Shown: positions 1-64,000 of the stretch, piece by piece
Layout: each line of letters starts with the position of its first letter
Position numbering within the stretch: the stretch's first letter is position 1
NCBI RefSeq assembly: GCF_018139625.1
Contig: NZ_JAGSOH010000002.1
Span: 62,001-126,000 of the forward strand
Length of the DNA: 64,000 nt
Direction: 5' to 3'
DNA from: Actinospica acidithermotolerans
GTDB lineage: Bacteria; Actinomycetota; Actinomycetes; Streptomycetales; Catenulisporaceae
Notes under the pieces: generated by a model
What the model saw: only the letters and a program-made list of their open reading frames with translations
Told to the model about the DNA's origin: nothing
Databases searched by the model: none
Made by a program: the position numbers and the translations under genes

Positions 1-428
1 GCGCCCTGGTCCTCGGCCGTCAGCAGTGCCGCGAACCCGGCCAGGAACGGCACGTAGACCACGGCCAGGATGCCCGCGGTGGCGTCCCGCAGGTAGCCCT
101 CGGCGCCGTCGGCCAGCCGCCAGACCAGGATGGCCACGGCCGTCAGCGCCAGCACCGAGGCCAGCGCGCCCTCCCCGGAGAAGTACGCGGCGGCGAGGAT
201 GCCCAGGCCGCCGACGCACACCGGCACCAGCGGCAGGACGATGCCGCGCTCCTTGAGCGCGTTGCTCAGCTCGCGCAGCGCGAACAGGACGGCGAGCGCG
301 ATCACGCCGATGAACGCGGCCTTCTCCACCAGGAGCGAGGCGACGATCACCGCGCCGAGGCCCACGCCGACGCCGATGGCCGCGGGCAGGTTGCGGCCGG
401 CCTTGCCCGTGGCCTTGGGCTCCGCCAC
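1..428 (-). CDS. cdsA: Phosphatidate cytidylyltransferase, N-terminal part (runs off window)
   Basis: Makes CDP-diacylglycerol from phosphatidic acid and CTP at the membrane, the precursor of all phospholipids. Translating the minus strand from GTG at 428 gives a short basic N-terminus (VAEPKATGKAGRNLPAAI) followed by closely spaced hydrophobic segments typical of the CdsA N-terminal membrane bundle. The reading frame is still open at base 1, so the catalytic C-terminal half is missing from view. The start at 428 is preferred over the in-frame GTG at 461 because GGAGGGAG lies six bases upstream of 428. The position directly after frr is the conserved actinobacterial order (pyrH-frr-cdsA), which supports the call. 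Identification rests on order and hydrophobic pattern because the CDP-alcohol signature is outside the window. Confidence 0.8.
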   Translation of the reverse strand, partial: MAEPKATGKAGRNLPAAIGVGVGLGAVIVASLLVEKAAFIGVIALAVLFALRELSNALKERGIVLPLVPVCVGGLGILAAAYFSGEGALASVLALTAVAILVWRLADGAEGYLRDATAGILAVVYVPFLAGFAALLTAEDQG

Positions 429-608
429 GGGCTGCTCCCTCCGCTTCACAGCGTTTGTCACCAGCGCCCGCCCACTTTCCTTTTCGCTCTCACGACAACA
501 ATCCTCGCTCCGGACCGCCGCCGCAGGAAGGCTACACCGCCCGCCTTTTCACAGCTCGGGCCGCCCGCGAGTCCCCCCGTGGGCGGCCGGGCCGCGCCGT
601 CGCCCCGC

Positions 609-1166
609 TCACACCTCGAGCAGTTCGGCTTCCTTGTGCTTGAGCAGCTCGTCGATCTTGGCGGTGTGCTTCGCGGTCAGGTCGTCGAGCTCCTTCTCCG
701 CGCGCCGGCCCTCGTCCTCGCCGACCTCGCCGTCCTTGACCAGCTTGTCGATGGCCTCCTTGGCGTGCCGGCGGATGTTGCGCACCGACACCTTGGAGTC
801 CTCGCCCTTGGACTTGGCGAGCTTGATGTACTCGCGGCGGCGCTCCTCGGTCAGCTGCGGGAAGACCACGCGGATGAGGTTGCCGTCGTTCGACGGGTTC
901 ACCCCCAGGTCGGAGTCGCGGATCGCCTTCTCGACGGCGGCCAGCGAGCTCTTGTCGTAGACGGAGATCGTCGCCATCCGCGGCTCCGGCGCCTGGATCG
1001 TCGCCAGCTGCGGGATGGGGGTCATGGTGCCGTAGTAGTCCACCACGATCTTGTTGAACATCGCCGGGGTGGCCCGGCCGGTCCGGATGCCGGCGAAGTC
1101 CTCCTTGGCCACGGACACGGCCTTGTCCATCTTCTCCTCGGCCTCGAGGAGGGTCTCGTCGATCAT
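609..1166 (-). CDS. frr: Ribosome recycling factor
   Basis: With EF-G it splits the post-termination ribosome. The 185-residue product is the usual length. It shows the family pattern: an N-terminal helix ([18 protein letters not shown]), the conserved [11 protein letters not shown] segment, then [14 protein letters not shown] and the C-terminal long helix ending in [10 protein letters not shown]. The ATG at 1166 is chosen over the GTG one codon upstream because GGGAG is five bases before it. It lies downstream of pyrH in the classic translation operon. Start choice aside, the call is secure. Confidence 0.97.
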
Positions 1167-1228
1167 CACGGCTCCCTACATCCGGGTTCTGCACATTGGG
1201 TTGGGACTAAGCTGCTGCAGGGCACACG

Positions 1229-1981
1229 CTACTGCGCGTCGAGGTCGTCGACACGGCACACCAGGGTACCGATCTTCTCCCCGGCCACGGCGCGGCCGAT
1301 GTTGCCCTCGGTCTCCAGCTCGAAGGCGAGCAGCGGAAGCTTGTTGTCGCCGCACAGCGAGACCGCCGCGGCGTCGATCACCTTCAGGCCGCGCACCAGG
1401 AACTCGCGCGGGTCGATCACGTCGAAGCGGTGCGCGTCCGGGTTCGCCTTGGGGTCGGAGTCGTAGATGCCGTCCACCCCCTGCTTGGCCATGAGCACCA
1501 CCTCGGCGCCGATCTCCAGCGCGCGCTGGGCGGCCGTGGTGTCGGTGGTGAAGAACGGCATTCCGGCGCCGGCGCCGAAGATGACCACGCGGCCCTTCTC
1601 CAGGTGCCGGATGGCCTTGCGCGGGATGTACGGCTCGGCGACCTGGGCCATGGTGATCGCGGTCTGCACCCGCGTCTCGACGCCCTGCTTCTCCAGGAAG
1701 TCCTGCAGCGCCAGGCAGTTCATGACGGTGCCCAGCATGCCCATGTAGTCGCCGCGGGCCTGCTCCATGCCGCGGATCTTGAGCTCGGCGCCGCGGAAGA
1801 AGTTGCCGCCGCCGACCACGACGGCGATCTGCGTCCCGGTGGCCCGCTGCGCCTCGGCGATCTGCCGGGCGATCGACTGCACCACGTCGGGGTCGACCCC
1901 GACCTTGCCGCCGCCGAACACCTCCCCGGACAGCTTGAGCAGGACACGCTTGTACGGGGATTTGCTGAGTCGTTCCGGCAC
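1229..1981 (-). CDS. pyrH: UMP kinase (uridylate kinase)
   Basis: Phosphorylates UMP to UDP with ATP in pyrimidine nucleotide synthesis; bacterial PyrH is a hexamer of the amino-acid-kinase fold. Visible motifs are [12 protein letters not shown] at the N-terminus (phosphate binding), [10 protein letters not shown], the [13 protein letters not shown] region and [13 protein letters not shown]. The start is GTG at 1981, preceded by AGGAGG at six bases, giving 250 residues. The open frame continues to 2020, but the extra 13 residues lack family similarity. It is separated from tsf upstream by a strong hairpin and followed 62 bases later by frr. Confidence 0.96.
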
Positions 1982-2024
1982 GCTCGACCTCCTGGCTCGG
2001 TATTTCTCGGCTTCTCGCACGGAA

Positions 2025-2074
2025 GGGCGGCTCCGTGTGGGTATCGCTGTGGCTACCTCACACGGAACCGCCCC
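2025..2074 (-). terminator. Hairpin terminator between tsf and pyrH
   Basis: An inverted repeat pairs GGGCGG-N-TCCGTGTG with CACACGGA-N-CCGCCC around a 19-base loop. It lies directly after the tsf stop codon (leftward transcription), where an intrinsic terminator or attenuator separating rpsB-tsf from pyrH-frr is expected. No T-run follows, as is common in actinomycetes. Confidence 0.7.
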
Positions 2075-2086
2075 TCGTGGCTCGGA

Positions 2087-2926
2087 TCAGACCCCGACGC
2101 GGAAGCGGGCGAAGGCCTGCAGCGTCACGCCGGCCTCCTCGAGGACCTTGGCGACCGTCTTCTTCGGATCCTTGGCGAACGCCTGCTCGAGCACGACGTT
2201 CTCCTTGAAGAAGCCGTTGACGCGGCCCTCGACGATCTTCGGCAGCGCGGCCTCCGGCTTGCCCTCCTCGCGGGAGGTCTCCTCGGCGAGGCGGCGCTCG
2301 TTCGCCACCACGTCGGCCGGGACCTCATCGCGGGTCAGGTAGGCCGGCGAGAACGCGGCGATGTGCTGCGCCACGTCCTTGGCCGTCTCCGCGTCCGCCT
2401 TGTCGAGCTGGACCAGCACGCCGACCTGAGCCGGCAGGTCCGGCGAGGTCTTGTGCAGGTAGGCGGCGACGAAGCCGCCCTCGAAGGTGGCGGTGCGGCG
2501 CAGCTCGATCTTCTCGCCGAGCGTCGCGTTGGCCTCGTCCACGAACTCCTGGACGGTCTTGCCGCTGCTCGGGAAGGTGCTCGCGAGCAACTGCGGGACC
2601 TCGGCCGGGCCGGTGGCCACGGCGTGGGCCAGCAGCTCGGCGGCGACCTGCTGGAACCGCTCGCCCTTGGCGACGAAGTCGGTCTCGCAGGCCAGCTCGA
2701 GCAGCGTGCCCTTGCTGCCGTCGGCCTCGATCTGCGCGGTGACCAGGCCGTTGGAGGCCGTGCGGCCCTCGCGCTTGGTCACGCCCTTGAGGCCCTTGAC
2801 CCGCAGGTACTCGACGGCCTTGTCGAAGTCGCCGTCGGTCTCCTCGAGCGCCTTCTTGCAGTCGAGCATCCCGGCCGCGGTGAGCTCCCGCAGCTTCTTG
2901 ATGTCGGCGGCGGTGTAGTTCGCCAT
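2087..2926 (-). CDS. tsf: Elongation factor Ts
   Basis: Nucleotide exchange factor for EF-Tu. The 279-residue product opens with MANYTAADIKKLRELTAAGM and contains the diagnostic LDCKKALEETDGDFDKAVE (UBA-like domain) and ACETDFVAKGERF (EF-Tu contact). The TF core repeats follow. An AGGGG ribosome-binding site precedes the ATG. It lies 42 bases after rpsB, so the two are surely cotranscribed. Confidence 0.98.
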   Translation of the reverse strand: MANYTAADIKKLRELTAAGMLDCKKALEETDGDFDKAVEYLRVKGLKGVTKREGRTASNGLVTAQIEADGSKGTLLELACETDFVAKGERFQQVAAELLAHAVATGPAEVPQLLASTFPSSGKTVQEFVDEANATLGEKIELRRTATFEGGFVAAYLHKTSPDLPAQVGVLVQLDKADAETAKDVAQHIAAFSPAYLTRDEVPADVVANERRLAEETSREEGKPEAALPKIVEGRVNGFFKENVVLEQAFAKDPKKTVAKVLEEAGVTLQAFARFRVGV

Positions 2927-2968
2927 CTGTGTTGAACCCCTGTCTCTACCTTGTCGCGGTGCGGAAGG

Positions 2969-3880
2969 TCAGGCCTGCTCGGCCGTGGTCTCGGTCGCGG
3001 GGGCCTCGGCCTCGGCCTCGGCGGCCGGAGCGTCCTCGGCAGCCGGAGCGGCCTCGGCGGCGGGCTCCGCGGCGGGGGCCTCGGCGGCCGGAGCGGCGTC
3101 CGCGGCCGGGGCCAGCAGGTCCTTCTCCCACTCGGCGAGCGGCTCGCCGGCGGCGACCTCGGCACCCTCGGTCGCGGCGGCCTGCTGGCCGGAGCGGGCG
3201 ACGAGGCCCTCGGCCACGGCGTCGGCCACGACGCGGGTGAGCAGCGCGACGGAGCGGATCGCGTCGTCGTTGCCCGGGATCTTGTAGTCGACCTCGTCCG
3301 GGTCGCAGTTGGTGTCCAGGATCGCGATCACCGGGATGCGCAGCTTGCGCGCCTCGCCGACGGCGATGTGCTCCTTCTTGGTGTCGATGATCCACACCGC
3401 GGAGGGGACCTTCTGCATGTCCCGGATGCCGCCCAGGGTCTTGTCCAGCTTCTCCTTCTCGCGGCGCAGGACCAGCAGTTCCTTCTTGGTCATGCCGGAC
3501 GCGGCGACGTCGTCGAAGTCGATGAGCTCGAGCTCCTTGAGCCGCTGCAGCCGCTTGTAGACGGTGGAGAAGTTGGTGAGCATGCCGCCCAGCCAGCGCT
3601 GGTTCACGTAGGGCATGCCGACCCGCTTGGCCTGCTCGGCGACGGCCTCCTGGGCCTGCTTCTTGGTGCCGACGAACAGGACGGTGCCGCCGTGCGCGAC
3701 CGTGGCCTTGATGAACTCGTAGGCGCGGTCGATGTAGGACAGCGACTGCTGCAGGTCGATGATGTACGTGCCGTTGCGCTCGGTGAGGATGAAGCGCTTC
3801 ATCTTCGGGTTCCAGCGACGGGTCTGGTGTCCGAAGTGGACGCCGCTCTCCAGGAGCTGGCGCATGGTGACGACGGCCAT
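2969..3880 (-). CDS. rpsB: 30S ribosomal protein S2
   Basis: Small-subunit protein; 303 residues from ATG 3880, preceded by GAGGAGG. Clear S2 signatures: [46 protein letters not shown] and [12 protein letters not shown]. The last 70 residues are an Ala/Glu/Pro-rich low-complexity tail, a feature of many actinobacterial S2 proteins that is absent in E. coli. The open frame extends to 4153, but the extra 91 residues have no S2 similarity and sit upstream of the ribosome-binding site. First gene of the rpsB-tsf unit. Confidence 0.98.
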
Positions 3881-4154
3881 TGCCGTGTCCTCCTCGTAGT
3901 TCGTTTCCGGTTTGTCCGCGGGATCCCGGGGCCCCGCGAGGGGTTCGGGACCTTCGCCCTGGTGTCCGGGCGGACGGTCGCACCGCGCCGTAACCGCGGG
4001 TGAGGCGGATCGGGGCGGAACCGTGCGGCCGCCGTTCAGGCCCGCCCGGAGGCGGACTCGGCCATGGACACGCGAATTCGGTCCGCGCGCGCTCCGATCT
4101 TGGTCGGATCGGTGAGTCGCGGACCTGGGTTCTGGTTTGTACTGCCGAGACATT
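3881..4154. other. Intergenic region upstream of rpsB
   Basis: 274 bases with no supportable gene. It must hold the rpsB-tsf promoter and leader. I could not pick a convincing -10/-35 pair or identify an S2-binding leader structure. Confidence 0.5.
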
Positions 4155-4712
4155 CTAACCGGTTCCCGGACCGGCCATGACCGGTTCGAGCCGCACCTGT
4201 CCGCAGCCGAGCAGCAGCAGCGGGTCGAAGTAGGCGGTGCCGTGGCCGTGTCCGCTGAGCAGCCCCCAGTGCAGGCAAGGAGAGGCGGCGCAGTGCCCCG
4301 CCTCCAGAGTGCCCACCTGCTCGCCTGGCGCGACCGTGGCGCCGACCGGAACGGACGACGCGACGGGCTCGTAGCTGGTTCGAAGTACGCCGTGCCCGAT
4401 CACCACCACCCCGCGGTCGACGAGCCGCCCGGCGTACAGCACGACCCCGGACCCGGCGGCCCGCACCGGATCGCCCAGGCGCCCCGCGAGGTCCACGCCC
4501 CGATGTCCCGCATCCCACCGATGCGCCGGCGGCTCGAACGGCCGCAGAACGGTGGGCCCGGCCCGCACATCCGGTCTCTCCAGGGGCCATCGCCAAACCG
4601 TGTCGTTGTTCGTCGGCGCACAGGGCGGATCCCCGACCGCCGCCGAACCGGTCGAACTCACCGCGGCGAACGCCGAGGCCGCCACCGTCATCAATGTGAT
4701 CAGAACGCGCAT
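4155..4712 (-). CDS. Secreted M23-family (LytM-type) peptidase-like protein
   Basis: 185 residues: a signal peptide (about 1-24, [16 protein letters not shown]) and then a compact M23 domain. The first zinc motif HxxxD is present (H70, D74 in HRGVDLAG). The second, normally HxH, reads CLHWG (C146, H148): the zinc-ligand histidine is kept but the histidine usually assigned to catalysis is Cys. Secreted M23 proteins next to rpsB are common in Streptomyces. It could cleave peptidoglycan cross-links or be a non-catalytic regulator of cell-wall hydrolases; the substitution favours caution. Transcribed leftward, divergent from nothing, in a monocistronic position after a TetR gene. Confidence 0.8.
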
Positions 4713-4789
4713 GCCTCAACCGTGCACACACGGCTGACTCTATGCGGTGAAATCGACCTCAGACGGTACGGATATGCCCATTCGGACGT

Positions 4790-5383
4790 TCAGGACAGGC
4801 GGCGGCGGGCTCCGCGCACTCCGAAGAGGATGAGCGTGAGCGTCGCCTCGATGGTCGCGTTCGGGTCGGCCCCGGCGTCGATCCGCTTTGCGGCGCCGTC
4901 GATCGCGCCCTGCAGCGCGGCGGCCGTGGCGCGGGCGTCCGAGTGGCCGAGGCGGCGCAACGCGCCGACGACCAGGTCGACCAGCAGGCTGTGCGCGCTC
5001 CGTATCCGGTCCCGGGCCGAGCCGTCCAGCTCGAGCGCCGAGAGCGCCAGCAGGTTGCGATGGCCCGGCTGGGAAACCAGTTCCAGCTGTCGGCGCACGT
5101 AGGCGGCGATCTGCCGTTCCGGCGTCGGCTGGGCGAGCATCACGCCCCTGATGTCGTTCACGGCCGCCGGGAAGTCCTCGACGGCCAACGCCTCGACCAC
5201 GTCGCCCTTGGTCTTGAAGTACTCGTAGACCGAGGAACGCGCGAGGCCGGCCCGCTCCGCCATGGCGGAGAAGGTCACGGCCGAGATCCCGCCCTGCGCG
5301 AGCAGGTCTCTGGCCGCGTCCAACAGGGCCGCGCGCTGCATGCTGCGATGCTCGGCGACGGTCGCTGCTTTGATCCTCGGCAC
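4790..5383 (-). CDS. TetR-family transcriptional regulator
   Basis: 197 residues beginning at GTG 5383. The N-terminal helix-turn-helix is clear: ALLDAARDLLAQGGISAVTFSAMAERAGLARSSVYEYFKTKGDVVEALA, with the typical SSVYEYFKTK recognition region (shown here in parts of fewer than 20 residues: VTFSAMAERAGLARSSVY and EYFKTKGDVVEA). The remaining 140 residues are helical, as in ligand-binding TetR C-domains. The ligand and target are unknown; a TetR gene at this position between rpsB and whiG is conserved in Streptomyces. No inverted-repeat operator was recognised in its upstream region, which is occupied by the whiG repeats. Confidence 0.9.
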   Translation of the reverse strand: MPRIKAATVAEHRSMQRAALLDAARDLLAQGGISAVTFSAMAERAGLARSSVYEYFKTKGDVVEALAVEDFPAAVNDIRGVMLAQPTPERQIAAYVRRQLELVSQPGHRNLLALSALELDGSARDRIRSAHSLLVDLVVGALRRLGHSDARATAAALQGAIDGAAKRIDAGADPNATIEATLTLILFGVRGARRRLS

Positions 5384-5446
5384 AGGCTCAGCGTAGACGA
5401 CGTGCGGCCCGCGCGGGACCGCATCAGCGAAGTTCAGCCGATGACA

Positions 5447-5680
5447 ACTTCGCCGGCCGCCCGCCGCGTCACCGAAGCTCCGCCAACCGAGTGCGCAACG
5501 TGAGTCCGGCCGCCCGCCACCTCACCGAAGCTCCGCCAACCGAGCGCGCAAGGTGAGTACGGACGCGTGCCCCATCACCGAAGCTCCGCCAGCCGAGTAC
5601 GCAACGTGAGTCCGGCCGCCCGCCACGTCACCGAAGTTCCGCCAGCCGAGTGCGCAACGTGAGCCCGGACGCCCGCCACC
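5447..5680 (-). repeat. 53-bp tandem repeats derived from the whiG 3' end (four full copies)
   Basis: TCACCGAAG begins at 5469, 5522, 5575, 5628 and finally at 5681, the true whiG stop: an exact 53-base period. Read on the minus strand, each copy can encode the WhiG C-terminus [11 protein letters not shown] and a stop, followed by a GC-rich spacer (GTGGCGGGCGGCCGGA). Copies differ at a few positions, so the array is not a recent assembly artefact. A partial spacer remnant lies at 5447-5468. As 53 is not a multiple of three, copies fall in different frames, but WhiG itself ends at its own first stop. Confidence 0.92.
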
Positions 5681-6544
5681 TCACCGAAGCTCCGCCAACC
5701 GAGTACGCAGTGTGAGTACCGCCTTGGCGTGGATCTGGCAGACCCGGCTCTCGGTGACGCCGAGCACGCCGCCGATCTCGCCGAGCGTCATTCCCTCGAA
5801 GTAGTAGAGGGTCACGACGGTCTTCTCCCGGTCGGGCAGCGTGTTGACGGCCCGGGCCAGCAGATGGCGCGTTTCCCGGTTCTCGGCGACCTCGACCGGG
5901 TTCTCGGCGGAGACGTCCTCCAGCGTCTCCATCAGGCTCAGCCGGCCGCCGTCGCCGGTGGACAGGGTCAGCACCTCGTCCAGCGCGATGACGTTGACCA
6001 GCGAGAGCCGGGAGAAGATGTGGTGCAGCTCGCCCAGGGTGATATGCAGCTCTGCGGCAATCTGCCGCTCCGAGGGCGTGCGGCCCAGCTTGTGCTCGAG
6101 CCGGACCACCGCCTGCTCGATCTCCCTGGCCTTCTGCCGCAGCGAGCGCGGGATCCAGTCCAGCGCTCGCAGTTCGTCGATGATGGCGCCGCGGATCCGG
6201 TTGATCGCGTACGTCTCGAACTTGATCGCCCGCTCGGGGTCGTAGCGCTCGATCGCGTCGATCAGCCCGAAAATGCCGTAGGAGACGAAGTCGGCGTGCT
6301 CCATGGACCCGACAAGCCCGACCGAGACCCGCCCCGCCACGTACTTGACCAGCGGCGAGTAGTGCAGGATCAGCTGTTCGCGCAGCCGCGGGTCCCCGCT
6401 CGCCTTGAACTTGGCCCACAGCTCGGCCATCGCCGCCGCGCCCATCGCCGCATCAGGCCCCCCGCCGCCGAGAGCCGCCGTCGGCGTGCGGCCGGATTCG
6501 GCCTGCGCCACGACGCTCCCCTGCTGCTGGGTGTTCCTGGACAT
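5681..6544 (-). CDS. whiG: RNA polymerase sigma factor WhiG/FliA family
   Basis: Sporulation sigma factor that commits aerial hyphae to septation in Streptomyces. 287 residues from ATG 6544, with AGGG six bases upstream; the frame extends to a TTG at 6565 without better support. Region 2 is seen in [37 protein letters not shown] and region 2.4 [20 protein letters not shown]. Region 3 ([20 protein letters not shown]) and region 4 ([20 protein letters not shown], then VCQIHAKAV) complete the RpoD/FliA plan. The C-terminal [10 protein letters not shown] is copied in the tandem array immediately downstream. The anti-sigma partner expected for this family is not in the window. Confidence 0.93.
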
Positions 6545-6717
6545 GTCGAGCCCTGATCTACTCAACCTTTACACGAGCGGCCACAGGCGGTTCCGGAAAG
6601 GTATATCGACTGGCCATGAGCGTATCGCACACACTCGGGCACGCCTGGTAACCGACACCGTCTTCCACACGATCCGGTGATCTGATCCCGTGACCGCGTC
6701 AGCCGGGAATATCGCGG

Positions 6718-7881
6718 TCACCTCCCCAGCGCCCACCCCCCGCCGGTTCTGACGGCCTGTCCGAGGCCCGCGAGCCGCCCGAGCAGGGCCAAGACCTCGG
6801 ACGGAGCCAAGCCGGTTTCGGCGGCGAGCGTCAGCACCGGTGCGGCACGACCGGATCGCGCCGTGGGCAGCGCCTCGCGCACCAGCGCGGCACGCGGGTC
6901 GATTTCCGTTGCTGCTGACGGGGTGTCGGACTTCTCGACCCGCCGCGCGACAGGACTGGACTCCTCGATCCCGAGCTCCGCGAGCACCTGCGGGCCGTCC
7001 ACGGCCGGGATCGCCCCGTCGCACAGCAGCCGATTCGTGCCGGTCGATTCGCGCGTCGTCACCGGACCCGGCACCGCGAACACGGCCCGGCCGAGCTCGG
7101 CGGCGAGCCGCGCGGTGACCAGGGACCCGCTGCGGACGGCCGCCTCGACGACCACCGTCGCCATCCCCAGCGCCGCGATCAGCCGGTTCCGCGACAGAAA
7201 GCGGAAGCGCGTCGGCCGCGAACCGGGCGGCAGTTCGGCGAATACCGCGCCACGCTGCCCGATCGCCTGGATCAGCTCCGTGTGCGACGCCGGGTAGCTC
7301 CGGTCGATGCCGCACGCCAGCACCGCCACGGTCGCCCCGCCTGCGTGCAGTGCACCTCTATGCGAGGCGCCGTCCACGCCGATCGCCGCGCCGGAAACGA
7401 TCGCGACATCGGCCCGCGCGAGTTGCGAGGCCAGCTTCGCGGCGGCCAGCGCTCCGTAGGGTGTGCACTGCCGCGCGCCGACCATCGCGACCGACGGCGC
7501 GCGGTGGTCGAACCGCCCGATCATCCAGATGCCGAAAGGCGCGCGCTCGCCGAGGTCCTCGAGCGAATCGGGCCAGTCCGCGTCGCCCGGGATCAGGAAC
7601 CGGGCGCCGACCGCAGCCCCGGCAGCCAGATCGGCCATCGGATCGGCGCCGGGCAGTTTGAGCTCCATCCCGGCGCGGCGCCCTTCAAGCCGCTCGACCA
7701 GCTGAGCCGGCCAATCTGGTGGCGACCAGCCCCGTTCAAGGATCGCGCGCAGCATCTCGGCGGGCGCGGCGACCTCACGGAGCGCGGCGAACAGCCGGTC
7801 GTCCGGCTCGATGAGGCGGCTGAGCATCAGCCGGACCATGCGCGCGTCGTCATAGTCGATCTCGGGGATGAACAGGCTCAT
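6718..7881 (-). CDS. dprA: DNA-processing protein DprA/Smf
   Basis: Binds incoming single-stranded DNA and loads RecA during transformation. 387 residues from ATG 7881. The central Rossmann-like DprA domain shows VAMVGARQCTPYGALAAA, VSGAAIGVDGASHRGALHAG, GGATVAVLACGIDRSYP and FRFLSRNRLIAALG. A C-terminal winged-helix-like segment ends the protein (ETGLAPSEVLALLGRLAG). The start ATG overlaps the comM stop by four bases (ATGA), so the two are translationally coupled. Actinomycetes keep these genes although natural transformation is mostly unproven in them. Confidence 0.95.
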   Translation of the reverse strand: MSLFIPEIDYDDARMVRLMLSRLIEPDDRLFAALREVAAPAEMLRAILERGWSPPDWPAQLVERLEGRRAGMELKLPGADPMADLAAGAAVGARFLIPGDADWPDSLEDLGERAPFGIWMIGRFDHRAPSVAMVGARQCTPYGALAAAKLASQLARADVAIVSGAAIGVDGASHRGALHAGGATVAVLACGIDRSYPASHTELIQAIGQRGAVFAELPPGSRPTRFRFLSRNRLIAALGMATVVVEAAVRSGSLVTARLAAELGRAVFAVPGPVTTRESTGTNRLLCDGAIPAVDGPQVLAELGIEESSPVARRVEKSDTPSAATEIDPRAALVREALPTARSGRAAPVLTLAAETGLAPSEVLALLGRLAGLGQAVRTGGGWALGR

Positions 7882-9449
7882 GCGAAGGCTCCGGAGTGGA
7901 ACGTCGTGGAGAGTCGGAAGCTGAGCGCGGTGTCGAGCTCTGTGCGGCCTGGTCTGTCGCGGCCGGCGAGGTCGGCGAGCGTCCAGGCGACGCGCAGCAC
8001 GCGGTCGAGCCCGCGGGCCGTGAGCACGCCCGCTTCGAGGGCCTGCTCGGCGCCTTCGAGCGAGTCGGCTCCGAGCGGCCAGTGCGTGCGGAGAAATCGG
8101 GCGGGAACCTGTGCGTTGAGGCGCCACGGCGTGTCTCTGAGCCGCCGTACGGCCCGATCCCGGGCCTGCCGGACTCGGTCGGCCACCTGAGCCGTGCTCT
8201 CGCTCGCCAGGCCCCCTGCGGCCGCCGCCAAGAGCTCTGTGGAGCCGACCGGGGACACGTCCACGCGCAGGTCGATTCGATCGAGCAGCGGGCCGGATAT
8301 TCGGCCGAGGTACGCACTACGACTGCGCGAGCTGCACGTGCAGGCTCCGTGCGTCGACATCGCCAGTCCGCACGGACAAGGGTTCGCCGCCGCGACGAGG
8401 AGAAAATCCGCTGGAAACGTCGCCACACCCGCACTGCGCGCGATCACGACCTCGCGGGATTCGATCGGCTCACGGAGCGAGTCCAGGGCCACGCGGCCGA
8501 ACTCGGGAGCCTCGTCGAGGAAGAGAACCCCGCGGTGAGCGCGGGATACGGCGCCGGGCCGAATCACCGCCGCACCGCCGCCGACCAGGGCCGGCACGGT
8601 CGCGGAATGGTGGACCGCGCAGAAGGGCGGCTCGGTGACGAGGGGTTTCGCGGGGTGGAGGGTCCCGGCGAGGGAATGGACCGCCGTCACCTCCAGCGCG
8701 GCACGCTCGTCCAAGGGCGGGAGCAGGCCGGGAAGGCGTTCGGCGAGCATCGTCTTGCCCGAGCCCGGAGCTCCGCAGAGGAAGAGGTGGTGGCCGCCCG
8801 TCGCGCTGACCTCCAGGGCGAGTCGGGCTTCGAACTGGCCGAGTACGTCGGCCATGTCCGGCGTGTCAGGATTCGGTGACGGTGACGGGACAGGGCGCGG
8901 GAGGACGGGCACTGACGGCTCGTCGGGGATCGGCTCTCCGTTGGCGTACGCGACGGCCTGGCGCAGGGTGCGGACGCCGATGGTGCTGACGCCGGTGACC
9001 TGCTCGGCCTCGATGAGGTTGTCCTCGGCGACGCAGACCTTCTCATAGCCGGCGCGCGCGGCGGCCAGCACCGAGGGCAGGACGCCGCGGACGGGGCGGA
9101 CCGAGCCGTCGAGGCCGAGTTCGGCGATGAAGACCGTCTCGCTCAGCCCCGCCGGGCGGACCTTGCCGTCGGCGCGCAGGACGGCGATGGCGATGGCCAG
9201 ATCGAAGCTGCTGCCCTGCTTGCGGATCGAGGCGGGCGCGAGGGAGACGGTAAGCGAGGTCTGCGGCCAGCTGATCGCGCTGTTGATGACTGCGGCGCGG
9301 ACGCGGTCGCGGGACTCGGACAGGCCGGTGTCGGGCAGGCCGATCAGGCTGAAGCGGGACAGGCCGGCCGTGACGACGGCCTCGGCCTGGACCAGGACGC
9401 CGGACAGGCCGAGCAGGGCCACCGCGCTCGCCCGGCCGTACCCGGCCAT
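7878..9449 (-). CDS. comM: YifB/ComM family Mg-chelatase-like ATPase
   Basis: 523 residues. Architecture: N-terminal ChlI-like fold (MAGYGRASAVALLGLSGVLV), AAA+ core with Walker A LCGAPGSGKTMLAERLPG, Walker B GVLFLDEAPEFGRVALDSL and the C-terminal Mg-chelatase domain. In Vibrio and Haemophilus, ComM is a hexameric helicase that promotes branch migration during integration of transforming DNA. The start ATG overlaps the stop of the repeat ORF upstream (TGATG), the same junction that was duplicated to form the repeats. Very confident for family, moderate for in vivo role. Confidence 0.94.
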   Translation of the reverse strand: MAGYGRASAVALLGLSGVLVQAEAVVTAGLSRFSLIGLPDTGLSESRDRVRAAVINSAISWPQTSLTVSLAPASIRKQGSSFDLAIAIAVLRADGKVRPAGLSETVFIAELGLDGSVRPVRGVLPSVLAAARAGYEKVCVAEDNLIEAEQVTGVSTIGVRTLRQAVAYANGEPIPDEPSVPVLPRPVPSPSPNPDTPDMADVLGQFEARLALEVSATGGHHLFLCGAPGSGKTMLAERLPGLLPPLDERAALEVTAVHSLAGTLHPAKPLVTEPPFCAVHHSATVPALVGGGAAVIRPGAVSRAHRGVLFLDEAPEFGRVALDSLREPIESREVVIARSAGVATFPADFLLVAAANPCPCGLAMSTHGACTCSSRSRSAYLGRISGPLLDRIDLRVDVSPVGSTELLAAAAGGLASESTAQVADRVRQARDRAVRRLRDTPWRLNAQVPARFLRTHWPLGADSLEGAEQALEAGVLTARGLDRVLRVAWTLADLAGRDRPGRTELDTALSFRLSTTFHSGAFA

Positions 9450-9862
9450 CAGGCCACCGCCCGCAGGTGCTCGATCCCGACGAGCGGGTGCAGTGCGCGG
9501 CCGTGCCAGGCGGACATCCGGCCACCGCCCCGCAGATGCTCAAGCACGACGAGCGGGTGCAGTGCGCTGCCGTGCAGGGCAGCCATCACGCCCCAGTTCC
9601 GCACATGCTCGACCACCCCGAGCGGGTGCAGTGCGCGGCCGTGCCAGGCGGACATCCGGCCACCGCCCCGCAGATGCTCGACCACGACGAACGGGTGCAG
9701 TGCGTGGCCGTGCCGGGCGGACATCCGGCCACCGCCCCGCACATGCTCGACCACGACGAGCGGGGGCAGTGCGCGGCCGTACCGGGCGGACATCACGCCC
9801 CAGCTCCGCACATGCTCGACCACGACGAGCGGGTGCGGCGCGTGGCCGTACCGGGCGGACAT
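9449..9862 (-). CDS. Open reading frame made of six 69-bp tandem repeats between yraN and comM
   Basis: 137 codons, six 23-residue units, with ATGs at 9862, 9793, 9724, 9655, 9586 and 9517. Each unit reads like MSARYGRA (resembling the ComM start MAGYGRA) joined to LHPLVVVEHLR (resembling the YraN end HPLVAIEHLRAVA). The last unit still ends in HLRAVA-stop overlapping the comM ATG exactly as the yraN stop overlaps the first unit's ATG. Inner copies carry one added G (CGGGGCGG for CGGGCGG) and TGA changed to GGA, so the frame stays open. Whether a protein is made is unknown; tight coupling at both ends (TGATG) makes translation possible. It could equally be non-functional repeat DNA. Confidence 0.6.
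   Translation of the reverse strand: MSARYGHAPHPLVVVEHVRSWGVMSARYGRALPPLVVVEHVRGGGRMSARHGHALHPFVVVEHLRGGGRMSAWHGRALHPLGVVEHVRNWGVMAALHGSALHPLVVLEHLRGGGRMSAWHGRALHPLVGIEHLRAVA
9449..9862 (-). repeat. 69-bp x 6 tandem repeat spanning the yraN/comM junction
   Basis: Unit boundaries recur every 69 bases (68 in the last copy, which keeps the original stop/start overlap). The repeat contains the yraN 3' end and comM 5' end, with point changes and one-base insertion in the inner copies. Copy divergence shows it is a genuine, aged array. Confidence 0.93.
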
Positions 9863-10242
9863 CAGGCCACCGCCCGCAGGTGCTCGATCGCGACGAGCGG
9901 GTGCGGCGCGCGGGGGTCGAGGCGGACGGCGACGACGTCGATGCGCACGGAGCGGCGGGCGGCGGGATGCTCGCGCAGCCAGAGGACCGCGAGCCGGCGC
10001 AGCCGGGCGGCCTTATCGGGGGTGACCGCCTCGGCCGGGTGCGCGAGCGCGGCGCCGGTGCGCGTCTTGACCTCGCAGACGACCAGCGCCCGCCGGTCCC
10101 GCAGCACGAGGTCGAGCTCGCCGGGCCCCTCGGCCGCCGGGCTGCGCCAGTTCCGGTCGAGGACGCGGTACCCGCGCCCCTCGAGGTACCGCCGGGCCGC
10201 CTCCTCGCCGAGACGGCCGATCCGGATGTTGCGGCTGGTCAA
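9862..10242 (-). CDS. UPF0102 (YraN-like) endonuclease-fold protein
   Basis: 126 residues. It has the family core GRLGEEAARRYLEGRGYRV, DRNWR, GELDLVLRD and VVCEVKTRTG: the acidic D...E-x-K pattern of a restriction-endonuclease-like fold (GELDLV plus EVKTR). The start is TTG 10242, supported by GGGGAGGG a few bases upstream and by family alignment (TSRNIRIGRLGEEAA). YraN-like proteins neighbour dprA/comM and rnhB in many actinomycetes; a role in DNA processing is inferred, not proven. The C-terminus HPLVAIEHLRAVA is the source of the downstream repeats. Confidence 0.9.
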   Translation of the reverse strand: MTSRNIRIGRLGEEAARRYLEGRGYRVLDRNWRSPAAEGPGELDLVLRDRRALVVCEVKTRTGAALAHPAEAVTPDKAARLRRLAVLWLREHPAARRSVRIDVVAVRLDPRAPHPLVAIEHLRAVA

Positions 10243-10383
10243 AGCGCCCTCCCCTGGTTCCTGATGATCCGTTGGATCCAGGGTGCGGCAGGGACGGGCG
10301 CTATGTCCGGTATCTCAGTGAAAGGTTAGAAAACTCGGGTGCGTGAAGGTGCCCTCGTGCCCAGGTTGAGCGTGCGGCGCGGC

Positions 10384-10692
10384 TCAGTCGGTGGGAACCT
10401 CGAGGTCGGGCTTGGCCAGCTCCTCGACGTTGACGTCCTTGAAGGTGACGACCTTGACGTTCTTCACGAAGCGCGCGGGCCGGTACATGTCCCACACCCA
10501 GGCGTCCGCCATGGTCACCTCGAAGTAGACCTCGCCGTCGCTGGTCTTCGGCTCGAGCTCGACCTGGTTGGTGAGATAGAACCGCCGCTCGGTCTCCACC
10601 ACGTACCGGAACAGGCCGACCACGTCGCGGTACTCCCGGTAGAGCTGCAGCTCCATCTCGGTCTCGTACTTCTCGAGGTCTTCCGCGCTCAT
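10384..10692 (-). CDS. DUF2469 family protein
   Basis: 102 residues, MSAEDLEKYETEMELQLYRE at the start and KVVTFKDVNVEELAKPDLEV near the end. This small actinobacteria-specific protein is found invariably beside rnhB. Its start overlaps the rnhB stop (ATGA), so they form one unit. The sequence is acidic with no membrane segment or recognisable catalytic motif. Function is unknown. Confidence 0.93.
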   Translation of the reverse strand: MSAEDLEKYETEMELQLYREYRDVVGLFRYVVETERRFYLTNQVELEPKTSDGEVYFEVTMADAWVWDMYRPARFVKNVKVVTFKDVNVEELAKPDLEVPTD

Positions 10693-11519
10693 CTACGCGC
10701 TCCCCACTGGGTCTCGGTCAGGTCGAGCAGGAGGTCGCCCTGGGTCGGCGGCGACGCGTCCGCACCGGTGTGCGATCCCGGCCCGTCGGCTCCATTGTCA
10801 CCCACCGCGCGAGCGGGGACGTTCGCGTAGGTCAGCCGGTGCTCCGGACAGGGACCGTGCAGCTCCAGCGCCGCCTGGTGCACGGCGGTCGCATAGCCCT
10901 TGTGGCCGGCGAATCCGTACACCGGCCACTGCTCGTGCATCTCGGCCAGGATCCGGTCGTGGGTGACCTTGGCCAGGATGGACGCCGCGGCGATGCAGGC
11001 CACGAGGCGGTCGCCCTTCACCACGGCCTGCGCCGGGACGCCGAACGCGGGGACCATGAAGCCGTCGATCAGGGCGAGGGCGGGGCGCAGCCCGCCGAGG
11101 CCGGCCACGGCCTCGCGCAGCGCCCGGTAGTTGGCCTCCTGGACGCCGACGCGGTCCACCTCGGCCGCCGGGATCACCGCCACCGCCCAGGCGAGGGCGC
11201 ACGCGGTCACCTCGTCGTAGAGCCGGTCGCGCTGCCGCGCGGTGAGCATCTTGGAATCGCCCAGGCCCTCGATGCGCAGCCCGGGCGCCAGCACCACCGC
11301 GCCGGCCACCAGCGGGCCGGCGCAGGCTCCCCGGCCGGCCTCGTCCGCACCTGCCACCGGGGTCACGCCCGCCGCCTCGAGCTCGAGGACGTAGGCGTAG
11401 AGGTCGCGCCCGTCGCCGACACGGGGCGAGCGCGGACCTTCGAACAACGGGCTCGGCTCATCGGCCGCGGGGCCGGGCCGAGCCCGTCGTGCTGCTTGCT
11501 TCGGGACTACCGACACCAC
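10689..11519 (-). CDS. rnhB: Ribonuclease HII
   Basis: Removes ribonucleotides from DNA. 276 residues; an unconserved 50-residue N-terminal stretch precedes the catalytic domain. The DEAGRG signature is present (VAGADEAGRGACAGPLVAG), followed by LGDSKMLTARQRDRLYDEV, the ALIDGF motif and ASILAKVTHDRIL. All four acidic catalytic positions expected for RNase HII appear to be there (D and E of DEAGRG, D of LIDG, D of THDR). The exact start is uncertain because of the divergent N-terminus. It is cotranscribed with the DUF2469 gene. Confidence 0.95.
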   Translation of the reverse strand: MVSVVPKQAARRARPGPAADEPSPLFEGPRSPRVGDGRDLYAYVLELEAAGVTPVAGADEAGRGACAGPLVAGAVVLAPGLRIEGLGDSKMLTARQRDRLYDEVTACALAWAVAVIPAAEVDRVGVQEANYRALREAVAGLGGLRPALALIDGFMVPAFGVPAQAVVKGDRLVACIAAASILAKVTHDRILAEMHEQWPVYGFAGHKGYATAVHQAALELHGPCPEHRLTYANVPARAVGDNGADGPGSHTGADASPPTQGDLLLDLTETQWGARR

Positions 11520-11525
11520 CTCAGG

Positions 11526-12563
11526 TTAACCGGTGGTGGCCCGCTTCGCCGCCAGCAGCCTCCGCCGCTTGCGGCGCTTGAGCGCGAGCGGCATCGTGCC
11601 GACCAGCGCCACGCCGGGAACGGCGCCAGGCAGGGCCAGCGCGGACAGCCCGACCTGCTTGAACGTGCTCGGGATGGGCAACGTCTTCCAGTGGCTGATC
11701 GGCCAGACGACGATGTCCGCGCGGCCGACCACGTTGCCCACCGGCACCATGCCGCCGAACTCCTGCTGCTGGTGGTAGCGGGAGTCCAGCGAGACGCTGC
11801 GGTGGTCGCCCATGACCCACAGGTAGCCCTGCGGCACGGTCACGTCGAAGGGCTTGAGGTAGCCGGAGTTCGGCTCGTCGCCGGGATAGAGGTAGTTCTC
11901 GGTCAGCGCGACGCCGTTCACCGTGATCTGGCCCTGCGCGTTGCAGCAGACCACGTGGTCGCCGCCGACGCCGATGACCCGCTTGATCAGGTCGCCGTTG
12001 TCCGCGGGCAGCAGGCCGACCCAGGTCAGCGCGCTCTTGAGCCAGTTGCCGCTGGTGGTCGTGCTGGTGGTGCTGTCCTCCAGCCAGTTGCCCGGGTCCT
12101 CGAAGACCACGACCTCGCCGCGGCTCGGCGTGCTGCCCAGCCACTGCGCCGCCCGGTTGACCAGCACCCGGTCCCCCGGCTGCAGCGTGTTCTGCATCGA
12201 GCCCGAGGGGATGTAGAAGGCCTGCACCAGGAAGGTCTTGATCAGGAACGCCAGGACCAGCGCGAAGACCACCAGGAAGGGCAGCTCCACCAGGAACGGC
12301 CGCGGCTTCTTCGGGAACAGGAAGCGCCATACGACGGCGAACGGGAAGGCCAGCCAGCCGAGCGCGGAGCTCGGCCTGGCCACGCCGGCGAGGCGCTCGC
12401 CCTGCTCGGGCTCCTCCGGCCGTTCCCGCTCGCCGGGCTGCTCCGGGCCCGCGGCCGCGGACCCGTCCGGCGTGGCGGCCGCAGGGACGTAGGCCCCGTT
12501 GTGCGGCTGCTCTCCCGGTTCCACGGCCTCGGGCAGGCCAGTGTCCGGTCTCTCCACGGTCAT
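11526..12563 (-). CDS. lepB: Signal peptidase I (first of tandem pair)
   Basis: 345 residues from ATG 12563, with GAGGGG upstream. A Gly/Glu/Pro-rich cytoplasmic N-terminus of about 90 residues is followed by a membrane anchor (FLVVFALVLAFLIKTFLVQ) and the catalytic Ser in IPSGSMQNTLQPGDRVLVN. The general-base Lys lies in DLIKRVIGVGGDHV. A second membrane span is likely near the C-terminus (VGLSALALPGAVPGVALVG), which would make it a multi-span SipX/Y-like enzyme. Cleaves Sec and Tat signal peptides outside the membrane. The next gene upstream is a paralogue 25 bases away, so they probably share a transcript. Confidence 0.95.
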   Translation of the reverse strand: MTVERPDTGLPEAVEPGEQPHNGAYVPAAATPDGSAAAGPEQPGERERPEEPEQGERLAGVARPSSALGWLAFPFAVVWRFLFPKKPRPFLVELPFLVVFALVLAFLIKTFLVQAFYIPSGSMQNTLQPGDRVLVNRAAQWLGSTPSRGEVVVFEDPGNWLEDSTTSTTTSGNWLKSALTWVGLLPADNGDLIKRVIGVGGDHVVCCNAQGQITVNGVALTENYLYPGDEPNSGYLKPFDVTVPQGYLWVMGDHRSVSLDSRYHQQQEFGGMVPVGNVVGRADIVVWPISHWKTLPIPSTFKQVGLSALALPGAVPGVALVGTMPLALKRRKRRRLLAAKRATTG

Positions 12564-12588
12564 CGTGCGCCCCTCATTAGGTTCCTCG

Positions 12589-13473
12589 TCAAGCGTTCCG
12601 GTCCTGCCTACCACACGTTCGCCGGCGTCTTCGGCGCACTCGGCGCGCCGCCCGCCCGCCGGCCAGCCGCAGCGGGACGGCGCCGAGGAGGGCGGTGGCC
12701 GGCAAGGTGCCGGTCGGCAGGCTGGAGAGCACGGTCAGACCCTCCTGCGAAAAGGTAGCCGGAACTCCCAGTCCTCCGGCGCGACTTGGCGGCCAAATCA
12801 ACACGAACGCGTGACCCACCACATCGCTGATCGGAACCATTCCACCAAACTTGTCCGTCATGTGGAACCGCGAGTCCGCGGAGTCGGCGCGGTTGTCGCC
12901 CATGACCCAGATGAAGCCGGCCTTGACGCGGACGTCGAAGGTGATGGTGGACGGCGCCGAGCCGGGAAAGATGTACGAGCTCTCACTGAGCGGGACGCCG
13001 TTGACGGTCACCCGGCCCTGCTTGTCGCAGCACTTGACCTCGTCGCCGGGGATGCCGATGACCCGCTTGATCAGGTCGTGCTGGTCGTCGGAGGGCAGCA
13101 GGCCGACGAAGGTGAACACGTCCTTGACGTAGCGCACGGCCACGTTCGAGGTGTCCGGGGCGGCGGTGGCCGGCAGCCAGCCGCCGGGGTCGTTGAACAC
13201 GACGACCTGGCCGCGCTGCGGCTGCGCGCCGAACCACGGGGAGAACTTGTTCACCAGCACCCGGTCGCCGGGCATGATCGTGTTCTCCATCGACTGCGAG
13301 GGGATGAAGAACGCCTGCACCACGAAGGTCTTGATGCCGAGAGCCAGCACCAGGGCTATGGCCAGCAGCAGCGGCACCTCGCGCCAGAGTTTGATCGGCT
13401 TGAGCCGGCGCCTGCGGCCGCGGGCGGGCGCGGTTGCGGGCTCCTGCCTGCGCCGCGTCCCTCTCGCCGCCAC
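12589..13473 (-). CDS. lepB: Signal peptidase I (second of tandem pair)
   Basis: 294 residues from GTG 13473 (GGAGG five bases upstream). Basic N-terminus, anchor VPLLLAIALVLALGIKTFVV, catalytic Ser in FIPSQSMENTIMPGDRVLVN, Lys in DLIKRVIGIPGDEVKC, and WVMGDNRADSADSRFH (box E). A hydrophobic C-terminal tail (PTGTLPATALLGAVPLRLAG) suggests a second span. Streptomyces carry several adjacent sip genes in this same place upstream of rnhB, which this pair resembles. Confidence 0.95.
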   Translation of the reverse strand: MAARGTRRRQEPATAPARGRRRRLKPIKLWREVPLLLAIALVLALGIKTFVVQAFFIPSQSMENTIMPGDRVLVNKFSPWFGAQPQRGQVVVFNDPGGWLPATAAPDTSNVAVRYVKDVFTFVGLLPSDDQHDLIKRVIGIPGDEVKCCDKQGRVTVNGVPLSESSYIFPGSAPSTITFDVRVKAGFIWVMGDNRADSADSRFHMTDKFGGMVPISDVVGHAFVLIWPPSRAGGLGVPATFSQEGLTVLSSLPTGTLPATALLGAVPLRLAGGRAARRVRRRRRRTCGRQDRNA

Positions 13474-13590
13474 CCGGTCCTCCGTCCACAGGTCCGCTGA
13501 AGCGACCGTCGCGCGCTCATCCGTCGCGGCAGACTACTACGTCCCCTGATCGCCGCGCTGCACACCGGGTCGCCGGACCGGGAAAGCCGA

Positions 13591-13628
13591 CGCCCCCGGC
13601 CCTTGGACTCACCAAGGTACCGGGGGCG
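13591..13628 (-). terminator. Terminator after rplS
   Basis: CGCCCCCGG pairs with CCGGGGGCG, with an inner CCTTGG/CCAAGG stem. Located just downstream of the rplS stop in the leftward direction. Confidence 0.8.
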
Positions 13629-13653
13629 GCTGAGAGAAATGTAGGACCGGGAA

Positions 13654-14007
13654 CTACTTGTTCCAGTCCACCTTCTCCTTGATCTTCGCCTTCTTGCCGC
13701 GCAGGTCGCGCAGGTAGTACAGCTTGGCGCGACGCACGTCACCGCGGGTGATGACCTCGAGCTTCTCGAAGATCGGCGAGTGCACCGGGAAGGTGCGCTC
13801 GACGCCGACGCCGAAGCTGATCTTGCGGACGGTGAAGGTCTCGCGCACGCCGTCGCCCTGGCGGCGGATGACGACGCCCTTGAACTGCTGGACCCGGGAG
13901 CGGTTGCCCTCGATGACCTTCACGTGGACGTTCACGGTGTCGCCGGGGCGGAAGGCCGGGACGTCGGAGCGCAGCGACTTGGCGTCGAGCTCAGCGAGCT
14001 TTTGCAT
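13654..14007 (-). CDS. rplS: 50S ribosomal protein L19
   Basis: 117 residues from ATG 14007, ribosome-binding site GAGGAGAAA. Typical L19: [60 protein letters not shown] and the basic tail ending [12 protein letters not shown]. The long overlapping frame that continues upstream is a different-frame extension. L19 sits downstream of trmD, as in most bacteria. Confidence 0.98.
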
Positions 14008-14135
14008 GGTTTTCTCCTCGCACGTGCCACAGGTCACGCACGGCTCAATACTGCGGGGATGGAGGCTGCCGCATCCGGACGTTCCCGCTCCCCCTGTGGC
14101 AGGGGCGGGCACACGGGTGGCGACGTGCCGAAGGC

Positions 14136-14927
<792 letters not shown>

Positions 14928-14944
14928 GGGGAGGCAGCCCCCTT

Positions 14945-15496
14945 CTAGAGCGAGAGCAGGCCCTCGGGCGGGTCGACGAGCAGCAGGCCCTGCTCCAGGT
15001 CGACCTCGGGCACGAACTCTGCGATGAACGGGAGCAGCAGCTCGCCGCCGTCGGGGCGGCGGATGACGAACAGGTCCTGCGCCGGGCCGTGCACCATCTG
15101 CTCCACGACGCCGAGCTCGGCGCCGTCGACCGAACGCACCGTCAGGCCCTCGAGCTGGTGGTCGTAGTACTCGTCCGGATCGTCAGGCAGCTCGGTCGGG
15201 TCGACCTCGGCGACGAGCAGGGTGTTGCGCAGCTGCTCGACGGCGGTGCGGTCCGCGACGCCCTCGAAGGAGAGCACGAGCCGGCCGCCCTGCACCCGTC
15301 CGGCGCGGACGGTCAGCGGGCCGCGCTCGGCGGGATCCGTCAGCAGCACGGCTCCGGGCGCGAAGCGCAGCTCCGGGTCGTCGGTGCGGACCTCGACGGT
15401 CGCCTCGCCCTTGATGCCGTGCGCCTTGCCGATACGGCCGACGACGAGCCGCAGTGACTCCTGCGGCTCGTCGTCGGAGTGATTCTCGATGGCCAT
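14945..15496 (-). CDS. rimM: 16S rRNA processing protein RimM
   Basis: Assists 30S head assembly through S19 binding. 183 residues: [20 protein letters not shown] (N-terminal beta-barrel) and the PRC-barrel part [20 protein letters not shown] with the C-terminal motif [20 protein letters not shown]. Position between the KH protein and trmD is standard. Confidence 0.96.
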
Positions 15497-15507
15497 GCTC
15501 TACGGCT

Positions 15508-15747
15508 TCAGCGCAGACCGGGCGCTTCGACCAGGTCGATGCGCACGGCGCGGCCCCCGAGGGCGTGGATGACGGTGCGCAGCGCGTTCGCGGTGCGACC
15601 CTGCCGTCCGATCACCTTGCCGAGGTCGTCGGGGTGCACGCGCACCTCGAGAATCCGGCCGCGGCGCAGCGTGCGGTCGCGGACGGTGACCTCGTCGGGA
15701 TGTTCGACGATCCCCTTCACCAGGTGTTCGAGGGCCTCTTCGAGCAT
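15508..15747 (-). CDS. KH-domain RNA-binding protein (KhpA/YlqC family)
   Basis: 79 residues, one KH domain with the GxxG loop as GRQGRTANALRTVIHALG. It begins LEEALEHLVKGIVEHPDEV. The partner KhpB (Jag) is encoded elsewhere in bacteria. The gene is between rpsP and rimM; the 5-base gap to rpsP indicates translational coupling. Probably a small-RNA/mRNA-binding protein, as shown for Gram-positive homologues. Confidence 0.93.
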   Translation of the reverse strand: MLEEALEHLVKGIVEHPDEVTVRDRTLRRGRILEVRVHPDDLGKVIGRQGRTANALRTVIHALGGRAVRIDLVEAPGLR

Positions 15748-15751
15748 CGCC

Positions 15752-16201
15752 TCAGGCCTCGGTGCTCTCGGCGGCCGGAGCCTCGGCGCTCTCCTCGGCC
15801 TTCGGAGCGTCGGCCTTCTTCTCGGCCTTCTTCTTCGGCGTCGCGGCGGCCTTCGGCTCCGACTCGGCCTCCTTGGCGGCGGCCTCGAACAGCGCCTTCT
15901 TGTCCGCCTTCGGCGCGGCGACCTTCATCGGCGCCGGGGCGGGCAGGCCCTTGAACTGCTGCCAGTCGCCGGAGACCTTGAAGATGGCGACGACGGCCTC
16001 GGTCGGCTGGGCGCCGACCTTCAGCCAGTGCTGGGCGCGCTCGCTGTTCACCTCGATGAAGGACGGGTCCTCCTTCGGGTGGTACTTGCCGATCTCCTCG
16101 ATCGCGCGACCGTCACGCTTGGTGCGGGCGTCGGCGACGACGATGCGGTACTGGGGGTTGCGGATCTTGCCCAGGCGCTTCAGCTTGATCTTGACTGCCA
16201 C
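15752..16201 (-). CDS. rpsP: 30S ribosomal protein S16
   Basis: 149 residues. The conserved core [38 protein letters not shown] and [19 protein letters not shown] is followed by a long Ala/Lys/Glu tail, common in actinobacterial S16. First gene of the rpsP-KH-rimM-trmD-rplS group. Confidence 0.98.
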
Positions 16202-16398
16202 GGGAGTGGAATCTCCTGAATTCTCAATTCGGGTGGACGGGCGGGAACGGCGCGTGGGGATTGCTCCGACTCGCCTATCCGAAAGGACGCGACGTCCGGC
16301 GGAGAGAGGGGCCGCCGAGGCCGAGTGCTCAGCGACCCATTATGCCAGACCTAAACCCCTGCTCCGGACCCTCAATCGAGGCCCGGAATCGGCGGGAT

Positions 16399-17943
16399 TC
16401 AGCCCAGCATCTTCTTGAACTCGTCCGGCAGCTCGAAGTTCTGCGGCACCTCGGCGGCGCCGTTCGCGGCCGCCGCGGCGCGCTCCGCCTTCGCCGCCTC
16501 CTCGGCCTTGCGCTTGGCCGGGTTGCCCGAGCGGGACTTGTTCTTCGAGCGCGCGGCCTGTGCGTTCGCCTTGGCCTTGGCGCTCATCCGGCGGCCGCCG
16601 CCGGCGCCGAAGCCGGGCATGCCGGGCAGTCCGGGGATGCCGCCGCGGCCCATCGACTTCATCATCTTCTGCGCCTCGGTGAAGCGCTCGAGCAGGTTGT
16701 TGACCGCGGAGACGTGCACGCCGGAGCCGCGGGCGATGCGCGCGCGCCGGGAGCCGTTGAGGATCTTCGGGTCGCGCCGCTCCTGCGGGGTCATCGAGCG
16801 GATGATCGCCTGGACGCGGTCGATCTCCTTGTCGTCGACCTGGTTGAGCTGCTGCTTCATCTCCCCCATGCCCGGCAGCATGCCCATGATCTTGGAGAGC
16901 GATCCCATCTTGCGGATCTGCTCCATCTGGACCAGGAAGTCGTCCAGGGTGAAGCTGTCGCCGCCCATCAGCTTCTTGGCCATCTCTTCGGCCTGCTGGG
17001 CGTCGAAGGCCTTCTCGGCCTGCTCGATCAGGCTGAGCATGTCGCCCATGCCGAGGATGCGCGAGGCCATCCGGTCCGGGTGGAAGACGTCGAAGTCGTC
17101 CAGCTTCTCGCCGTTGGACGCGAACATCACCTGACGGCCGGTCAGCTGCGCCACGGACAGCGCCGCGCCGCCGCGCGCGTCGCCGTCGAGCTTGGTCAGC
17201 ACCACGCCGTCGAAGCCGACGCCGTCGAGGAAGGCCTGCGCGGTGGTGACCGCGTCCTGGCCGATCATCGCGTCGAGGACGAACAGGATCTCCTGCGGGC
17301 CGACCGCGTCGCGGATGTCGGCCGCCTGCCGCATCAGCTCCTCGTCGATGCCGAGGCGCCCGGCGGTGTCGATGACGACCACGTCGTGCTGCTTGGCGCG
17401 GGCGTACTCGATCGAGTCCCTGGCGACCTTCACCGGGTCGCCGACGCCGTTGCCCGGCTCGGGGGCGTACACGGGCACGCCGGCGCGCTCGCCGACCACC
17501 TGCAGCTGGGTCACCGCGTTGGGGCGCTGCAGGTCGGCGGCGACCAGCATCGGGGCGTGGCCGTTGGACTTCAGCCAGCGGCCCAGCTTGCCCGCGAGGG
17601 TCGTCTTACCGGCACCCTGGAGGCCGGCCAGCATGATGACCGTCGGCGGCTGCTTGGCGAAGCGCAGCCGGCGGGTCTCGCCGCCGAGGATCTTGATGAG
17701 CTCCTCGTTGACGATCTTGATGACCTGCTGGGCGGGGTTGAGCGCCTGGGAGACCTCGGCTCCGAGGGCGCGCTCCTTGACCGCGGCGACGAAGGGCCGC
17801 ACGGCGGCGAGCGCCACGTCCGCCTCGAGCAGCGCGATCCGGATCTCCCGGCAGGTGGCGTCGATGTCCTCCTCGGAGAGGCGGCCCTTGCCCCGCAGGG
17901 ATTTGAAGGTCGCTGCCAGGCGGTCGGAAAGCGTGTCGAACAC
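16399..17943 (-). CDS. ffh: Signal recognition particle protein Ffh
   Basis: SRP54 GTPase that targets nascent membrane proteins with 4.5S RNA and FtsY. 514 residues: N-domain, G-domain with GLQGAGKTTLAGKLGRWL (G1), DTAGRLGIDEELM (G3) and TKLDGDARGGAALS (G4), then the methionine-rich M-domain (MGMLPGMGEMKQQLNQVDDK, RIARGSGVHVSAVNNLLERF) and a Gly/Met-rich and basic tail. The partner FtsY is at 27,481-28,671. Leftward, divergent from the exonuclease gene at 18,070. Confidence 0.98.
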   Translation of the reverse strand: MFDTLSDRLAATFKSLRGKGRLSEEDIDATCREIRIALLEADVALAAVRPFVAAVKERALGAEVSQALNPAQQVIKIVNEELIKILGGETRRLRFAKQPPTVIMLAGLQGAGKTTLAGKLGRWLKSNGHAPMLVAADLQRPNAVTQLQVVGERAGVPVYAPEPGNGVGDPVKVARDSIEYARAKQHDVVVIDTAGRLGIDEELMRQAADIRDAVGPQEILFVLDAMIGQDAVTTAQAFLDGVGFDGVVLTKLDGDARGGAALSVAQLTGRQVMFASNGEKLDDFDVFHPDRMASRILGMGDMLSLIEQAEKAFDAQQAEEMAKKLMGGDSFTLDDFLVQMEQIRKMGSLSKIMGMLPGMGEMKQQLNQVDDKEIDRVQAIIRSMTPQERRDPKILNGSRRARIARGSGVHVSAVNNLLERFTEAQKMMKSMGRGGIPGLPGMPGFGAGGGRRMSAKAKANAQAARSKNKSRSGNPAKRKAEEAAKAERAAAAANGAAEVPQNFELPDEFKKMLG

Positions 17944-18069
17944 GGCGGCGTCAGTCCTCGGTCAGTGGGATGGAATGCTGTTCTCCCGTCCAGGGTAGCC
18001 GCTGCGCGAGTGATGTCGGCGGGCTCGCCTATCGTGAGATGCAGTCAACAGGAAGGGTCGGTTCGGCGG

Positions 18070-18978
18070 ATGGCAACCAACCGTTTCCCCGGTACGTGCA
18101 AGACCTGCGGGACCCAGGTCCCCGCCGAGCAGGGCGAGCTGCGCAAGGAGCAGGGAGCCTGGATCGTCTACCACCCGGGCTGCCTGCCCGCCGCGGCCCC
18201 CGGCTGGCACACCGGGGTGCTCGGTTCCTACGACTGCGAGACCACCGGCCGCGATCCGCTCACGGCCCGGCTGATCTCGGCGGCGTTCGTCACCAGCGAC
18301 GGGCGGCGGCACGACTTCCTGGTGAACCCGGGCGTGCCGATCCCGCCGGAGACCACGGCCGTGCACGGGATCACCGACGAGCGGGTGCGCGAGCACGGCA
18401 CTGACCCGGTCCAGGCGCTGGAGCAGATCGCCGATCTGCTCGCCGCGCACCTGTCGGCCGGCCTGCCGCTGGTCGTCTTCAACGCGCCCTACGACCTGAC
18501 CCTGCTGGAGGCCGAGCTCGAGCGGCACGGCCTGCGCTCGCTGGCCGGGCGGGTGGGCCGGATCGAGCCGGTGATCGACCCGCTGGTCATCGACAAGGCG
18601 GTGGACCGCTGGCGCAAGGGCAAGCGGAACCTGGAATCGCAGTGCGCGCACTACGGCGTGGTGATCGAGGGCGCGCACGACGCGGCGGTGGACGCCATCG
18701 CGGCGCTCGAGGTCGCGAAGGCGCTGGCCGAGCGCTACCCCGAGGTCGGCCAGTCCAGCCTGGCGGACCTGCACCGGCAGCAGGAGCAGTGGAAGGCCGC
18801 GGCCGAGGCGGATTTCGCGGCCTACCGGCAGCGCCGCGGCGAGGAGTACACGGCGGAGCACGGCTGGCCGGTCCGGCAGCGCGGGCCGATCGCGGAGGTC
18901 GTCGCGGTCGCCGAAGCCGTCGCGGAGGCCTCGGCCACCGTCCCCGAGCTGCCGGAAGCCCCCGGATCGCTCTTCTAG
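18070..18978 (+). CDS. DnaQ-like 3'-5' exonuclease with N-terminal Cys motif
   Basis: 302 residues from ATG 18070. The exonuclease core has Exo I YDCETTGRD (D and E), Exo II VVFNAPYDLTLLEAEL (N..D) and Exo III HDAAVDAIAALEVAKAL (H..D), so all DEDDh residues are visible. Ahead of it, about 50 residues contain C-K-T-C and, after 20 residues, H-P-G-C: a probable zinc-binding module that most actinobacterial homologues of this enzyme lack as far as I recall. The C-terminal 100 residues are helical and Glu-rich. Likely acts in DNA repair or editing independent of PolIII. Convergent with the phosphatase gene; divergent from ffh. Confidence 0.9.
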   Translation: MATNRFPGTCKTCGTQVPAEQGELRKEQGAWIVYHPGCLPAAAPGWHTGVLGSYDCETTGRDPLTARLISAAFVTSDGRRHDFLVNPGVPIPPETTAVHGITDERVREHGTDPVQALEQIADLLAAHLSAGLPLVVFNAPYDLTLLEAELERHGLRSLAGRVGRIEPVIDPLVIDKAVDRWRKGKRNLESQCAHYGVVIEGAHDAAVDAIAALEVAKALAERYPEVGQSSLADLHRQQEQWKAAAEADFAAYRQRRGEEYTAEHGWPVRQRGPIAEVVAVAEAVAEASATVPELPEAPGSLF

Positions 18979-19067
18979 CGAGCCCGCTCTGCACGATGTT
19001 CCACGCGGTTTCACGCGAGTGTTCCACGTGGAACATCATGCAGAGCGATGCATAAAGATTCCAGCGG

Positions 19068-20693
19068 CTAGCCGTCGGAGCGCCGGCGATAGAGCGTGAA
19101 GCTTTCCAGCGCCTGCACCGTGCCGTAGGGCTGCACCACGTTGTAGTAGGTGACCCGGATGCTGGTCGTGCCGCCCGGCGCGCTGCCCGGGTCCACGTCG
19201 AAGGCCGCGAAGCCGTAGGGGTGCTCCTCGTCCCGGAAGGCCGACCAGACGGCGTCCTCCATGACGTAGGTCGGCTTGCGCTTGCCGGTGGTGACCGGGC
19301 CGCTGACCGCGGTGATGACCTTCGCCTGGCCGTTGGTGAAGAACTCGGTGTTGCTGTTCGCCGAGTTTCCGCCGCCGCCGAGCACCATGTGCACGGTGCC
19401 CTGGCCGGTATCGATGTTGGCGTCCTCGGTCGAGACCGGGTTCGGCGTCAGCGTCTCCGAGCCGGAGACCGTGCCGCGCACCGCATAGGAGCGCTCGTAG
19501 TCGTGCTCGTGACCGCACACGACGAGGTCGACCTCGTACTCGTCGAACAGCGGTCCCCAGCTCTCCCGGATGCCGAGGTCGGCCCCGTTCGCGTTGCAGG
19601 AGCTGATGATCACCTGGTGCATGCAGACGACGACCCAGTCGATCGCCTTCGACTTTCGCGCAGCCGCGAGTTGCTTCTCCAGCCAGGCCTTCTGCTCGCC
19701 GCCGCTGTAACCGTTGACGTAGCTGTCGCCCGCGTCCTGCAGGGCCACGTCGTCGTTGGCGACGACGATGACGCGCACGCTGCCGACGGTGAAGGCGTAC
19801 CAGAGGCCTTCGAAGTCCGCGGAGCCGTTGCTCGGCACCGAGAAGCGGGTGCGGAAGGAGTCATAGCCGATGGCGCCGTTGCCGAGCTCGTTCTCGTGGT
19901 TGCCGGGGGCCGGCATCCACGGCCGCTTGCGGGCGGAGCGCTCGTTGTTGGTGAAGAAGTCGTTCCAGGTGCGCACTCGGTCGACCGAGAGGTTCGCGTA
20001 GCTCAGGTCGCCGTTGATCAGGTGGAACAGCGGGCGGACCTGCTCGATCGCATCCACGATGTCGCCGGCGGACGGCGCGGCGAGGGTGGTGATCTCGGCG
20101 GAGTACGAGGTGCCGCTGGTCCCCCAGCTCGAGGTCGGCACGCACTGGTCGCCGAAGCTGGTGAAGGTGAACGGGCTGCGCCCGACCGGCGCGGTCTCGA
20201 AGGTGCCGGCGTCCGGCAGCACGCCGTCGGCCAGGGCGGCGTAGATGTACGTCGTGTTCGGCTGCAGGCCGGTGAGCCTGGCGTGGTGGATGTAGCACTC
20301 GATCTTGGAGTCGGCGTCGATGTAGGTGACCGTCTCGGCGCGCGCCTCGTCGCCGAAGCCGCCGTCCGGCGTGCCGAAGCGCACGCGCGGGTTGGAGACC
20401 GACGCGGCGGTGCTCCAGGAGACGGTCATCTCCCGGGCCGGGTCGGTGCCGAAGGTCAGGTGCAGCCCGGAGTTCGGCGGTGCGCCGAGCTTCTCAGGCT
20501 GCTTCCAAAGGAGCGGAGAAGGGGTCTTGGACGCGGTGGACGTTGCAGAAGATGCGGACACTGCGGCGGATGCCTCCGAGTCGACGAGGATCACGGGCGC
20601 TGCCGCGAACGTGCCCGTGACGGCGGCGGCACGCAGCGCGGATCGACGCGAGAGCGGCAGCCTGCCCTCGCCGTCGGTGGTGTGGGTAGTCAT
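19068..20693 (-). CDS. Tat-exported purple acid phosphatase-like metallophosphoesterase
   Basis: 541 residues. The signal has the twin-arginine motif SRRSALRAAAVTGTFAAAPV, so the enzyme is folded before export. A fibronectin-III-like purple-phosphatase N-terminal domain (LTFGTDPAREMTVSWSTAAS) precedes the metallophosphatase domain. Metal-ligand motifs are TSFGDQ, INGDLSY, PGNHE, CMHQV and CGHEHDYERS in the expected order. Probably releases phosphate from extracellular phosphoesters. The upstream region shows no PHO box I could confirm. Confidence 0.93.
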   Translation of the reverse strand: MTTHTTDGEGRLPLSRRSALRAAAVTGTFAAAPVILVDSEASAAVSASSATSTASKTPSPLLWKQPEKLGAPPNSGLHLTFGTDPAREMTVSWSTAASVSNPRVRFGTPDGGFGDEARAETVTYIDADSKIECYIHHARLTGLQPNTTYIYAALADGVLPDAGTFETAPVGRSPFTFTSFGDQCVPTSSWGTSGTSYSAEITTLAAPSAGDIVDAIEQVRPLFHLINGDLSYANLSVDRVRTWNDFFTNNERSARKRPWMPAPGNHENELGNGAIGYDSFRTRFSVPSNGSADFEGLWYAFTVGSVRVIVVANDDVALQDAGDSYVNGYSGGEQKAWLEKQLAAARKSKAIDWVVVCMHQVIISSCNANGADLGIRESWGPLFDEYEVDLVVCGHEHDYERSYAVRGTVSGSETLTPNPVSTEDANIDTGQGTVHMVLGGGGNSANSNTEFFTNGQAKVITAVSGPVTTGKRKPTYVMEDAVWSAFRDEEHPYGFAAFDVDPGSAPGGTTSIRVTYYNVVQPYGTVQALESFTLYRRRSDG

Positions 20694-20771
20694 GGTTCTG
20701 GACGTTAGCCGTGCAGTCTGTCCTGAGCCGCTGCCTCCAGGAGAAATGCACGGTGACTTCGCGGCGAACGG

Positions 20772-23150
20772 TCAGTTGAGTGCTGCGCGCACCTCAGCGA
20801 TGAGCTCCTCCGCGACCGCGCTTCCCACCGCGGTCTCCGAGCCGGCGCCGAAGGTCAGGTAGAACACGTCCACAGCCTGTGGACCGAGCGTCGCGATCCG
20901 GGCCCGCTCGATGTCGGCGCCGGTTCCGGCGATGGCGGCGGCGATCCGGTGCAGCAGGCCGGGAGTGTCCTCGGCGCGCACCTCGAGCACGGTCGCCGTC
21001 TCCGACGCGCTCGGCAGCAGGCGGACCGTCGCAGGCGCCTCGTTCGGGCGCTGCCTGCGCTGCGAGGCGCGCTCCTGGTCCCGCGTCGCCAGCCGGTCGG
21101 CGATCTTGAGCGAACCGGCCCGCGCGCTGCGCAGGTCCGTGCGGAGCCGGACGAGATCCGGCAGTTCGCCGTACTCGGCCGCGACGGTCCACCGCTGCAC
21201 GGCGTACGCCTTGCCCTCCGCCTTAGCGGAGTTCAGCTCGGCCGAGAGCACGCGCACGTGACGCAGCGTCAGGACCCCCGCGACCAGCGCGAGCGCGCCG
21301 ACCTGATCCGGGATCGCGATGTCGATGCGGCCGATTCCGGCGCTGCCCGGCGCCACCGCCTGCACGGCGATCCCGTCCGGTGCGATCGCCGCCTGCGAGG
21401 CGAGCGCGAGGTCCGCCTCGTCTTGCTCGACGGTGTGCGCGCTCGGCTGCTCCTCCCCCGCCAGGACGGCCTGCGCACGCAGTCCGAGCTCGCGGTAGAG
21501 CGACGCGCGCCACGTGGACCACACGGCAGGGCCGGTGGCCTGGGAGTCGGACTCGGTCAGCAGTTGCAGCAGGGCGACGAAGTCGGCCGGGCTCGTACCG
21601 GACTCCCCCGCCGCGGCCAGCAGCGGCGCCAGCGTCGCGGGATCGGTCGGGTCCCGGTGCACGGCGAGCTCGGCGAACAGAAGGTGATGCCGCGTCAGTG
21701 CGACGAGCGTGGCGATGTCATGGGCCGGGAAGCTGAGGCGCGCGGCCAGCTTCGCGACGATGTCCGCGCCGGTCGCGCAGTGGTCGCCGGGCAGTCCCTT
21801 GCCGAGGTCGTGGAAGAGCGCGGCGGCGAGCAGCAGGTCCACGCGGTCCACGCGGCGGGTGCGCTCGGCGGCGTGCACGACGGTCTGCACGATGTGCCGG
21901 TCCACGGTGTGCACGTGGAGCGCGTTGCGCTGCGGAAGCGACCTGATCCGCTCCCACTCGGGCAGCAGCCGCACCAGGAGTCCGGTGCGGTCCAGCGCCT
22001 CCAGGACCGGGATGAGGCCCGGGCCGGCGCCGAGCAGGCGCATCAGTTCGGCGCGCGCGTACTCCGGCCACGGCTCGGGCAGCACGGCCGTGGACGCGGC
22101 CAGCCGCTCCAGCGAGGCGGGCGAGATGGGCAGCCCGGCCCGCGCGGCGGCGGAGGCGATGCGCAGCGGCAGCACCGGGTCGTTCAGGTCGGCCGCGAGC
22201 GCGAGAGCGGCCTCGCCCTCCGCCTTCACGACGCCGTCCGCCAGCGGCTCACGGGGCGGGGCACTGCTGCCGCCGCGACGCAGCAGACCACTGATGCCGC
22301 TCGACCGGTTCCGGGCGGCGAGCGCCTGATCGACGCGGCGCCAGGCCACATCGCACGCGTAGTCGATGGTCCGCGCCGCGTCGCTGACCGACCGCATCAA
22401 CTCATCGGCACTCTCGAATTCGAGCGCGGCGGCCAGCTCGTCCTGCTCCTGCAGCAGGATGCGGTCCGCGGCTCTGCCGGTGCGCGTGTGCAGCACCCAG
22501 CGGACGTCCAGCAGAAAGGCCTGCGCGGCCTCGGGGTCGCCATGCGGAACGTCGGCGATCCAGCTCGCGGCGATCGCCCGCAGGCTGTCCGCGTCCCGCA
22601 GGCCGCCGGTGCACTCCTTGAGGTCCCCCTCAAGCCGGTAAGCCAGTTCCCCGTGGCGCTCCCGGCGCTGCTCGCGCATCGCCCTCAGCTCGGGCAGCCG
22701 GCGCGGGGCGTTCTTGCGCCAGTCCGCCAGCACCACCGAGCGCAGCGACTCGGTCAGCTGCGGATCGCCGGCGATGTGCCGGGCCGTCAGCATGCCGAGT
22801 ACGACAGCCAGGTCCTCCAGCGCCACCGAGCGCGCCTCGGCCACCGTGCGCACCGAGTGGTCGAGCTTCACCTTGGCGTCCCAGATGGGGTACCAGACGG
22901 AGTCGGCGAGCTCGGCGACGGCCTTGGCGTCCCGCGAGCCGTCGTGCAGCAGCACGACGTCGAGGTCGCTGCCCGGGCTCAGCTGCCGGCGGCCGTAGCC
23001 GCCGACCGCCACCAGGGCGGCGCCCTCGACGTCGCCGAGCAGTCCGGCCAGCCACGCGTCCATCTCCGCGGAGCGCGCCTCGCGTCCCTGTGCGAATCGC
23101 AAAGCGTGCTCCCCTTCGAGGTGCGTGACCGGCCGGCCGGGGTCGTTCAC
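20772..23150 (-). CDS. glnD: Protein-PII uridylyltransferase/adenylyltransferase
   Basis: 792 residues: nucleotidyltransferase domain GGYGRRQLSPGSDLDVVLLH (G-S-x-D-x-D), a HD domain (ALFHDLGKGLPGDHC), and two ACT repeats at the C-terminus (IDIAIPDQVGALALVAGVL; VLEVRAEDTPGLLHRIAAAI). In actinomycetes, GlnD adenylylates PII (GlnK) on Tyr51 in response to nitrogen limitation. The gene is 21 bases after glnB and completes amtB-glnB-glnD. Start GTG 23150 lacks a strong ribosome-binding site, consistent with coupling to glnB. Confidence 0.96.
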   Translation of the reverse strand: MNDPGRPVTHLEGEHALRFAQGREARSAEMDAWLAGLLGDVEGAALVAVGGYGRRQLSPGSDLDVVLLHDGSRDAKAVAELADSVWYPIWDAKVKLDHSVRTVAEARSVALEDLAVVLGMLTARHIAGDPQLTESLRSVVLADWRKNAPRRLPELRAMREQRRERHGELAYRLEGDLKECTGGLRDADSLRAIAASWIADVPHGDPEAAQAFLLDVRWVLHTRTGRAADRILLQEQDELAAALEFESADELMRSVSDAARTIDYACDVAWRRVDQALAARNRSSGISGLLRRGGSSAPPREPLADGVVKAEGEAALALAADLNDPVLPLRIASAAARAGLPISPASLERLAASTAVLPEPWPEYARAELMRLLGAGPGLIPVLEALDRTGLLVRLLPEWERIRSLPQRNALHVHTVDRHIVQTVVHAAERTRRVDRVDLLLAAALFHDLGKGLPGDHCATGADIVAKLAARLSFPAHDIATLVALTRHHLLFAELAVHRDPTDPATLAPLLAAAGESGTSPADFVALLQLLTESDSQATGPAVWSTWRASLYRELGLRAQAVLAGEEQPSAHTVEQDEADLALASQAAIAPDGIAVQAVAPGSAGIGRIDIAIPDQVGALALVAGVLTLRHVRVLSAELNSAKAEGKAYAVQRWTVAAEYGELPDLVRLRTDLRSARAGSLKIADRLATRDQERASQRRQRPNEAPATVRLLPSASETATVLEVRAEDTPGLLHRIAAAIAGTGADIERARIATLGPQAVDVFYLTFGAGSETAVGSAVAEELIAEVRAALN

Positions 23151-23171
23151 TTCGTACGTGTTACAGAGCTC

Positions 23172-24907
<1,736 letters not shown>

Positions 24908-25010
24908 GGTTCACGTTTCCTTCGTGTTGGCGCGATTTCGTCAAGGTCCGGAGAGTGGTGCGATGCGTCAACACGATCGCGGCGCACCGTTACCGCGCGC
25001 CGCCTGCGTT

Positions 25011-25026
25011 GTTTCCCGACCGTGAC
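25011..25026 (-). promoter_or_regulatory. GlnR-like box upstream of amtB
   Basis: On the minus strand it reads GTCAC, six bases, GAAAC, matching the Streptomyces GlnR half-site gTnAC-n6-GaAAc exactly. A further GTAAC sits 15 bases upstream (25,042-25,046) with a poor second half, so a second box may be degenerate. It is about 105 bases before the amtB start, a plausible activator position. Confidence 0.7.
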
Positions 25027-25042
25027 GGAATCGGCAAGAAGG

Positions 25043-26536
25043 TTACGTATGTGTGAACGACGGGGCGGCGGATGCGCCGTCCCCCGGCTCGCGCTCCTCG
25101 GGGAACGCCGCACGTACCCGCGAGGCGGCCTCACGCAGCCGTTCCTCGGCCAGCCGGGACCTGATGCGTACGGCCAGACCTCCGGCGGTGCGCAGCGCGG
25201 CCACGGCGGCCGCACGGTGCCCGAGCACGGCGTGCGCCTCGGCCGAACCGGTGAGCGCCTCGACCCGCCCGCGCAACTGGCGCGGGAAGTCGCGCTCGTA
25301 GAGGCCGGCCGCCGCGTCGAACTCGGCCGCCGCCTCGCCGGTCAGCTGCGGCAGCCGGGAGGCCAGGTCGCGCAGGGCGCGGGCGGCCTCGAGGCGGACC
25401 GCCGCCGGGGTGAAGGTGGGCGGCCACGGGTGGCTCGCGTTGCTGAGCGGGGTCGAATTCGGCCCGTACTCGGCGGCCCAGCCCTTGGCGTGTAACGTCC
25501 GGGCCCGCTCGAGCGCGAGCTTCGCGGGCTCGATCCGGCCCAGCGCGCCGTAGCCGCGGGCCTCGACGAGGTCCACGAACGCCGCGGGCAGCGGGTCGAG
25601 GTCCCCGCGGGTCGCGGTGCGCCCGACGGCCAGCAGGTCCAGCGCGTCCTGCGCGCGGTTCAGGCCCACGAGCTGGCGGGCCGTCGCGGCGAGGACGACG
25701 GCGATCGTGTTGCGATCGGCGCTCTCCTTCGCCGCGTGCAGGCCGAGCACGAGGTACCGCTGCGCCGCCGCCTGCAGTCCGCTGTCCAGCGCCATCTCGC
25801 CCGCGAGCAGGCAGTAGTGCGCGGCGATGCGGAAGATGCGCGGGTGCGCCGGCTCGGGACTGTGCCGGATCAGCTCGGCCACCTCGTACAGCTGCCCGGT
25901 CACCGCGGCGCGCCGGATCCCGCCGCCGATCGCCGCCTCCCAGTCGCGGAACACGCGCAGCGTCTCCTCGAGCTGGTCGGCCAGCACCGCGGCCCGGCCC
26001 GGGCGGCCGCGCTGCGGCTGGGCCGGGATCGGACCGCCCGAGGGCAGCGCCTCCAGCACGTCGATGGAGCGCTGCGGCGCGGGCACGTAGGGCAGCAGCC
26101 AGCGCTTGACCGGCTCGATCAGCGCGGTGCCCGCGGCCAGCGGCGGCGCGCCGTCGCCCACCCGGCGCGCCGGGTTCGGCCCGAGCAGCAGGTCGCTGCG
26201 GCAGAACTCGGCCAGCAGCTCCGCCGTGCGCTCCGGCCCCCAGGGCAGGTCGGCCAGGGTGCCCGCGATCGGGCTCGAGGGCTCGCGCAGGCCGAGGTCG
26301 CTGAGCGTGACCACGCAGCCGAAGCGCTCGCTGAACAGCTCGGTGAGAATCCGCGGAATCGGATCGCGCGGCTGCTCGCCGTCCAGCCACCGACGCACCC
26401 GCGAGGTGTCGGTGGCCACATGTGTCGCGCCGAGATCCCTTGCCCTGCGGTTGACCATCCGGGCGACTTCGCCCTTGGACCAGCCGCTGCGCTGGAACCA
26501 GGAGGCGAACAGGGCGTTGGGTACGCGTTCAGGCAC
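25043..26536 (-). CDS. nsdA: NsdA-like regulator of development and antibiotic production
   Basis: 497 residues. The N-terminus (SWFQRSGWSKGEVARMVNRR and THVATDTSRVRRWLDGEQPR) matches the DNA-binding-like head of Streptomyces NsdA, and the rest is helical with TPR-like repeats (ARQLVGLNRAQDALDLLAVG, AYGALGRIEPAKL-type pairs). Gene order next to amtB-glnB-glnD equals SCO5582-5585. In S. coelicolor, nsdA disruption raises antibiotic production, so it acts as a negative regulator; mechanism is not settled. The primase-like gene starts divergently 263 bases away. Confidence 0.9.
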   Translation of the reverse strand: MPERVPNALFASWFQRSGWSKGEVARMVNRRARDLGATHVATDTSRVRRWLDGEQPRDPIPRILTELFSERFGCVVTLSDLGLREPSSPIAGTLADLPWGPERTAELLAEFCRSDLLLGPNPARRVGDGAPPLAAGTALIEPVKRWLLPYVPAPQRSIDVLEALPSGGPIPAQPQRGRPGRAAVLADQLEETLRVFRDWEAAIGGGIRRAAVTGQLYEVAELIRHSPEPAHPRIFRIAAHYCLLAGEMALDSGLQAAAQRYLVLGLHAAKESADRNTIAVVLAATARQLVGLNRAQDALDLLAVGRTATRGDLDPLPAAFVDLVEARGYGALGRIEPAKLALERARTLHAKGWAAEYGPNSTPLSNASHPWPPTFTPAAVRLEAARALRDLASRLPQLTGEAAAEFDAAAGLYERDFPRQLRGRVEALTGSAEAHAVLGHRAAAVAALRTAGGLAVRIRSRLAEERLREAASRVRAAFPEEREPGDGASAAPSFTHT

Positions 26537-26799
26537 GATGGATCGCCGCCGTGATTGCCAGGTCGCTCATGGTGAGGCGACGGTAACGCCTTGGAGCGGA
26601 CTCGCGCAGGCGTTTGCCGGAATGCGCCAGGATTCGCCACCCGCGACATCCTGCGTTCCCGGCGCGCGGTGGCTAGCGTTACCTGGTGAGAGGCTGTCAC
26701 GGGGAGTACAGCCCGAGGCTCGACCGTGCCGAAAACGGCATACCCGGCCGTGTGTAAGCAGCGGGCGAAGATGGAAGACAAGACTTTGTGGGGCGTGTG

Positions 26800-27357
26800 A
26801 TGCGTGGGCCGAACCTCGGCTTACTGCCGCGGCAGGTGCGCCGTCCGGCGCAGGGAACGGCGCGGGCGGCGACGGCGCGGCAGTGTGCCGTGCGCTACGC
26901 CGCGTACGGCTGGCCGGTGACCACCGGCTCGACGACGCCGACCCGCGATCCCGAACAGGCGCAGACCCTCTGGTCGATGCTGCCGAGCGCGTCCGTGCAC
27001 GCGGTCAGCGGCGAGGCCTTCGACGTCGTCGAGGCGGACGCCTCGACGGGACGCGCCGCGCTGCTCCGGCTGGAGCGCCTCGGCGTGCCGGTCGGGCCGG
27101 TGCTCTGGGCGCCCGCGACCGACCGCATAGGCTTCCTCGTGCAGCGCGAGACGCTCGGCCAGGTACCGACGCTGCTGGGCGAGACCTGTCAGCTGCGCGT
27201 CCTGCACCGCGGTGACCTCGTCGAACTCCCCGGCTCGCCGCACAACCGCGTCCGCTGGCTCCGCGAGCCGGCCACCGTCGGCACGCCGCCGGAGCTGCCG
27301 CCCGCGCACGTCGTGCTCGGCGGCATCGCGAGCTGCCGCATCCCGCAGCGGCACTGA
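26800..27357 (+). CDS. Primase/polymerase N-domain-like protein (SCO5581-type)
   Basis: 185 residues from ATG 26800 (in-frame GTGs at 26788 and 26797 also possible). ARQCAVRYAAYGWPVTTGS at the N-terminus and WSMLPSASVHAVSGEAFDVV with LLRLERLGVPVGPVLWAP resemble the short Prim-Pol-like proteins adjacent to nsdA in Streptomyces. The cysteines that bind zinc in longer relatives are missing, and no clear catalytic triad could be assigned, so enzymatic activity is doubtful. It ends before a convergent terminator shared with ftsY. Confidence 0.75.
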   Translation: MRGPNLGLLPRQVRRPAQGTARAATARQCAVRYAAYGWPVTTGSTTPTRDPEQAQTLWSMLPSASVHAVSGEAFDVVEADASTGRAALLRLERLGVPVGPVLWAPATDRIGFLVQRETLGQVPTLLGETCQLRVLHRGDLVELPGSPHNRVRWLREPATVGTPPELPPAHVVLGGIASCRIPQRH

Positions 27358-27432
27358 AGCCGCGACATCAGGACCGCGGAAAGGCTTAGCAAGCGCGGCC
27401 GGGCGAAGCGGCAGCGCGGCAATGAGAACGGC

Positions 27433-27465
27433 GAAGGCCGCGGAGCGTGATGCTCCGCGGCCTTC
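27433..27465. terminator. Bidirectional terminator between primase-like gene and ftsY
   Basis: Perfect 14-bp stem GAAGGCCGCGGAGC / GCTCCGCGGCCTTC with a five-base loop, placed between two convergent genes. Confidence 0.85.
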
Positions 27466-27480
27466 GGCAAACCCGCTCCG

Positions 27481-28671
27481 TCAGCTGCCGACCAGGGCGT
27501 CGACGAAGGCGGCTGGGTCGAAGGGGGCCAGGTCGTCGGCGCCCTCGCCGAGGCCGACGAGCTTGACCGGGACGCCGAGCTCGCGCTGGACGGCGATGAC
27601 GATGCCGCCCTTGGCGGTGCCGTCGAGCTTCGTCAGGGCGATGCCGGTGATGTCGACCACCTCGCGGAAGACCCGGGCCTGGACGAGGCCGTTCTGCCCG
27701 GTGGTCGCGTCGAGGACGAGCAGCACCTCGTCGACCGGGCCCTGCTTCTCCACGACGCGCTTGACCTTGCCGAGCTCGTCCATCAGGCCGGTCTTGGTGT
27801 GCAGCCGGCCGGCCGTGTCGATCAGCGCGGTGTCCACGCCGAGCTCCTTGGCCTTGCGCACCGCCTCGAAGGCGACGGAGGCCGGGTCGGCGCCCTCGGC
27901 GCCGCGCACGGTGGTGGCGCCCACGCGGTCGCCCCAGGTCTCCAGCTGGTCGGCGGCGGCGGCGCGGAAGGTGTCGGCGGCGCCGAGGACGACGGTCCTG
28001 CCGTCGGCGATCAGCACCCGGGCGAGCTTGCCGGTGGTCGTCGTCTTGCCGACGCCGTTCACGCCGGCGACGAGGACCACGGCCGGGCCCTCGCCGTCCT
28101 CGCGCAGCGAGCGCACGGTGCGGTCCAGCTCCGGGTCGACCAGCTTGAGCAGCTCCTCCTTCAGCAGCTCGCGCAGCTCGTCGGGGGTGCGGGTGCCGAG
28201 CACCCGGGTCCGGGTGCGCAGCGCCTCGACGAGCTCCTGGGTGGGGCCGATGCCGAGGTCGCTGGTGAGCAGGACCTCCTCGATCTCCTCCCAGGTGTCC
28301 TCGTCCAGCTTGTCCCGGGACAGCAGCGAGAGCAGCCCCTTGCCGACGGCGCTGTTCGAGCGGGCCAGCCGGGAACGCAGCCGGACCAGCCGGTTCGCGC
28401 TCGGCTCGGGGGCCTCGAGCGCCGCCTTCGGCTTCTCGAGCTGCTCGACATCGACGGCGATCGAGTCCTTGCCTTCGACGAGAAGGTCGGACGCTCCCTC
28501 GTCCTCCCGCTCGGCCGCCTCGCCGAGCTTGAGCCGCAGGTCGTCGGGGGAACGCCGTTCGGAGGGCGGCAGGAAGCGGTCGGCGCGCTTGTTCCTCCCC
28601 CGCACGACGAGCGCGGCCACCAGGCTCGCGAAAAGCACTCCGGCGATGACGCCGATGATCACATCCACCAT
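27481..28671 (-). CDS. ftsY: Signal recognition particle receptor FtsY
   Basis: 396 residues from ATG 28671. An N-terminal membrane segment (VDVIIGVIAGVLFASLVAAL) and acidic linker precede the NG domain. G1 is VAGVNGVGKTTTTGKLARVL; G3 LIDTAGRLHTK; G4 ALTKLDGTAKGGIV; the C-terminal GLGEGADDLAPFDPAAFVDA is the family hallmark. Receptor for Ffh at the membrane. A membrane anchor on FtsY is common in actinobacteria. Confidence 0.97.
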   Translation of the reverse strand: MVDVIIGVIAGVLFASLVAALVVRGRNKRADRFLPPSERRSPDDLRLKLGEAAEREDEGASDLLVEGKDSIAVDVEQLEKPKAALEAPEPSANRLVRLRSRLARSNSAVGKGLLSLLSRDKLDEDTWEEIEEVLLTSDLGIGPTQELVEALRTRTRVLGTRTPDELRELLKEELLKLVDPELDRTVRSLREDGEGPAVVLVAGVNGVGKTTTTGKLARVLIADGRTVVLGAADTFRAAAADQLETWGDRVGATTVRGAEGADPASVAFEAVRKAKELGVDTALIDTAGRLHTKTGLMDELGKVKRVVEKQGPVDEVLLVLDATTGQNGLVQARVFREVVDITGIALTKLDGTAKGGIVIAVQRELGVPVKLVGLGEGADDLAPFDPAAFVDALVGS

Positions 28672-28715
28672 GATGTCTATTCTGTCAGGAACCGGACCGG
28701 AGCCTGGAATCGGCG

Positions 28716-29462
28716 CTATTCGATCGCGGCGAGGTCGAAGATGAAGCGCATCGCCTCGAGCCGTTTGAAGCCGCGGACCGCGTCGAGGATCTTGGTCACG
28801 TCGGACTGGACCATGTTCAGTTTCCCGCCGAGGAACGCGATCTTCTTCGCGACATAGGCCAGCTCGACCTGCGCCTGCGCCGCGGCCACCGGAGTGACCG
28901 TGCCGGCCGTGACGAACTCGGCCACCAGCAGGCCGCCGAGCGAGCCGATGAGGATGTTGATCAGCATCTGGATGGTGCCCTCGGCCAGCTGGGCCTCGCT
29001 GCGCACCGCGCGCACGCACTCCCAGGTGGTGCGCACGCAGCCGGCCAGCGCGTCGAGCTCGTCCAGGTAGACGGAGAGCGCGGGCTCGAAGCGGTCCGCC
29101 TCGGGCCCCTGCCATTCGGGGGTCAGCCTGCCGGCGACGGCCCGCAGCTCGTCGATCCTGGCGGACAGGTCCTGGTACCCGGCCTGCCAGATCTTCTCGA
29201 CCCGCTCGAGTTCCACGCAGTCGCCGGTCATCCGCTCCAGGGCGTGAAAGGGATTCGGCGCGCCGGTGTGGTCGCAGATGAAGAAGACGAGCTTCTTCTC
29301 CAGCGTGCTCAGGCCCGGAATGGGAATCGCGGGTATGTGAAAGTGCGACAGATGGGTGCGGCCGAACTCCGCGAGGCTCGCCTCGTCGACCTTTTTCGGC
29401 GCGTGCTCGTCGTAAGCGGCCGGGTCCGCGGCCACGGCGTCGTATCGGTGTGTCCAATGCAT
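28716..29462 (-). CDS. WXG100-like helical protein
   Basis: 248 residues, not a family I can name firmly. Residues about 90-130 have LSARIDELRAVAGRLTPEWQ-GPEADRFEPALSVY, which has the W-x-G-like turn and spacing of a WXG100/LXG-type ESX substrate, and the C-terminal half has two hydrophobic stretches (INILIGSLGGLLVAEFVTAG). It is followed upstream by a 95-residue helical protein 13 bases away. A pair of hypothetical genes between ftsY and smc is a known feature in Streptomyces. Type VII secretion association is inferred from sequence shape only. Confidence 0.6.
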   Translation of the reverse strand: MHWTHRYDAVAADPAAYDEHAPKKVDEASLAEFGRTHLSHFHIPAIPIPGLSTLEKKLVFFICDHTGAPNPFHALERMTGDCVELERVEKIWQAGYQDLSARIDELRAVAGRLTPEWQGPEADRFEPALSVYLDELDALAGCVRTTWECVRAVRSEAQLAEGTIQMLINILIGSLGGLLVAEFVTAGTVTPVAAAQAQVELAYVAKKIAFLGGKLNMVQSDVTKILDAVRGFKRLEAMRFIFDLAAIE

Positions 29463-29475
29463 GGATTCCCCCCGA

Positions 29476-29763
29476 CTACTCCTTCGCGGTGAATTCCGCG
29501 ATGAAAGACTCGGCGACCTCGCGCGCCTCGGTCAGGTTGACCTTGGTCGCGGGCAGCCGGTCGTGGTACGCGTCGCGCACCTTCGCCGCGTCGATCAGCT
29601 TCCCGAACGCGTGCTCGTGCACGCCCGCGGCGCCCAACTGCTCCTCAAACGTGACGCAGGCCGCGCCGACGGACTCGAGCGCGCCGACCAGGGCCCGCAC
29701 CAGGTCCGTTTCCACTCCCAGCAGAACCCTGACAAGCCCGACATCCCCACCCGACTCAGCCAT
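29476..29763 (-). CDS. Small helical protein, partner of WXG100-like gene
   Basis: 95 residues: LVRVLLGVETDLVRALVGAL, then EEQLGAAGVHEHAFGKLIDA and EAREVAESFIAEFTAKE. Its size and two-helix pattern resemble ESX-type or DUF2580-like partners (which also carry a G-x-H-x-x-F motif near the middle). It is 13 bases from the next gene, so the two are one unit. Function unknown. Confidence 0.6.
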   Translation of the reverse strand: MAESGGDVGLVRVLLGVETDLVRALVGALESVGAACVTFEEQLGAAGVHEHAFGKLIDAAKVRDAYHDRLPATKVNLTEAREVAESFIAEFTAKE

Positions 29764-29810
29764 GCGGAGCAGCGTACCGAGCCGGATGGGGGAAGGGAAG
29801 AGACTCCGGA

Positions 29811-32800
29811 TCAGGCCTCGAGCGCTGCGGCCTGCGGCGGAACCTGGTCGCGCATCTTGCCGTCCTGCCGCAGCTTCTGCGAGATGACCGTGGTGACGCC
29901 GTCGCCGCGCATGGAGACGCCGTAGAGCGCGTCGGCGACCTCCATCGTGCGCTTCTGGTGGGTGATCACGATCAGCTGCGAGTTCTCCCGCAGCTCCTCC
30001 ATGATGGCGATCAGCCGCTGCAGGTTGGTGTCGTCCAGCGCCGCCTCGACCTCGTCCATCACGTAGAAGGGCGAGGGACGGGCCTTGAAGATCGAGACCA
30101 GCAGCGCGACGGCCGTCAGCGAGCGCTCGCCGCCGGAGAGCAGCGAGAGCCGCTTGACCTTCTTGCCCGGCGGACGCGCCTCGACCTCGATGCCGGTGGT
30201 CAGCATGTCGTCCGGGTCGGTCAGGTACAGCCGGCCCTCCCCGCCGGGGAACAGCCGCGAGAACACGCCGACGAATTCGCGCTCGGTGTCCGCGTACGCC
30301 TCGGCGAAGACCTGGCGGACCCTCTCGTCGACGTCGTCGACGACCTGGAGCAGGTCGGCGCGGGTCTTCTTGAGGTCCTCGAGCTGCTCGCTGAGGAACT
30401 TGTAGCGCTCCTCCATCGCCGCGAACTCCTCGAGCGCGAGCGGGTTGACCTTGCCCAGCGCCGCGTAGTCGCGCTCGGCCTGCTTGAGCCGCTTCTCCTG
30501 CTCGGGGCGGACGAACTCGATGAAGCCGGGCTCGCCGTCCGGGCCGACGACCGGGACCGGGACCTCGGGGCCGTACTCGGCGACCAGCGCCACGACCTCG
30601 ATTCCGTGGTCCTCCATGGACTTCTCTTCGAGCTGTTCGAGCCGCATCCGCTTCTCGGCGCGCGCCACCTCGTCCCGGTGCGCGGTGTCCGTGAGCTGAT
30701 CCAGCTCGCCGGCCAGCTCGCGGCCGCGGGTGCGCAGCAGGCTCAGGCGCGCCTCGCGTTCGGCGCGCTCCTTCTCCGCCTGCTCGCGCATCGCGCCGGC
30801 CTGGGCCAGCGACACTTCGAGGCAGGCGAGGGTCTGCTTCACCCCGGAGACGACGGCCTGCGCGACGCGCACCTGCGCGCTCGCGGCGGCCTGCCGCTCG
30901 GCGGCCCGGTTGCGCGCCTCGCGCTCGGCGGCCGCGCCGCGGTCCAGCGCGTCGGCGCGGCCGGCCAGCGAACGGGCCCGCTCCTCGCCGGTGCGCACCG
31001 CGAGGCGCGCCTCCATCTCGGCCGCGCGCGCGGCGGTGGCCTCGGCGGCGAGCTCGTCGCGCAGGTCGGTCGAGCTCGCGTCGTCCTCGGCCAGCGTCTC
31101 GGCCGCGGCGGCGGCCTCCTCGTGCTCGATCTCGAGGTCGGCGAGGGTGCTCTCGTCCTTCTCCTTGGCCGACTCCGCCGCCTCGGCGGCCTTGGCGTAC
31201 CGCTCGACCTCGGCCAGCGCGGCGCGCGCCTGGCCGCCGAGGCGGCCGAGCTGCTGGGCCACGGAGGCCTTCTGCGCGTCGGCGGCCCGGCGCTCGGCGA
31301 CCAGCGCGTCCAGCTGCTGCTTCGCGGCACGCTGGTGCTCGGTCGCCTCCTCGAGCTCGCCGCGCAGCTGCCGGGAGCGCTCGACCGCCTCGGCCAGCTT
31401 CTCCGCCGCCTCGTCGACCGCGGCCTGGATCTCCAGCAGCGAGGGCGCGCTGGACGAGCCGCCGTGCGCGATGTGCCGGCCGAGCACGTCGCCCTCGCGG
31501 GTGACGGCGACCAGCTCGGGCCGCGCCTCGAGCAGCCGGCTGGCCTCGCCGAGGTCGTCCACTATCGCCATGCCGTGCAGCAGCCGCCGCACCGAGGCGC
31601 CCATCTCCGCCGGAACGCTCACCAGCTCGCTGAGGTAGCGCGCGTACGACGGCAGCTCCGGCAGCTCAGCGCCCTGATAGAGGGCGCCGCCGATCAGTAT
31701 GGCCGCCCGGCCGTGGTCCTCGGCCTTGAGCAGCCGGATCGCGTTGACCGCGGCGTCGGACGAGGCGACCGCGACGGCGTCCGCCGCGACGCCGAGCGCC
31801 GCGGCCACGGCCGTCTCGGCCCCCTGTTCGATCGTCAGTATCGCCGCGACGGAGCCGAGCATGCCGGAGAGCCGGTCGGTCGCCGCCAGCAGCGCGCCGG
31901 CGCCGTCCTTGCGGTTCAGGCCGAGCTCGAGGGCCTCCTTGCGGGCGGCGAACGCGCCCTTCTCCCGCTCGGCGTCGCGCTCGGCGGCGCGCAGCGCGGT
32001 CAGCCGGTCCTCGGCCTCCGCGACGGCGGTCGTGGCGTCCTCGACCTCGGCGTCCAGGCCGTCGCCGTCCTCGATGCCCTCCACCTGCGCCTTGAGCTCG
32101 TCGTACTCCGCCTGCACGGCGGCGGCCCGGGCCCGGGCCTCCTCGTGCGCGGTCCGCAGACGGCCGAGCTCGGCGTCGGCGGCGGTCAGCTTCGAGCGCA
32201 CCGCGCCGACCCGGCCGGCCAGCTTGGCCAGGCTCTCCCGGCGGTCCGCGGCGGAACGCACCGCGGCGGCCAGCCGGCGCTCCTCGGCGCCGTGCGCCGA
32301 TTCGGCCTCGCCGCGGCGGCGCACCGCGTCGGCCAGCGCCTCCTGCGCCTGCGCGATCTCCTCGGCGAGCGCGTCCTCCTGCTCGCGGATGTACTCGGCC
32401 TCGCGCTCCATCTCCTCCGGGTCGCGGCCCTGGCGCTCGGTCTGCGCGCCCTGCGCCAGCTGGGTCAGGTTGCGCACCCGCTCCCCGGCCAGCGATCCGG
32501 TGCCACGCAGCCGCTCACGCAGCGAGGAGAGGCGGTACCAGGCCTCCTGCGTCGCGGCGAGGTGCGGAACGAGTTCCTGGACGGACTGCTCGAGCTCGGT
32601 CTCCTGCGCCAGGCACTGCGCGACCTCCTGCTCGATCTGCGCACGGCGCTTGCGCACCGCCTGGTCGTCCGCGGTCTCCTGCTCGTAGGCCAGCTTGAGG
32701 TTGACGAACTCGTCGGCGAGCAGCCGCAGCCGGGCGTCGCGCAGGTCCGCCTGGATCGCCACCGCGCGCCGGGCCACCTCGGCCTGCCGGCCGAGCGGCT

Positions 32801-33407
32801 TGAGCTGGCGGCGCAGCTCGGTGGTCAGGTCGGTGATCCGGGTCAGGTTGGCCTGCATCGCGTCCAGCTTGCGCAGCGCCTTCTCCTTGCGCTTGCGGTG
32901 CTTCAGGACGCCCGCGGCCTCCTCGATGAACGCGCGCCGCTCCTCGGGACCGGCCCGCAGCACGGCGTCGAGCTGGCCCTGGCCGACGATGACGTGCATC
33001 TCGCGGCCGATGCCGGAGTCGGAGAGAAGCTCCTGGATGTCGAGCAGGCGGCACGCGGTGCCGTTGATCGCGTACTCGGAACCGCCGTTGCGGAACATGA
33101 TCCGCGAGATGGTGACCTCGGTGTAGTCGATCGGCAGGGCGCCGTCGGTGTTGTCGATCGTGAGGCTGACCTCGGCGCGGCCCAGCGGCGGGCGGCCCGC
33201 GGTGCCGGCGAAGATGACGTCCTCCATCTTGCCGCCGCGCAGCGACTTCGCGCCCTGCTCGCCCATGACCCACGCCAGCGCGTCCACGACGTTCGACTTG
33301 CCGGAGCCGTTCGGGCCCACGACGCAGGTGATGCCGGGCTCGAAGCGCATGGTGGTGGCCGAGGCGAAGGACTTGAAGCCGCGCAGGGTCATGCTTTTGA
33401 GGTGCAC
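29811..33407 (-). CDS. smc: Chromosome segregation protein SMC
   Basis: 1198 residues, full length. N-terminal Walker A (VGPNGSGKSNVVDALAWVMG), two long coiled coils (about 170-500 and 670-1000), a hinge (about 510-650: RLSGMLGSVAAILTIEQGAE), the C-terminal signature LSLLSGGERSLTAVALLVSI and Walker B FYVMDEVEAALDDTN. Works with ScpA/ScpB in chromosome condensation and segregation during sporulation. The opposite strand is open for more than 1,000 codons, but that is a composition artefact. Confidence 0.98.
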   Translation of the reverse strand: MHLKSMTLRGFKSFASATTMRFEPGITCVVGPNGSGKSNVVDALAWVMGEQGAKSLRGGKMEDVIFAGTAGRPPLGRAEVSLTIDNTDGALPIDYTEVTISRIMFRNGGSEYAINGTACRLLDIQELLSDSGIGREMHVIVGQGQLDAVLRAGPEERRAFIEEAAGVLKHRKRKEKALRKLDAMQANLTRITDLTTELRRQLKPLGRQAEVARRAVAIQADLRDARLRLLADEFVNLKLAYEQETADDQAVRKRRAQIEQEVAQCLAQETELEQSVQELVPHLAATQEAWYRLSSLRERLRGTGSLAGERVRNLTQLAQGAQTERQGRDPEEMEREAEYIREQEDALAEEIAQAQEALADAVRRRGEAESAHGAEERRLAAAVRSAADRRESLAKLAGRVGAVRSKLTAADAELGRLRTAHEEARARAAAVQAEYDELKAQVEGIEDGDGLDAEVEDATTAVAEAEDRLTALRAAERDAEREKGAFAARKEALELGLNRKDGAGALLAATDRLSGMLGSVAAILTIEQGAETAVAAALGVAADAVAVASSDAAVNAIRLLKAEDHGRAAILIGGALYQGAELPELPSYARYLSELVSVPAEMGASVRRLLHGMAIVDDLGEASRLLEARPELVAVTREGDVLGRHIAHGGSSSAPSLLEIQAAVDEAAEKLAEAVERSRQLRGELEEATEHQRAAKQQLDALVAERRAADAQKASVAQQLGRLGGQARAALAEVERYAKAAEAAESAKEKDESTLADLEIEHEEAAAAAETLAEDDASSTDLRDELAAEATAARAAEMEARLAVRTGEERARSLAGRADALDRGAAAEREARNRAAERQAAASAQVRVAQAVVSGVKQTLACLEVSLAQAGAMREQAEKERAEREARLSLLRTRGRELAGELDQLTDTAHRDEVARAEKRMRLEQLEEKSMEDHGIEVVALVAEYGPEVPVPVVGPDGEPGFIEFVRPEQEKRLKQAERDYAALGKVNPLALEEFAAMEERYKFLSEQLEDLKKTRADLLQVVDDVDERVRQVFAEAYADTEREFVGVFSRLFPGGEGRLYLTDPDDMLTTGIEVEARPPGKKVKRLSLLSGGERSLTAVALLVSIFKARPSPFYVMDEVEAALDDTNLQRLIAIMEELRENSQLIVITHQKRTMEVADALYGVSMRGDGVTTVISQKLRQDGKMRDQVPPQAAALEA

Positions 33408-33490
33408 GTCGTCCCGAGTTCCTAGGTGTCCAGTGGCTTACCGACCGACTACTCCGCTCAGCGTACCGGCCGGGTCACCGGTAAGAGCAG

Positions 33491-33512
33491 AAGGGACGCC
33501 TCGGCGTCCCTT
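33491..33512 (-). terminator. Short terminator between small coiled-coil gene and smc
   Basis: Perfect AAGGGACGC / GCGTCCCTT stem with a four-base loop, downstream of the leftward gene at 33,603. Confidence 0.75.
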
Positions 33513-33602
33513 CGATTTCTCTCGGCGTACGCCTCAGCCTAACCCGTGGCGTATGCCGTCGATGAAGTTGTGAGGGGGTCCCGCCGCCGGGGCCCGGACC
33601 GC

Positions 33603-33812
33603 TCAGGTGAGCGCGGGCTCCCGCTCCTCCACGGCCGCGAGCAGCTCGCGGTCGAAGGAGTCGGCGTGCACGGCCGCGGCCAGCGCGTCGTTCTCCGCCT
33701 TGGCGCGCCCGAGCTCCTCCTCCAGGTCGCGTACTCGCTGCTGCAGCCTCCGGACCTCGGCGAGCATCCGCGGGTCCGCTCCCCCGATGTGTCCGAGTAG
33801 TGCCTTAGCCAT
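33603..33812 (-). CDS. Small conserved coiled-coil protein next to smc
   Basis: 69 residues from ATG 33812 (GGAGG eight bases upstream). MAKALLGHIGGADPRMLAEV, then RRLQQRVRDLEEELGRAKAE, a heptad-like pattern. Similar small proteins lie near smc in Streptomyces; no function is known to me. Ends with an acidic tail, EEREPALT. Confidence 0.8.
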   Translation of the reverse strand: MAKALLGHIGGADPRMLAEVRRLQQRVRDLEEELGRAKAENDALAAAVHADSFDRELLAAVEEREPALT

Positions 33813-34149
33813 TCCAGGGTCCTCCACGTCGAGTGGACCGACACGGCCGGTCAGGATGCCGTGTCGCCATTGTTTTCACCGTCGGCTCGAGCCACGGTGG
33901 CTTGTGTTCCGCGCCATCCGCCCGAGGTTTCCTGGGTCACGACAAGGGCCCTAGGCGGGGGCTGGAGCGGTGTGCGGACTACCGCACAGGCACAGCTTCC
34001 GCTGGCGGTCCCTCGCGCGAAATGGGCAGGTGCGCGGGCTTCTAGCGTCTCACCGCGGGCCAGCTGGGTCAAATCCTGCGCCACTTCGCGCCGTCCGCCA
34101 GGTTTAGCCGCCCCGCGGGCGTGGTAAAGCAGAACGCTCACACTCCGTG
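33813..34149. other. Intergenic region with no recognised gene
   Basis: 337 bases. A minus-strand frame of 96 codons (33,851-34,141) exists but has no ribosome-binding site or family pattern. It must contain the promoter for the small coiled-coil gene. Confidence 0.5.
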
Positions 34150-34197
34150 CGGACGCGGCGACCCCCGGCGCACGAGGGCTCCGGGGGTCGCCGTCCG
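34150..34197 (-). terminator. Terminator downstream of valS
   Basis: CGGACGCGGCGACCCCCGG pairs with CCGGGGGTCGCCGTCCG across a 12-base loop, about 75 bases after the valS stop. Confidence 0.85.
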
Positions 34198-34219
34198 TCC
34201 TTGGGCCGTCAGCCGAACG

Positions 34220-34276
34220 GCCCGCGGCCGTTCACGTGGATCACGCCCGCCCGCGGCCGTTCGCGCGGGTCACGCC
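34220..34276 (-). repeat. 29-bp direct duplication spanning the valS stop codon
   Basis: Unit 34,220-34,247 and unit 34,249-34,276 share 25 of 28 bases; the second contains the valS stop (TCA at 34,270-34,272). The first carries a TCA at the equivalent position (34,241-34,243). Confidence 0.8.
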
Positions 34277-36921
34277 TGCGGCAGCGCGGCCAGCTGCTGC
34301 CGGATCCGGCTGAGATCGGCCTCGGCCGTCGCCAGCCGGGTGCGGATCTTCTCGACGACCGGCTCCGGAGCCTTCGCCAGGAAGGCCTCGTTGCCGAGCT
34401 TCGCGTTCGCCGCCGCGATCTCCTTCGCCGCGGCCGCCTGGTCCTTCGTCAGCCGGGCCCGCTCGGCGGCCACGTCGATGGTGCCGGACAGGTCCAGCTC
34501 CACGGTCGCCAGCGCGGTCTGCAGCGTCGCCGTGGCGGCGAAGCCCTCGGCCGGCTCGGTGAGCCGGGCCAGCGACCGAAGCTCCACCTCGTGCGCTTGC
34601 AGTGAGCCCTGGAGGGACAGCCTTCCGGGCACCCGCTGGCCCACGTTCAGGCCCTGGTCGGAGCGGAAGCGGCGCACCTCGGTGACCGCCTCCTGCAGCG
34701 CCAGGATGTCCGCCTCGGCCGCCGGGTCGCGCAGCGCCCCGTCCGCCTGCGGCCAGGCCGCGGTGACGATCGTCTCGCCCCCGGTGAGCGTCTTCCACAG
34801 CTCCTCGGTGACGAACGGGATGTACGGGTGCAGCAGGCGCAGCGTCGCGTCCAGCACGTGGCCGAGCACGGCGCGGGTGGACTCCGCCGCCCGGCCGCCG
34901 GCCGCGAGCGGCGACTTGGCCAGCTCCACGTACCAGTCGAACACCTCGTCCCAGGCGAAGTGGTAGAGCGCGTCGCAGGCCTTGGCGTGCTGGTAGTCCT
35001 CCATCAGCGCGTCCACCTCGGCGGTCACCGCGGTGAGCCGGGACAGGATCCACCGGTCGGCGGTGGACAGGTGCTCCTTCGCGGGCAGCCCGGCGACCGT
35101 CGCCCCGTTCATCAGCGCGAAGCGGGTGGCGTTCCAGACCTTGTTGCAGAAATTGCGCGAGGCCTGGCACCACTCCTCGCCGGTGGCCAGGTCCACGCCC
35201 GGGTTGGCGCCCCGGGCCAGGGTGAACCGGGTGGCGTCCGCCCCGTACTTCTCCACCCACTCCAGCGGGTCGATGCCGTTGCCCAGCGACTTGGACAGCT
35301 TGCGGCCGAACTGGTCGCGGACCAGGCCGTGCAGCGAGACGGTGTGGAAGGGGATCGAGCCCTCGGGGCCGCGGTCCTTCATCGCGTACAGGCCGAACAT
35401 CATCATCCGGACGACCCAGAAGAACAGGATGTCGTAGCCGGTCACCAGCACCGAGGTCGGGTAGAACTTGCGCAGGTCCTCGGTCTCGTCCGGCCAGCCC
35501 AGCGTGGAGAAGGGCCACAGGCCGGAGGAGAACCAGGTGTCGAGCACGTCCGAGTCCTGGCGCCAGCCCTCCGCCTCGGTGCCGGGCGCGTCCTCGTCCG
35601 GGCCCACGCACACGATCTCGCCGTTCGGGCCGTACCAGACCGGGATCCGGTGGCCCCACCACAGCTGCCGGGAGATGCACCAGTCGCGCAGGTTGTCGAC
35701 CCACTGGAAGTAGCGCGGCTCGAGCTCCTTCGGGTGAATCCGCACCCGGCCCTCGCGCACCGCCGCGGCGGCGTCGGCGGCCAGCGGGGCCACCTTCACC
35801 CACCACTGCATGGACAGCCGCGGCTCGACCACCGTGTCGCAGCGCGAGCAGTGGCCCACGGCGTGCACGTAGGGCCGCTTCTCGGCCACGATCCGGCCCT
35901 CTTCGCGCAGCGCCGCGACCACGGCCGGGCGCGCCTCGAAGCGGTCAAGTCCGAGGAACGGGCCGTGCACGGTGATCACGCCGCGCTCGTCCATCACGAC
36001 GAGGTTCTCCAGGCCGTGCCGCTGCCCGATCTCGAAGTCGTTCGGGTCGTGCGCCGGGGTCACCTTCACCGCACCGGTGCCGAAGGACGGGTCCACGTGC
36101 GCGTCGGCCACGATCGGGATCCGGCGGCCGGTGAACGGCAGCTCCACCGTGGTGCCGATCAGGTGCTGGTAGCGCTCGTCGTCGGGGTGCACGGCCACGG
36201 CGGTGTCGCCGAGCATGGTCTCGGCCCGGGTCGTCGCCACGACGATCGCGTCGTCGCCCTCGCCGTAGCGGATGGAGACGAGCTCGCCGTCGTCGTCGTG
36301 GTGCTCCACCTCGGCGTCGGACAGGGCGGTGAGGCAGCGCGGGCACCAGTTGATGATCCGCTCGGCCCGGTAGATCAGGCCGTCGTCGTAGAGCCGCTTG
36401 AAGATCGTCAGCACGCTGCGGGACAGGCCGGCGTCGAAGGTGAAGCGCTCCCGGGTCCAGTCCACGCTCGCGCCGAGCTTGCGGATCTGGTTGAGGATGG
36501 CGCTGCCCTTCTCCTCCTTCCACTCCCAGGTGCGCTTGACGAAGGCCTCGCGGCCCAGGTCGTGCCGGGACAGGCCCTCCTTGGCCAGCTGCTTCTCCAC
36601 CGCGTTCTGGGTGGCGATGCCGGCGTGGTCGGTGCCCGGCAGCCACAGCGCCTCGAAGCCCTGCATGCGCTTGCGCCGGGTGATCGAGTCCTGGAGGGTC
36701 ACGTCGAGGGCGTGGCCGATGTGCAGCACGCTGGTCACGTTCGGCGGCGGGATCACGATGGTGTGCGCGGGCTTCTCGCTCTTCGCGTCCGCCTCGAAGT
36801 AGCCGGCGCCTACCCAGTGCTCGTACAGCTTCCCCTCTACCTCGGCCGGCGCGTACTGCGGCGGCAAGGCGGCGGCAGCGGCGTGGCTGCCCTGGCTCTG
36901 GGGGGAAGTGGTTTCGGTCAC
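34270..36921 (-). CDS. valS: Valyl-tRNA synthetase
   Basis: 883 residues from GTG 36921. Class I signatures: [16 protein letters not shown] (HIGH), the editing domain ([37 protein letters not shown]) and [20 protein letters not shown] (KMSKS-type, here KLSKS). The C-terminal coiled-coil arm is [20 protein letters not shown]. An upstream extension of the open frame to 38,052 is a composition effect. It is divergent from the secreted protein gene at 37,012. Confidence 0.97.
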
Positions 36922-37011
36922 GCAGACGATTGTACGGAGCCCGCGAGACCGGTATGTATCCGTTACGCCCGCCCGTCTTCGCGCGGACCGACGAATGGGT
37001 AGGTTTACCCC

Positions 37012-38028
37012 ATGTCGTGGGGAGAGCCGCAGCAACCGCCGTACGATCCGCGCAACCCGTACGGCCAGCAGCAACAGCCTTATCAGCAGGGCGATCAGCC
37101 TCAGCAGGGGCAGCCCGGCGCACCGTCCGGGTGGGGGCAGCCCTCGAACTCCGGGTCCGGCTACACGCAGCCGATGCCGGATCAGGGCAACCCGTACGGA
37201 CAGCCCCAGCAGCCCCAGCAGCAGAACCCGTTCGGGGCGCCCGGGCAGCCCTACGGACAGCAGCAGTACGGCCAGCCGTACGGGCAGTCGTACGGGCAGC
37301 CGTACGGACAGCCGACCTACGGCCAGCCCGCCTACACGGGCTTTCCGGCGCCTCCGCCGAAGAAGGGCAACGCGACCTTCGTCGCACTGCTGGTCGGCGG
37401 GCTCGTCGTGGTGGGCGGAGGCATCGCGGCCGCGGTGGTGCTCACCGGCAACCACAGCAGCAACCCGGTCGCGGGGCCGACGGCGAGCGTCTCGATCGGC
37501 ACCACGGGGTCGGCCGGCGCCAGTTCGTCGGCGAGCGCGACGACGGGATCGACGAAGCTGACGGCGCCGACCGGCGTGCAGGGCCTGACGCTGCTGTCGA
37601 ACTCCGTCGCCCAGCAGGACCTGTCCTCGATGAAGACCAGCCTGGCCGCCGACGCCGAGCTCTACCCGGACCCGGTTCTCGCCGCGTACAACGACGGCGG
37701 CGGCAGCGACGTGACCACGATCCTGGTGGACCAGGCGATGTCCGACCTGAGCTCCACGGACCAGACCGAGCTGACCTCCTCGGGCTCCGCCGCGAACGTG
37801 GTCTCGCAGATCATGACCGGCGCCGGGGTCAGCAACGCGCAGACGGAGACGACCGACGCCAGCGACGGCGCGCTCAGCTGCGGGACGAAGGACGAGAGCG
37901 GCACGAACGTGACGATCTGCGTCTGGTACGACCAGAGCACCTTCGGCACGCTGCAGTACCTGGACGGCACCACGCCGAGCACCGCGGCCCCGGTCGCGGA
38001 CGCCATGCGCGCCGCCGCGGAGAGCTGA
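37012..38028 (+). CDS. Membrane-anchored secreted protein with Gln/Pro/Tyr-rich N-terminus
   Basis: 338 residues. The first 115 residues are low complexity (repeats of [13 protein letters not shown] type), then one membrane span ([20 protein letters not shown]), a Ser/Thr/Ala linker and an extracellular domain of about 140 residues. The domain ends [20 protein letters not shown]-type strand, with a probable disulfide between its two cysteines. It is a paralogue of the protein at 42,725-43,573 (compare SCGTLAADG and CIWVDSTSFG). Many actinomycete proteins share this design; the function is unknown. Confidence 0.88.
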
Positions 38029-38044
38029 GCCCGGCCGACGACGA

Positions 38045-38076
38045 ACGAGCACCCGGTCACGCGACCGGGTGCTCGT
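38045..38076. terminator. Bidirectional terminator
   Basis: Perfect 14-bp stem ACGAGCACCCGGTC / GACCGGGTGCTCGT with loop ACGC, between the convergent secreted-protein gene and clpX. Confidence 0.9.
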
Positions 38077-38091
38077 CTCGCTGAGGGGCCG

Positions 38092-39387
<1,296 letters not shown>

Positions 39388-39559
39388 GGCGGGAACCTCC
39401 TGAGCAGATCGCGCTGCGACGACCGATGCGTGCCACTGGGTCGGTCTCCTTAGCGGAGTGGTGTGGTGGATGACTCGCTTATCTGAAGGTACCGCTTCGC
39501 GGGCCGTTGCGGGGCCAAGCGGGCCCGGACCACGCCCGGACCCGCTCGGCCGTCACCCG

Positions 39560-40222
39560 TCAGGCCCCGCTGGCGAGCGCGTCGGCGCGGGTGGAGAGCA
39601 CGCTGTCGACGATCCCGTAGTCGAGCGCCTCCTGCGCCGTGAGGTACTTGTCGCGCTCGACGTCGGCACGCACGTCCTCCTCGGTCTTGCCGGTGTGCCG
39701 GGAGAGCATCTGCTCCATCGTGGTGCGGATCCGCAGGATCTCCGCCGCCTGGATCTCCAGGTCGATCAGGTCGCCGCGGCCCGTCTCGGTGTACGGCTGG
39801 TGGATCAGGATCTTGGAGTGCGGCAGCGCCATCCGCTTGCCCTTGGTCCCCGCCGCGAGCAGCACCGCGGCGGCCGAGGCGGCCTGCCCGATGCACACGG
39901 TCGAGATGTCCGGCTTGACGAACTGCATCGTGTCGTAGATGGCGGTGAGCGCGCTGAACGAGCCGCCGGGCGAGTTGATGTACATGGTGATGTCCCGGTC
40001 CGGGTCCATCGACTCCAGCGTGATCAGCTGGGCCATGACGTCGTTCGCCGAGGTGTCGTCGATCTGCACGCCGAGGAAGATGATCCGCTCCTCGAACAGC
40101 TTCGAGTACGGGTTGTGCTCGCGCAGGCCCTGGCTGGTGCGCTCGACGAAGCTGGGCAGGATGTACCGGGACTCGACGCGGGGACCGTCGTGCCGCGCGT
40201 CCAGGCTGAACCGATTCGACAT
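39560..40222 (-). CDS. clpP: ClpP protease subunit (second)
   Basis: 220 residues, [20 protein letters not shown] at the start. Catalytic Ser in [14 protein letters not shown], His in [12 protein letters not shown], and Asp in the C-terminal [15 protein letters not shown] region. Paired with the adjacent clpP to make a hetero-oligomeric ClpP1P2 protease, as in Streptomyces and mycobacteria. Twenty-five bases separate the two genes. Confidence 0.97.
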
Positions 40223-40247
40223 GTTTCCTTCTCTCTGGACGGGCGGA

Positions 40248-40898
40248 TCAGGCCTCGGCCGCGGCGGCGTGCGCGGAGGTCGTGAAGATCTCGTCGATCA
40301 GGCCGTAGTCCTTGGCCTCCTCGGCGGTGAACCAGTTGTCGCGCTGCGAGTCCTTCTCGATGGTCTCGAAGCTCTTGCCGGTGTGCTGGGCCGTCAGCTC
40401 CAGCATCCGGTGCTTCATCCGCAGCAGCCGCTCGGCCTGGATCTTGATGTCCGAGGCGGTGCCGCCCAGGCCCGCCGAGCCCTGGTGCAGCAGCACCTCG
40501 GCGTTCGGCAGCGCGAAGCGCTTGCCCGGGGTGCCCGCGGTGAGCAGGAACTGGCCCATCGAGGCCGCCATGCCCATCGCCACGGTGGCCACGTCGTTGC
40601 TGATCAGCTGCATCGTGTCGTAGATGGCCATGCCCGCGGTGACCGAGCCGCCCGGGGAGTTGATGTAGAACCAGATGTCCTTGGTCGGGTCCTCGGCGTT
40701 GAGCAGCAGCAGCTGGGCGCACAGCGTGTTGGCGATGTCGTCGTCCACCTGCTGGCCCAGGAAGACGATCCGGTTGCGCAGCAGCCTGTTGAACACCTGG
40801 TCGTTGAGCCCGCCGGGACCGTCCAGGCCTGCCATCCGGGGTGCGTGGGAGTTCTGATTCGTCACGTCGTCCACCTTGTTCCGCTGGGGGTGTTCCAC
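40248..40898 (-). CDS. clpP: ClpP protease subunit (first)
   Basis: 216 residues as drawn; a GTG eleven codons in (VTNQNSHAP) is the likelier start by comparison with Streptomyces ClpP1, so the true length may be about 205. Catalytic Ser in [14 protein letters not shown], His in [12 protein letters not shown], and [20 protein letters not shown]. The His-Gln-Gly in place of the common HQP in the handle region is a small departure. It is the first gene of the clpP-clpP-clpX group. Confidence 0.95.
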
Positions 40899-40933
40899 CC
40901 CACGGCTCTCGCCGCTTGCCGACTCATTGAAAA

Positions 40934-40976
40934 CGACCCTAACCCGTGCCGAGGATTCGGCAGCGGATTAGGGTCG
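40934..40976 (-). terminator. Terminator between tig and clpP1
   Basis: CGACCCTAA-N-CCG pairs with CGG-N-TTAGGGTCG, with inner TGCCGA/TCGGCA stem. It falls about 120 bases after the tig stop. Confidence 0.8.
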
Positions 40977-41094
40977 CTTGTTCGCTCTAGGCGTAGAAAC
41001 TCAAGACCGCCACGGGTCGCTCACGCGCTGGAGCGTGGAAACCCGAGCGCTCCCGAGACCTGTTCCCGAGCCCTGCTCCCGAGCTCTAAGGCGC

Positions 41095-42471
41095 TTACTC
41101 GTGCGCGTGCCCGAAGTGCTCGTCGCCCGCGGTGCGGCCGAAGGCGTCGGTCTCGGCCTCGGCCAGCTCGGCGAGGTCCACCACGTTGCCCGAGGCGTCC
41201 TTGACGACGGCGGACTCGAGGATCTGCTGCAGCGCCTTGCCGCGGCGAACCTCGCCGACCAGCGCCGGGATCTGGCCCGACTGCACGACGGACTGGGCGA
41301 ACTGGTCCGGGCTCATGCCGGAGCCGGCCGCGCGGCGGATCAGGTGGTTGGTCAGCTCGCCCTGGTTCACCGACAGCTCGGCGGAGTCGGCCACCTTGTC
41401 GAGCACGAACTGCGCCTTCATGCCGTCGCGCACCTGCTTGTCCAGCTCGGCGTCGAACTCCTCGGGCGTCTGCTCCTGCAGCTTGAAGAAGCCCTCGCGG
41501 GTCATGCCCGCGGCCTCGATCTGCTGGTCGAGCTGCTCGTTGCGCCAGGCGATCTCGGCCTCGACGGCCTTGGCCGGCAGCGGGAAGTCGAGCTGCTCGA
41601 GGACGGCCTCGAGGACCTTGTCGCGCGCCTGGGCGCCCTGCTCGAACTTCTTCGACTTGGCCAGCCGCGCGGCGATCGACTCGCGCAGCTCGGCGAGGGT
41701 GTCGAACTCGCTCGCCAGCTGGGCGAAGTCGTCGTCCAGCTCGGGCAGCTCGCGGGTCTTGACCGAGCCGATGGCGACCTTGATGTCGGCCTCGTCGCCG
41801 GCGCGGGAGCCGCCGACCAGGGTGCTGCGGAACTCGACCTCGTCGCCGCCGTTCTTGCCCAGGATCGCCTCGTCCAGGCCGTCGACCATGTTGCCGGAGC
41901 CGACCTCGTAGGAGACGCCGGTGGCGGTGCCGTCCTCGAGGACCTCGCCGTCGATGGAGGCGGTCAGGTCGAGGCTGACGAAGTCGCCGTCCTCGATCGC
42001 CCGGTCGACGCCGACCAGCGAGCCGAAGCGCTTGCGCAGCGAATCGAGCTGCTCGTCGATCTGCTCGTCGCCGATCTCGGCGTCGTCGACCTCGACCTCG
42101 AGGCCCTCGTACGCGGGCAGGTCGAACTCGGGGCGCACGTCCACCTCGGCGGTGAACTTCAGCGCCTCGCCGTCGGTCAGGTCGGTGACCTCGACCTCGG
42201 GACGGCCGACGACCTCGAGCTTCGCCTCGTTGACGGCCTTGCCGTACAGGTCGGGCAGCGCCGAGTTGATGGCCTCCTCGAGCACCGGGCCGCGGCCGAA
42301 CCGCTGGTCGATGATTCGCGGCGGGACCTTCCCCTTGCGGAAGCCCGGCACGTTCACCTGCTCGGCGATCTTCTGGTACGCCGCGTCGAGGCTGGGCTTG
42401 AGCTCGGCGAAGGGAACCTCGACGGTGAGCCGGACCCGGGTCGGGTCCAGATTCTCGACGGCGCTCTTCAC
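41095..42471 (-). CDS. tig: Trigger factor
   Basis: Ribosome-bound chaperone and peptidyl-prolyl isomerase. 458 residues: N-terminal ribosome-binding domain (VNVPGFRKGKVPPRIIDQRF, the GFRKGK loop), FKBP domain (DFVSLDLTASIDGEVLEDGT) and the C-terminal helical chaperone arms ending in an acidic, His-rich tail (DEHFGHAHE). 'RVRLTVEVPFAELKPSLDAA' opens it. Gene order tig-clpP-clpP-clpX is conserved in actinobacteria. Confidence 0.97.
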   Translation of the reverse strand: MKSAVENLDPTRVRLTVEVPFAELKPSLDAAYQKIAEQVNVPGFRKGKVPPRIIDQRFGRGPVLEEAINSALPDLYGKAVNEAKLEVVGRPEVEVTDLTDGEALKFTAEVDVRPEFDLPAYEGLEVEVDDAEIGDEQIDEQLDSLRKRFGSLVGVDRAIEDGDFVSLDLTASIDGEVLEDGTATGVSYEVGSGNMVDGLDEAILGKNGGDEVEFRSTLVGGSRAGDEADIKVAIGSVKTRELPELDDDFAQLASEFDTLAELRESIAARLAKSKKFEQGAQARDKVLEAVLEQLDFPLPAKAVEAEIAWRNEQLDQQIEAAGMTREGFFKLQEQTPEEFDAELDKQVRDGMKAQFVLDKVADSAELSVNQGELTNHLIRRAAGSGMSPDQFAQSVVQSGQIPALVGEVRRGKALQQILESAVVKDASGNVVDLAELAEAETDAFGRTAGDEHFGHAHE

Positions 42472-42724
42472 AGCAGTGGTCTCCTCGTTGGGACTTCGGT
42501 ATTGACCGCAGGCGCCGCGCCGGACGGTGACTCGGCTGAGTCGGGCACTGATCTACGCCGGCGGGCGGTTTTCCGCACGCCGATACCGCACCTGCGGGGC
42601 CATCGTACCCCGCGGACCCCCGCAGGGTGATAAAAGTGCAGTTCACCGCGTACCCAAAGGTCCGGAATCGGTCTAAACGACCTTGAAAAAGGCGGGTGTC
42701 CGGCGGCATCGCTATGCTGCGCGC

Positions 42725-43573
42725 ATGTCACCGGACGAATCACAGGACCCTGCAAGACCCGGCGAGTGGACGTCGCCCGTCCCGCAGGACGCCGCGCCGG
42801 GTATCCCCGGGATAACCCAGCCGCACGCCCAGCCCTATGGCGGCTACCCGGTCGCCCCGCCCAGGCGGGCGAACACGGGCCTGATCCTCGGCCTCTCGAT
42901 CGGCTTCGCCTTCCTCGCGGCTATCGGCGTCGGCGCCTACGCGCTGGTCGCCTCCTCCGGCTCCCCGACCTCGACGGCCGCCGCGGCCTCGGACTCCGCG
43001 ACCGCGGATGCGATCAACTCCGCGGTGGTGAGCGCGATCCAGGCCCAGGCGAGCAGCGACGACAGCACGTCTGCGAGCCCGACGAGCGCGGCCGTCGCCC
43101 TGCCCGCCAGCGTCGACGGCCTGCAGCTGCTCAAGTCCAGCAGCGCGCAGGCGGAGGCGAGCCGGGTGCGGACCGGCGTGAGCAAAGGCGGCGCGACGTA
43201 CACCGGCGCGCTGATCGGCGCCTACGGCCCGCAGGCGAACGGCGGCTGGCGGCTCGTGCTGGTGGACCAGCCGTTCACCAACCTGACCGCGGCCACCGAG
43301 AACGAATTCACCTCTACACCGGCCGCCACCATCGTCGACGAGATCACGACGGCGGTGAAGATGGCCGGGACGCAGGTCGAGACGAGCAGCGACTCCTCGG
43401 CGGCGATCAGCTGCGGAACGTTGGCCGCCGACGGCCAGACCATCCCGACCTGCATCTGGGTCGACTCGACGAGCTTCGGCCTCGCGTACTTCTACCCCAC
43501 GTACTACACGACGAGCCTGGACAGTGCCGCGCACTACACCGACGACCTGCGCGCGGCGGCCGAAGCCGGCTGA
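42725..43573 (+). CDS. Membrane-anchored secreted protein, paralogue of the 37-kb gene
   Basis: 282 residues from ATG 42725. A proline-rich 45-residue N-terminus is followed by one membrane span (GLILGLSIGFAFLAAIGVGA), a Ser/Ala linker and a secreted domain of about 150 residues. The C-terminal region matches the protein at 37,012 (SCGT...CIWVDSTSFG against SCGT...[10 protein letters not shown]), so they are diverged paralogues, one on each side of valS/clp/tig. Function unknown. Confidence 0.88.
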   Translation: MSPDESQDPARPGEWTSPVPQDAAPGIPGITQPHAQPYGGYPVAPPRRANTGLILGLSIGFAFLAAIGVGAYALVASSGSPTSTAAAASDSATADAINSAVVSAIQAQASSDDSTSASPTSAAVALPASVDGLQLLKSSSAQAEASRVRTGVSKGGATYTGALIGAYGPQANGGWRLVLVDQPFTNLTAATENEFTSTPAATIVDEITTAVKMAGTQVETSSDSSAAISCGTLAADGQTIPTCIWVDSTSFGLAYFYPTYYTTSLDSAAHYTDDLRAAAEAG

Positions 43574-43580
43574 CGCGAAA

Positions 43581-43623
43581 GCGTCTGCGCCCCCGCCCGA
43601 CTCCCGGGCGGGGGCGCAGACGC
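43581..43623 (+). terminator. Strong terminator downstream of secreted protein
   Basis: Perfect 19-bp stem (GCGTCTGCGCCCCCGCCCG with its complement) and a five-base loop, 8 bases after the stop. Confidence 0.92.
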
Positions 43624-43635
43624 CGATCATTGCAG

Positions 43636-43709
43636 TCGGGGTGGCGGGATTCGAACCCACGGCCTTTCGCTCCCAAAGCGAACGCGCTACCAAGCTGCGC
43701 CACACCCCG
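43636..43709 (-). tRNA. tRNA-Pro (anticodon TGG)
   Basis: Minus strand folds as a cloverleaf: acceptor CGGGGTG/CACCCCG, D-arm GCGCAGCTTGGTAGCGC, anticodon arm TTCGCTTTGGGAGCGAA with TGG, T-arm GTGGGTTCGAATCCCGC, discriminator A. 74 bases, CCA not encoded. Confidence 0.96.
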
Positions 43710-43819
43710 GCGAGCGGAGCTTACCCGGTACGGAGCCTCGCATGCACCCGGGTTCTGGTGCGGGAAAACCGTGTCACGCGGCGGCACGGCGATGTGGCAA
43801 GATAGGGTCGCGTCACCAC

Positions 43820-43890
43820 GCGGATGTAGCTCAATGGTAGAGCCCTAGTCTTCCAAACTAGCTACGCGGGTTCGATTCCCGTCATCCGCT
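43820..43890 (+). tRNA. tRNA-Gly (anticodon TCC)
   Basis: Acceptor GCGGATG/CATCCGC, D-arm GCTCAATGGTAGAGC, anticodon arm CTAGTCTTCCAAACTAG with TCC, T-arm GCGGGTTCGATTCCCGT, discriminator T. 71 bases; the CCA is not encoded (CCG follows). Confidence 0.96.
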
Positions 43891-44083
43891 CCGACGGGGC
43901 CCTGGGCGCTTATGCCGGGGCCCCTTTGCGTGCCTATGAACCGCGTTGTCGGTCTTGTTGCCTGGATGTGACGCATTGTCCGCACGTCCGCACATGGCGT
44001 GCGGATAGGATCTGCGCGCAACGGACTTGCACACCTGCACGTCTTATGAGCTGCAAGGGTCCGTATCAAGGAGGGGACTTGAG

Positions 44084-47000
44084 GTGAGCGACGATTCTCC
44101 GAGCAAGGGCTGGGACGGCTGGTTCAGCGCCGAGCAGGACTCGTCGGGGGGTGAGGAGGGCTCGGCGGCCGGGCGGCCCGTGCCGGAGGGCGCGCCGGAG
44201 CCGGCGCCGGAGGCCGAGGCCGAGCAGACCGACTGGACGATGCCCGCGGTCAAGGGGGACGCGCGGCCCCCGGCCGGCCGGCCCTCGCAGCCGGAGTCGG
44301 AGTCGGAGTCGGCAGTCGAGCCGGGGCCGGAGCCCGTGGCGCAGGCCGAGGCCGAGGCCGGGCCGGAGGCCGAGCGTGAGCCGGAGCCTGAGCTCTCGGC
44401 CCGGCAGCCGCGGCCGCCGGAGCCGGTGGGCGTGCCGGAGCCGGTGGGCGTGCCGGAGTCGCAGCCGACGGAGGCTCAGCAGCCGTTCGCGTGGAGCCCG
44501 GCGCCGACCTCGGAGCCCGAGCCCGCGCCGGAACCCCGGGAGTCCGCGACGCGGGTGCCCCTTGCGTGGAGCCCGGAACCGCAGGCGCTGGCGCGACCGG
44601 AGGAGCCTGCGGCCGAGGTGCGGGAGCCGCTCGCCTGGAGCCAGGAAGCGCCGTCGCAGCCGCGGGTGACGGAGGCTCAGGAGCAGTCGGCGTGGAGCCC
44701 GGAGCCCGCGCCGGGCGCGCCGGGCGCCGGCTCGACGCCGGACTCGATGGCCACGCACGTGGTGCACCTGGAGAACCCGGACGCGATGGCGACGCGGATC
44801 GTGGTCCACGAGGGTCCGGGCCAGAACGCCTCGGCGGCCACGCATCTGGTGAACCAGCCCGTGAACCAGCCCACGCCGGACGGTATGCCCACGCAGCTCG
44901 TGAACCAGCCGACGCCGGACGCCACCCCGACCCAGCTCGTGAACCAGCCGACGCCGGACGCCACCCCGACGCAGCTCGTGCCCCAGGCTCCCGCTTCCGC
45001 GCAGGACGCGGGCGGCACGTGGCAGCCGCCACAGTCTGCGCAAATGTGGGGCGAGCCTAGGCCCTCGGCCCAGCAGCCGCCGCAGTCCGCGCAAATGTGG
45101 GGCGAGCCGCGGCCGTCGGCCCAGCAGCAGTCGCAGTCCTCGTCGAGGGCGGCTCGCGGGTACGCGGGCGCCCCTGGCCAGGGCGCGGCATCCGGCGCCG
45201 AAGCCGGTGCGGAGCACGGGCAGCAGGAGCAGCGGCCGGCTCAGCCGTTCCGGATTCCGGAGCCCGAGCCGACGGCCTACCAGCCGCAGGTGCCTCGGCG
45301 CCCGGCGCCGCCGCCCGCCGAGGACTTCGCCACCGGCGAGGAGCGGCGTCCCGGCTCGCGCAAGAAGGTGTACCTGGCCAGCGGGATCGGGGCCGCGGCG
45401 ATCGTCGGGCTGGCGACCGTGCTGGTGCTCAACCAGGGCGGGCTCACCGGCGCGGGCGCCTCGGCCCACGCGACGCCGAGCGGCTTCCAGCCGACCGGGA
45501 CCACGGTCACGGCCGACGCGCAGGAGACCGCCCAGGCGTTTCTGACGGCCTGGGAGAGCGGGAACTTCAAGCAGGCCGCGTCGTACACGGACGACTCGGC
45601 GGCCGCGCAGTCCACGCTGGCGGCGTTCAGCTCGAATCTGAACCTCCACGGTCTGACGCTCTCGGCCACCGGTTCCACGGCGCTCGCCGCGGCGTCCGCC
45701 TCGGCCGGGGCGTCCGCGACGGGTTCGACGTCTGCTTCGGCATCGGCGTCCGCATCCGCCTCGTACGGCGCCTCGGCGCCGACGGGCACGGCCGGCGCGG
45801 TCACGTTCTCGGTCGTCGCCAAGGTCGGCCTGCCGTCCACCTCCGCGTCGTCGACGTCGTCGAGTTCCTCGTCCGCGTCGAGCTCGGCCGGCGCGTCGTC
45901 GTCCTCCTCGTCGTCGTCGAGCACGAGCACGGGCACGAGCACGTCGACCTCCGACACGAGCTCGGTGTCCGCGAACTGGTCGTACAGCTCAAAGGTGGTG
46001 GCCTACAAGAAGAACGGCGGCTGGTGGATCCAGTGGAACCCGTCGCTGGTCGCGCCGAACCTGACCGCTGACGAGAAGGTCGTCAGCGTCGCGCTCGCCC
46101 CCTCAGCCTCCGAAGTGGTGGACGACGCCGGGAACAGCCTCTCGTCCGCCACGGACCCCGGCGTGCACAACATCTACACCGCGCTGAAGAAGTCGGCTCC
46201 GGCCGGCCAGGGCACGCCCGGCGTCGAGATCGTGCTGGAGAAGGCCGACGGCACGCAGGTCAGCGGCAGCACGGACGTGCTGAGCCAGCCGATGAACACC
46301 GGGGTCGTCAAGACGACGATCAACGCGAAGGCGGAGGCGGCCGCGCAGGCGGCGGTCCAGAAGTACTCGGACAGCTCGATGGTCGTGCTGCAGCCGAGCA
46401 CCGGCGACATCCTCGCGGTGGCGAACAACGACGGCGGCAACGACTTCGCGCTCACCGCGCGGATCGCGCCCGGCTCGACGAACAAGATCATCACCGCGAC
46501 GGCGCTGCTGGCCAACGGCGAGGTCTCCTCGACCAGCCAGGCGGTGGAGTGCCCCGCGAAGATCACGGTCGACGGCACGGTGTTCGCCAACTCGCAGAAC
46601 GAGAGCGAGCCGGCCGGCACCCCGTTCCTGACCGACTTCGCGGTGTCCTGCAACAACGCGTTCGGCCAGTGGTACGACAAGATCGGCTCGACGACGCTCG
46701 CCCAGACGGCCGAGAAGTACTACGGACTGAACCAGCAGTGGAACCTCGGCACCGGCCTGGCCGGCCCGTACTACCAGATCCCGTCCAGCTCCTCGAACGG
46801 CGAGCTGTTCCAGGAGCTGTTCGGCCAGGGCCAGCTCGAGGCCGCTCCGCTGGCGATGGCCTCGGTCGCCGCGACGGTGGACACCGGCACGTTCAAGCAG
46901 CCGATCGTGGTGCAGGGCGCCTCGCAGCTGACCGCTACCTCGCTGCCGACGAACGTGCAGCAGGGCCTGTGGAAGATGATGAAGGCCGTCACCAACGACT

Positions 47001-47221
47001 CCGATGGCACCGCGTACAACGTGTTCAGCAGCGTGAACTCGACGGTCTACGGCAAGACGGGCACCGCGGACGTCGGCGCCACGCAGACCAAGCCGAACAG
47101 CTGGATGGTCGTGTTCGACCCGACCCTGGACATCGCGATCGCGACCGTCGTGCTCGACGCCGGCTACGGCGCCTCGTACGCGGGTCCGGAGTCGGCCGCG
47201 GCGCTCGCCGCGATGCAGTAG
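44084..47221 (+). CDS. Class B penicillin-binding protein with long acidic cytoplasmic tail
   Basis: 1,045 residues from GTG 44084, preceded by AAGGAGGGG. About 425 N-terminal residues are Glu/Pro-rich and include near-identical units QLVNQPTPDATPT. Then come a membrane span (about 426-450), an NTF2/MecA-N-like domain (ETAQAFLTAWESGNFKQAAS), a Ser-rich spacer and the transpeptidase. The catalytic motifs are all present: STNK (Ser798, Lys801), SCN (855-857), KTG (991-993). It cross-links peptidoglycan stem peptides. The size of the cytoplasmic tail is unusual; such tails in actinomycetes may be Ser/Thr-kinase targets, which is inference. Confidence 0.9.
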   Translation: MSDDSPSKGWDGWFSAEQDSSGGEEGSAAGRPVPEGAPEPAPEAEAEQTDWTMPAVKGDARPPAGRPSQPESESESAVEPGPEPVAQAEAEAGPEAEREPEPELSARQPRPPEPVGVPEPVGVPESQPTEAQQPFAWSPAPTSEPEPAPEPRESATRVPLAWSPEPQALARPEEPAAEVREPLAWSQEAPSQPRVTEAQEQSAWSPEPAPGAPGAGSTPDSMATHVVHLENPDAMATRIVVHEGPGQNASAATHLVNQPVNQPTPDGMPTQLVNQPTPDATPTQLVNQPTPDATPTQLVPQAPASAQDAGGTWQPPQSAQMWGEPRPSAQQPPQSAQMWGEPRPSAQQQSQSSSRAARGYAGAPGQGAASGAEAGAEHGQQEQRPAQPFRIPEPEPTAYQPQVPRRPAPPPAEDFATGEERRPGSRKKVYLASGIGAAAIVGLATVLVLNQGGLTGAGASAHATPSGFQPTGTTVTADAQETAQAFLTAWESGNFKQAASYTDDSAAAQSTLAAFSSNLNLHGLTLSATGSTALAAASASAGASATGSTSASASASASASYGASAPTGTAGAVTFSVVAKVGLPSTSASSTSSSSSSASSSAGASSSSSSSSSTSTGTSTSTSDTSSVSANWSYSSKVVAYKKNGGWWIQWNPSLVAPNLTADEKVVSVALAPSASEVVDDAGNSLSSATDPGVHNIYTALKKSAPAGQGTPGVEIVLEKADGTQVSGSTDVLSQPMNTGVVKTTINAKAEAAAQAAVQKYSDSSMVVLQPSTGDILAVANNDGGNDFALTARIAPGSTNKIITATALLANGEVSSTSQAVECPAKITVDGTVFANSQNESEPAGTPFLTDFAVSCNNAFGQWYDKIGSTTLAQTAEKYYGLNQQWNLGTGLAGPYYQIPSSSSNGELFQELFGQGQLEAAPLAMASVAATVDTGTFKQPIVVQGASQLTATSLPTNVQQGLWKMMKAVTNDSDGTAYNVFSSVNSTVYGKTGTADVGATQTKPNSWMVVFDPTLDIAIATVVLDAGYGASYAGPESAAALAAMQ

Positions 47222-47246
47222 CCGGAGAAGGGCGCGGCGCCCTGGC

Positions 47247-48383
47247 CTAGGCCTGGGCGTCGCGGCACAGCAGGACGAGGGCGCGGTCGTCGTTCACCGA
47301 ACGCGCGACCGTGTCCACGATCCGCATCGCGCCGCCGGGGAAGCTCTTGTGCCGCAGCGTCTGCGCGGCGCCGAGCAGCCGGTCCAGGCCCACGGAGAGG
47401 TCCCGGCCAGGCCGCTCGACGAGTCCGTCGGTGTAGAGCAGCAGCGCGTCGCCCGGGTCCAGGCGCCCGCGGCTCGGCTCGTACACCACGTCGGGCAGCA
47501 CGCCGAGCACCGGGCCCGGCGCCTCGGCGAGCTCCCATCCGCCGGTGCCCGCGTTCAGCCGCGCGACCGGCGGATGCCCCGCGCTGTAGCACTCGAACGC
47601 GCCGGACTCCAGGTCCAGCACGAGGTGCACGGCGGTCGCGAAGCCCTCCTCCCAGCCCTGCCGCAGCAGGTAGCGGTTCGCCGCGGCCAGGAACTCGCCG
47701 GCCGGGACCGAGCCGAGCAGGCCGCCGAACGCGCCGGACAGAGCCAGGGCCCTGGTTCCCGCCTCGAGGCCCTTGCCGCTGACGTCGACGAGGCCGAGCT
47801 GCAGGACGCCGCCCTGCTCCGAGCGCGCGGCGACGAGGAAGTCCCCCGCGAAGGCATGGCCGCCGGCCGACTTGAGGGCGACGTCGACGTCCCAGCCCTT
47901 CGGCAGCCGGGGCACCCGGCCCTGCGCCTGCAGCCGTTCGCGCAGATCGAAGAGCATGGATTCGCCGCGGGTGCCGCGCACCCCGAGCCGCACCCGCTCG
48001 CGCGACATGACGAGCACGACGAGCGCGGTGAGGCCGACGAGCAGCACGGTGCCGGGGTCGGGCCTGGCGGGGTTCATCGTGGCCGAGTCGGCGAGCACGA
48101 CGACGGCCGCGGCGAGCAGCAGCATCAGCTGCGCGGTGAAGGTGAGGGTGAAGCCGCCGAGCAGCAGCGGCAGCGTGACCATCGAGGTCTGCACCCACGG
48201 GTTGTGCAGGTGCGCGAGCACCCCGAGGGCCGCGGTGAGGGCGAGCAGCGCCGGCAGGACGAGGGCCTCGGCGGCCAGCAGCCGGTGCCTGACCCAGAAC
48301 CTCACCGGGGACCATCGGCTCCGGCGGCGCGCCGCGTCACGCGAGCGGGCCGCCGGACGGTCCATCGCAGCCGTCGCCATCAT
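47247..48383 (-). CDS. Membrane SpoIIE-type serine phosphatase
   Basis: 378 residues. N-terminal basic region, three to four membrane spans (ALVLPALLALTAALGVLAHL; LLLGGFTLTFTAQLMLLLAA; TVLLVGLTALVVLVM) and a C-terminal PP2C-type domain (SpoIIE family) with AGGHAFAGDFLVAARSE, LGLVDVSGKGLEAGTRALAL, YSAGHPPVARL, LLLYTDGLVERPGRD and the final NDDRALVLLCR. The metal-binding Asp residues are present. The substrate would be an anti-sigma antagonist; none is nearby in the core genome. Confidence 0.92.
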   Translation of the reverse strand: MMATAAMDRPAARSRDAARRRSRWSPVRFWVRHRLLAAEALVLPALLALTAALGVLAHLHNPWVQTSMVTLPLLLGGFTLTFTAQLMLLLAAAVVVLADSATMNPARPDPGTVLLVGLTALVVLVMSRERVRLGVRGTRGESMLFDLRERLQAQGRVPRLPKGWDVDVALKSAGGHAFAGDFLVAARSEQGGVLQLGLVDVSGKGLEAGTRALALSGAFGGLLGSVPAGEFLAAANRYLLRQGWEEGFATAVHLVLDLESGAFECYSAGHPPVARLNAGTGGWELAEAPGPVLGVLPDVVYEPSRGRLDPGDALLLYTDGLVERPGRDLSVGLDRLLGAAQTLRHKSFPGGAMRIVDTVARSVNDDRALVLLCRDAQA

Positions 48384-48543
48384 GGTCGCCGACCTTACCG
48401 ACCGGCCCCGCCACCGTCACCCGAGCGGGGGCAAAAGCCCCGGTGGCGTCCCCTGCTGTCACTCATTGGGTTGAATACCGTGGGGCACGGGGCATGGGGC
48501 GCCGGGCACTCGGCCCGGCGCCGCAGCTGCCGACCCGGCGGGC

Positions 48544-49011
48544 TCATTCGGGCTTGGGCAGCTCTCCGGTGGTCTCGAACTCGGTGAGCATGCCGATCCG
48601 GCGGATGTGCCGCGGGTCCTGGCTGAACGGGGTCTCGACGAAGATCTCGACGAAGCGGGTGGCGACCTCGACCGGGTGCATCCGGCCGCCGATGCTGATC
48701 ACGTTGGCGTCGTTGTGCTGCCGGGCCAGCGCCGCGGTCTCCTCGCTCCACACCAGCGCGGCACGGGTGCCCGGCACCTTGTTCGCGGCGATGACCTCGC
48801 CGTTGCCGGAGCCGCCGATGACGATGCCGAGCGTGCCCGGCTCCTCGGCCGCGTTCTTGGCGGCCGCCATCACGTACGGCGGGTAGTCGTCGGTGGCGAC
48901 GTACTCGTAGGGACCGCAGTCGACCGGCTCGTGCCCGAGCTCCTTCAGGTGTGCGACAAGGTGCTGCTTCAGCTCGAAGCCCGCGTGGTCCGAGCCCAGG
49001 TAGATACGCAT
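48544..49011 (-). CDS. rpiB: Ribose-5-phosphate isomerase B
   Basis: 155 residues from ATG 49011. MRIYLGSDHAGFELKQHLVA (active-site region), YVATDDYPPYVMAAAKN, GTLGIVIGGSGNGEVIAANK (Cys65 replaced by Ser, as in actinobacterial RpiB), and TRAALVWSEETAALARQHND with HNDANV. Interconverts ribose- and ribulose-5-phosphate. Confidence 0.96.
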   Translation of the reverse strand: MRIYLGSDHAGFELKQHLVAHLKELGHEPVDCGPYEYVATDDYPPYVMAAAKNAAEEPGTLGIVIGGSGNGEVIAANKVPGTRAALVWSEETAALARQHNDANVISIGGRMHPVEVATRFVEIFVETPFSQDPRHIRRIGMLTEFETTGELPKPE

Positions 49012-49015
49012 GCGG

Positions 49016-49627
49016 CTAGTGTCCCACGCCGCGCTCGCCGGCGAACTTCCAGGCGCCCGGCAGCAGGCCGGCGGCAAGCAGGATCTTCAGCGCGTCGCCG
49101 AGCAGGAAGACGGTCAGGCCGTAGTGCACGGCCTCGGACATCGGCAGGTGCGCCGACCAGGCCAGGTAGGGGACGCCGCAGGCGTAGATGACGACGTTCC
49201 CCGCCGCCATCGTCACCGCGGTGCGCCACGGCGAGCGGTCCGCGCCGCGTTCGGCGAGCCGGCCGACGAGCGCGCCCGCCAGGATGAACCCGACCAGGTA
49301 GCCGAGCGTGGCCAGGTGGATCGAACCGCTGGTGGCGCCCGCGAACCAGGGCACGCCGACGAATCCGGCCAGCAGGTACAGCGCCATCGAGGCCGCGCCG
49401 CGACGGGCGCCGAGCGCTGCGCCGACCAGCAGCACGCCGAAGGTCTGGCCGGTGACCGGCACCGGGGAGCCGTGCACCGGGATCGAGATCTGCGCGGCCA
49501 GTCCGGTCAGGCCCGCACCGGCGGCGATCAGCGCGGCCTCGCGTGCCTTCGCGCCCAGCGGCACGCGGATCAGGTCGGCCAGCACGCGGCGGCCGGCGCG
49601 CGGATCGAGGGCGAGGGTGGACGCCAT
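49016..49627 (-). CDS. bioY: Biotin transporter BioY
   Basis: 203 residues, six predicted membrane spans (e.g. AALIAAGAGLTGLAAQISIP, YLLAGFVGVPWFAGATSGSI and YLVGFILAGALVGRLAERGA). The BioY signature GQTFGVLLVGAALGARRGA and the substrate site with PWFAG are visible. It is the S-component of a biotin ECF transporter; no EcfA/T genes adjoin it. The start ATG at 49,627 follows a short AGCCCC spacing. Confidence 0.94.
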   Translation of the reverse strand: MASTLALDPRAGRRVLADLIRVPLGAKAREAALIAAGAGLTGLAAQISIPVHGSPVPVTGQTFGVLLVGAALGARRGAASMALYLLAGFVGVPWFAGATSGSIHLATLGYLVGFILAGALVGRLAERGADRSPWRTAVTMAAGNVVIYACGVPYLAWSAHLPMSEAVHYGLTVFLLGDALKILLAAGLLPGAWKFAGERGVGH

Positions 49628-49827
49628 CGGGGCTCCTTCGCTTGTAGGGCTCCTCTAGTGGGAACTTCCGTCTCACGACGCTAGCGGCGCGCCGGGCGCC
49701 GATCTGTTGCCGGATTCCACAAAAAGGCCCTCGCAGCGTTGCCCCCGCTCACAGCAGACTCCCAGCGAACACACAAGTAGGGCACAGTGGAGAAGGAGAC
49801 CGTGGTCGGGACCGGAAAGGCGGTTTC

Positions 49828-50553
49828 ATGAACGGGACGCGACCCGAGGCGCGGATCCTGGTGGTCGACGACGAGAACTCGATCACCGATCTTGTCGGCC
49901 TGGCGCTGCGCTACGAGGGCTTCGAGGTGGCCAGTGCGGCGAACGGCCGTACCGCGCTCGCGGCCGCCGCCGAGTTCGGCCCGGACCTGCTGGTGCTCGA
50001 CGTGATGCTGCCGGACTTCGACGGGCTCGAGGTCTGCTCGCGGCTGCGCGCGCAGGGGCTGCGGGTGCCGGTGGTCTTCCTGACCGCGCGGGACGCCACC
50101 GAGGACAAGATCACCGGGCTGACGGTCGGCGGGGACGACTACGTCACCAAGCCCTTCTCGCTGGACGAGCTGATCGCGCGGATCCGGGCCGTGCTGCGGC
50201 GGACCAGGCCGGAGGCCGAGCAGGTGCGGCTCGGCTACGCGGACCTGGTCATCGACGAGGACGCGCACGAGGCCCGGCGCGGCGGCGAGGCGATGGAGCT
50301 GACGCCGACCGAGTTCAAGCTCCTGCGGTTCCTGACCCTGAACGCGGGCCGGGTGATGTCGAAGGCGCAGATCCTGGACCACGTCTGGCAGTACGACTTC
50401 GGCGGCGGCGACAACGTCGTCGAGACCTACATCTCCTATCTGCGCAGTAACCCCCGCTATGTACATAGTACCGGGCGAGATGGCCTGTATCAAGGCTCTG
50501 GTGAGCTTGAATGCAGGTCACAGGGCTGGGGCGGGGTGCGGGCCAGGGCGTGA
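49828..50553 (+). pseudogene. OmpR-family response regulator, C-terminus replaced (disrupted)
   Basis: 241 codons. The receiver domain is intact: LVVDDENSITDLVG, VLDVMLPDFDG (phosphoacceptor D58), FLTARDATEDK and DDYVTKPFSLDE. The DNA-binding domain runs through MELTPTEFKLLRFLTLNAGR to VVETYISYLR at residue 206 (base 50,445). The expected wing (typically RKID...IHTVRGVGY) is absent, replaced by SNPRYVHSTGRDGLYQGSGE and a non-homologous tail with AT-rich third codon positions. A protein may still be made, but it should not bind DNA normally. The normal 3' end probably lies at the other end of the inserted element. Confidence 0.85.
50446..50470. other. Putative left attachment junction with 12-bp palindrome
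   Basis: CTGCGC (regulator sequence) is followed by AGTAACCCCCG and palindrome CTATGTACATAG. The exact crossover cannot be set without the empty site. Confidence 0.5.
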
Positions 50554-50578
50554 GCCCTGGTTTACCACCCACTAGGGC

Positions 50579-50760
50579 GGCCGGTTTTGGGTGCGGGGGT
50601 CTCCTCGTCGGGCGGGCTTGCCCGGACCAGGGTTCTGACGGGGCACGCCAGCGGCGGAGCGGTGAGCGCGTACGGCGTGACTGTTCGCCGCTGGCGTGCC
50701 CCGTCAGGTTCCTGGTACGCCTTCGGCGCTCGTCGAGGTGACCCCCGCACCCAACCGGCC
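50579..50760. repeat. 182-bp imperfect palindrome
   Basis: Left arm from GGCCGGTTTTGGGTGCGGGG, right arm ending in CCCCGCACCCAACCGGCC. Inner arms CTGACGGGGCACGCCAGCGGCG (50,635-50,656) and its exact complement (50,686-50,707) are 22-bp perfect and separated by 29 bases; middle parts diverge. It could fold into a long stem or be an ancient inverted duplication. Confidence 0.85.
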
Positions 50761-50902
50761 AACCGGACGCACGTCGCCGGACGCGGCCGGGCCACGGCGG
50801 TGTTCGCGCGGGGGCTCTCCGAGGAGCGGTCCGCGCCGGAGGCGGCAGAGGGTTTTCAAGTCGTTGCCTGCGGCGGGCTTTCGAGCGTGTTCGGGTCCTT
50901 GC

Positions 50903-51021
50903 TATCATCGCCGCGATGCCGATCACTTCGGCAGGCGCCCCGGGTTTTGACCATCCCCCCCGGTCAATCTGGCGGCGTACCCGGCCCGGCGTCCTCCCCC
51001 CCGATGCCGGGCCGGGCCTTT
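50903..51021 (+). ncRNA. Candidate structured small RNA with terminator
   Basis: A TATCAT -10-like hexamer at 50,903 is followed by three hairpins: GCCGA/TCGGC (about 50,919-50,933), TTGACC/GGTCAA (50,947-50,967) and a terminator (50,980-51,018; CCCGGCCCGGCGTC with a G-T wobble) ending in CCTTTGTCG. No ORF fits. The -35 is weak, so promoter assignment is tentative. Confidence 0.35.
50980..51021 (+). terminator. Intrinsic terminator
   Basis: CCCGGCCCGGCGTC pairs with GATGCCGGGCCGGG (one G-T pair), loop of about nine bases, followed by CCTTTGT. Confidence 0.75.
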
Positions 51022-51394
51022 GTCGTAGAGGTTCCGCAGCGTTCGAGTGGGCGGAGATGCCGGCGGAGCCGCGGCGCCCCGACCACGGCCTGAGCAGGCA
51101 TAGCGTGCCGCTGCTCTGCCGGTTTCGCAGCCCTGGTGAGCACGCTGGAACCCCTTAGCGAGCAACAGCGGACCCGCCGCCGATTGGTCTTTCCTCGCGA
51201 CCCACCACCCAGCTAGCGGAGAGGACGGGACGGAGAGGGACGCACTGTGTGCGGCGCTCGCCGTAACGGCCACGGGAGCGGCAACACCTTCTCGGAGCTG
51301 GGCCACGATGCTTGAGAGCCTGACCACCCTCGGAGCTGCTTTGCGACGACGGGTAGCGGTCCGGGCCACGGCGGCGAGTAGCGCCCGGAGGAGC
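51022..51394. other. Element DNA with no recognised gene
   Basis: 373 bases between the terminator and a small membrane-protein gene. No ORF with a ribosome-binding site, no repeat and no known att motif seen. Confidence 0.5.
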
Positions 51395-51592
51395 CTAGCG
51401 TGCCTGTTTGCGCCGGTTGAGGGCATGGCTGAGCCGGGCTGTCGCCTTGATCCGGGCCATGGTGAGGGCTCGGATGACGACTGCCGATGTGAGGAAGTAC
51501 GCCGTGATCACTGCGGCGAAGACGGTTAATGCGAGTTCGGCGGGGACTCGGATCAGGGCGGGTATGCGGTAACGGGGTGAGCCGTCGTTCAT
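51395..51592 (-). CDS. Small single-span membrane protein
   Basis: 65 residues from ATG 51592, with GAGGA about seven bases upstream. One membrane span (LTVFAAVITAYFLTSAVVIR) and a basic C-terminal tail (ARIKATARLSHALNRRKQAR), suggesting the tail is cytoplasmic. No family recognised. It is separated from the graspetide-like ligase by two hairpins. Confidence 0.55.
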   Translation of the reverse strand: MNDGSPRYRIPALIRVPAELALTVFAAVITAYFLTSAVVIRALTMARIKATARLSHALNRRKQAR

Positions 51593-51630
51593 CCTGGTTC
51601 CTCGGTCGTGGGCAACAGATGGGACGACAA

Positions 51631-51683
51631 CGCCCCCTGATCCTCCGACCGTGCGACGGGTCGGGCGCAGGGATCAGGGGGCG
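51631..51683 (-). terminator. Long hairpin downstream of the ATP-grasp operon
   Basis: 13-bp perfect stem CGCCCCCTGATCC / GGATCAGGGGGCG, with an inner CCGACC/GGTCGG stem. It lies about 100 bases after the ligase stop, the likely end of the cluster transcript. Confidence 0.75.
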
Positions 51684-51731
51684 CCGTGTGCGCTGGCTGG
51701 GGGGAGAGCGTTCACCAGTTCGCGCGGGGAT

Positions 51732-51772
51732 GCCCGCCGCTGCTCGTGGGGACTAGCTGCGCGGCGGCGGGC
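51732..51772 (-). terminator. Hairpin close to ATP-grasp stop
   Basis: GCCCGCCGC / GCGGCGGGC stem with 23-base loop, 13 bases after the ligase stop. Possibly the first of two terminators. Confidence 0.5.
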
Positions 51773-51784
51773 GGCTCGTTTGGC

Positions 51785-52753
51785 CTACTCGGGTGAGGGG
51801 GCCTTGGTGAGGGCGCGGGCGATGGCGTCGGCGATGTCGTCGGAGACTTCGTCGATCCATGCCCATTGCCCGTTGGCGTTGATTTCGAGGAACCACCAGG
51901 TTCCGGCCTTGTCGATCAGGAAATCCAGGGCTCCGTAACGCAGGTTCATTCGCCGCATGAGCTGCCGAACGCTGTCAGCGACTGCGGGCGGCGGCTGGAC
52001 GCGCTTGTACGTCAGTGAGTCCTGATCTGATCGCCAGTCGAGCCGGGCGGCTGGTGAGCCGAAGTGGATTTCGGCGGCGAACAGCTCGTCGTCCACGGCG
52101 GTGAGCCTGACGGCGTGCTCCGCGTTGATCCACCGTTGGAACTGGTGGGGTATCCCGAGCAGGCTTGCCGAACGGATCTCGTCGGCGCGCAGTCGTCGGG
52201 TGTAGATGGCTTCCTGTTCGCCCTCGGGGCCGAGAAACGCGGCTGTTCCGAAGGACTTGACCGCGACTTCCCCGCCGACCTGCGCGGCGAAGTGCGCGGC
52301 GTGCGCGGTGTCTCCGGTGACCATGGTCGCGGGGACGGTGAGGCCGCACGCGTCGGCGAGCACGAGTTGCCAGGGCTTTGAGCGCTGGACGGCGAGCAGG
52401 GTTGCCGGATGGCCGAGCCAGAGGTGTTCTGGGAGCGCGGCGAGGACTCCGCCGAAACCGAGAGTGATCTCTTTCTCGACGAATCCGTCTCGGCCGGGCG
52501 AGCCGTGTCCGGTGACGCGCGGGGTGGACGGGCGCCGATAGTAGACGCCGGTGATCTCGCGGAGCGTCGTGGTGCGGCTGCCGACGCGCAGGATTCCGGC
52601 CCACTCGCCGCCGTTGAACTGCGCGGTCATTCCGGCGCCTGCCGGAAAGTCGGCGTAGTCCAGTCGAATGACGGGAGTATCCAGCTCGCGAAGCTTGACG
52701 ATGACGCGGTCGGCGGTGATGTCCTGGCGCTGGGTCAGGATCAGCGCGGGCAC
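51785..52753 (-). CDS. ATP-grasp peptide ligase (graspetide maturase, SAV_5884-like)
   Basis: 322 residues from GTG 52753. The N-terminal pre-ATP-grasp fold (MPALILTQRQDITADRVIVK; GVYYRRPSTPRV) matches the ATP-grasp ribosomal peptide maturase family that also includes MvdD and TgmB. Nucleotide/metal residues: K166 (VAVKSFG), E/Q pair QRW (IPHQFQRWIN), D277 (YGALDFL), E290 and N292 (FLEINANGQW). It would form ester or amide crosslinks between Ser/Thr or Lys side chains and Asp/Glu in a precursor. Only two bases separate it from the precursor gene, with AAGGACGAGGA in the precursor's end as ribosome-binding site. Confidence 0.85.
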   Translation of the reverse strand: MPALILTQRQDITADRVIVKLRELDTPVIRLDYADFPAGAGMTAQFNGGEWAGILRVGSRTTTLREITGVYYRRPSTPRVTGHGSPGRDGFVEKEITLGFGGVLAALPEHLWLGHPATLLAVQRSKPWQLVLADACGLTVPATMVTGDTAHAAHFAAQVGGEVAVKSFGTAAFLGPEGEQEAIYTRRLRADEIRSASLLGIPHQFQRWINAEHAVRLTAVDDELFAAEIHFGSPAARLDWRSDQDSLTYKRVQPPPAVADSVRQLMRRMNLRYGALDFLIDKAGTWWFLEINANGQWAWIDEVSDDIADAIARALTKAPSPE

Positions 52754-52755
52754 GG

Positions 52756-52989
52756 TCAGTCGTCCTCGTCCTTGATGTTGTCGGTCACGGAGGTGGAGGT
52801 GGTTCCGGCGATGAAGTCGGGAACGGTGTGCGCGGGGGTGTCGGTGCCCTTGATGACGAGGATCTGAAGGGCCTCGTCCCAGTCGGTGGCGGGCAGTTCG
52901 GTGGTGGGGATGGTCTGGGTGCCGCGCAGGATCAGCGGCAGGGCGGTCTCGGTGTCGGTGGGCGTGTCGTGCTGGAGGGTGGGGGACAT
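52756..52989 (-). CDS. Candidate graspetide precursor peptide
   Basis: 77 residues from ATG 52989, GGGAG eight bases upstream. N-terminal 60 residues form a leader-like part (LPLILRGTQTIPTTELPATD then WDEALQILVIKGTDTPAHTV). The C-terminus T63 to D77 (TTSTSVTDNIKDEDD) has six Ser/Thr, one Lys and six Asp/Glu-type side chains, exactly the chemistry joined by ATP-grasp ligases. It has no Cys and no membrane segment. It is unlike the usual TgmA precursor (no PxGLR-like leader motif), so it may define a different subgroup. Recognition is by context and composition. Confidence 0.65.
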   Translation of the reverse strand: MSPTLQHDTPTDTETALPLILRGTQTIPTTELPATDWDEALQILVIKGTDTPAHTVPDFIAGTTSTSVTDNIKDEDD

Positions 52990-53041
52990 TGCCTTGACTC
53001 CCTGGTGTTGGGTGGCCGCGACACCGGGCGGTGGCGCGGGG

Positions 53042-53575
53042 CTAGAGGGGCATCGACAGGGCTTTAAGCGCGTTCCGGCCGCGTTCGGTGCGGGGCTGGT
53101 AGACGGCTAAGAGCGCTGCGGCATCCGAAAGGGCTTTGATCCGCTCGTCGGGGCTGACGCGGCTGAGAACGTGTTGCGCTGCGGGAACGCCGTTGCCTGC
53201 GCATGTGGCGGGGCACGCGTCGAACGCGGCGGTAGCCGCTGCCACGAATGCCGGGCCGGGAATCGGGGCGCCGGGCTTGGTGGGCTCGGTCCCGAGTCCT
53301 TCGGGTAGGAACGGCTCACGTCCGCTCGTTGGAACGGGCGTGGTCATCGCGTGAGTGACTGCGAGGATTTCGGCCGTGTAGGCGACCAGGGCTGAGCACA
53401 CGAACACGTCATCGCTCGCGTCATCGATCGCCGCATCGAGGCAGGCGGCGCAGCCGTCTGCGATCGAGTAACAGATCTCTGCGGCGGCGGGCAGGGCGGG
53501 ATAGCCCGGGAACCCGGGAAACCCCAGGTTGAACGCGGGCTGTGTCCGGTGTACGTGGTCGGCTGTCCTGGTCAT
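53042..53575 (-). CDS. Unknown cysteine-containing protein in RiPP cluster
   Basis: 177 residues from ATG 53575 (AAAGGAG ten bases upstream, chosen over 53,620). Cys sit at EICYSIADGCAACLDAAIDD, DVFVCSALVAYT and DACPATCAGN, seven in total, mostly within helices, which could bind metal or form disulfides. Gly/Pro-rich N-terminal section (LGFPGFPGYPALPAAAEICY). No family recognised. Placement between the JmjC-like gene and the precursor gene suggests a role in precursor handling or as a second peptide. Confidence 0.6.
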   Translation of the reverse strand: MTRTADHVHRTQPAFNLGFPGFPGYPALPAAAEICYSIADGCAACLDAAIDDASDDVFVCSALVAYTAEILAVTHAMTTPVPTSGREPFLPEGLGTEPTKPGAPIPGPAFVAAATAAFDACPATCAGNGVPAAQHVLSRVSPDERIKALSDAAALLAVYQPRTERGRNALKALSMPL

Positions 53576-53599
53576 CGGCTGATTGCTCCTTTGGCGAGT

Positions 53600-53645
53600 C
53601 TCGGGCGCGCTGGACCGCACTTGGTGTCAGTATCGCGCGCCCGAG
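53600..53645 (-). promoter_or_regulatory. Hairpin between JmjC-like gene and Cys protein gene
   Basis: Perfect 11-bp stem CTCGGGCGCGC / GCGCGCCCGAG with a 24-base loop. It may be a partial terminator or mRNA stabiliser inside the operon. Confidence 0.45.
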
Positions 53646-53666
53646 TCCCGCCCCGGTGGCGAACCC

Positions 53667-55040
53667 TCAGGCGGCCGTCGCGATGGCTACCGGCTCGGAG
53701 GGCGCGGCGGTGGTGTAGATCGTGTGCCTGCACAGGGTGAATTGGATGTGCCTGCTGTGTCCGGGCTCGCCCGGTGTGGCGGTGGCGTGCACGACGCCTT
53801 CGGGGATCAGCAGCACGTCACCGGCCTGGGTGGTGTACTGCTGCTGATCGGCGCCGGGGTTGATGGTCCACGTCTTGGCTCCGTCCATCTGGACGATGAC
53901 CGAATACCACTCGTCGGTGTGCGCGCCGGGGGTCTCGTCCTGGGGACGGGAGTCGAAGACGGCGGCGAGCACTTCGAGCTTGCTTCCGGATAGGCGGGCG
54001 AGGTAGGCGGCGGCGTGGTTGAGCCACGCCATGGTGTGGTGTGCGCGTTCGAAGACCCACGTGCGCGGTTGGGCGTTGTAGGCCTCGATCAGTTCGGCGC
54101 GGTCGGTGTACCGGGCGGCGGTGCTGAAGCTGAGCGTGACCATCTGGCCGTCCGGAATCTCACTCCGCGTGGGCAAGGGGAGGTCGGCGAGGTATTCCGG
54201 CTTGAAGACGCGCCGGTAGATCGCGGCCCGCTGATGGTCGGGGCGCGGACCGCCCGCCCGCCTGATGTACTCCCACAGGCTCGCGGTGAACGTGGCCGCG
54301 CGCGACTGTTCCTCGTCGGTGGCTTCAAGCGTCACCGGCTGCACGAAAGCGGCCGTGGGGTCGGGAACGGTCGGCACGAAGTCGTCTTCGCCGTCTCCGA
54401 CGTAGATCGGCAAGTCGCTGCCGGGCAGCGTGACGCACTTGTGCCTCTGCGCCGGGGCGAGCGCGGGCTCTGCCGTCGCGTCGGCGTCGAGGTTTTCGCG
54501 GTAGAGGTCGCGGCCCTGGTAGGTGCCGACCTTGCGGATTCGGGCCGTGTCGGCGGCGAGCGGCGGGACGTTGAAGGTCGCGCGGTCACCGGTGTACCAG
54601 CTGCCGCCGCTGTCGTCGGGCAGGCAGTGATGGCTCGTGACGGCCGCGACGCTGGAGTGCACGATGTAGCTGGTTATGTCGTTGACGGTCTCGGTCCAGT
54701 GGGCCACGGCGTTTGGCGCGTCCTTGGGGTCGGCCGACGTGTGCAGCGGTTCGGGGCCGGGAACGCGAACGTAGGAGTCCGTACCGTCGTCCCCGGTGAC
54801 GACCTGGTGAACGTCGGCGTCTGCGGCAGGCGGGCTGCCCGCGCTCGCGCTCATGGCGGCGACTCCCTGAATCGCCTGGTAGACGTACCCTCCCGCGGCC
54901 GTGGTGTCTACGGGCTGGGCGTTGATCCAGCGGTAGTCGCCGTTTTCGAGGTTGATGTGACCCCGGATCGCGGTCGGCTCGTGGGGCGGCTCGTCTACGG
55001 GCGATGGCGGGGTGAACGGCTCGGTTTCGGCTATGGTCAC
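53667..55040 (-). CDS. JmjC/cupin-type Fe(II)/2-oxoglutarate oxygenase-like protein
   Basis: 457 residues from GTG 55040. The C-terminal part has the metal triad H374-x-D376 (GAHTDEWYSVIVQMDGAKTW) and H418 (AGDVLLIPEGVVHATATPG), plus the core strand region typical of JmjC/cupin-like hydroxylases. The first 250 residues are not recognisable. Jumonji-type enzymes hydroxylate proteins or peptides, so action on the RiPP precursor is a natural inference, not shown. The 2-oxoglutarate lysine could not be pinned down. A hairpin precedes the gene. Confidence 0.7.
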   Translation of the reverse strand: MTIAETEPFTPPSPVDEPPHEPTAIRGHINLENGDYRWINAQPVDTTAAGGYVYQAIQGVAAMSASAGSPPAADADVHQVVTGDDGTDSYVRVPGPEPLHTSADPKDAPNAVAHWTETVNDITSYIVHSSVAAVTSHHCLPDDSGGSWYTGDRATFNVPPLAADTARIRKVGTYQGRDLYRENLDADATAEPALAPAQRHKCVTLPGSDLPIYVGDGEDDFVPTVPDPTAAFVQPVTLEATDEEQSRAATFTASLWEYIRRAGGPRPDHQRAAIYRRVFKPEYLADLPLPTRSEIPDGQMVTLSFSTAARYTDRAELIEAYNAQPRTWVFERAHHTMAWLNHAAAYLARLSGSKLEVLAAVFDSRPQDETPGAHTDEWYSVIVQMDGAKTWTINPGADQQQYTTQAGDVLLIPEGVVHATATPGEPGHSRHIQFTLCRHTIYTTAAPSEPVAIATAA

Positions 55041-55075
55041 AGTAATCCGTTTCTCTGGCGGATGTGGGTTGGTGG

Positions 55076-55117
55076 CCCCCGGTCCGCTGTGGGTGCGCGC
55101 CTACGGCGGACCGGGGG
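55076..55117 (-). promoter_or_regulatory. Hairpin upstream of JmjC-like gene
   Basis: Perfect 12-bp stem CCCCCGGTCCGC / GCGGACCGGGGG, 18-base loop, 36 bases before the start. It could terminate the ATPase transcript or act as a leader structure. Confidence 0.5.
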
Positions 55118-55208
55118 TGTCTAAGGGGCCTGGCATTCGGCATACCGTGGCGGTGTCCCGCGCTGCGGGATGCCTTCAACTACGCCGCGCCGGGCCGGGT
55201 GGCGGCGG

Positions 55209-55940
55209 TCAGGAGACCTCGACCTTGATGCGCCGGATCGAGTCTTCGAGCTGTTCGCGGGCGGCGAGGCTGGCGACGCACGCGGATGGCGCGGGTAGCC
55301 TGCTCGGGATGGCCGGTCGTGCCTGCGGGCGCGCTCCCGGCTTGCACTGGGCGCGGCGCGGCAGAGGTACGTACATCTCAGGCTCCTGAGTAGCAAGGTC
55401 GGGGCGCGGGCTCGGGCGGACGGCGGTGACAGGGGTAGCGGGGGTCACCTCGTCCGGGTCCAGCGGCTCATGCGCGGGCTCCGCGCTTCTGGGGCGTGGA
55501 GGCTGGCGGAGCTTGAGCGCGAACCACACCGCTTTGCCGTCGTGGGCGAGGTATCGCGCAGGCTCGGGACGGCATCCCCACTCGTCGGCAAGCTCGCTGA
55601 CCAGGATCAGGCCGCGTCCGCTCTCGCTGTCCGCGTCGGACTGCTGGACCACAGGCATATCCGGGCTGTGGTCCAGCACTTCGACGCGAAGTTCCGAAGC
55701 GGTGACGCTGGCGCGTACGACGATGAACCGGCCCCAGTGCCGTCCGAGCAGACGCGACGTGGCTAGGACGGCGTTGGTCACCAGCTCCGAGCCGAGCAGT
55801 AGCGCGCGCTCTGCCGCGTCGTCCTCGACTCCCCACAGGTCGCAAAGCTGGGTGATGAACCGGCGACCGAGGCCGGGGGCGTCGGTGTAGGCGCCGAGAT
55901 TGACGCCGTAGGTGGTGCCGTCGATCGCGAGAACGCTCAT
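55209..55940 (-). CDS. GHKL ATP-binding protein (RsbW-like anti-sigma family)
   Basis: 243 residues. The HATPase_c_2 domain occupies the first 150: N-box ERALLLGSELVTNAVLAT, G1-like SGRGLILVSELADEWG. The last 90 residues are Pro/Arg-rich and possibly unstructured. Such ATPases bind sigma or anti-sigma partners; Streptomyces has dozens of them. The start overlaps the preceding gene (ATGA). Its link to RiPP regulation is unclear. Confidence 0.8.
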   Translation of the reverse strand: MSVLAIDGTTYGVNLGAYTDAPGLGRRFITQLCDLWGVEDDAAERALLLGSELVTNAVLATSRLLGRHWGRFIVVRASVTASELRVEVLDHSPDMPVVQQSDADSESGRGLILVSELADEWGCRPEPARYLAHDGKAVWFALKLRQPPRPRSAEPAHEPLDPDEVTPATPVTAVRPSPRPDLATQEPEMYVPLPRRAQCKPGARPQARPAIPSRLPAPSACVASLAAREQLEDSIRRIKVEVS

Positions 55941-56452
55941 TGCTCCCGCTCCTCAGGATTCGAGATATTCGAGACGTTGGTGTCGGCGTAGAGCCGGGTG
56001 GTGCGGTTGCCGTCATCGTCGGCGTCGCAGCGCCACTCGATGACGTAGTGGCCGAGCATCCTGAAGCACATCGCGAGATCGTTGCGGGACCGGTGGAGGT
56101 CGGGGGTTGCCGTGCCGTGGTCGGTCAGTTCAACCAGCACGCGCGGGCTCTCCCAACCAACGGTGACCGTCGCAGGGCCTTTACTGTCGTGGACCGCGAG
56201 CCACAGGGCGAAGTCATCGGCTGCCTGGCTGATGAACATGGTTGCAACGTCGTCGTTGAGGCGCGGACGCAGCCAATTGCCGACGATGCTCTCGGTGCGG
56301 TCGCCTTCGTCCTCCAGCGACAGCAACGGCTCTGAGTACACGTCAGCAGCGGGAGACAGGTACGCGGTGGACTGCACCTGTTCGGCGCCCGAGGTCGCAT
56401 CGATTTCACGCGTCGAATCCACGGTGTCGCTCGGAGTGGTCGAGCTGTTCAC
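55937..56452 (-). CDS. Degenerate GHKL-like protein paired with the ATPase
   Basis: 171 residues from GTG 56452 (GGGGAG four bases upstream; a TTG at 56,464 is possible). WLRPRLNDDVATMFISQAAD and RVLVELTDHG look like the ATPase alpha/beta core, but the G1 and G2 boxes are missing, so ATP binding is doubtful. Probably a partner or decoy for the downstream ATPase. Starts divergently from the HTH gene. Confidence 0.6.
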   Translation of the reverse strand: MNSSTTPSDTVDSTREIDATSGAEQVQSTAYLSPAADVYSEPLLSLEDEGDRTESIVGNWLRPRLNDDVATMFISQAADDFALWLAVHDSKGPATVTVGWESPRVLVELTDHGTATPDLHRSRNDLAMCFRMLGHYVIEWRCDADDDGNRTTRLYADTNVSNISNPEEREQ

Positions 56453-56664
56453 AGAGCTCCCCAACGTAGTCAGATGTTCGGATGCATTTGCAGGCGCAAC
56501 GGCGCTACGATGAAACCGCCCCTGACTGACGGAGCGTCACGCCGACACTCTCAGAGTGCTACCGCTCCACGGAGCACTTCAAGAAGCGCTCCGCGATTTT
56601 GCCGATTCTTTACGCTGCCGCTTGCACGCGGCATGCCAGACTGGCCGCGAAGGGAGTGATCGGA

Positions 56665-57501
56665 ATGGCCTTCACGGCTAGCTCGGCGCAGAGGGCACTC
56701 GGGGAGCGGCTGACCCAGTTACGCAAAGACAGCGGTTGGACACATCGGGACGTCAGGCGCGAGACGGGGATTCCAAGCGCGAACCTCAGCCGCATGGAGA
56801 ATGCCAAGGGGCCGGTGAATACAGGTGAGCTTCGGCGGCTTCTTGAGGCATACGGACAGGACGAGAGCGAGATTACGCGGCTCCTGGAACTGGCGCGTGA
56901 TGGCGTCACCGATGCGTGGTGGGAGCGCTGGAGTCGGTTCCTGCATCAGAGCTTCGTGGAATTTCTCGCGTACGAGAACGACGCGCGCGAAGCATGGGCC
57001 GTACAAACGATGTTCGTGCCCGGCCTGCTGCAAACGGAAGACTACATCAGGGCACTGCACGCGGTCGGCCATGTGCGTGATCGGCGCCGCAACGATGTTG
57101 ACCTTCAAGTGCGGCTACGGCGTCAGCGCAGGCTGACGGAGCCAGATCCGCTTGTGCTGCACGCTCTTATGGCCGAATCGGTGTTGCACTGGCAAATCGG
57201 GGGCAACAGCGTATTGGCTGGGCAGTTCCGTCACCTCATCGAACTGAACCAGCGGGACCATATCCACATTCGAATCATCCCGTTCAGCAAGCCCATCGAC
57301 ATCTACCCGATCGACTACATGATTCCCGCGATCGGTGATCCGGTGGCCTTCCCTGAGACTCAATGGGGCACGCCAATGAACGATGACCCCATTGATACCG
57401 AAGACACGCGCTACCACATCGAGCGTTACGAAGACGTAGCGCTGTCTGAGGAGGAAACATCGCAACTGCTTGAGCAGCGGATCAGAGAGCTGGAGAAATG
57501 A
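56665..57501 (+). CDS. XRE-family regulator with DUF5753
   Basis: 278 residues from ATG 56665 (GGGAG eight bases upstream). HTH: ALGERLTQLRKDSGWTHRDV, IPSANLSRMENAKGPVNTGE. The remaining 200 residues are the DUF5753 domain (VQTMFVPGLLQTEDYIRALH). These regulators pair with DUF397 proteins in Streptomyces (for example BldB-like and WhiJ-like sets). Next gene overlaps by four bases. Divergent from the ATPase genes, which it may control. Confidence 0.92.
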   Translation: MAFTASSAQRALGERLTQLRKDSGWTHRDVRRETGIPSANLSRMENAKGPVNTGELRRLLEAYGQDESEITRLLELARDGVTDAWWERWSRFLHQSFVEFLAYENDAREAWAVQTMFVPGLLQTEDYIRALHAVGHVRDRRRNDVDLQVRLRRQRRLTEPDPLVLHALMAESVLHWQIGGNSVLAGQFRHLIELNQRDHIHIRIIPFSKPIDIYPIDYMIPAIGDPVAFPETQWGTPMNDDPIDTEDTRYHIERYEDVALSEEETSQLLEQRIRELEK

Positions 57502-57698
57502 TCAAGAACCAGTGGCACAAGGCCGAGGCGTCTAACGGCGCTTCGAACTGCGTCGAAGTCATGGAGACCGACCACGGTGGTTTCCTCGTCCGGGACACTA
57601 AGGACAAGGGCACTGGCCCGGTCCTGAGCTTCACGCGCGGCGAGTGGGCCGCGTTCCTGAAGGGCGTCAAGCTGGACGAGTTCGAGCCGTCGAAGTGA
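57498..57698 (+). CDS. DUF397 protein
   Basis: 66 residues: IKNQWHKAEASNGASNCVEV, then FLVRDTKDKG, FTRGEWAAFLKGVK. The W-x-K-A-S-x-S-x-x-x-C-V-E pattern is diagnostic for DUF397. It overlaps the HTH gene and probably modulates it. Confidence 0.94.
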   Translation: MIKNQWHKAEASNGASNCVEVMETDHGGFLVRDTKDKGTGPVLSFTRGEWAAFLKGVKLDEFEPSK

Positions 57699-57748
57699 GG
57701 TAGATCGACACGACTGAATCTGAGAGTGCTGCTGAATCCCTGCGCATC

Positions 57749-57779
57749 GACCCCGGGCCGTGAGGTGCCGGGGTCGTTT
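57749..57779 (+). terminator. Terminator after DUF397 gene
   Basis: GACCCCGG / CCGGGGTC stem, 11-base loop, followed by GTTTG. Confidence 0.8.
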
Positions 57780-57998
57780 GCTGTCCGGGGTTGGTGGCGG
57801 CTGTGCGTGATCGCAAAGGACTGTTCAAGTTCTGTGCACGGTCGCTGACGTGGGACGCACGGTAGTAAGGCGGTGGGGGCTTGTCGTTACGCTCGGGTAG
57901 AGTGGTCAGCTCTCCCTGTGACTGGAGGGTGAGGACGGCGCGTCCCCTGTCGCTACCGTCCGCTTTCGCCCGATAGTTGCGCTGCACAACGGCTTTAA

Positions 57999-58039
57999 CC
58001 CGTGTCGCCCGGTGCTTTGGGGGCTTTGGGCGACACGGG
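57999..58039 (+). promoter_or_regulatory. Hairpin preceding hypothetical gene
   Basis: Perfect 12-bp stem CCCGTGTCGCCC / GGGCGACACGGG with a 17-base loop. It covers an upstream GTG (58,002), which argues against that start. Confidence 0.6.
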
Positions 58040-58055
58040 GGGAGTAATCCTGCCG

Positions 58056-58754
58056 ATGATCATAATGGCCGTGTATGAGGAAGCGGCTGATGAGAGGGGA
58101 GGCGGTATAGGCGTGTCGGACGACGATTCCGAGGGTCCGGATGGTGATTCTGCGGATGGGCGGTACGTGTCGGGCCATTGGGGCTCGGCGCCTGAGCTGA
58201 TGTACCTTGCGGCGGTCACGGGCGGGCTGTCGGTCAGCGTGGCCAGGGTGACGGGTTCTCCGGCGCTGGGCGTGCGGCGGATTCCGCATCGCGGGTTGGG
58301 TTTCGTGCGCTTCGAACTGCTGGCGCCGGTCGCGCTGGGCGTGGCGGAAGCGCTGAAGTCGGCGGACATGGCGGAAATCGCGAGGCTCGGGCCGTGGGTC
58401 TCTGAGTGGCCGTCGTACTGCTCGTCGTTGGAGGAGGACGGTGTGGAGGTCGATCTCGGGGAGGCCAATCCGGTGTGGCGCGGCGTAGAGGTGGGCGGGG
58501 GCGCGGACTACGTGACGGGCAAGGCTGAGGCAGATGCGGCGGTGGAGGTGTTCTCGGACGTGCTCGGTTCGTGCCTGGAGGGCGGGCCGATGGAGGTTTC
58601 GGCGCTGGTGCGCTCGGATGGGCGCGGGGCGGTGCGGGTGGATCTGGCGCCGTGGGACGGCGAGTGGATGTGGCTGGTGCTGGCCTATCTCGGTTCGTGC
58701 GAGCGGTCGGGCAGTTCGCCGGGTTGTGAGCGTGCGCACGAGCAGGAGTTCTAG
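58056..58754 (+). CDS. Hypothetical protein of the element
   Basis: 232 residues from ATG 58056 (alternatives ATG 58065, GTG 58113). Acidic N-terminus (SDDDSEGPDGDSADG) and a soluble core YVSGHWGSAPELMYLAAVTG, ALGVRRIPHRGLGFVRFELL, AEIARLGPWVSEWPSYCSSL, DLAPWDGEWMWLVLAYLG. No family identified. GC-skewed codon use fits a real gene. Confidence 0.6.
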   Translation: MIIMAVYEEAADERGGGIGVSDDDSEGPDGDSADGRYVSGHWGSAPELMYLAAVTGGLSVSVARVTGSPALGVRRIPHRGLGFVRFELLAPVALGVAEALKSADMAEIARLGPWVSEWPSYCSSLEEDGVEVDLGEANPVWRGVEVGGGADYVTGKAEADAAVEVFSDVLGSCLEGGPMEVSALVRSDGRGAVRVDLAPWDGEWMWLVLAYLGSCERSGSSPGCERAHEQEF

Positions 58755-59297
58755 AGGGCGGTTGGAGTCGTCGGCGCGGTGAAAGTGGCCGTGCGGCCGG
58801 CGCCACCGCGGCGCCCCGAGCCGGGAATTGGTGAGGTCAGAGCGCCGCGGTGGGGCCGGCGGGGCGGCCTGGCGAGTGCGCGGGGTTTTTCGTGGCGTCG
58901 GTCTGCGGCATCTCAGCCGAGCCGACTGCGCAGAGTGCGCCCACTGGATCGTGTCCCCGGGATGGATCGATGCGGTGGGCGCTCCTCTGCGCAAGGAGCG
59001 GCCCCGGCCACGCGGGGTATTCTCGCGCCGTGTGCCGCAGGGTGGCCACGCGCGGCCGAGCATGCGAACGCTCCGAGCTAAGGGGGTTGATGCCGAACCG
59101 GGACGGCGCCGCGCGTTGGGAAGAGCAGAGGGCCGGGCGGGTGCCCGCGCGCTTGCGCGCGAACGGCGCGCCAGCGCCGCAGCGCAAGCGCGAGGGCGCG
59201 CGGGTGCGCGCCCGGCCGCGCGGCGCGCGAAGCGCGCCGCGCCTTGATGAGGTAAAGCAACGTTAGGCCGCAGGCTCAGAAGCGGCGCGGCGGCGGG
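58755..59297. other. Gene-free stretch with palindromic GC-rich end
   Basis: 543 bases. A plus-strand frame of 139 codons exists (58,828-59,247) but without a clear start signal. From about 59,140 it is dense in GCGCGC palindromes, including a perfect 11-bp stem at 59,218-59,242. Confidence 0.5.
59218..59242. terminator. Perfect GC hairpin between convergent genes
   Basis: GCGCGGCGCGC, GAA, GCGCGCCGCGC. Lies between rightward gene 58,056 and leftward gntR. Confidence 0.6.
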
Positions 59298-60026
59298 TTA
59301 GCTCACGGGCACAGGAGCGGTGATGTGCCGGATGCCGGGGCCGGTGGTGATTTCGGTCTCGGTCATGAGCAACCGGCCTTCGGCGCTGCGGGTGTAGCGG
59401 GTGATCTCGATGAGCGGCGCGCCTTTGGGAACGCCGAGTTCTAGCGCCTGGTTCGGGTCGGCGCCGATGGCTTGGAAGCCGTATTCCTCGGTGAGCGGGC
59501 CGAAGTGCTTGTTGAACAGGGTCACCAGCTCGGCGCGGGTCATCTCGAACGGCATGGGGCTGGGCTCGATGCCGAAGAACACTGACGCGGGCATGACGCG
59601 GGCGGTCAAGACCTTCTGCCCGGTGTCCTCGCGGGTGGCGGGACGTTCGGTGATGAACATCATCATGCGCTTGGGGACGTCGAAGAGTTCTGCGGTCTCG
59701 GCGTCGGCATAGTCGCGGCGCGCAAACGGGTCCTTGGTCGGGATCAGGGTGTCCCATGGGTCGCCGGGGATGCGCGGGATGTTGCGCACGGTCTCGCTCG
59801 GGAAGGACCCGATTCCTCGGACGGTGTAGATCAGGCCTTGGCCGCGCAGGGCGCTGATAGCAGCGCGCACGACGTTGCGTGAGACGCCGTAACGCTCCAT
59901 CAGCTCGTGTTCGCTGGGGAGCGGCTGGCCGAGTGGGAATGATCCGTCGCTTAGGGAAGTGCGCAGACGGGAGACGATCTGCTCGGTGAGGGTGCTTCGC
60001 ACGATGGGGCCGTCGTCGTCGGCCAT
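59298..60026 (-). CDS. GntR-family regulator (KorSA-like, UTRA domain)
   Basis: 242 residues. Winged helix at residues about 10-75 (TEQIVSRLRTSLSDGSFPLG; LPSEHELMERYGVSRNVVRA; LRGQGLIYTVRGIGSF) and a UTRA effector domain (about 90-235; LIEITRYTRSAEGRLLMTET). KorSA proteins repress transfer of actinomycete ICEs. It is divergent from the tra operon, with repeated operator-like sites in between. Confidence 0.9.
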   Translation of the reverse strand: MADDDGPIVRSTLTEQIVSRLRTSLSDGSFPLGQPLPSEHELMERYGVSRNVVRAAISALRGQGLIYTVRGIGSFPSETVRNIPRIPGDPWDTLIPTKDPFARRDYADAETAELFDVPKRMMMFITERPATREDTGQKVLTARVMPASVFFGIEPSPMPFEMTRAELVTLFNKHFGPLTEEYGFQAIGADPNQALELGVPKGAPLIEITRYTRSAEGRLLMTETEITTGPGIRHITAPVPVS

Positions 60027-60166
60027 GGTGCACGCTCCTCGCTTCTATGTAGGGCTCGGGCTCGTGTGTGTTCTGGGTCACATTCGCGGGCGGGGCTCTG
60101 GCTTGCGATTTTTCGTGTGGCGGGATTCTGATTTTCGCCCTGAGAAAAATTGGGCTTCCTGCAACC

Positions 60167-60184
60167 TATACCAAAGCTTGTCCC
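60167..60184 (+). promoter_or_regulatory. Operator-like direct repeat, copy 1
   Basis: TATACCAAAGCTTGTCCC, 15 of 18 bases shared with copy 2 fifty-one bases downstream. Likely KorSA-type binding site. Confidence 0.6.
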
Positions 60185-60217
60185 GCGACGGAATAGGGCT
60201 TGCGTCAGTGCGCCGCT

Positions 60218-60235
60218 TGTACCTAAGCTTGTTCC
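60218..60235 (+). promoter_or_regulatory. Operator-like direct repeat, copy 2
   Basis: TGTACCTAAGCTTGTTCC, matching copy 1 in TACC-x-AAGCTTGT-x-CC. Spacing of 51 bases is close to five helical turns. Confidence 0.6.
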
Positions 60236-60241
60236 TCGTTA

Positions 60242-60264
60242 GGACAACCGAGCGGCGGTTGTCC
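60242..60264. promoter_or_regulatory. Inverted repeat before tra operon
   Basis: GGACAACCG, five bases, CGGTTGTCC: perfect 9-bp dyad 30 bases before the lipoprotein start. Operator or mRNA hairpin. Confidence 0.6.
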
Positions 60265-60293
60265 GACACTTCACGCAAAGTGACTGGCTGTAG

Positions 60294-61283
60294 CTGATCA
60301 TCACCAAGACAATCAAGATCACGGCGGGCGCGGCTTCGGCCGTCCTGCTCGCCTCCACCCTCGCGGCCTGCGGCAACTCGGGCGGCGGCAACAGCAACAA
60401 CGGCGGGTCGGGTTCGTCCTCGGGCGTCGTGACCCAAGCCGGGGCCGGTGCCCGGCTGTCCGGGACGCACACGGCGGACCAGTTCTATTCGTGGGTGCCG
60501 GCCGCGATGTACCCGTCCGATGTCAGCCCGATTCCGGAGGGCTTCTACGACACGGGCAACAAGATCGCGGTCAACAGCAAGTACGCCGATGTGGCGTCGG
60601 CGTCGTGCTCGATGATCCTGGACTACGCCTCGGGGCCGGGCTTCGGGGAAGAGGCGTATTTCATCGACCAGGGCGAGGATTCGGCGGCTAAGAATTCGTA
60701 CGCGTACGGGATGTACGAGTTCAGCACTCCCGCGCAGGCTTCGGCGCTCGTCAACGAGTTGGCGGCGAAGTTCGCTTCCTGCGGCTCGTTCACCTACAGC
60801 AACAGCTCGGGGGCCTCGGCCCCGGTGACGCTGACGGTCGGCCCGCGCTCTGAGGCGGCGGAGGTCACTTCGGCGAACACGGCCGTGGACCTGCGGCTCA
60901 CGCTCACGTACAAGGGCAAGACGGACGTGGGTGACCTGGTGTTTGCCGCTGACGGCAATGTCGTGGTCTTCGCGACCTCGGCATCGACCACCGGGACGCT
61001 GTCCACAGCTGTGGATAACGCGAAGGTGGTTCAGGAGACGCTGAGCGCGTTCACCTCCGCTGAAGCGGGCGGGGCCTCGCCTTCGGCTGGCGCGTCGAGT
61101 GCTGCGGCGTCGTGGACTCCGTGTGTGGTCGGCGGCCAGACCGTTCCCCCGTCGATCGAGTACAGCTCTCCGGAGTGGGAGAAGAAGTGCGGGGTGACCG
61201 CTCCGGCTGATGCCGTGCGGGTCTACTCCACGGACGCGGCCCCGGCGCGGGTGCTGGCTGCGGTCGGGGGTGGTACGCGATGA
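60294..61283 (+). CDS. Lipoprotein at head of transfer operon (apparent CTG start)
   Basis: About 329 residues. An in-frame TAG is at 60,291-60,293, and the first codon after it is CTG; the next GTG is at 60,429. The segment between encodes a lipoprotein signal (ITKTIKITAGAASAVLLAST then LAAC with Cys26), so initiation must precede 60,369. No ribosome-binding site is evident. After a Gly/Ser/Asn linker, the mature part has SWVPAAMYPSDVSPIPEGFY, YGMYEFSTPAQASALVNELA and a late two-cysteine section. Extracellular, membrane-tethered; may act in mating contact. Ends overlapping the next gene. Confidence 0.75.
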   Translation: MIITKTIKITAGAASAVLLASTLAACGNSGGGNSNNGGSGSSSGVVTQAGAGARLSGTHTADQFYSWVPAAMYPSDVSPIPEGFYDTGNKIAVNSKYADVASASCSMILDYASGPGFGEEAYFIDQGEDSAAKNSYAYGMYEFSTPAQASALVNELAAKFASCGSFTYSNSSGASAPVTLTVGPRSEAAEVTSANTAVDLRLTLTYKGKTDVGDLVFAADGNVVVFATSASTTGTLSTAVDNAKVVQETLSAFTSAEAGGASPSAGASSAAASWTPCVVGGQTVPPSIEYSSPEWEKKCGVTAPADAVRVYSTDAAPARVLAAVGGGTR

Positions 61284-61687
61284 CGATGCGCGTGATCCCC
61301 GTGGACTGGGGCCGGTTGACCAACGTGCTGTGCACGGCGGTTCCTGAGGTCCGGTCCGACTTCAATACCGGTGAGGTGCGCACGGATCGGGATACGGGCA
61401 AGCCGCTGTACCTGGTCGGCGTGCTGGTCAAGGTCGTGGGCGACCGGCGTGCGGCGGTGCTGGACGTGGAGGTTCCTGGCGAGCCGTCCGGGCTGGTCGA
61501 GGGCGAGCCGGTGGTGTTGGCCGGTTTGGAGGCGCGGCCGTGGGAGCGCGAAGGGCGTTCCGGGGTCACCTACCGGGCCGAGTCGATCACCCCGGCCCGG
61601 CCGACGACACCCCCCGCGACCACTGCGGACACGTCCGCTAGCTCGCCCAGCTCGGGCCGCACGCCCGCGAAGGGCGGTGCCTCGTGA
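61280..61687 (+). CDS. SCO3933-family regulatory protein
   Basis: 135 residues: RVIPVDWGRLTNVLCTAVPE, DRDTGKPLYLVGVLVKVVGD, EPVVLAGLEARPWEREGRSG, RAESITPA. The D-x-x-T-G-x-P-L-Y block matches the family found in most Streptomyces ICEs and plasmids. Ends with a Thr/Ser/Pro tail. Overlaps neighbours by four bases on both sides. Confidence 0.85.
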   Translation: MTMRVIPVDWGRLTNVLCTAVPEVRSDFNTGEVRTDRDTGKPLYLVGVLVKVVGDRRAAVLDVEVPGEPSGLVEGEPVVLAGLEARPWEREGRSGVTYRAESITPARPTTPPATTADTSASSPSSGRTPAKGGAS

Positions 61688-61995
61688 TCGATGTAGACGA
61701 CATCGAATCGGAACTGTACCGCGTCGGCGGATACATCGCGGGCCTTGCCGGGATGGAGAAGGACCGGGAGAAGCCGGGACTTGATCCGGCCGTCTGGTTC
61801 CTGTGCGTGGCGACGCTGGCGGAGATCGTGCGCGGCGCTGCCCTGGAGGCCTACTGGGAGTGGGACGAGTGGTGCGCGGAGTGCGACGCGGACAGGTCCG
61901 CGCACCGGATCGTGAATGAGGTCAAGAGCGCGGTCCTCGACGCGATCAGCTCGGCCGACGCGGACCGTGTGTCCGGGACGGGCGGCGGCTCGTGA
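61684..61995 (+). CDS. Small protein in transfer operon
   Basis: 103 residues, mainly helical, with WEWDEWCAECDADRSAHRI (a CxxC and acidic/aromatic stretch). Starts GTG within the previous stop (GTGA). Not recognised. Confidence 0.65.
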   Translation: MIDVDDIESELYRVGGYIAGLAGMEKDREKPGLDPAVWFLCVATLAEIVRGAALEAYWEWDEWCAECDADRSAHRIVNEVKSAVLDAISSADADRVSGTGGGS

Positions 61996-62285
61996 GCACT
62001 GCGCTAGCGGCACTGCTGGAAAACCTGGAACTCGTGCACGGTGACCTCGCGAAGGTCATCGGCTTGATCGAGGCCGAACAGGTCCCGGTCTACAACCTGG
62101 AAACCGTGCTGCTGGCCGTGAGTTCGCTCGCGGCGCAGGTGCGTGACAGGGCTCTGGAGGCCTGCGCGGAAGCCGTGCGGGTGTGCGATGGCGCACGCCC
62201 GGAGGGCGCCACCTCGCAGGAAGCCGCGCGCCGGTACATCAACACCCTGATCACAAGCCAGCTTCTCGCGGGAGGGGCGGGCTGA
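61992..62285 (+). CDS. Small helical protein in transfer operon
   Basis: 97 residues; LAALLENLELVHGDLAKVIG, YNLETVLLAVSSLAAQVRDR, EACAEAVRVCDGARPEGATS. GTGA overlap with the previous gene. Not recognised. Confidence 0.6.
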   Translation: MSTALAALLENLELVHGDLAKVIGLIEAEQVPVYNLETVLLAVSSLAAQVRDRALEACAEAVRVCDGARPEGATSQEAARRYINTLITSQLLAGGAG

Positions 62286-62491
62286 TGGAACTGAGCGAGG
62301 AGACCCGCGAGGTTCTGCGGGAGATCAGGGCGAAGGGCGAGGTCCTGACGGCGCTGGTCGCCGAGATGGCCGAGATGACGGACCAGGACGCGGCGCTTCG
62401 CCAGTACTGGGCGGTTGTCAATCCGCTGTTCGAGATGCGGGACCAGCTCACGGCGCTCTACATGACGCTCGTGTACGGAGAGGAGGGGTAG
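62285..62491 (+). CDS. Small helical protein upstream of traB
   Basis: 68 residues; ELSEETREVLREIRAKGEVL, QDAALRQYWAVVNPLFEMRD. TGATG overlap with the previous stop. No family recognised. Confidence 0.6.
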   Translation: MELSEETREVLREIRAKGEVLTALVAEMAEMTDQDAALRQYWAVVNPLFEMRDQLTALYMTLVYGEEG

Positions 62492-62496
62492 CAGAT

Positions 62497-63852
62497 ATGC
62501 ACACGTTGACTAGTCCGGGGCTGTACTTCCTGGGCGTGGTCGCGGTGTGGCTGCTGGCGGGCGCGGTGCTTCGGCACCGCTCCCCCGTCTGGCACTGGTA
62601 CATCGTCGGCTATCCCCTGACGTGGTTCCGGATCACGCGCACGTGGCGCCCGCTGTGCATTGAGCGGGGCCTGTCGGTCTCGCGCCGGGCGTCTCAGGCG
62701 GTGATCGGTGACCTGATCGTGCGCGGTCAGGAGGTGCGGCCGGTTGTCCCTCGGCTGTGGATCGGGCGCCCGACGCGTACCGGTCTGGTGGTGCGGGTCC
62801 GGCTGATGCCGGGTCAGACCCCTGAGGAGTACGCGCAGTCCGCTGAGGCGCTGATGCACGCGTGGCGTGTATACGCGGTGCGGATCACCTCGCCGGAGCG
62901 GGGCCTAATCCACATTGAGGCGCTGTTGTCGGACCCTCTGGCGGGGGTGGTGGTACGCAACCCTGACGCGCGGCGCGCGGGTACCACTGCCCCGGCTGGG
63001 CCTCCGGTGATGGTGCTGGTGGTCGGGGTCACCGAGCGGGCGAAGTCGTGGCTGATGAATTTCCGGCTCGTGCCGCACTGGCTGATTGTGGGTGCGACGC
63101 GGTCCGGTAAAAGCACGCTGATTCATGCGATCGTCACGCGGTTCGCGCCGCAAGGGGTCGCCATCGTCGGCATCGATCTGAAAGGCGGGCTCGAACTCAG
63201 CGTGTACCGGCCGCGCCTGTCGGGCCTTGCCACGACACGGCAAGAGGCCGTGGAGATCCTGGAAGCGTTGGTCGAGTTGAAGGACGAGCGCACGCACGCC
63301 TGCAACATGGCGGGTGTTCGTCAGGCGTGGGAGTTGCCGGAACCGCCCCCGCCCGTGGTGCTGGTGATCGACGAGGTAGCGGAACTGTTCCTCGTGACCA
63401 GCAACCGGGACCGGGAAGAGGTGGCGCTGCGCGACAAGACGGTGGCGCTGCTGGTCAAGCTCGCGCAACTGGGCGCGGCGCTGGATATCCATGTGATTGC
63501 GGGCGGCCAGCGGTTCGGCAGTGACCTCGGGTCCGGGGCGACGCTGCTGCGCTCTCAGCTCTCGGGCCGGGTGTGCATGCACGTCTCCGACGGCGAGACG
63601 GCGGTGATGACGCTCGGCGATATCTGGCCTGAGGCGGTGGTCACTGCCCAGATGATCCGAGCGGATGAGCAGGGCACGGCTGTTACCGGCGACGGTGAGG
63701 GCTCGTGGGTCCGCGCTCGGGCCATGTTCACGGGCGTGGACGAGGCGGCGGATGCCGCACGCATCTACTCCCGGATCACGCCGGTTCTGCCCGGGATCAA
63801 GCGGCCGTACTTCGTGGATCTCCCCCCGGACTCGGAAGGGGGTGAGGGCTGA
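62497..63852 (+). CDS. traB: TraB/TraSA-type FtsK-family DNA translocase
   Basis: 451 residues. An N-terminal membrane anchor (LYFLGVVAVWLLAGAVLRH), then the FtsK/SpoIIIE motor with Walker A GATRSGKSTLIH (199-207) and Walker B VVLVIDEVAELFLV (about 287-293), and VIAGGQRFGSDL further on. Moves double-stranded plasmid DNA between hyphae without relaxase in actinomycete conjugation. The winged-helix gamma domain of chromosomal FtsK is not evident; the DNA-recognition helix could not be located. GGAGAGGAGGGG ribosome-binding site. Confidence 0.92.
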   Translation: MHTLTSPGLYFLGVVAVWLLAGAVLRHRSPVWHWYIVGYPLTWFRITRTWRPLCIERGLSVSRRASQAVIGDLIVRGQEVRPVVPRLWIGRPTRTGLVVRVRLMPGQTPEEYAQSAEALMHAWRVYAVRITSPERGLIHIEALLSDPLAGVVVRNPDARRAGTTAPAGPPVMVLVVGVTERAKSWLMNFRLVPHWLIVGATRSGKSTLIHAIVTRFAPQGVAIVGIDLKGGLELSVYRPRLSGLATTRQEAVEILEALVELKDERTHACNMAGVRQAWELPEPPPPVVLVIDEVAELFLVTSNRDREEVALRDKTVALLVKLAQLGAALDIHVIAGGQRFGSDLGSGATLLRSQLSGRVCMHVSDGETAVMTLGDIWPEAVVTAQMIRADEQGTAVTGDGEGSWVRARAMFTGVDEAADAARIYSRITPVLPGIKRPYFVDLPPDSEGGEG

Positions 63853-64000
63853 TGGGTGCTCACCTTCTCGGGATTCCGCTGGCGTTCTTCTTCTGCGCCC
63901 TGGCATGGATGCTGGAGCGCTCGCGGCGGGTGTCGCCGCTGGACGCGTGGATTCTGTTCCTGGCCGGGTTCTACCTGAACGGCACGGGACTGGGGAACTT
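63852..64000 (+). CDS. Membrane protein, partial (SpdB-like position)
   Basis: At least 49 residues (GAHLLGIPLAFFFCALAWML; PLDAWILFLAGFYLNGTGLG), two membrane spans before the window ends. Overlaps the traB stop (TGATG). The gene after traB is often a spread protein SpdB, which is a membrane protein; that is inferred by place. Confidence 0.6.
   Translation, partial: MGAHLLGIPLAFFFCALAWMLERSRRVSPLDAWILFLAGFYLNGTGLGN

What the first reader, a model, noticed from the sequence alone, without database searches (positions are those of the whole stretch)
51785..56452. Undescribed-looking graspetide cluster with JmjC-like oxygenase in a mobile element
A 77-residue precursor with a Ser/Thr-, Lys- and Asp/Glu-rich C-terminus is coupled to an ATP-grasp ligase of the MvdD/TgmB/SAV_5884 family, behind a JmjC-type protein and a cysteine-containing unknown. 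The precursor leader does not resemble TgmA, and I know of no characterised graspetide with a JmjC-type tailoring partner.
Basis: partly seen in the sequence, partly recalled or inferred. Interest (0 to 1): 0.72.

Follow-up and report, generated by a model that had tools for sequence, protein, structure and literature searches.

The report
Graspetide cluster with JmjC oxygenase, mobile
A mobile DNA element in an actinomycete carries a small gene set that probably makes a ring-linked peptide and, unusually for this peptide class, includes a JmjC-type enzyme that probably adds an oxygen atom; it is a new version of a known kind of peptide pathway, seen only once so far.

Summary
The operon is real. 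On the minus strand it encodes a HATPase, a JmjC-type protein, a Cys-containing orphan, a 77-aa precursor and an ATP-grasp ligase, with a divergent XRE-DUF5753/DUF397 pair. The ligase is a long-branch graspetide synthetase (TIGR04187, 1e-97; nearest intact relatives about 43% identical). In 29 of 35 related loci a PIMT methyltransferase (the graspimiditide hallmark) directly follows the ligase; here it is missing, and a JmjC protein with intact HxD...H and the 2-oxoglutarate lysine sits upstream. No other close JmjC relative, and no JmjC_2 gene in 61 other ligase-bearing genomes, lies near a graspetide ligase, so the pairing is a singleton supported by operon structure alone. The carrier is exactly delimited: a 17.8-kb pSAM2-type AICE splitting a response-regulator gene, with the site empty in two congeners. 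Other 2OG oxygenases (corallotide, SmaO) and a JmjC RiPP hydroxylase (BipG) are known, but no JmjC graspetide was found in the literature held. Verdict: new variant of a known kind.

The parts
51785..52753 (-). ATP-grasp graspetide synthetase (TgmB/SAV_5884-like), 322 aa; LDWRSD (DxR-type) and EINANGQW motifs intact
   Evidence: PF21068 1e-9, TIGR04187 1.1e-97 (327 bits, cut-off 350); ~43% identity to the nearest intact relatives
52756..52989 (-). 77-aa precursor; leader LPLILRG...WDEALQILV...TPA, likely core GTTSTSVTDNIKDEDD (residues 62-77)
   Evidence: profile of relatives' precursors: E 8.7e-4, rank 1 above 2000 shuffles and all window ORFs (the only other hit near it is the same frame listed from stop to stop); RBS AGGGAG; 2-nt gap to ligase
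53042..53575 (-). Orphan 177-aa (192-aa from GTG 53620) helical protein with six Cys (35, 42, 45, 60, 121, 125)
   Evidence: no match in Pfam, NCBIfam, PHROGs, PDB or plasmids; low-confidence all-helical model
53667..55040 (-). JmjC_2-type Fe(II)/2OG oxygenase-like protein, 457 aa; H374, D376, K389, H418; N-terminal 240 aa unmatched
   Evidence: PF08007 6.5e-7; profile match to MINA53 1.3e-7; Foldseek best matches NO66, MINA53, YxbC (model mean pLDDT 45, cupin core about 60-89)
55209..55940 (-). HATPase_c_2 protein (anti-sigma-like ATPase), 243 aa
   Evidence: PF13581 1.7e-8; homologues beside related graspetide loci
55937..56464 (-). 175-aa ORF, perhaps a degenerate HATPase_c_2-like protein (by eye only)
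   Evidence: no Pfam match; overlaps the HATPase start by 4 nt
56599..57501 (+). XRE regulator with DUF5753
   Evidence: PF19054 1.1e-37, PF13560 2.3e-13
57498..57698 (+). DUF397 protein, 66 aa
   Evidence: PF04149 9.1e-20
51395..51592 (-). 65-aa ORF with one hydrophobic stretch, downstream of the ligase where relatives carry the PIMT gene
   Evidence: sequence; no Pfam match
50440..50446 (.). attL: 7-bp repeat CTGCGCA at the left end of the AICE; the copy at the right end is window-equivalent 68284-68290, outside the window
   Evidence: joined flanks align without a break to intact genes of two congeners
49828..50446 (+). 5' part of the response-regulator gene interrupted by the element (its 3' end and a histidine kinase follow the right end)
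   Evidence: PF00072, PF00486 truncated at profile position 55/77
59298..60026 (-). GntR/UTRA regulator (KorSA-like position)
   Evidence: PF00392 8.6e-17
62497..63852 (+). FtsK/SpoIIIE-type transfer ATPase of the AICE; RepSA (1.7e-137) and a large serine integrase (2.1e-12) follow beyond the window at equivalent 64721-66145 and 66433-68241
   Evidence: PF01580 2.5e-18

Best explanation
This is a PIMT-less relative of the actinobacterial graspimiditide-type graspetide clusters, carried as cargo of a pSAM2-type AICE. The ligase binds the leader of the 77-aa precursor and joins the Thr/Ser run (T63-T69) to the acidic tail (D74, E75, D76, D77) by side-chain esters, possibly also K73 by an amide, giving a stem-loop peptide (inferred from relatives). 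The JmjC-type protein, a Fe(II)/2-oxoglutarate oxygenase by its residues, hydroxylates the peptide. The core has no His or Arg (the residues that ribosomal oxygenases use), so the likely targets are D70 or N71 in the presumed loop, or K73. The orphan Cys protein is a candidate partner. The XRE-DUF5753/DUF397 pair and the HATPase regulate expression. Shown: gene content, intact motifs, precursor and ligase homology, absence of PIMT, element boundaries. Inferred: crosslinks, hydroxylation and its site, the orphan's role, regulation.
For: Ligase family and placement among PIMT-linked relatives; precursor homology and its 2-nt spacing from the ligase; same-strand order with short gaps between JmjC, orphan, precursor and ligase; HxD...H plus Lys aligned to MINA53 and Foldseek to NO66/MINA53/YxbC; regulator setting as in graspetide groups 11 and 13 (PMC13097080, PMC8939145); a close JmjC relative beside a lasso-peptide gene set (L047); JmjC RiPP hydroxylase precedent BipG (PMC12707348); 2OG oxygenase precedent in graspetides, corallotide (PMC13097080).
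Against: The JmjC-ligase pairing occurs once: none of the other close JmjC relatives, and none of the JmjC_2 genes in 61 other ligase genomes, is near a graspetide ligase, so conservation does not back it. The ligase has a long branch (1.03). The cupin fold match rests on a model with mean pLDDT 45.
Confidence: 0.55

Rival explanations
1. A working graspetide cluster in which the JmjC protein and the orphan have a separate function (for example acting on each other or on a host protein) and merely share the AICE cargo region.
For: No recurrence of the pairing; two JmjC relatives (L047, L062) instead share a conserved ~113-aa upstream protein (48% identity), suggesting that the family can have its own partner unrelated to graspetides.
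Against: JmjC, orphan, precursor and ligase are contiguous on one strand with gaps of 2-91 nt.
Confidence: 0.3
2. A decaying graspetide cluster: PIMT lost, ligase drifting on a long branch, JmjC and orphan as leftovers, no product made.
For: PIMT missing; ligase end branch 1.03; possibly degenerate HATPase-like ORF.
Against: No stops or frameshifts in any gene, strong GC3 bias; ligase, JmjC metal and 2OG residues intact; precursor core still rich in donors and acceptors.
Confidence: 0.1
3. The 77-aa ORF is not a precursor but a chance ORF, and the ligase acts on something else.
For: No curated family matches it; no tblastn relative in plasmids.
Against: Best profile score against 2000 shuffles, GC3 0.95, RBS, 2-nt spacing, same position as relatives' precursors.
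Confidence: 0.05

Closest known systems
Graspimiditides (group 13 graspetides: fuscimiditide, amycolimiditide, albusimiditide)
   Same: TgmA-like precursor with Thr run then acidic tail, TgmB-like ligase, XRE-DUF5753/DUF397 and HATPase neighbours
   Different: No PIMT homologue next to the ligase; JmjC protein and orphan Cys protein instead; short divergent leader
Corallotide (group 15 graspetide; CorC, PF13640 2OG oxygenase; PMC13097080)
   Same: Graspetide ligase plus a Fe(II)/2OG-type oxygenase in one cluster
   Different: CorC is a different 2OG family (PF13640), Corallococcus-restricted, large repeat precursor, beta-lactamase-like partner
SmaO/SmaX group 18 graspetide oxygenases (as cited in PMC13097080)
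   Same: Oxygenases in a graspetide cluster, acting on Asp
   Different: Not described there as JmjC; act on the linear N-terminal part, in another graspetide group
BipG of the biphenomycin pathway (PMC12707348)
   Same: JmjC-domain 2OG oxygenase that hydroxylates a RiPP precursor
   Different: Another RiPP class (MNIO and radical SAM), Orn as target, no ATP-grasp ligase; not sequence-compared here
MINA53/NO66/YcfD ribosomal oxygenases
   Same: HxD...H plus 2OG lysine, JmjC_2 fold
   Different: Act on ribosomal proteins at His or Arg; the core here has neither residue; shorter loops and an unrelated N-terminal half
pSAM2-type AICE
   Same: RepSA, FtsK-like transfer ATPase, GntR regulator, site-specific integration
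   Different: Large serine integrase and a response-regulator gene as target instead of a tyrosine integrase and a tRNA gene

Membership tests
Graspetide biosynthesis | ATP-grasp ligase of the MvdC/MvdD/SAV_5884 type | tested here: met
   PF21068 over cut-off, TIGR04187 1.1e-97 though 327 < 350 bits; tree
Graspetide biosynthesis | Adjacent precursor with donor (Ser/Thr/Lys) and acceptor (Asp/Glu) residues and a family leader | tested here: met
Graspetide biosynthesis | Side-chain ester or amide crosslinks (-18 Da each) | not testable with these tools
   needs coexpression and mass spectrometry
Graspimiditides (group 13) | PIMT homologue beside the ligase, making an aspartimide | tested here: not met
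   no PIMT in the window's cluster; only a distant PIMT-like match on another contig of the genome; 29 of 35 related loci have one adjacent
Graspimiditides (group 13) | TgmA-like leader and Thr...Asp core | tested here: met
   (profile includes the annotated tgmA of L088)
JmjC (JmjC_2) Fe(II)/2OG oxygenases | HxD...H metal triad and 2OG-binding Lys as in MINA53 | tested here: met
   H374, D376, K389, H418, invariant in four relatives and aligned to MINA53; that the Lys binds 2OG in MINA53 is from own knowledge
JmjC (JmjC_2) Fe(II)/2OG oxygenases | Hydroxylase activity | not testable with these tools
   biochemistry needed
AICE (pSAM2 type) | RepSA-type replication protein, FtsK/SpoIIIE transfer protein, integrase, site-specific insertion with direct repeats | tested here: met
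   empty site in two congeners
AICE (pSAM2 type) | Excision and transfer | not testable with these tools
   needs PCR and mating

The most novel reading that the evidence does not exclude
The JmjC oxygenase replaces the PIMT functionally: it hydroxylates the Asp or Asn (D70-N71) in the loop of the crosslinked stem-loop peptide, the position where graspimiditides carry their aspartimide, defining a new graspetide subgroup with JmjC hydroxylation.
Probability: 0.15. Interest if true: 0.6.

Novelty: new variant of a known kind. Interest (0 to 1): 0.42.

Why it matters
If the JmjC protein acts on the precursor, it would be the first JmjC-type tailoring of a graspetide and a further kind of oxygenase in the class. 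It would also show that the PIMT step of the commonest actinobacterial graspetides can be lost and another modification gained, on a transferable element. The pathway is short and directly testable in E. coli.

Tried and rejected
Orphan as a degenerate four-helix Cys bundle (DUF326-like): looked so by eye, but Pfam to E 10, PDB sequence search and PHROGs gave nothing and the model had pLDDT 44; dropped. Scans of genome contigs: none for the JmjC, five ligase relatives only. JmjC in viral contigs and phages: none. Precursor relatives by tblastn in plasmids: chance only. Orphan in ten genomes: only weak chance matches besides itself. The family search for PF08007 over whole genomes missed the window's own JmjC at E 0.001, so its 'none nearby' result covers typical JmjC_2 proteins only; the profile searches cover the divergent ones, in samples of genomes.

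Full report
Setting. The window is part of an actinomycete contig of 184,565 bp (window = contig bases 62001-126000). The cluster sits on a mobile element. The left end lies inside an OmpR-type response-regulator gene at 50440 and the right end at window-equivalent 68284, where the missing 3' end of that gene (YLRKKVDRDRVPLIHTVRGVGYSLR) and a histidine kinase gene resume. A 7-bp repeat CTGCGCA marks both ends. Joining the flanks gives a sequence that aligns without a break across the junction to intact genes in two genomes of the same genus (85% and 91% identity). The element is 17,844 bp. It carries RepSA (1.7e-137), an FtsK/SpoIIIE transfer ATPase (2.5e-18) and a large serine recombinase next to the right end (2.1e-12), plus a GntR regulator: a pSAM2-type AICE that uses a serine integrase and a protein-coding target. 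Element G+C in the window is 67.4% against 71.1% for window bases 1-48000.

The operon. On the minus strand: a 175-aa ORF, HATPase, JmjC-type protein, orphan, precursor, ligase; on the plus strand, divergent, XRE-DUF5753 and DUF397. Gaps: 2 nt precursor-ligase, 52 nt orphan-precursor, 46 nt JmjC-orphan from the long start (91 nt from the ATG start), 168 nt HATPase-JmjC. Ribosome-binding sites are visible for the orphan (AAAGGAG before ATG 53575), the precursor (AGGGAG) and the HATPase (GAGGAGCGG).

Ligase. It matches PF21068 and TIGR04187. Among 51 ligases it sits on a long branch inside the actinobacterial set, near L057 (forks 91/84 and 93/92; not starred), so its exact place is uncertain. 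In 29 of 35 related loci a PIMT homologue directly follows the ligase; in the window none does, and the genome's only PIMT match is a distant one on another contig. Loss of the PIMT is the simplest reading; it is an inference.

Precursor. ORFs directly upstream of relatives' ligases share a pattern: a P(F/W/Y)G..R leader motif, a (Y/D)D...Q segment, a G.P segment, a Thr/Ser run, an acidic tail. A profile of 31 of them, including one annotated as tgmA, scores the window precursor at E 8.7e-4, first among 2000 shuffles; the only other sequence near it is the same reading frame listed from stop to stop. The window sequence keeps LPLILRG, WDEALQILV, TPA and GTTSTSVTDNIKDEDD. It is therefore a divergent member of the known precursor family, not an unrelated leader.

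JmjC protein. The C-terminal half aligns with three other proteins; H374, D376, K389 and H418 are invariant. A profile of the four matches MINA53 at 1.3e-7 and NO66 at 1.7e-4, and in the printed MINA53 alignment these four positions pair with H, D, K and H. The predicted model is poor overall (mean pLDDT 45) but its cupin core (about 60-89) best matches NO66, MINA53 and B. subtilis YxbC. I take it as a Fe(II)/2OG hydroxylase by sequence. The contexts of the four differ: the window; L046 (radical SAM and TPR neighbours); L047 beside a lasso-peptide-like gene set (Asn-synthetase-like, PqqD-like, protease-like and ABC transporter genes; the protease and synthetase assignments are by eye); and a Streptomyces halstedii plasmid. 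L047 and L062 share a ~113-aa protein just upstream of the JmjC gene (48% identity).

Recurrence. JmjC relatives were sought in 294 genomes of the order and 395 of the class by sequence and in 392 of the order and 296 of the phylum by profile. None of the close relatives, nor eleven next-closest loci examined with flanks, has a ligase nearby. Conversely, the JmjC_2 genes in 61 other ligase-bearing genomes all lie far from the ligase positions. The pairing is a singleton here.

Literature. A 2026 survey of 21,584 predicted graspetides in 43 groups describes 2OG oxygenases in groups 15 and 18, oxygenases at low frequency elsewhere, and DUF397/DUF5753 neighbours in groups 11 and 13; its main text does not mention JmjC (PMC13097080). 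No held paper contains both 'graspetide' and 'JmjC'; supplements were not searched. BipG is a JmjC RiPP ornithine hydroxylase (PMC12707348). [quoted passage not shown]

Reading. The most likely mechanism is a stem-loop graspetide hydroxylated by the JmjC protein. The graspetide part is strong (I would put it near 0.9 alone); the link of the JmjC to the peptide rests on operon structure and motif integrity. I set 0.55 for the whole.

Noticed in passing
window 50440 to contig-equivalent 68290 (L059, L060): A 17.8-kb AICE with a large serine integrase inserted in an OmpR-type response-regulator gene, splitting it from its 3' end; the site is intact in two congeners (L091, L092).
   Followed up: yes
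L047:9291-9632 and L062 (about 9514-9870): A conserved ~113-aa protein (48% identical) directly upstream of a JmjC-type cupin in two unrelated Streptomyces loci, one beside a lasso-peptide-like gene set; might be a partner or a substrate of the cupin.
   Followed up: partly
L056:8001-8371 (Nocardiopsis endophytica): A ligase fragment 61% identical over residues 203-319, followed by a PIMT; the upstream part looks lost or frameshifted.
   Followed up: no
L038, L050, L051 (genome G015): Three closely related ligases without adjacent PIMT and with short upstream ORFs (MNRLSC...LPLDTP...) that do not fit the usual precursor pattern.
   Followed up: no
window 55937-56464: A 175-aa ORF that looks by eye like a degenerate HATPase_c_2 protein overlapping the true HATPase gene.
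   Followed up: no
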